From positions 1-21,123 of IMG/VR virus record IMGVR_UViG_3300004282_000012: DNA of 21,123 nucleotides. The stretch is one strand, 5' to 3'. The translations under genes and the position numbers were made by a program. The first letter of the stretch is position 1. Every line of letters begins with the position of its first letter. The notes below the pieces were generated by a model. That model did not search any database. It worked only from the letters and a program-made list of their open reading frames with translations, and was not told the origin of the DNA. Source of the stretch: a virus. This document shows, piece by piece, positions 1 through 21,123 of this stretch.

Positions 1-3000
1 ATAAATCCATACTCTTTCCCCATTATTTAAACTACCAAGTATAAGAGTTTTATTACCAGTTTCTAAATCTATGTGTACACATATACCAACATAGGATGTA
101 AAATCAAATGGTGAAGCCCATACAATATCAGCTTCATGTAGCTGAATTTGACCTTCAGTTATTCTTTGACTATACTGATCTTCTGATAAAGTAAATCTTT
201 TAAATGAACCATCAGCAGCTACTTCAGCATCATTACCCCATCCATCGCAATATGCACTAGACTGAGTCAATACACCTTCGTACAAAAAGTTCCAATCACC
301 TTGTTTACTACCATAAACATGGTCACCATCAAGTTGTCTAGTGCATAGTACACTTGATCTAAGATTAAATATATTGTATTCAACAGGTATAACTCCCCAA
401 TTTCCAGTAGGTTCGACTATACTAGTAAAGTCCATTGCCGGAGTTTGATGCGATGAGCAATTACCATTCCATCGCTGATAAAGAATACAGTGACCATTAC
501 CATTATCTCCATTATTAATAGATATAACTGGTATATAATCAGAATCAGTATCAGAAGCTAATGCTAGTGCATACTGGTAATTACCATTTGCATTCCATGA
601 CATACTACCAGAGTCAATAATTACATTAGAAGTTGATCCATCTACTACAGTTATTGGATTAGTGAATAGTTGAATTGTAATTTCAAAACTATTACCGAGA
701 GTATATTTGATCCACGCACTACTTTTTCTTATATATACTAGACCATCAGTAAGATTTCCGAATGTATCATCTTCAGAACCACTTACTGGAAGAGAATATC
801 CAGTTCCAGCAGTTAATGTCTGACCAAATCCACATTCAGTTGATGCATTGTATGTAATTACACCACCCTGAGATTTACGTGTAAAAGTTCTATCATGCGC
901 ACCATTTGGTAAAATAAGACTGTATATATCATTGTCTATAGTAATACCACTACAACCGCTGCCTATTATATGACCACCGCTGTTCTCACCAATATTAATC
1001 TGGCCACAATCATAACCTATTCTAATACCATCACTACACATACCTATTTTTGTATGGGTTAATCCACTTCTTGCTATTAAATCGCCATAGGTTCCCTGCA
1101 ACCAAAATGTATTGGCACCTTGACCTAGAGTTATGTTATCACAGTAACAACCAATGTAGATACACTCTAAGTTGTAACCGGATCCTAAGTATGTTGTATC
1201 AGTTGGGATATTGTTACCAATAACAATATTGTGTAGCGCATTGTTATAATTCGGCTCTATTACTATGTTATTAGCCAATGTAGGATATCTGGAGTCTAAT
1301 ATCGGCCTAACGTCGTAATAATCAGGCAAAGGGCCTTCTTGAGATAACGTATAGTTAGGATCTATACGTAATGTCCAGTAGTCATCTAATATATGACCAG
1401 AAGTTGATCCAAATTGTATTGTAATACCATCTACTAGTACTTGTGAAGAACCAGTGATAGCCACCCCTGTACCTTCAGGACTAAATGGTACTCCACTATA
1501 GGTTCTACCCCATTGAAATGTTTCAGTGCCGTCTATAGCTATATGAAGAGTAATTTCATTTGGAAATAACAGAGCTGTAGGTAGTAGGGTTAAATCATCG
1601 GTTCCCACTCCAGCATGCCATATGTATGCCTCTACAGCACCACCACTCCAACGACGGTACTTGGTAGCTCTCCAGTCCTCTGCTATATCAATATTGTATA
1701 CTGTATCTTTCCTTCGTAGTATTCTGCCCCGGTAGAATTCCCCTACGCTGACACTAGCGACAGGGATAAACTCATAGTGTATTATGTCAGTTGGATTATT
1801 TGTAGATACAACCTCAGGGTATAACTTTCCAGTTGTAGCTGCTGTTACTATTAATTGTTCTGTAGCGCCGGTATTGTACACTAATGGGGAGGAGTTTGGT
1901 ATTATGTGCTTTGTTCTAAAATCAGTAATTTTGTACTTTGCATTTGGTACAAGATTAGGTGCTATCTGCTCCCTAGTTACCAGGCTGTTTTCTGGGCTAA
2001 TAGATACCCAAGCTGATGTATCTTCTGACACTGTTATGCCATAAGTATCAGTAAATCCTACAGCAGTGAATCCCCATGCATTAGCATTATTAATGGCTGA
2101 TATAGTATACGCACCATCATTATAGTTACTTCCAGTTATTATTATCGTATTCCCTACTGCCAGTCCTAGTATATCTACCACTATTATTGTGTCATAATTG
2201 GTGCCAACAGTATGCCAACCAATAACTTTTTTAAGGAACGGACCATCTGCTAGTAGAAGTAGCTCGTCATAAGTTATGTCCTCTACATGGGTTGCAGGGT
2301 AGCCTATTAATTCATTGGTATAGTCTCTAGTAAGTTCAGTTCCCCATCCCATTCCATATCCTGCCATTACTTGACAGTTTACAAGATTGTGAGCCGAGAA
2401 AACTGTATTACCTCCACCACCTAATACCCCTTCACAATTACCTTTAATATAGAATGTAGAAGATCCTAGTAAATTTGTATTTGCACAGTTACCATCCACT
2501 GTTACTGCACAGCAAGGACCAAATTCGGAATCCTGCATGCCACCACCAATAACACATGCATCAGCAGCATCACCTAGTGTAAATTTAACAGCATCTTCTT
2601 TGAATACTATAGGTATAAAGTTACTAGTATGTCCACCAAGATACAAATGCTGATATCCAAAATTAGAATTGAATACAGGGAAGTCTTGATAGCTAGTAAC
2701 ACCTGCAGGTGCAGTTATTCGTAAATACACTCCAGAACCAACGCTAGTTTCATATAATGCTGACCAATAATTTCTAAAATCAAAATTACATCTAAGATCT
2801 CTTACTGTGTCTTCTCTATATTTAATTTCTCCATAGGTTAAACCAGTATACTCTCCACTTACTTGACTAGAATTTCGTCTAATAGTTTCTAAACTATATT
2901 CTATAATATCTGTAGGATGACTTTCAGAATATGCATATGGATTTAAATCTGAACTATTTAATGCTGTTACAATTATAGGTTCAGCTGTAGCTAATACAAA

Positions 3001-3465
3001 AGCTCCACCTTGAACTGTAAGAGTTTTAAAATCAGTTATACGATATTTTTGATCTGGCATTAAACTAGACGTAATTGGATTACGTCTAATTTTACCTGTT
3101 GTACCACCATCTACCCATGCAGATGTATCACCACCTACAGTAACAGCTACTTTACCTGTAAAACCCATAGCTGTTGCATCTTGTATATTAGTTATTGTCC
3201 ATGTCCCACAGTTTGCTGTAGCTGTAAGAGATATAATAATATCATTACCTACAGATAGCCCTGTAGAATCATCTAAGATAATAGTGTCATAATATGAACC
3301 TACATCATACCATCCTCTAACATATCCTATATAAGGACCATCAGTTAATGCTAAAAGTTCTAAATACTCAACGTCTATTACACCACTAGCCATTGATACA
3401 GACTCTGCACCACTAACTATTTTCCATTGCCCTAAGGCACTGTCCCAAACTTTTAAAGCGGGCAT
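1..3465 (-). CDS. Giant tail fibre / adhesin-like virion protein, C-terminus beyond the window
   Basis: An uninterrupted reading frame of 1155 codons starts at ATG 3465 and is still open at base 1, so the protein is longer than 1155 residues. The start has a clear AAGGAG ribosome binding site and follows the LamG gene by 12 bases. The N-terminal half holds a duplicated module (first copy about residues 34-190, second about 399-565). Each copy contains DGP, a Gly-Trp pair, YDTII and a later YRITDF/YKITDF motif followed by TDIIEY/TDIIHY. Residues about 735-855 are rich in short Ile-Gly and Asn turns (IYIGCYCDNITLGQG, for example), as in right-handed beta-helix fibres. No signal peptide or membrane segment is seen. 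Size, repeats and the fibre-rich neighbourhood support a receptor-binding or appendage protein. No enzyme motif was recognised, so a depolymerase role cannot be claimed. Confidence 0.8.
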   Translation of the reverse strand, partial: MPALKVWDSALGQWKIVSGAESVSMASGVIDVEYLELLALTDGPYIGYVRGWYDVGSYYDTIILDDSTGLSVGNDIIISLTATANCGTWTITNIQDATAMGFTGKVAVTVGGDTSAWVDGGTTGKIRRNPITSSLMPDQKYRITDFKTLTVQGGAFVLATAEPIIVTALNSSDLNPYAYSESHPTDIIEYSLETIRRNSSQVSGEYTGLTYGEIKYREDTVRDLRCNFDFRNYWSALYETSVGSGVYLRITAPAGVTSYQDFPVFNSNFGYQHLYLGGHTSNFIPIVFKEDAVKFTLGDAADACVIGGGMQDSEFGPCCAVTVDGNCANTNLLGSSTFYIKGNCEGVLGGGGNTVFSAHNLVNCQVMAGYGMGWGTELTRDYTNELIGYPATHVEDITYDELLLLADGPFLKKVIGWHTVGTNYDTIIVVDILGLAVGNTIIITGSNYNDGAYTISAINNANAWGFTAVGFTDTYGITVSEDTSAWVSISPENSLVTREQIAPNLVPNAKYKITDFRTKHIIPNSSPLVYNTGATEQLIVTAATTGKLYPEVVSTNNPTDIIHYEFIPVASVSVGEFYRGRILRRKDTVYNIDIAEDWRATKYRRWSGGAVEAYIWHAGVGTDDLTLLPTALLFPNEITLHIAIDGTETFQWGRTYSGVPFSPEGTGVAITGSSQVLVDGITIQFGSTSGHILDDYWTLRIDPNYTLSQEGPLPDYYDVRPILDSRYPTLANNIVIEPNYNNALHNIVIGNNIPTDTTYLGSGYNLECIYIGCYCDNITLGQGANTFWLQGTYGDLIARSGLTHTKIGMCSDGIRIGYDCGQINIGENSGGHIIGSGCSGITIDNDIYSLILPNGAHDRTFTRKSQGGVITYNASTECGFGQTLTAGTGYSLPVSGSEDDTFGNLTDGLVYIRKSSAWIKYTLGNSFEITIQLFTNPITVVDGSTSNVIIDSGSMSWNANGNYQYALALASDTDSDYIPVISINNGDNGNGHCILYQRWNGNCSSHQTPAMDFTSIVEPTGNWGVIPVEYNIFNLRSSVLCTRQLDGDHVYGSKQGDWNFLYEGVLTQSSAYCDGWGNDAEVAADGSFKRFTLSEDQYSQRITEGQIQLHEADIVWASPFDFTSYVGICVHIDLETGNKTLILGSLNNGERVWIY

Positions 3466-3477
3466 ATTGTATGCTCC

Positions 3478-4179
3478 TTACACAAGTCTATAACTATTTT
3501 TACCTGGTGGTGTAAAATCACCAGTCCAACGGGCAATACCTTTAGTTAATCTAAAATGGTCTAGATAAAAATTAGAACTCCACTCAAGACCACCCATTGA
3601 ACCAATTTTTAATGTTTGACTACTATCATTTATAGTCACACTACGACTACTAGTTAAATCTACAGTACCATTTACATACATAGAAAAATTAGACCCATAC
3701 TTTATAAGTGCTATATGTGTCCATGAGGCAGGAAGTGCATAACTAGAATTTAACTGTAAATGACTATTATAGTTTTGATAGTCTGGCCACCAGTTAATTT
3801 TATTATCTAGAAGAAAAACTAAATGAGATATCTGTGATGGACTTCCACCTGTATCACCTTGGTACATTATACATTGTGAACTATACTCAGGAATACTATT
3901 ATTGTATATCCAAAAATCAGTAGTATAGTCTCCTGAACCAATTGTAAGTCCATCACTATCTGGGGTTTCCATATAGCTATTTGGATTTAAAAGAATTGAT
4001 GAATTATTAAACTTTTTCTGTACAGTAGATATTGTAGGTGGATTTACACCATATGTAGTAAATACAGCCTCTTTCTCATCTACGATTGATTCACCTTCAC
4101 CTTTTAATAGCATTGTAACGTATGATGCATATGGATCAAGTGGAACTTGATAATTTACACCTGAGCCAAAAATCATCAT
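3478..4179 (-). CDS. LamG / concanavalin A-like lectin domain virion protein
   Basis: A 233-residue protein. Residues about 20-220 read as one concanavalin A-like jelly roll of the laminin-G type: an early strand LLKGEGES, DFWIYNNS (the usual 'tDFWi' strand), a middle WTHIALIKYGSNFSMYVNG segment (the family's W.HiA..r.g....yvnG signature), LKIGSMGG, and FYLDHFRLTKGIARW, which matches the common 'iddfRitkGvARYt..F.pP' ending. Such domains occur in phage tail and fibre proteins and are thought to bind carbohydrate; binding here is inferred. The start ATG overlaps the stop of the upstream gene as ATGA, so translation is probably coupled; a second ATG lies one codon later. Confidence 0.85.
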   Translation of the reverse strand: MMIFGSGVNYQVPLDPYASYVTMLLKGEGESIVDEKEAVFTTYGVNPPTISTVQKKFNNSSILLNPNSYMETPDSDGLTIGSGDYTTDFWIYNNSIPEYSSQCIMYQGDTGGSPSQISHLVFLLDNKINWWPDYQNYNSHLQLNSSYALPASWTHIALIKYGSNFSMYVNGTVDLTSSRSVTINDSSQTLKIGSMGGLEWSSNFYLDHFRLTKGIARWTGDFTPPGKNSYRLV

Positions 4180-4577
4180 GATAAACCACCAGCCGCATAC
4201 CAGGTACTACCTTTAACTAAAAGCATACATGATAAATACTGTGGAACCTTAGTTCCTAGACTATTAAATGTTCCGCTTAAAGTTACGTCAACAGCTGACG
4301 AACACATATTCCATACTATAGCTTGGAACCCTTCAGGAAACCCAGAAGCTGCTGGGAGTGTTAATGTCGCTACACCTGTAAACGTTAATATTTTACCATT
4401 ATCATCTACTGTAATAGTATAACTAGTATTATTTGTATTTATAGTAGCCGGTAATATGTGAGACGCATCACTATCACACCACATATCTCCATCTTGTGGA
4501 TTAGCGGGTGGTGTAGCTTGATACGGTATAGCGTCAGGTTTAAAAGGTGTAGCAAGAAGATCAGATAGATTTGCCAT
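4176..4577 (-). CDS. Small fibre-associated virion protein
   Basis: A 133-residue protein with AAGGAT seven bases before ATG 4577. The N-terminus carries ATPPANPQDGDMWCDSDA. This is the 'P..P..G.lW.D' segment found near the start of many phage fibre and minor structural proteins, and it is also seen in the 572-residue protein of this window. The rest is beta-rich (TINTNNTSYTITVDDNGKI, TLTLPAA, GFQAIVWN) and ends near GSTWYAAGG. It resembles the beta domain in the middle of the 335-residue neighbour. It sits between the glycine-rich adhesin and the lectin gene and overlaps the latter by 4 bp. It could be a fibre chaperone, a cap or a separate fibre segment; the sequence does not decide. Confidence 0.7.
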   Translation of the reverse strand: MANLSDLLATPFKPDAIPYQATPPANPQDGDMWCDSDASHILPATINTNNTSYTITVDDNGKILTFTGVATLTLPAASGFPEGFQAIVWNMCSSAVDVTLSGTFNSLGTKVPQYLSCMLLVKGSTWYAAGGLS

Positions 4578-4586
4578 ATATTATCC

Positions 4587-5702
4587 TTATGTCTCTACAA
4601 TTTCTAGTCCTATGTTTGTAAGTGAACCGCTTGATATATTCACTCCACCACGAACTGATAGGTACATTGGGCCCAATAAGTTTTTTGGCACATCATACGT
4701 AAAATCAAGCGTACCTGTCTCAACAGCAAAGGTGGTTACTGTGATATTTGATTGAAACACACCAGCAGCATTACCCAGCACAATAAAGATATATTGTGTT
4801 ATTCCAACGAAGGTTGCAGTAAGACGTATTCTTTGACCTGGATACACTTCTTTATCTGTAAACCTTGCTAGCATAGTATTGGCTGGAGCAGATGTAAGTA
4901 CCAAGGACCCACTTGTTATAACAGTCGAACCATGAAGCATTGACCAAACATTGCTATTAAATGTTGAATTGTGTGGTATCTGGTATTTTATTGCGGTAAA
5001 GACAATTTCAGCTTTTCCTTGTGCACCATTACCGCCAAAATAACTTCCACTTGAAGTCCTCCATGCACCACTGCCGCCTCCACCATAATTTGATCCTGCT
5101 TGTCCAGAAGAGGCAGAGTTTCTTGCTGTTCCACCATTTCCACCATTTATGGATGTTCCAGCTCCAAAATACAACCCACCAGTCTGACAATCACCACCAT
5201 TACCTGTTGTCCCAGCGCCACCACCGCCACCGCCTGAATATGTAGAGTCTCCATTTGCGCCGTTGCCACCCCTACGCAGAGTCTGTCCAGTTGAAGCTGA
5301 TACGCTACCAAGACCACCAAATTGGTCTGCTGTACCACTTCCATTGCCACCTTCAGCAACAACCATTGTTCCGCCAAAGGTGCTTGAATTTCCTTTTGCA
5401 CCACTATTAGCTGTGGCGTTTCTTGTTCCAGCAACGACAACAGCATAAGTGGTTATACTTAAAGCAAGAGCTGACTGTGCATAACTACCACCAGCGGCAC
5501 CACCACGTTTTCCACTAAGAGCATTACATCCAGCTGATGAACCACCACCACCCCAGAGTTTAATTGTGGTTGTATCGCCAGTTTGTGGCTTGAATGAGCT
5601 TGTACCGGCTAACTCAAAAACAGCTATTGAAGAAACTGTTTCTGGGGCACTTAAGGCTGATAGTATTTGTCTTTGACTATGACCTCTCACCTTAACTCCC
5701 AT
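4587..5702 (-). CDS. Glycine-rich fibre-tip / adhesin-like protein
   Basis: About 371 residues from ATG 5702 (MGVKVRGHSQ). From about residue 48 there is a segment LWGGGGSSAGC, then some 190 residues full of Gly-Gly and Gly-rich turns (SGGGGGGAGTTGNGG, SNYGGGGSGAW, YFGGNGAQG), ending in KAEIVFTAI. This is the pattern of the glycine-rich domain of phage receptor-binding proteins, known from T4-like gp38 adhesins to form polyglycine-II sandwiches. After it comes a C-terminal beta domain of about 120 residues. Start choice: the frame is open up to a TTG at 5768 and has an ATG at 5750. ATG 5702 keeps the overlap with the upstream gene to 11 bp but lacks a strong ribosome binding site. The call as adhesin is by composition, not by a defining motif. 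Confidence 0.75.
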   Translation of the reverse strand: MGVKVRGHSQRQILSALSAPETVSSIAVFELAGTSSFKPQTGDTTTIKLWGGGGSSAGCNALSGKRGGAAGGSYAQSALALSITTYAVVVAGTRNATANSGAKGNSSTFGGTMVVAEGGNGSGTADQFGGLGSVSASTGQTLRRGGNGANGDSTYSGGGGGGAGTTGNGGDCQTGGLYFGAGTSINGGNGGTARNSASSGQAGSNYGGGGSGAWRTSSGSYFGGNGAQGKAEIVFTAIKYQIPHNSTFNSNVWSMLHGSTVITSGSLVLTSAPANTMLARFTDKEVYPGQRIRLTATFVGITQYIFIVLGNAAGVFQSNITVTTFAVETGTLDFTYDVPKNLLGPMYLSVRGGVNISSGSLTNIGLEIVET

Positions 5703-6699
5703 TAGCCCAGTTCTTTGCTGGTGTCCATATATATAGGGTAGTTCCTCCATCTGGAGAGAATATTTCAATTATATCTAGCAAACCCGACCCAGAATAAGTA
5801 AGTACTGCTCCACCTATTGTTTTTATTGTCTTTGCAGAACCACCTACCTGCCATGTTTGGGTGCCAGCACCACCATACGTTAGCATGAGAGTTGCAGACC
5901 AAGCACCTGCAGGAGCATTAGTGAAGTTCCAAGCACAGGCACCAGTTGCAGTTGCAGTAAAAATAGAACCAGTACTAAGATTTATTTGCCTAGTGCCGGA
6001 ACCTGACCCTAGGTCAGCTGGCATAGTTTCAGAAGGTATCCCTGTAAATACTGGAGCAGCGGCAGAGACTTTTTCATTATCTAATTCTCCTATAGCATTA
6101 GCAACTGTATCAGCGGTTATATTACCAGTAGGTGTATACGGTATATCATCAGCAGTAAAATCTATATTGCCATTAACAGGAGTTATATTGTTAACTGTAA
6201 GTGGTGATCCTGTGCCGACAAATGGCCCACCTATGTCTAATTGCCATCCTCGTGTGGAATCACAATAAGTTAAGGTAACTTTAGCGTTAGCTAAATCACA
6301 TACTAGATTCTCTGCAACTCCGTTTATCTTTTCTGAACCATTAGGAATTACTGTTAAATTATTTGTTTCCCAAGTCCCGTCTAGATCTATTAATTCTATC
6401 GCTTCACCTGTTACACCAGCTGGTAAACTACAGTTAAAAACATTACCAGAAGTATTACAGACATATCTCCTATTACCAACAGCTTCAAAATGAGTTGTCT
6501 TAACCTCAGTAATCATCCCACCTATTTGATCTACAGTTGCCACTGTTTTAGTAACTGTACTAGTTTTTAATTTTAATGCCCCACCCTCATTCCATATATC
6601 GCCAGAGACTGGAGCAGTTACTGCAGCACCTTCACCTATATTAATAGATGCTTCACTTGCTGTTGATGGTATAAAGGTCTCTTTTGTTAAATGACGCAT
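5692..6699 (-). CDS. Tail fibre protein
   Basis: A 335-residue protein with AAGGAT eight bases before ATG 6699. Residues about 1-60 are a head segment (GAAVTAPVSGDIWNEGGALKL). Residues 70-155 form a beta domain with RRYVCNTSG, CSLPAG, GEAIELIDLDGTW and GWQLDIGG. This resembles the phage fibre repeat that wraps a polynomial-fit style 'v.LPa..G..v.i.D'. The linker NITPVNGNIDFTADDIPYTP and 'AIGELDNEKVSAAAPVFTG' is a classic fibre shaft linker. The C-terminal ~90 residues (INLSTGSIFTATATG ... GGTTLYIWTPAKNW) match the frequent 'f....gg.t.y' end domain. It is preceded by a strong 15-bp stem-loop and overlaps the glycine-rich gene. Confidence 0.8.
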   Translation of the reverse strand: MRHLTKETFIPSTASEASINIGEGAAVTAPVSGDIWNEGGALKLKTSTVTKTVATVDQIGGMITEVKTTHFEAVGNRRYVCNTSGNVFNCSLPAGVTGEAIELIDLDGTWETNNLTVIPNGSEKINGVAENLVCDLANAKVTLTYCDSTRGWQLDIGGPFVGTGSPLTVNNITPVNGNIDFTADDIPYTPTGNITADTVANAIGELDNEKVSAAAPVFTGIPSETMPADLGSGSGTRQINLSTGSIFTATATGACAWNFTNAPAGAWSATLMLTYGGAGTQTWQVGGSAKTIKTIGGAVLTYSGSGLLDIIEIFSPDGGTTLYIWTPAKNWANGS

Positions 6700-6711
6700 T
6701 ATTTATCCTTC

Positions 6712-6744
6712 TGTGCGCCTGTATAGTAACTATACAGGCGCACA
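6712..6744. repeat. Perfect 15-bp inverted repeat with 3-nt loop between two fibre genes
   Basis: TGTGCGCCTGTATAG at 6712-6726 is followed by TAA and then its exact reverse complement at 6730-6744. It lies in the only sizeable gap within the fibre block, between the stop of the 654-residue fibre gene and the ribosome binding site of the 335-residue one. There is no T-run after it on either strand, so it is not a standard intrinsic terminator. In minus-strand mRNA it would be a very stable hairpin and may serve as an RNA processing, stabilising or translation-uncoupling element. Confidence 0.9.
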
Positions 6745-6752
6745 ATTATGGA

Positions 6753-8717
6753 TTACATTGCTTGTACAATAATACGATACTGACTAGCTGCAGGACCAAC
6801 AGCAAAAAACAGTGTTAGAGTATTAACAGTAGTTAGTTCATAATCAACCATAACACGCGCCCACGGAGTTGCTGCTTCTTGTACAACTACGTTTAGATCT
6901 CTTGTATTTAAGTTGTGCGTAATAACAGTGGTAGCAGTTGTCTCAGTAATGTCACGTGCATACTTAACGTTCTTAGTGGCTCCATCAGCCACGTTTAACA
7001 TTGTTTGAACTTGAGCTACAGACAACGCTACAGGAACTGTAGCACCACCAGTATTATTGCCAATGATACTGTTAGCCGCAAGGTTGGCCATTTTTGCCAA
7101 AGTAACAGCACCAGCCGCAATAGTAACGGCACCAGCGCTTGTCATTGTAGCATCTGTACCCATAGATACAGGCGCATAGGCTGTGCCACCAGCATTACCA
7201 ACAAGAATCTGGCCAGCTGTAGGTAGTGTGTTTGGTACAATAGCATGCTTAGTCTGAACATCGTCGGTAACATTAGTTAAGCCAACATCAGCTTTAACTA
7301 AACCAAGCATTGCTTTAACTTGGGCACCAGACAGTGCCAGAGGAACAGCAGCAGAGCCTGTGTTATTACCAATGATGCTATTAGCCGCAAGGTTGGCCAT
7401 TTTAGCAAGCGTAACAGCACCTGCTGCAATAGTTAAAGCTGTGGCGCCAGTAACATCACCAGTATGGTTAGCGTTCTGACCTTGTAAAGAAGCGATTGTT
7501 ACACCGCCATCTTTAATAATCTTACCAGTTGTACCGTTAAAAACCGCGATATAACCGTCTAGTCCTACAGATGTCGGGCCAGTTACAGCTCCTGCAAGGT
7601 TTCTTTCTACAATATTCCAAGCTGTACCAACACCAGCTTGTGTGCCTGAAGAAGTTGCATCTGTCTTACATATGATCATATCGCCGGCATCAACTGCAAC
7701 ACCAGCACCACCACCTATAAGACCTGCAACAGATATGATGTATGTCCAACCAGCATCGGCGGCAGGGTAATTAGGGTTAGCCGAACAGTCTAAAACCCCT
7801 TTATATACCATTGCATTAGCGGCAGCTATATTGCCATCAATATAAGCTTTTGTAGCTTTTTGTGTGGCAATCTTTACATCAGAGTTTGCAGCTAATGCTA
7901 TATCAGTATCGAGATACGATGTTGGTATTACTGCTAAGTCAGTGATCACCTCTGCCTTAGTCTTGCCATCGATACCTGTTGCTGAAAACATTGCATAATC
8001 GCCAGCTGTTACAGAGGCATCAGTAACCCGTAAGGCGTTAGTATTTGCAATACCAAATGTTAATGCTGCTTGCTTAGTATCGGCATATACTTTAACAGCA
8101 TTTTGCGAAGGAACAAGAACATCACTGGAGCCTAAAGCTGTGGAGGTAGACAGATAGGCCAATGGCATTGCGCCAATGTCAGTAAGTACGTTAGCCGGAG
8201 TCCTACCAATGATACCTGAAGCGGTAAACTTGGCAAAATCACCGTTAGCTGTACCAGTACCATTAATGCGTACTGTATTAGTATCAGCTATACCGAATGT
8301 CAATGCAGACTGTTTGGTATCGGCGTATGCTTTGATAGTCTTAGCGCTTGCTAGCGTGTCATCATTCGCTGATACGCCACCTGCCATATCATTATCGATG
8401 GTTAAAGCTACTATACCACCTGTAGGCCCGCGACCAAGCACAGTAGATGCTGCTAAGGTAACAGCCAAAGGAGTGCTGGCAGCATCGGCAGCTAGAACTG
8501 TATAAGTTCCATTATAAGCTGCTTTTAGAACTACAGTAGAAAAATCTACGGCAGAACAGTCAACCCAGGTAGAGTTGTCATAGAAATACAACTTTTTATC
8601 AGTTGTATTAAAATACATCTGGCCTTGAGTTGGAGTAGCTGGTGCACTAGCCAACGGATGAATTACTGCATTTTGAAGTTGATTCTTTGCTAAATCAATG
8701 TTAGATAAATACTTCAT
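6753..8717 (-). CDS. Long tail fibre protein with internal repeats
   Basis: A 654-residue protein with AAGGAGAAGATC directly before ATG 8717. The N-terminal ATPTQGQMYFNTTDKKLYFY is a common phage fibre attachment-type motif. The shaft holds repeated units: AYADTKQSALTFGIADTN and VYADTKQAALTFGIANTN (about 80 residues apart), then AYIDGNI; and two copies of AGAVTLAKMANLAANSIIG (offset 103 residues), each followed by a VQTMLN / VKAMLG helix. The segment VKADVGLTNVTDDVQTKHA is the well-known 'VGL.NV.nd.q.k' fibre linker. The C-terminal domain (TTVITHNLNTRDLNVVVQE ... NTLTLFFAV) is the 'i.HNL....v.V' end domain, also present at the end of the neighbouring 160-residue protein. The role is host contact or fibre shaft; the receptor is unknown. 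Confidence 0.88.
   Translation of the reverse strand: MKYLSNIDLAKNQLQNAVIHPLASAPATPTQGQMYFNTTDKKLYFYDNSTWVDCSAVDFSTVVLKAAYNGTYTVLAADAASTPLAVTLAASTVLGRGPTGGIVALTIDNDMAGGVSANDDTLASAKTIKAYADTKQSALTFGIADTNTVRINGTGTANGDFAKFTASGIIGRTPANVLTDIGAMPLAYLSTSTALGSSDVLVPSQNAVKVYADTKQAALTFGIANTNALRVTDASVTAGDYAMFSATGIDGKTKAEVITDLAVIPTSYLDTDIALAANSDVKIATQKATKAYIDGNIAAANAMVYKGVLDCSANPNYPAADAGWTYIISVAGLIGGGAGVAVDAGDMIICKTDATSSGTQAGVGTAWNIVERNLAGAVTGPTSVGLDGYIAVFNGTTGKIIKDGGVTIASLQGQNANHTGDVTGATALTIAAGAVTLAKMANLAANSIIGNNTGSAAVPLALSGAQVKAMLGLVKADVGLTNVTDDVQTKHAIVPNTLPTAGQILVGNAGGTAYAPVSMGTDATMTSAGAVTIAAGAVTLAKMANLAANSIIGNNTGGATVPVALSVAQVQTMLNVADGATKNVKYARDITETTATTVITHNLNTRDLNVVVQEAATPWARVMVDYELTTVNTLTLFFAVGPAASQYRIIVQAM
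7054..7433. repeat. Pair of ~71-bp direct repeats inside the long fibre gene
   Basis: Bases 7054-7124 and 7363-7433 are near-identical in the same orientation, offset by 309 bp (103 codons), with an uninterrupted 23-bp exact match. They encode two AGAVTLAKMANLAANSIIG copies. Recombination between them would remove or add one shaft unit in frame. Confidence 0.85.
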
Positions 8718-8729
8718 GATCTTCTCCTT

Positions 8730-9212
8730 TTATGTTAGATAAACTACGCCAGAAATTTCTGCTGAAAAAGTTAAGGTAAGTGTATTGATATCATCATATC
8801 TAGAACTTCCTTTTACTTCCTCTCCAGACGAGTCTATCACAATAAAATTAGGAAACTTAGCCATATTGTGCGCTATTATCCATTCAGATGCTGCTATCTG
8901 CTGTACATGTTTATATTTTGTTGCATGTTGAACAAATGCCGTAGTAGCTATAGTTGTATCATCTGTACCTGGAGGCTGTGTTATAGCTGTTGTACCTTCA
9001 CCAACACCAAGTAAACTCACAGTCTTGTCTATATTAATTTTATATACTCTAACTTCGTCTATAGTTACTACAGAACAGATTTGGCCTGCGTATGCTGCAC
9101 CATTAGTGGAAGCATAGGTCATTAAATCTACTAGTGTGGCAAATATAGAAGAGTCATCTATAGGAAATGCGCCTAGTCTCTGATAACCTTTTGGTAATGG
9201 AAAATTAGCCAT
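8730..9212 (-). CDS. Short tail fibre / fibre-connector protein
   Basis: A 160-residue protein with GAGGAT before ATG 9212; the ribosome binding site overlaps the stop of the upstream gene. The N-terminal half (LPKGYQRLGAFPIDDSSIF, YAGQICSVVTIDEVRVYKI) resembles the adaptor region of phage fibre proteins. Then comes a linker PPGTDDTTIATTAFVQ of the kind found in many fibres ('p.gd.sttiATTaFV'). The C-terminal domain ASEWIIAHNMAKFPNFIV ... NTLTLTFSAEISGVVYL is the standard small end domain of phage fibres ('w.i.HnL...p.v.v.d..g ... i.f....sG.vyl'). It is probably a baseplate or tail-tip fibre, or a connector to the 654-residue fibre encoded next. Confidence 0.8.
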   Translation of the reverse strand: MANFPLPKGYQRLGAFPIDDSSIFATLVDLMTYASTNGAAYAGQICSVVTIDEVRVYKINIDKTVSLLGVGEGTTAITQPPGTDDTTIATTAFVQHATKYKHVQQIAASEWIIAHNMAKFPNFIVIDSSGEEVKGSSRYDDINTLTLTFSAEISGVVYLT

Positions 9213-9219
9213 ATAATCC

Positions 9220-10173
9220 TCAGATAGTTACATTATACGTTGCTGTACCACCAAATGGTATGCCAGCTATATACGTATATACTTTATATAGAATAGGATT
9301 AGAACTATTAGCGTCTAATACGTTTATAGTTGTTAATGAAAATGTATCTTTTACTTCACCATTGCCTAATTCAACATACTTAATAGAAGATATATCTCTT
9401 AGCGTAGCCGGGTATGCAATAGTTATTCTTCTAGCTCCTACCGGAATATTTAATGTAAACGCAGTGCCATTTACAGGGTTAAGAAGTTTAGAAGCTAAAC
9501 TACGAATGTCTGAAGATATTAGTACTGGACTAGTACTAGAATCCATTCCATAGAATAAATTACGCCTACCTATAAAAGACACTGTATTACTAGATATACT
9601 TCCAGCTTGAATTTGACCGGTTGGATATGGATTACCTTGATTATCTACTTTTACTGGGCCTTGATTATATTGTATAAAAGACTGAAAACTAATTGGAGTA
9701 TCACTTAGTATTAAGGGAGTATCTGTGTACTGAGCTGCTGTAGGGTTAGTTAGTATACTTACATTATTTCTTTTTAACTCATAAGATATAATGCCGCCAC
9801 CATCTCTTTGCTGCCAATTAGGTGTAAGTATAGGGGTTACATTAGAACCAACTTCACCAGTAATTATTCCACTTAAAGATAAACTAGGACTAGTATATGT
9901 AGGTGGTATAACTACTTGTAACATTTTCTTAACAACAGCTTCAAGCTGGGTACCAGAAGGAATTACGTCACCTGGAACATACTGACCTTGACTAACACCA
10001 TAAACAGTAATTGGTTGTGTTACTTCAGGTTTACCACCTATATACTGTATAGTTGGTGCTACAGTAACTTCTATAGGAGTAGGAACTTGAATCTCTACTA
10101 CTACAGGAGATGGCTCTGGTATAGTTATTTCTACAGTTGCTGGATCAGGTATAGTGATAAGTACATCACTCAT
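9220..10173 (-). CDS. Virion structural protein with Pro/Val-rich N-terminus and Ig-like domain
   Basis: A 317-residue protein. The first 45 residues are a repetitive Pro-Val-Thr-rich stretch (ITIPDPATVEITIPEPSP). Then comes GVSQGQYVPGDVIPSGTQLEAVVKKMLQ, followed by IPPTYTSPSLSLSG. This arrangement recurs in structural proteins of many phages, where it precedes an Ig-like beta sandwich. The rest is beta-rich with GRRNLFYGMD in the middle and a terminal Ig-like stretch (RITIAYPATLRDISSIKYVE ... YKVYTYIAG). ATG 10173 overlaps the upstream stop by 4 bp, with GGAG close by. A virion role is inferred from the neighbours and this recurring pattern; the exact place in the particle is unknown. Confidence 0.72.
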   Translation of the reverse strand: MSDVLITIPDPATVEITIPEPSPVVVEIQVPTPIEVTVAPTIQYIGGKPEVTQPITVYGVSQGQYVPGDVIPSGTQLEAVVKKMLQVVIPPTYTSPSLSLSGIITGEVGSNVTPILTPNWQQRDGGGIISYELKRNNVSILTNPTAAQYTDTPLILSDTPISFQSFIQYNQGPVKVDNQGNPYPTGQIQAGSISSNTVSFIGRRNLFYGMDSSTSPVLISSDIRSLASKLLNPVNGTAFTLNIPVGARRITIAYPATLRDISSIKYVELGNGEVKDTFSLTTINVLDANSSNPILYKVYTYIAGIPFGGTATYNVTI

Positions 10174-10559
10174 TTAGCTATCTCCGGAGATATCCTAACT
10201 ATGCCTTCTAATGGTCTCATAACTTCACCATTAATATCAACTAACTCTAAAGCCCATTGATACTTACTTTTCATATCTGTTATAAGGTTACCACATGGTA
10301 TTAACGCTGTATTTTCATCTGTCATGTATAACTTTACTAATCCAGGACCTTCAATTGTTACTTCAAAATCATATGCTATAGGAGCTGCTGCATTTTTCCT
10401 AATCTGTGCTCTACCAGTAAAATCAGTTAATGGATATGGTATACGTACTTCATTTACATCTAAAGGATTTACTTTAGGTAAATATATAGTTATAAACCTA
10501 CTAAATGTTGCACCAGCCTGTACATCAAAATCATACTTTGCAGCAGCTACTTCACTCAT
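10170..10559 (-). CDS. Small beta-rich virion protein next to the portal gene
   Basis: A 129-residue protein with GGGAGG eight bases before ATG 10559, overlapping the portal stop by 4 bp. It carries the pattern YDFDVQAGATFSRFITIY ... PLTDFTGRAQIRKN ... FEVTIEGPGLVKLYM ... ALELVDINGEVMRPLEGIVRISPEI. This is a widespread small phage protein ('f.i.qGatfs..i.w......dltg.tar.qiR'), commonly encoded with structural genes and sometimes likened to the N-terminal domain of baseplate upper proteins. It is probably an immunoglobulin-like virion component. Its position directly after the portal suggests the head-tail or tail-fibre junction, but that is inference. Confidence 0.72.
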   Translation of the reverse strand: MSEVAAAKYDFDVQAGATFSRFITIYLPKVNPLDVNEVRIPYPLTDFTGRAQIRKNAAAPIAYDFEVTIEGPGLVKLYMTDENTALIPCGNLITDMKSKYQWALELVDINGEVMRPLEGIVRISPEIAK

Positions 10560-12046
10560 TGTCTATTCCTCCCGCCGCCTGCAGCTTCAGCTCCAGTAGG
10601 ATTTCTATCAGCTTGTACTGCACTACTATCTACATTATTAGACTTTAAATCCATAAAGCCTGTACCAGATAGAGGCTTAAATGTAGACGGTAATGCGGGA
10701 TCACCAGTAAGTTCTTCTGCAGCTTGTGCATCAGTAATAAAGCCTAGGCTTAAGTTTTTAAATATTCTAGTCTGTTTAAGCTGCATAAATGTTTCAAGTT
10801 CATGCGCTGGTTTAAGCGATACTTCACCATACTTACAACGAGCATAACCTTTAATACCTTCAAGTTGCATACTTAGTGTTAAAGCACGCTCTAACATTGA
10901 GATAACAACATCTTGTACACACTTTACAGACTTAGCGTAAATTAAAGACTCTACACCACCTATAGTTTGTGAAGAACCAAATTGTCTACCAAGTATAGTT
11001 GGTAGAGACTTAAGACCAGTTATAACTCTTTGATCTATTACTTTAATAAGTGGTGCATAGTCTACTGTAGCGTTATTCTTTGTTTCAAGCATATCTATAT
11101 CAATTGAATCAAAAAATACAGCAGCATCTTCAGGAGCTAAATTTTGTAATGATTTTCCTATAGATAATCTTTGGTCATTCATCCAGTTAGCCAAGAGTGC
11201 TTCATCAAATTGTACATGAGCAGGTGCGTATTTTCTTAGCGTTTGTTCAATTATCTTAATAGAGATACGTGGAAATGCAACTCGTTTTACTATTCTTTGT
11301 AGGTCTTGCATAACTGATATGTTAAATAAAACTGCTTGAACTGCTGGTAAAAATGGAGGAGTTTCAAACGGGCTATCGGCATCTGGGTCTAAGACTCCCC
11401 AGAAGAAGGTTGGTATTCCGAGATGCACTTCTTGACCTGTAATAAGGTTCCTCTGATAAGGAATAAACTGACCCTTACTTGGCTGTTTAAAATAAACATT
11501 AATAGGGTCAACCACCACCATTTTAAACAATCTTTTATCTTTGCCAAGGACTACCTCCAAGCCAGTGCCACCACGTAATAGTATATACTTGGCCATTTGG
11601 TTGGCAACTTGTGTAATACTCAACCTCATTGCATCCCAATTTTTATAATCAGCCTTTCCAGACATACGGAATAACATCTGGTCTAATTTAGTTTGGAACT
11701 TATCTGCAGGCATTAAGTTTTTATCTAGAGCTGTAGCTTTAAACCCGGAGTCTAGAAGTCTTAAAAAGTTCCAAATGCCAGCTGAAACATCTGGATCCAT
11801 TTTAGACAACTGTTTTAAGAGCGTATCTACATCCATATACCTATACTGTTCAACACCTTGTATATGAAAACCACGGTTCTCACGTTGAACAGGCATATTT
11901 GGATCAACACGTATTGATTCTGGAGCTATGCGTGTAGTAGATACTTTGCCTATTTCTACTGGTAAAGCATCATATGATTCTGTAGGCAGAGAATCCTCTA
12001 CTAGCTTGGCAGCTGATTGCCCTGTAAATATACTAAATAGATTCAT
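10556..12046 (-). CDS. Portal protein
   Basis: A 496-residue protein, a typical portal length. It has an N-terminal region with long helices (DVDTLLKQLSKMDPDVSAGIWNFLRLLDSGF). The central part (LLRGGTGLEVVLGKDKRLFKMVVVDPINVYFKQ) is the usual clip/wing portion with 'vdP..v.f'. Then come IDMLETKNNATVDYAPLIKVIDQRVITGLKSLP, a stem-type helix, and YAKSVKCVQDVVISMLERALTLSMQLEG, a crown-proximal helix. The C-terminal tail (SSAVQADRNPTGAEAAGGG) is Gln/Gly/Ala-rich, as is common. The portal forms the dodecameric ring at the capsid vertex, through which the terminase pumps DNA. GAGGTAGTATA precedes ATG 12046. Unlike in most phages, it is separated from the large terminase gene by four genes. Confidence 0.88.
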   Translation of the reverse strand: MNLFSIFTGQSAAKLVEDSLPTESYDALPVEIGKVSTTRIAPESIRVDPNMPVQRENRGFHIQGVEQYRYMDVDTLLKQLSKMDPDVSAGIWNFLRLLDSGFKATALDKNLMPADKFQTKLDQMLFRMSGKADYKNWDAMRLSITQVANQMAKYILLRGGTGLEVVLGKDKRLFKMVVVDPINVYFKQPSKGQFIPYQRNLITGQEVHLGIPTFFWGVLDPDADSPFETPPFLPAVQAVLFNISVMQDLQRIVKRVAFPRISIKIIEQTLRKYAPAHVQFDEALLANWMNDQRLSIGKSLQNLAPEDAAVFFDSIDIDMLETKNNATVDYAPLIKVIDQRVITGLKSLPTILGRQFGSSQTIGGVESLIYAKSVKCVQDVVISMLERALTLSMQLEGIKGYARCKYGEVSLKPAHELETFMQLKQTRIFKNLSLGFITDAQAAEELTGDPALPSTFKPLSGTGFMDLKSNNVDSSAVQADRNPTGAEAAGGGRNRQ

Positions 12047-12097
12047 TATACTACCTCAATCAGTAAGGATTTGAGTTAATACTAATTATTACTTGCT

Positions 12098-12103
12098 ATT
12101 ATA
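12098..12103 (-). promoter_or_regulatory. Candidate -10 box for the portal-fibre transcription unit
   Basis: TATAAT on the minus strand, within a longer TTATATAAT, lies about 52 bases upstream of the portal start in a 116-bp gene-free gap. No good TTGACA-like box is found at the usual distance, so it may depend on a phage or alternative factor. The same TATATAAT string stands before the small terminase gene. Confidence 0.35.
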
Positions 12104-12115
12104 TAATATTGGGAG

Positions 12116-12143
12116 AATAAAAAGGCCTAGTGTAATAAGGGCT
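12116..12143 (-). terminator. Candidate weak intrinsic terminator before the portal gene
   Basis: On the minus strand AGCCCT pairs with AGGCCT across a 9-nt loop with one C-C mismatch, followed directly by TTTTATT. It lies just after the 369-residue gene and before the portal transcription start candidate. The short imperfect stem makes it uncertain. Confidence 0.35.
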
Positions 12144-12162
12144 AGATTGTACGGGGGAGGGA

Positions 12163-13272
12163 TTAAATGATCCTACGGATTATTGCTCTACCTGATTGAG
12201 AGGCAGATGTAAATATTAAAGATCCTAACGAGGACCACACACTAGTAGTATCTACCCATAGCGCATTCCAAGTACGGGTTATAAGTGTTGTAGAATTAGT
12301 GGCCCTTCGCTGTGCTACATAATTACATAAAAAAGACTTATTCTTAGTATATGTACTTATATGTGCTTTAGATAATACAGCTAACTGATTTGATATAGTA
12401 AATCTAGAACCATTAGTACCAGCTCCTACACTTATACTACTACCAGATATCTGATAACTATCAGTATATGTAATATTAGAACTAGGTTGTACAGATCCTC
12501 TAACATTTGGCGATAAAAAAGTATCAACATCTACTGGTGTACTAGATGTTAGATCACCAATAAGTTCTATCTCATATAAACCTTCTTCAGTAGCTATATT
12601 TAATGGAACTGAAGTTGCATTAGTGTATTTAATAAAAGCTACTTCACCAGCTCTAAGTAATCTATCAGAAGTTAGGTCAGTATAATCAAGTGGACTGTAA
12701 GAAATAAGTGCATTAGGTGTTTTAGAACTATAAAGTCTAAATGTAGAACCTATGCCTATAGCTCCTGTAATATCAGACGTTATAGTAATTTTAGACAGAG
12801 ATGCTACTTGTACTGAATATAGTGTTAACTTATTCTGAATAGATGGAGTAGATACACTTCCATAAGCATATACTGTTAAAGCTGAAACATATCCTCCAGC
12901 TACCTTTATTTTTGTTGTTGCATACGATCTACCAGGATTTGTTGCAATATATAAAAATTTAGAACTATTAGCTCTATTTGCAGAAGCACCTGATCCACTA
13001 CCATCTAATACTTGAGTATAATAATTAGTTGCAGTAGTGTCATCATTAAAAAATATATTTGATTCTCCAGTAGCCTTAGAGGATACAATAGAACATTCCA
13101 AAGTATAATCACCATCTAAAAGACTACTAAGTCCAGAAAATATAACTGAAGAAATATCACTGCTTATAATTTGTTCAGAGATAAGTGAACCAGTTACTCC
13201 TCCTTGAAGTGTACTCACACCATTAGAGAGTGACTCCCAGCCTATACCATTATATCTCTTAAGTTGTGTCAT
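12163..13272 (-). CDS. Beta-rich virion / fibre protein, paralogue of the 572-residue neighbour
   Basis: A 369-residue protein with GGAGATTAGT before ATG 13272, overlapping the upstream stop by 4 bp. Residues about 25-60 hold GSLISEQIISSDISSVIFSG and LLDGDYTLECS. The middle has FRLYSSKTPNALISYSPLDY, RLLRAGEVAFIKYTNATSVPL and EGLYEIEL. The C-terminal 60 residues (TRTWNALWVDTTSVWSSLG ... SGRAIIRRII) close the protein. Every one of these blocks has a counterpart in the 572-residue protein encoded just upstream, in the same order. No membrane or enzyme motif is seen. It is probably a virion surface or fibre protein generated by tandem gene duplication. I do not recognise a named family. Confidence 0.75.
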   Translation of the reverse strand: MTQLKRYNGIGWESLSNGVSTLQGGVTGSLISEQIISSDISSVIFSGLSSLLDGDYTLECSIVSSKATGESNIFFNDDTTATNYYTQVLDGSGSGASANRANSSKFLYIATNPGRSYATTKIKVAGGYVSALTVYAYGSVSTPSIQNKLTLYSVQVASLSKITITSDITGAIGIGSTFRLYSSKTPNALISYSPLDYTDLTSDRLLRAGEVAFIKYTNATSVPLNIATEEGLYEIELIGDLTSSTPVDVDTFLSPNVRGSVQPSSNITYTDSYQISGSSISVGAGTNGSRFTISNQLAVLSKAHISTYTKNKSFLCNYVAQRRATNSTTLITRTWNALWVDTTSVWSSLGSLIFTSASQSGRAIIRRII

Positions 13273-14987
13273 ACTAATCTCCGTATGACTGCTTTACCTG
13301 ATTGTGCACCATTAAATACTAAAGTACCTAATGAAGTCCAAGCAGTTGTTGTATCTTCCCAATAGCTGGACATTAATGAACTTTGTCTATAGTTAGACGC
13401 ACCTACGCCTATACCATGAGCTGTTAAACTTTTAGCTTTAAGCCTAGTACTTATAGTGGCTACAACTAACGGTATGCGAAATGGTGGCATAGCAAATTGC
13501 GACATATAATATTTATAACCATTAGTGCTTATTGCACCAGTCTCTCCAAAATTTAATGTTCCATACATTTGAAAGCCACTTATTGCATTACTATAAGTAG
13601 TATTATTCGGATTTAAATATGTATCACTAGTAGATAACCTAGTGCCATCAGTATCATTAGAGATAAATAGCTCATATAAGCCATCTACTGTTTGTATACG
13701 TAAAGGCACGCTACTAACGTTAGTGTACTCTACATAAGCGGTTTCACCAGGCTTTAATAGTCTATCGCCTATTAGTGAACTAAAGTCTTGAGGTTGATAC
13801 GATATTAACTGTGTTGGTGTTTTAGAACTATATAGTCTAAATATAGACCCAGTATTAAATGTAGCCGATTTAGCTAGAATAGTTAAACTTGTTATTCTAG
13901 TAACGCTAGTTTTATATCTGCCACGATTAGTATACCATGCAGTATAGCCGACCCCTTCTACCCAAAAATATACTATACCATTAAGTATTCTTATATTAAT
14001 CCAATATGAAGCACCACCTTGGGCTGGTCTTGAATCACCTATGTATGAGGTACTCTTAAGCGTAGGGCCAGCTACAGACGTACTATTAACATAACCAGCG
14101 TAACAAGTACACTCATAATTACTATCAGTAAGATCGTCATTAAAGTATATAAATACACCAGCTTCAGTACCAGTAGCTTGAAAGAGCATTTCTACTCTAT
14201 AGTCACCATCTACTATACTATCCAAACCAGTGAATATAACTCTGTCTATGGCAGTACTTATAGTTTTTTCTTCAATACAGTTACCTGTAATACCACCAAG
14301 AAGTAATGGATAAGTTGATTGTAATTGTTTTGGTGCTTGGGATTTATATAATGTAAACTTAGAGCCTATACCAATGCTAGCACTATTACCAACTAGAGAA
14401 ATAGACGTAATAGCCTGTATAGAGTTTTTATAATACGACGCAGAATCTATGATACCTAAGTCAGTATTAGCTGTTCTATCATATAAACTAGAGCATGTAA
14501 AATATGCTCTATTATTTAGAACTTTAATATTTATTGTAGCTACAGCAGTTAAACTTGCAGCATGATAAAAACACATACCACCAGTTAATTGTGCATCTAT
14601 GCCTGTAGATGCATAAGATTGTCTATACTCAGTTACATAGTTGGTAGCAGTTGTATCTCCGTTTATATATAGAGACATCCAGTTATTAGTGGCCAGACCT
14701 ATTATCTTACATACTAAAGTATAGTCTCCATCAACTAAACTATTTAAACTACTAAATACAACTGAAGCTTGACTACTACTTAGTACTTGTTCTGTTATTA
14801 AATAACCTTCCATACTATTAAGCATAGAAGTTATAACATTAGTTATAGGAATACTAGTATCTAACCATAATTGACCGACATCAGGGTTAGACGGAGGGGT
14901 TGCTGACTCTGGAATAGTTTTAATAAACTCAGAGTCAGAACCCTCGCGCTTTTTACCAGCGGCTATAACTAATGGATGTTTATGCAA
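13269..14987 (-). CDS. Beta-rich virion / fibre protein with two copies of the DGDYT module
   Basis: A 572-residue protein. Residues 27-45 (ESATPPSNPDVGQLWLDTS) are the 'P..G.lW.D' segment of phage fibre proteins. Two copies of a module follow: GYLITEQVLSSSQASVVFSS with LVDGDYTLVCK (about 61-94) and NCIEEKTISTAIDRVIFTG with IVDGDYRVEML (about 230-265). The second half (FRLYSSKTPTQLISYQPQDF, GETAYVEYTNVSSVPLRI, SLGTLVFNGAQSGKAVIRRLV) matches the 369-residue protein over its whole length. The only start that keeps the 'LWLDTS' segment is TTG 14987, which overlaps the upstream stop by 8 bp and has no strong ribosome binding site, so translation is probably by reinitiation. The function is inferred only as virion or fibre. 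Confidence 0.72.
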   Translation of the reverse strand: MHKHPLVIAAGKKREGSDSEFIKTIPESATPPSNPDVGQLWLDTSIPITNVITSMLNSMEGYLITEQVLSSSQASVVFSSLNSLVDGDYTLVCKIIGLATNNWMSLYINGDTTATNYVTEYRQSYASTGIDAQLTGGMCFYHAASLTAVATINIKVLNNRAYFTCSSLYDRTANTDLGIIDSASYYKNSIQAITSISLVGNSASIGIGSKFTLYKSQAPKQLQSTYPLLLGGITGNCIEEKTISTAIDRVIFTGLDSIVDGDYRVEMLFQATGTEAGVFIYFNDDLTDSNYECTCYAGYVNSTSVAGPTLKSTSYIGDSRPAQGGASYWINIRILNGIVYFWVEGVGYTAWYTNRGRYKTSVTRITSLTILAKSATFNTGSIFRLYSSKTPTQLISYQPQDFSSLIGDRLLKPGETAYVEYTNVSSVPLRIQTVDGLYELFISNDTDGTRLSTSDTYLNPNNTTYSNAISGFQMYGTLNFGETGAISTNGYKYYMSQFAMPPFRIPLVVATISTRLKAKSLTAHGIGVGASNYRQSSLMSSYWEDTTTAWTSLGTLVFNGAQSGKAVIRRLV

Positions 14988-15501
14988 GGGTTACTGGCTC
15001 TGATGGACTAAATGCAATAGTAGTAGTCGACATAGCTATGCCTACTTCTTGTACAGAATTACCTGTAGCAGATGGGGCAGTACTAACAGCTTGACCAGCT
15101 GTGGTACTTAAATAATACATAGATCCTATGGTTAAACCTGTTAAGCCTGTAATAGTTTGACCAGGACGATGTACAGTTGCGTTATTACCAGCAGTAACTG
15201 CAGCATTGACAAAGCCGTGAGCTTGCTTACCCTCAGTAGTTGCATCGGCCTTCCGTGCGGTAAGCGTACCAGTATTATTATAAATATTAACAAGGTCACC
15301 AGCTGCAAGACCACCAGTGTCTGCGACAATGCTATCTGTTTCTGCACCAATACCAGAAGGCATAAGAGACATATCAAATTTACCTGTTGTAGGATCCGTA
15401 GCTGCAATCTTCCCACCATCACCTACTCCAGCGCTTGTTGTAATTGCTGTAATTGCTGTCTTAATTCCATTTACTAATGAGATAAATCTTTGTGCTGGCA
15501 T
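14980..15501 (-). CDS. Small Ala/Thr/Gly-rich virion protein (head decoration or fibre candidate)
   Basis: A 173-residue protein with AGGAG before ATG 15501. Residues 27-50 contain GDGGKIAATDPTTGKFDMSL and MPSGIGAETDSIV. Next come GGLAAGDLVNIYNNTG, TARKADATTEGKQAHGFV, a central GLTGLTIGSMYYLSTTAG, and the end SFSPSEPVTLA-like tail (IAFSPSEPVTLA). This pattern ('GGKIvaldp.tGkfD.SlmP.GiGa.t' through 'GltpG..YYlS') is a recurring small phage structural protein, often near terminase or head genes. It is variously annotated as a head or tail protein, and its function is not settled. Location with terminase on one side and fibre-like genes on the other favours a virion surface protein. Confidence 0.7.
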   Translation of the reverse strand: MPAQRFISLVNGIKTAITAITTSAGVGDGGKIAATDPTTGKFDMSLMPSGIGAETDSIVADTGGLAAGDLVNIYNNTGTLTARKADATTEGKQAHGFVNAAVTAGNNATVHRPGQTITGLTGLTIGSMYYLSTTAGQAVSTAPSATGNSVQEVGIAMSTTTIAFSPSEPVTLA

Positions 15502-15502
15502 G

Positions 15503-15979
15503 TTAGTCTCCTATCGCTATGGGATCTTGAATATTAATCAATAGTTTAGTTGCTGATATTGGTGTTGCTATTTGCTGACTAAATCCTACAGTTGGTACTA
15601 TCTGTGTTAATAATCCATTCATGCCTAAAAATATTGGTTTATCTAATTGCCAGTTCCAAGATATTTCTTCCATATATCCACGAAACTGTATATTTGCTTC
15701 TCCACCGTCATTAACAGCATCAACTGTTATACCTACTACTTTATTAATATGATCTATTATTGTAGAGTCTGCGTAAGTAACTAGGCCATTAATTTGAACA
15801 ACTACTCTATGACCACCTATTGCAACTGCAGATACTATCTTAACTACTGTATCACTTACTGGTGCTCCGCCTGTACTACCACTAGATACAACACCTATAT
15901 AAGCCTTAATATCTTCAAGACTTATGGTATCAATTCCAAGATGCTGAACTAATCTTTCTTTTCCAGATAATTCTTTCAT
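15503..15979 (-). CDS. Small virion protein adjacent to large terminase
   Basis: A 158-residue protein starting at ATG 15979, which overlaps the terminase stop as ATGA; a longer frame from TTG 16018 would overlap the terminase by 43 bp and is less likely. Residues 1-22 (MKELSGKERLVQHLGIDTIS) are a helical lead. The rest is beta-rich: VVKIVSAVAIGGHRVVVQING, the segment IFLGMNGLLTQIVPTVGFSQQ, and ATKLLINIQDPIAIG at the end. The 'FLG.NG.lTq..p..GfsqqiG....t.lliniq.Pi' ending recurs in small phage structural proteins. It is known to me only as a phage-associated pattern, so no specific function is given. Partnership with the next gene (173 aa) is suggested by the tight packing. Confidence 0.68.
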   Translation of the reverse strand: MKELSGKERLVQHLGIDTISLEDIKAYIGVVSSGSTGGAPVSDTVVKIVSAVAIGGHRVVVQINGLVTYADSTIIDHINKVVGITVDAVNDGGEANIQFRGYMEEISWNWQLDKPIFLGMNGLLTQIVPTVGFSQQIATPISATKLLINIQDPIAIGD

Positions 15980-17676
15980 ATAGTAACCGCAGATCCTATG
16001 ATAGTCATCGGTGCACAATTATCACCAGAGTTAGGCCGCTCCTCTAAGAATATCTTACGGGCCAAGAGAGCATAGGCCAAACCATACCCATAGTGATCGT
16101 CACCTACTTTAACATACTCATAGTACTCAGAACCATCGTCATCTTCAGCCTTAACTTTAACTAAGTTCTTCATGTGTATCCAGAACATGTCATAGTCAGG
16201 TAGACCAGATACTATTAAACAATTTCCAACTGGTACAGCATCCGTTACTTCATCCAAAGCGTTTGTTCTATTAGCAGTTAGATTTACAAAGTCAGTAGAT
16301 ATACTATATGTTTTCTTACCACCAAAGAAACAAATTGACATTCTATTAGGATTAGCCTTAGCCATCTTCTCAACAGTAATGGTATAGGGCTGTGCATCAG
16401 ATACTGCAAATAGGACACCATACTGTTTAAGTAACTGTGGGATCCTCTCTTCTAAAGCTTCTTTATCAACCCTATAAGCAGCTATAACTACTGGTACTGG
16501 ACCAGGGTACTTTGGAAGCCACATATCTTTAATAATAACTACATGACAGATATTACCTAAGTCAACACCAAGATAACAGCCAGAACCCTCATTAGGCATC
16601 GCCAGTGGAAGAGTCGCAATTGGCTTACATGCTTCTGTTATCTTCACAGAGTCTCCGCCTTCATACGGCAGAGCCAATGCAAAGTTATAAAAGTCTTCTA
16701 TCTTCTTATAACCATCGAGTCTCTTATCGGAAGCTCTAACAATCTCAATGGCTTTGATGAATGTAGCATCAAGCTGATTAACATGATAGCCAGAGATACC
16801 ACTATCATTATCCCTGTTTCTTTCAGGGCATTCAGCAACCCATTCACGATTTTCCCAAGAACGGTCGATTTCCCTCTGACACTTCCTACAACCGATGTAC
16901 GGTTGATATTCATATTCTTTCTCAACATACTGTTCGAAGACCTCTGGATTATACGGAGATACCTTACCAGTGCTATGCTCTTTAAAGAATATATTTATTG
17001 GCCAGTCTAGGGTTTGTTGTTCCCCGCAGCAACTACATTTGCAGAACAGTCGTTTCTTATCCGATCTATTGTATAATTCGCTAACTCCATAGTTTGGTAT
17101 TGTAGGTGTGCTAATGTATCTTTCGTACTTATAAGCAGAATGCTGGAGTCTTGACTTGTACTGATTGAGTACTCGTGGATTAGAGAAATTAACTTCGTCG
17201 TAGTTGTTTGCATCTGATGGTACAGAGATAGCAGCTCTAGAACCGAAAGTCCCTCGTAGATTGAGAAAACTGGATCCAATACGCTTAAGCTGGACGCTGT
17301 CGACACCTCCGGTTCCGAGCTTCTTGACAACTGGGCACTCCTCCATGATCACATCGGCTCTAGACTTAGCGAAGTTACTCATGTCACGATCTGTAGGTTG
17401 GGTAAATATCCCTTGGCTACCCTGATGCTTGACAAGAAACGCTAACATCCATCTAAAAAAGCACTCAGTGAATCCCAGCTGTGCACACTTCTCCAGCACT
17501 ACTATTCTTCCAGGATCGTCTACCGGGGCTAGTTGGTATTCGTGGTCTTTAAACGAAAACTTCCTAGCTTTTAGCATCGTATTCTCAGATATCCACTCTG
17601 AGTAACTTTGCATGGAATTATCACCATATTTTATTCTGATGATTTCCTGGAGTTGTTGTCCGTATTCTGTACCCAT
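15976..17676 (-). CDS. Terminase large subunit, GpA family
   Basis: A 566-residue packaging motor and nuclease. An N-terminal YSEWISENTML and 'l.....pyq.apvdDP' lead to a deviant Walker A, EKCAQLGFTE (62-71), the form used by lambda-gpA-like terminases. Walker B is near YDEV (159-162, acidic pair D160 E161). A motif III-like STPT (189-192) is followed by a cysteine cluster (C212, C214, C216, C217, then C263 and C266) that probably binds zinc, as in this family. The nuclease domain starts at YLGVDLGN (D372) and ends near DDHYGYGLAYALLA. It cuts concatemeric DNA and drives it through the portal. The start ATG 17676 has no good ribosome binding site but begins 2 bases after the upstream stop, so coupling is likely. 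Confidence 0.9.
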   Translation of the reverse strand: MGTEYGQQLQEIIRIKYGDNSMQSYSEWISENTMLKARKFSFKDHEYQLAPVDDPGRIVVLEKCAQLGFTECFFRWMLAFLVKHQGSQGIFTQPTDRDMSNFAKSRADVIMEECPVVKKLGTGGVDSVQLKRIGSSFLNLRGTFGSRAAISVPSDANNYDEVNFSNPRVLNQYKSRLQHSAYKYERYISTPTIPNYGVSELYNRSDKKRLFCKCSCCGEQQTLDWPINIFFKEHSTGKVSPYNPEVFEQYVEKEYEYQPYIGCRKCQREIDRSWENREWVAECPERNRDNDSGISGYHVNQLDATFIKAIEIVRASDKRLDGYKKIEDFYNFALALPYEGGDSVKITEACKPIATLPLAMPNEGSGCYLGVDLGNICHVVIIKDMWLPKYPGPVPVVIAAYRVDKEALEERIPQLLKQYGVLFAVSDAQPYTITVEKMAKANPNRMSICFFGGKKTYSISTDFVNLTANRTNALDEVTDAVPVGNCLIVSGLPDYDMFWIHMKNLVKVKAEDDDGSEYYEYVKVGDDHYGYGLAYALLARKIFLEERPNSGDNCAPMTIIGSAVTI

Positions 17677-17678
17677 AT

Positions 17679-18200
17679 TTATAGATTAGCGTCAAGCATA
17701 CGTTGAATTATCTGATCCCGATAGACGGGGTCAACCGTAGCTATGGTGTCTAGAACAGCTTCTTGAAACTTCTGTAACTGTTGAGTGTTGTACAATCTTT
17801 CCTGTAGCTTTAGTGCTTGCTCCATGAACGCACTTATTGTCCTTAGCGACTTGCGTGTTTCCTCAGCATCTAGAGAACGACCATCTACTAGGCTTGTTTG
17901 AAGTACGTTCTTAGCGATCTTATAATTGTATGTTAATTCATTCATGAGATCAAGCGGGGTATCATCGATGGGGATTATATTTGCCGCTTGCGGCTGAGGG
18001 GACGTGCCTGCCGAGACAGTTAGATCATTTGATGGCTTTCTGCACTCTTGTAAGAACTCAATGATTCTGGTTATTGTTTGGGGAGTTTCAAGCGTAGTTT
18101 GAGCTACACTGGAGATAAGGGATTCCATGGCCATTGGGCCGTTGTAGACCTCAATTGCTTTCATTACTTTACGAGCGGTATTTAATGTGATGGTATCCAT
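17679..18200 (-). CDS. Candidate terminase small subunit
   Basis: A 173-residue protein from ATG 18200; a TTG three codons earlier is the alternative. It is the first gene of the minus-strand block and ends 2 bases before the large terminase, the usual place of the small, DNA-recognising subunit. The N-terminal 55 residues (TARKVMKAIEVYNGPMAMES ... QTITRIIEFLQEC) are helical and could be a winged-helix-like DNA-binding part. After a Ser/Pro/Gln-rich linker (AGTSPQPQAAN) the C-terminal half (KSLRTISAFMEQALKLQERL ... VYRDQIIQRMLDANL) is strongly helical and probably oligomerises. No sequence motif proves it; the call rests on position and predicted helical form. Confidence 0.5.
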   Translation of the reverse strand: MDTITLNTARKVMKAIEVYNGPMAMESLISSVAQTTLETPQTITRIIEFLQECRKPSNDLTVSAGTSPQPQAANIIPIDDTPLDLMNELTYNYKIAKNVLQTSLVDGRSLDAEETRKSLRTISAFMEQALKLQERLYNTQQLQKFQEAVLDTIATVDPVYRDQIIQRMLDANL

Positions 18201-18211
18201 GATTACCAATA

Positions 18212-18217
18212 ATTATA
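18212..18217 (-). promoter_or_regulatory. Candidate -10 box for the minus-strand virion operon
   Basis: TATAAT on the minus strand (inside GTATATAATTATT) ends 11 bases before ATG 18200. If it is used, the transcript would have only a few leader bases, so the first gene would be nearly leaderless, in keeping with the lack of a ribosome binding site. No consensus -35 box is found at 16-18 bp. A 6-bp inverted repeat, ACTTGG (18222-18227) and CCAAGT (18240-18245), lies just upstream and could be an operator. Confidence 0.35.
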
Positions 18218-18305
18218 TACTACTTGGAATCAAATAAGACCAAGTGGCATTAAGACCTATCGTTTGTGTGGCTTTACCTATGATCCAATAATACACTAGG
18301 AAACT

Positions 18306-18326
18306 GGAGATTGGAGATTGGAGATT
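18306..18326. repeat. Three tandem GGAGATT heptamers
   Basis: GGAGATT is repeated three times without a gap, about 110 bp upstream of the candidate small terminase start. Short tandem repeats near terminase genes can be binding sites for the small terminase or for regulators; which applies here is not shown. Confidence 0.9.
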
Positions 18327-18439
18327 AATCCATCTACGTGCTGATTTGCGATTGATGGTTCTTTGGCGGTGCAGACGCTGATGCAGAGCAAGCGGTTAGC
18401 AATTTATATTGATTCTAAAAAGGTAAAATTATGAAATTT

Positions 18440-18476
18440 TTGACACGAGCCAGTATAAGGCCTAGAGTCTTATAAT
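18440..18476 (+). promoter_or_regulatory. Candidate promoter of the plus-strand cassette
   Basis: A perfect TTGACA (18440-18445) is followed 17 bases later by a poor -10 match TAGAGT (18463-18468), and 25 bases later by a perfect TATAAT (18471-18476). Either the first pair or the isolated TATAAT could work. An inverted repeat TATAAG (18454-18459) / CTTATA (18469-18474) overlaps this stretch and is a candidate operator. Confidence 0.45.
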
Positions 18477-18482
18477 AAAAAA

Positions 18483-18512
18483 CTTAATGCCCAGTGGGGG
18501 CCACCCATTAAG
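18483..18512 (+). promoter_or_regulatory. Leader stem-loop before the first plus-strand gene
   Basis: CTTAATG (18483-18489) pairs perfectly with CATTAAG (18506-18512). Inside, GTGG/CCAC can form a second short stem. It ends 16 bases before the AAAGGAG ribosome binding site (18528-18534) of ATG 18540. There is no T-run, so it is a leader structure rather than a terminator. Confidence 0.5.
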
Positions 18513-18539
18513 AAGTACCAAATATGAAAGGAGTATCAA

Positions 18540-19616
18540 ATGTTAGTTTATCTTGCAAATGGCGACGGCTTCAACGGTAACATGTTTCTGCTCGAGCAGA
18601 TCATTGCTCACCTCACCACCCTCGGCCACATTGTGTGCAACCCGTGGACCGCTCATAACTGGTCGGCTGAAGTCAAGGCCGCCACGTCCTTCCCTATGGT
18701 TGCTGAGCAGCATGCCGCCTGCCGTAGGGTAGCAACTCGCATAGCACATGAGAACTGGTTGGACATCGAGCGTGCTGATACAGTGCTCGCAGTCCTCAAT
18801 GGTATGGAGCCAGATAGTGGTACAGTTTCTGAGCTCGCCTACGCTGCAGGGCGTGGTAAGACTGTGTACGGTATCCGCACAGACTTCCGTGACTGTGGCG
18901 ACCTGCCTGGTGTAGCCCTCAACCTCCAAGTTCTCTTCTTCATCGAGAACAGCGGTGGTTGTCTCTACCGTGCAGTAGAAGAAATAACACTCACCCCCGC
19001 TGGCTCACCCAGCGACCCACCAAAAGGAGGTAACACCATGGAAGAATTAATCATCGGCCTTCACACACAGTCAGCCATCTCATCGTGGTCACTCGACGAG
19101 ATCGAGTACAACGTAGCCAAGGCTAGTCTTGGCCATGAACACTACCAGTTCACAGAGCATCCCTCTGATGAAGATGGTATGCGTATGATAGCCATCCTTC
19201 GCACTATGGGTGCTACAGAGCGTCAGATCACCGACGTTTGCATCCACCTCAACTTTGACGAGCCCATCACTTTTGATGACTCAGCTAACACCATGAAGTG
19301 GGTGCAAGTAGCAATCCACCGTGAATGCTTTGTGGACCGTTGGGGACGTATCCTGAATGGCCGCTATATCCACCGCTACGCAGAGGGTGAGACCAACCAG
19401 TCTTACCAAGAGTTTGGTGACCTGGTTGATGCCAGCGAGACCTACCATAATGTATACGGTGAGCTCTGTGTTCGTAAGACAGACAAGCTCATCCCTTACG
19501 GTATCTACGACGCTGAGACTGAGCGTGCATTTTACTGGGGCGCGTACACAGAGATAGAACTCCGCCCTTATGTACACCCTATGTTTGAAGACGAGGGTGA
19601 GTACAACAACTGGTAG
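18540..19616 (+). CDS. Nucleoside 2-deoxyribosyltransferase-like protein fused to an unknown C-terminal domain
   Basis: A 358-residue frame with AAAGGAG and 5-6 bases spacing to ATG 18540. Residues 1-150 have the nucleoside 2-deoxyribosyltransferase pattern: an opening strand VYLANGDGF; DIERADTVLAVLNG (75-88); then EPDSGTVSELAYAAGRGKTVYGIRTD (90-115), in which E98 corresponds to the catalytic glutamate of the '(G)T..ELgyA...gK' motif; and FFIENSGGCLYRAVEEI as the last helix. Such enzymes exchange bases between deoxynucleosides or hydrolyse them; phages use them in nucleotide salvage or base modification. Residues 151-166 are a linker (SPSDPP) whose DNA contains a hairpin and a strong ribosome binding site. 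Residues 167-358 are a second, unrecognised domain that can also be started on its own (see the 19038 entry). Confidence 0.75.
   Translation: MLVYLANGDGFNGNMFLLEQIIAHLTTLGHIVCNPWTAHNWSAEVKAATSFPMVAEQHAACRRVATRIAHENWLDIERADTVLAVLNGMEPDSGTVSELAYAAGRGKTVYGIRTDFRDCGDLPGVALNLQVLFFIENSGGCLYRAVEEITLTPAGSPSDPPKGGNTMEELIIGLHTQSAISSWSLDEIEYNVAKASLGHEHYQFTEHPSDEDGMRMIAILRTMGATERQITDVCIHLNFDEPITFDDSANTMKWVQVAIHRECFVDRWGRILNGRYIHRYAEGETNQSYQEFGDLVDASETYHNVYGELCVRKTDKLIPYGIYDAETERAFYWGAYTEIELRPYVHPMFEDEGEYNNW
19038..19616 (+). CDS. Unknown acidic protein from an in-frame internal start
   Basis: ATG 19038 (codon 167 of the longer frame) is preceded by AAAGGAGGT with 6-base spacing, a near-perfect match to the anti-Shine-Dalgarno sequence and as strong as any in the cassette. 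This makes a separate 192-residue product very likely, with or without the fusion. The protein is acidic and rich in aromatic residues (SSWSLDEIEYNVAKASLGHE, DEDGMRMIAILRTMGATERQ, FYWGAYTEIELRPYVHPMF, ending EYNNW). I recognise no family, catalytic motif, membrane segment or signal peptide. Neighbours suggest a role in nucleotide or host takeover metabolism, which is inference only. It is followed by the first hammerhead ribozyme. Confidence 0.7.
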   Translation: MEELIIGLHTQSAISSWSLDEIEYNVAKASLGHEHYQFTEHPSDEDGMRMIAILRTMGATERQITDVCIHLNFDEPITFDDSANTMKWVQVAIHRECFVDRWGRILNGRYIHRYAEGETNQSYQEFGDLVDASETYHNVYGELCVRKTDKLIPYGIYDAETERAFYWGAYTEIELRPYVHPMFEDEGEYNNW

Positions 19617-19635
19617 TACATACAACGTCCTGAGC

Positions 19636-19715
19636 ATGACGTTAAACTGCTCATCGGCGAAACGTCGCGAGACGTCGTCACACGGTGATGCGTGTGGCCT
19701 GATGATGCCAGTCAT
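19636..19715 (+). ncRNA. Type II hammerhead self-cleaving ribozyme (copy 1)
   Basis: All invariant core positions are present in order. GAAA (19659-19662). Stem III: A19662-U19675 plus CGTC/GACG, closed by a GCGA loop (19667-19670). Cleavage-site C19676. Stem I: 19677-19684 pairs with 19691-19698 (8 bp, one T-G wobble) around loop GTGATG. CTGATGA (19699-19705). Stem II is the open helix: GGC (19656-19658) with GCC (19707-19709), plus a possible outer helix ATGAC (19636-19640) with GTCAT (19711-19715). One extra T (19706) lies between the core A and stem II. CATC (19652-19655) can pair with GATG of loop I, a plausible tertiary contact. The predicted cut is between 19676 and 19677. It sits between the fusion gene stop and the ribosome binding site of the HAD gene. 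Confidence 0.85.
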
Positions 19716-19740
19716 TAGATCACTACAAGGAGGTAACCAT

Positions 19741-20109
19741 ATGGAACGCTCTGTCATCCGCATAGACATAGACGGCACACTGCTTGACGGCAGCCTTGAT
19801 GCTGAGTTCATAGCCCGTGGTTATGACCTTGAGTGGTACTCTACCCAATACGTGGATGGGTTGGCAGTTAACTACCGCCTTGTCCGTCTTATGATCAGCC
19901 TACGTGCACGCGGTCATAAGCTCATCCTCTGGACTAACCGTGATGAGAATAAACGCGCTATGACTAGGATTAACTTAGGCGTAGTATGGGACCTGTTCCA
20001 TGAGCACGAGTTCCATGCAGGTAATAAGTTCGGCACTAACCTCGATGGTTATACCATCGACAACGAGACTAAATATGTCCATAAAGGACACATCATCCGT
20101 GGCTTCTAA
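19741..20109 (+). CDS. HAD-superfamily hydrolase (phosphatase-like)
   Basis: A 122-residue protein from ATG 19741, chosen because AAGGAGGT lies 6 bases before it; the longer open frame starting at 19570 runs through the ribozyme. Motif I is RIDIDGTLLDG (catalytic D9, general acid D11). Motif II is LILWTNR (T65). A lysine at 96 (GNKFG) could serve as motif III, and YTIDNET (about 104-110) fits the acidic motif IV. The compact size matches small cap-less phage HAD proteins related to nucleotide or polynucleotide 5'/3'-phosphatases. Which phosphate it removes is unknown. It is notable that hammerhead cleavage leaves a 2',3'-cyclic phosphate, and that some phage HAD domains act on RNA 3' ends; a link is speculation. 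The next gene starts 11 bases after its stop. Confidence 0.75.
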   Translation: MERSVIRIDIDGTLLDGSLDAEFIARGYDLEWYSTQYVDGLAVNYRLVRLMISLRARGHKLILWTNRDENKRAMTRINLGVVWDLFHEHEFHAGNKFGTNLDGYTIDNETKYVHKGHIIRGF

Positions 20110-20119
20110 AGGAGGCACT

Positions 20120-20275
20120 ATGTTAGAGAACCTTGTTGTAGAGCTGTTAAAAAACAAGCTTGATGTAATGGCATACATCAAGAGGCTTGCCATGCAGGCT
20201 GACTTGCGGCCAGTGGATCGTAAGAGATACATTGTGCGATTAATTAATATCGCGCGTAACCACAACCTTTTGTAG
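20120..20275 (+). CDS. Small basic helical protein, function unknown
   Basis: A 51-residue protein. The start ATG 20120 has AAAGGAGG five bases before it, overlapping the stop of the HAD gene. It is helical and basic in its C-terminal half (DRKRYIVRLINIARNHNLL), with an amphipathic first helix (NLVVELLKNKLDVMAYIKRL). This is compatible with a small nucleic-acid- or protein-binding factor, but no family is recognised. It lies in a tightly spaced run of small genes with strong ribosome binding sites, typical of phage early regions. Confidence 0.7.
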   Translation: MLENLVVELLKNKLDVMAYIKRLAMQADLRPVDRKRYIVRLINIARNHNLL

Positions 20276-20284
20276 GAGGATGAT

Positions 20285-20578
20285 ATGAAGACTATCATCA
20301 TTAAACAGAGCCCTATAGCCGACTGCCCTGAGTATGACACGGTAGTCGAGCGTACCTACCCCGAGCCTATGGACTTGGCTACATGGGCAGAAGAGGTACG
20401 CACTATCATCGAGGCTAACCTTACCCTCGATGAATCATTCGTAGTAAGGCATGTAGCCATGTGCTCTACGCCTCCTACTAAGGCCGGCCTTTACCCTCCA
20501 GCAGAGGTTAAGGCTGCACAAGACCTGCTGGTCACTACATACGGCGTAGGATACGTCCTGCGCACAGAGGAGGTGTAA
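20285..20578 (+). CDS. Small acidic protein, function unknown
   Basis: A 97-residue protein. ATG 20285 follows TAGGAGG, in which the TAG is the stop of the previous gene. It begins with a strand MKTIIIKQSP. A helical segment MDLATWAEEVRTIIEANLTL follows, then FVVRHVAMC and a helix AEVKAAQDLLVTTYGV. The mixed alpha/beta pattern suggests a small folded domain. No motif, membrane segment or signal peptide is seen. It overlaps neither neighbour; the next start is 1 base beyond its stop, so they are probably translated together. Confidence 0.7.
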   Translation: MKTIIIKQSPIADCPEYDTVVERTYPEPMDLATWAEEVRTIIEANLTLDESFVVRHVAMCSTPPTKAGLYPPAEVKAAQDLLVTTYGVGYVLRTEEV

Positions 20579-20579
20579 T

Positions 20580-20813
20580 ATGACCATTACCCCTAAGATG
20601 GTATGGTCGGCACTTCGCGCTATCTATTGGTTCATTACCAGTGGCTGCGAGAAGCTGCCTGTTAACCAGCGCAACGCACGCTTTGACAAGTGTCGCGGTT
20701 GTGCTATGCTCCAGGTATCCATGCGCTGTGGTCTTTGCGGCTGCTGGGTACGTATCAAGACATGGCTGCCCCGTGAAGCTTGTCCTATAGACAAGTGGAC
20801 GGCAGCTAAGTAG
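20580..20813 (+). CDS. Small zinc-ribbon-like phage protein
   Basis: A 77-residue protein with GAGGAGGTGTA before ATG 20580; the ribosome binding site lies in the end of the previous gene. The N-terminal helix (MVWSALRAIYWFITSG) precedes a cysteine array: KCRGCAMLQ, then RCGLCGCWV, then ACPIDKW. The spacing C-x2-C ... C-x2-C-x-C ... C-P-x3-W is a recurrent small phage zinc-ribbon pattern ('C..C......C..CGC.l..K......CP..kW'). It probably binds one zinc ion. Its function in phages is unknown; nucleic acid or protein contact is the usual guess. Confidence 0.75.
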   Translation: MTITPKMVWSALRAIYWFITSGCEKLPVNQRNARFDKCRGCAMLQVSMRCGLCGCWVRIKTWLPREACPIDKWTAAK

Positions 20814-20816
20814 GGC

Positions 20817-20861
20817 CTTTATATAGACCAGCATGTCACTAAACTGCCACTGTTTATAAAG
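20817..20861. repeat. 7-bp inverted repeat bracketing an intergenic spacer
   Basis: CTTTATA (20817-20823) is the exact reverse complement of TATAAAG (20855-20861). The spacer holds AGCATGTCACTAAACTGC, which resembles the sequence just upstream of ribozyme copy 1. The right arm leads into the GAAAGGAGGTG ribosome binding site of the next gene, so folding would place the structure immediately before it. Confidence 0.55.
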
Positions 20862-20877
20862 AAAGGAGGTGATACAT

Positions 20878-21060
20878 ATGACCCACTCGACAGAAACCAT
20901 TGGCACGCACAAAGCCATCGGTGTGGTACTCGGCTACGGTGCTGACTACGTTGAGCGTAACAACGCTCATAACAAGTACTATCGCTCGAAGATCTACAAG
21001 CAGGGTAAGCTTGTACGCGTGAAGATCGGGCACAAAGCCACGATCAATCACATCTACTAA
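20878..21060 (+). CDS. Small basic protein, function unknown
   Basis: A 60-residue protein. ATG 20878 is chosen because AAAGGAGGTG lies 6-7 bases upstream; a GTG three codons earlier lies within the ribosome binding site. The protein is basic and rich in Lys, His and Tyr (ADYVERNNAHNKYYRSKIYK, KLVRVKIGHKATINHIY), with a likely beta hairpin at the end. No family is recognised. Its stop lies only 6 bases before the GAAA of ribozyme copy 2, so a terminating ribosome would cover the ribozyme's 5' strand. Confidence 0.68.
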   Translation: MTHSTETIGTHKAIGVVLGYGADYVERNNAHNKYYRSKIYKQGKLVRVKIGHKATINHIY

Positions 21061-21063
21061 CTA

Positions 21064-21123
21064 GGCGAAAGGACTGTCGTGAGACAGACCTCTGTTAAGG
21101 GTGATGCCTTAGCACTGATGATG
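21064..21123 (+). ncRNA. Type II hammerhead self-cleaving ribozyme (copy 2), cut by the window edge
   Basis: The same order as in copy 1. GGC then GAAA (21067-21070). Stem III: A21070-U21091, GG/CC (21071-21072 with 21089-21090), an A-A mismatch, then CTGTC/GACAG (21074-21078 with 21083-21087) closed by a GTGA loop. Cleavage-site C21092. Stem I: 21093-21100 with 21107-21114 (8 bp, one T-G wobble) around the identical loop GTGATG. CTGATGA (21115-21121), followed by TG as in copy 1. The 3' strand of stem II lies beyond the right edge. Nearly every helix position differs from copy 1 while pairing is kept. The predicted cut is between 21092 and 21093. Confidence 0.82.

Follow-up and report, generated by a model that had tools for sequence, protein, structure and literature searches.

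Does the intergenic stretch that precedes a HAD-superfamily phosphatase gene in this viral operon encode a self-cleaving RNA? The initial annotation of the window, which is the whole 21,123-nt stretch of IMG/VR record IMGVR_UViG_3300004282_000012 analysed here, had placed a hammerhead ribozyme in a 124-nt gap at this position. The size of the gap was confirmed in the sequence, as were the coordinates of all the conserved core bases (GAAA, U16.1, C17 and CTGATGA), of the 8-bp stem I and of stem III with its GNRA loop. Judged from its sequence, the segment 19656-19715 on the plus strand is supported as a type II hammerhead ribozyme whose core is complete. The type II reading rests on the sequence of the core, on the overall architecture, on the pseudoknot, on covariation and on conservation among related phages, and it agrees with the open stem II that had been proposed. 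This segment is very probably a functional ribozyme, lying in sense orientation within a phage early operon.

Read from 5' to 3', the segment consists of GGC, GAAA, a CGTC-GCGA-GACG hairpin, TC, an 8-bp hairpin with a GTGATG loop, CTGATGA, T, GCC and AGTCAT, all on the plus strand, and runs from the 5' strand of stem II to the end of a pseudoknot tail. GGC (19656-19658) pairs with 19707-19709 to form the open-ended stem II, which has only 3 bp and whose pair columns covary in relatives. The conserved GAAA (19659-19662; G12, A13, A14 and A15.1) is invariant across a 35-sequence alignment, and the A15.1-U16.1 pair completes the 5 bp of the covarying stem III hairpin (19662-19675), which is closed by the GCGA loop. 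Beyond C17 (19676) lies the stem I hairpin (19677-19698), in which 19677-19684 pair with 19691-19698 around the loop GUGAUG (19685-19690), with compensatory changes in 8/8 pairs. The catalytic core CUGAUGA follows (C3-A9; 19699-19705, G8 being 19704), and an extra U (19706) stands at the junction of A9 and stem II. The GUCAU tail (19711-19715) forms a pseudoknot with GUGAU of loop I (19685-19689) in columns that covary and are conserved among relatives; such pairing of loop I with the tail after stem II is found in the majority of type II hammerheads, according to Perreault et al. 2011 (PMC3088659).

Loops thus close stems I and III while stem II is open (order GAAA-III-UC-I-CUGAUGA), and three covarying helices (I, 8 bp; II, 3 bp; III, 5 bp) surround the core. 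The invariant hammerhead bases GAA(A15.1), U16.1-H17 and CUGANGA are present both in this copy and in a second one at 21064-21123. By hammerhead rules, cleavage is predicted between C19676 and G19677, 64 nt before the ATG of the HAD gene (19741), which is where the initial annotation had put it. That annotation had missed the extra U19706, the 3-bp stem II, the pseudoknot and the second hammerhead. An extra pyrimidine after A9 recurs among 140 descriptor hits (T in 100, C in 3), a share that is inflated because the search pattern required U in at least one copy per contig; no discussion of this extra U was found in the passages of PMC3088659 consulted, and the open-access literature searched yielded no account of how it affects the rate. 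All type II structural features that could be tested are present, and the Rfam score threshold is the sole miss.

The Rfam scan that had been proposed as a check gave a divided answer: at the gathering threshold no match was found anywhere in the window, and at a relaxed threshold the best match was RF02276 (Hammerhead_II) at 19655-19717, with 32.9 of the 37 bits needed (E 3.1e-5 in a 241-nt stretch, 0.0027 in the whole window). The same relaxed search also picked up 21063-21123, a second match truncated where the contig ends; its 29.8 bits are likewise below the gathering score. The 37-bit cut-off is a curated score threshold and not a structural feature, and taken alone it would have discarded what looks like a real ribozyme. 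An independent covariance model, R1, was built on 35 aligned copies from contigs unrelated to the window, with the window and its relatives absent from training. R1 scores copy 1 at 61.6 bits (E 1.6e-15) and the truncated copy 2 at 36.4 bits (E 1.8e-8), and up to E 10 these are its only hits in the window. The negative control consisted of 19 chance contig stretches chosen for both core blocks, which score at most 18.8 bits with R1. Scanning viral contigs for GGCGAAA followed after 28-58 nt by CTGATGATGCC had yielded 120 stretches; of the 123 sequences examined with a structure descriptor, the window among them, 68 were found to contain hammerheads, and the remainder are largely chance matches. 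A strict descriptor (stem III at least 5 bp, stem I at least 7, stem II at least 2) matches once in the window and never in 300 dinucleotide-shuffled versions of its full length, both strands considered; a looser one gave 5 matches over 300 such shuffles. The earlier judgement that a chance match is very unlikely is borne out by these figures.

The second type II hammerhead (21064-21123, plus strand) is located 1.4 kb downstream of the first and is preceded, at a distance of 3 nt, by the stop codon of a small ORF of 60-63 aa (20869-21060, plus strand) with homologues in the related contigs L124/L118 and L061. Copies 1 and 2 have different helix sequences but the same core, the same loop I (GUGAUG) and the same extra U. 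In copy 2, cleavage is predicted after C21092; past the contig end, CC is expected to complete stem II and a short pseudoknot tail complementary to GUGAU to follow. The contig stops exactly within this ribozyme, at 21123 after CUGAUGAUG, perhaps reflecting an assembly break at a sequence module common to related phages.

Relatives of the virus were identified independently of the RNA, by a terminase protein search that returned six contigs (68-86% identity). In five of the six, one to three hammerheads each lie to the right of the terminase, in the same early region and on the sense strand; no hammerhead is present in the sixth, a fragment of 4.1 kb. In the comparison of copies, L118 and L124 were counted once because both hold the same copies. 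The hammerheads of L061, L118/L124, L126 and L127 share with the window the early location, a GUGAY/GUGGY loop I, the extra pyrimidine and stem modules, and differ in copy number and neighbouring genes. A hammerhead also follows the L127 relative of the gene preceding copy 1 and the L124 relative of the gene preceding copy 2, while the other gene neighbourhoods differ. Stem III of copy 2 is identical to that of L061/L126 and its stem I to that of L127; stem I of copy 1 matches an L124 copy at 21 of 22 positions. By these sequence identities, stem I and stem III are hairpin modules exchanged between copies of different phages. Two records of 32 and 58 kb outside the terminase-relative set, L129 (4808-4883) and L131 (4583-4658), also contain a hammerhead with the stem III core of copy 2, ACUGUCGUGAGACAG, hinting at wide exchange of this hairpin. 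Direct searches with the HAD or the 63-aa protein found no relatives among the viral contigs, neither similar DNA nor a HAD relative was found in GenBank phages, and no terminase relative indicative of a host was detected across 84,980 bacterial and archaeal genomes at the sensitivity used.

Covariation supports the structure in both sets of copies. Among the 35 unrelated copies, 96.4% of cells at 20 modelled pairs, pseudoknot included, are standard-paired (72.6% in shuffles), two-sided changes occur in 130 cells against 36.7 in shuffles, and shifting the pairing partner by 1-3 columns abolishes the signal. The four modelled pairs of the pseudoknot are 90.7-92.5% paired, with compensatory changes at three (90.7% in the 35-copy alignment). 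Among the 11 distinct copies of the window and its closest relatives, 95.3% of cells are paired and two-sided changes number 49 against 13.1, in an alignment biased towards the nested helices of the model to which it was fitted. The pseudoknot was not fitted, and one of its central pairs occurs among these relatives as A-U, G-C and C-G. Many alignment rows stem from related phages, a caveat that applies to these counts.

The gene upstream of copy 1 (18540-19616, plus strand) is a 358-aa ORF with a nucleoside 2-deoxyribosyltransferase N-terminal domain (PF05014, E 2.1e-15). It resembles two genes sharing a frame: the match to L118/L124 is confined to residues 1-151 and that to L127 to residues 241-352, and AAAGGAGG stands ahead of an internal ATG (MEELIIG...); from its sequence, the ORF looks like a fusion, a read-through or in-frame neighbours. 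Downstream of the ribozyme, the Shine-Dalgarno sequence AAGGAGG (19727-19733, plus strand) leads the 122-aa HAD gene (19741-20109, plus strand), which matches phrog_415 (E 7.3e-8) and, weakly, HAD families of Pfam and NCBIfam. A 77-aa protein further on (20580-20813) matches DUF6171 (E 2.8e-6) and phrog_13558 (E 4.8e-11) and is a small, cysteine-containing phage protein. Consensus matching for promoters and terminators found none within the 124-nt gap.

Across the copies collected, with ORFs called by simple rules rather than a gene finder, the ribozyme starts a median of 5 nt past the upstream stop (quartiles 0 and 16; an ORF was detectable for 129 of 139 copies), and a median of 30 nt separates the core from the Shine-Dalgarno-led start that follows (122 copies). 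Copy 1, with 39 nt upstream and 34 nt downstream, is atypical on its upstream side because 39 nt is set against a median of 5. A tie of the ribozyme to one neighbour was considered and rejected: in comparisons with differing gene order, a ribozyme stands behind the upstream orthologue in 26 of 44 and ahead of the downstream orthologue in 39 of 68, and there is thus no preference for either gene.

The anatomy, its improbability by chance, the covariation, the sense orientation, the conservation in relatives and the paired layout were established here, and a mechanism can be proposed around them. In hammerhead cleavage the chain is broken on the 3' side of C17, so that stem III keeps a 2',3'-cyclic phosphate and stem I acquires a 5'-hydroxyl. 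Stems I and III would form while the polycistronic RNA is being made, the pseudoknot between loop I and the tail would dock stem I on the short open stem II, and the RNA would cleave itself between C19676 and G19677. The stem III hairpin and a 2',3'-cyclic phosphate would then form the 3' end of the upstream mRNA, while the downstream mRNA would carry a 5'-hydroxyl and start with the 8-bp hairpin of stem I, 64 nt ahead of the HAD start codon. With a second cut by hammerhead 2 after C21092, the two would release an mRNA of 1,416 nt (19677-21092) with the HAD gene as its predicted first gene and four small ORFs. The phage may benefit in that the pieces decay and are expressed separately, their ends protected by hairpins; both cleavage in the cell and this benefit are what we infer.

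Nearest-neighbour folding favours a competing hairpin at 19699-19718 that buries CUGAUGA (-27.2 versus -22.1 kcal/mol, the latter for the ribozyme fold without its pseudoknot); in the predicted fold of the isolated segment, CUGAUGAU is paired with GUCAUUAG. This modelled hairpin could rival the ribozyme or could arise in the downstream product after the cut. The tails after stem II are often complementary to CUGAUGAUGC (a GCATC motif in 13 of 135 tails, an 8-bp hairpin in the window), possibly as an off-state or post-cleavage lock. Re-pairing of tail and core has a mean duplex energy of -5.13 versus -4.71 with shuffled tails, and none of 50 shuffle sets is as low, although the effect is a small one and comes from related sequences. 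A broader proposal, which we regard as rather doubtful, is that type II hammerheads are, in some phages, a general device for partitioning mRNA at many stop/RBS junctions, in which the tail re-pairs with CUGAUGA after the cut (the pairing predicted at 19699-19718), locks the ribozyme open and leaves a double-hairpin 5' end.

The folding energies bear on whether the hammerhead, of real ancestry, has decayed or become inactive and cuts inefficiently, hindered by the competing hairpin or by U19706. Such decay would fit with the presence of that U after A9 and with an alternative fold better by 5 kcal/mol, but both copies retain an intact core, an extra pyrimidine occurs in 103 of 140 copies and in most aligned copies with strongly covarying helices, and the folding energy leaves out the pseudoknot; decay is accordingly considered unlikely. 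The swapping of stem I and stem III modules between phages, as in copy 2, which combines the L061/L126 stem III with the L127 stem I, would suit an RNA that serves mainly as paired hairpins for mRNA end protection, or DNA blocks for phage recombination, with cleavage secondary. Such a role leaves the preserved catalytic core, U16.1/C17 and the covariation of the pseudoknot unexplained and seems very unlikely.

The neighbouring HAD gene raises a further explanation, a role in RNA repair in which a polynucleotide kinase phosphatase-like enzyme processes the 2',3'-cyclic phosphate ends. Its match to phrog_415 is to a family named 'polynucleotide kinase', yet just 1 of the 28 other records with hammerheads contains this family, and the fragmentary relative L123 has the HAD gene without a ribozyme, so that the link between the two is not obligatory; the explanation is highly improbable. 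A candidate association of such enzymes with the ribozyme was rejected for lack of enrichment (1 in 28 other ribozyme-bearing versus 0 in 19 ribozyme-free records). Nothing except the sub-threshold Rfam score speaks for chance resemblance within the intergenic gap, against which stand the empty shuffles, the R1 E-value, the second copy, and the conservation and covariation in related phages; its probability is minute. A functional type II hammerhead is the preferred reading.

L132, L060, L036, L097 and L104 also contain long arrays of type II hammerheads, with about 9-20 copies per record placed between the genes of a single operon. These records comprise cultured Streptomyces phages and IMG/VR records, and 130 GenBank records match the region at least partly. 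L132 (NC_054669.1 43151-53010) matches Streptomyces phage Alvy (NC_054669) with 100% identity over the 9.7 kb compared. R1 finds 11 copies in the Alvy record, 13 and 9 in two more and 17 in another; in the same four records the Rfam model finds 11, 12, 9 and 20 at E <= 0.1, of which the weakest may be chance. Further members of these arrays likewise score under the Rfam gathering cut-off. About half of the copies in Alvy lie in annotated intergenic gaps, mostly 4-22 nt past a stop codon, and several overlap annotated CDSs, some very small; the features listed in the stretch of the Alvy annotation consulted include no ribozyme. No report of hammerhead arrays of such length was found in the open-access literature on phage hammerheads that was searched. 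The unexpected part is this scale, 11 or more copies in cultured Streptomyces phages such as Alvy, and such phages make the function of phage hammerheads testable by core mutations and reading of transcript ends.

Clustered type II hammerheads in phage operons, with mRNA processing as a possible purpose, were described by Perreault et al. 2011 (PMC3088659), and that paper provides the closest comparison. Clustered bacterial hammerheads cleaved in vitro, one set also in E. coli; mutations indicated that the pseudoknot is necessary for speed; circular or spliced products were looked for and none detected; and phage transcripts were suggested to be processed into operon- or gene-length mRNAs. Biological functions are stated there to be unproven, and the gain for the phage is therefore one that we infer. 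Hammerhead 1 is one of two in its operon and belongs to a large described class, and it is less surprising than first rated. RF02276 agrees with the window in core, helix order with open stem II, 2-3 bp stem II, pseudoknot of loop I with the 3' tail, intergenic location in phage operons and more than one copy flanking a gene block, whereas the window has one extra U after A9, a score 4 bits under the curated cut-off and other helix sequences. As in the tandems of Agrobacterium tumefaciens, Azorhizobium caulinodans and Clostridium scindens, described in the same paper, several hammerheads per transcription unit flank single genes or short blocks. Cleavage was shown for those tandems and is predicted for the window, which differs from all three in its genes and in having two copies on an incomplete contig. 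The window pair adds members to the class described in 2011.
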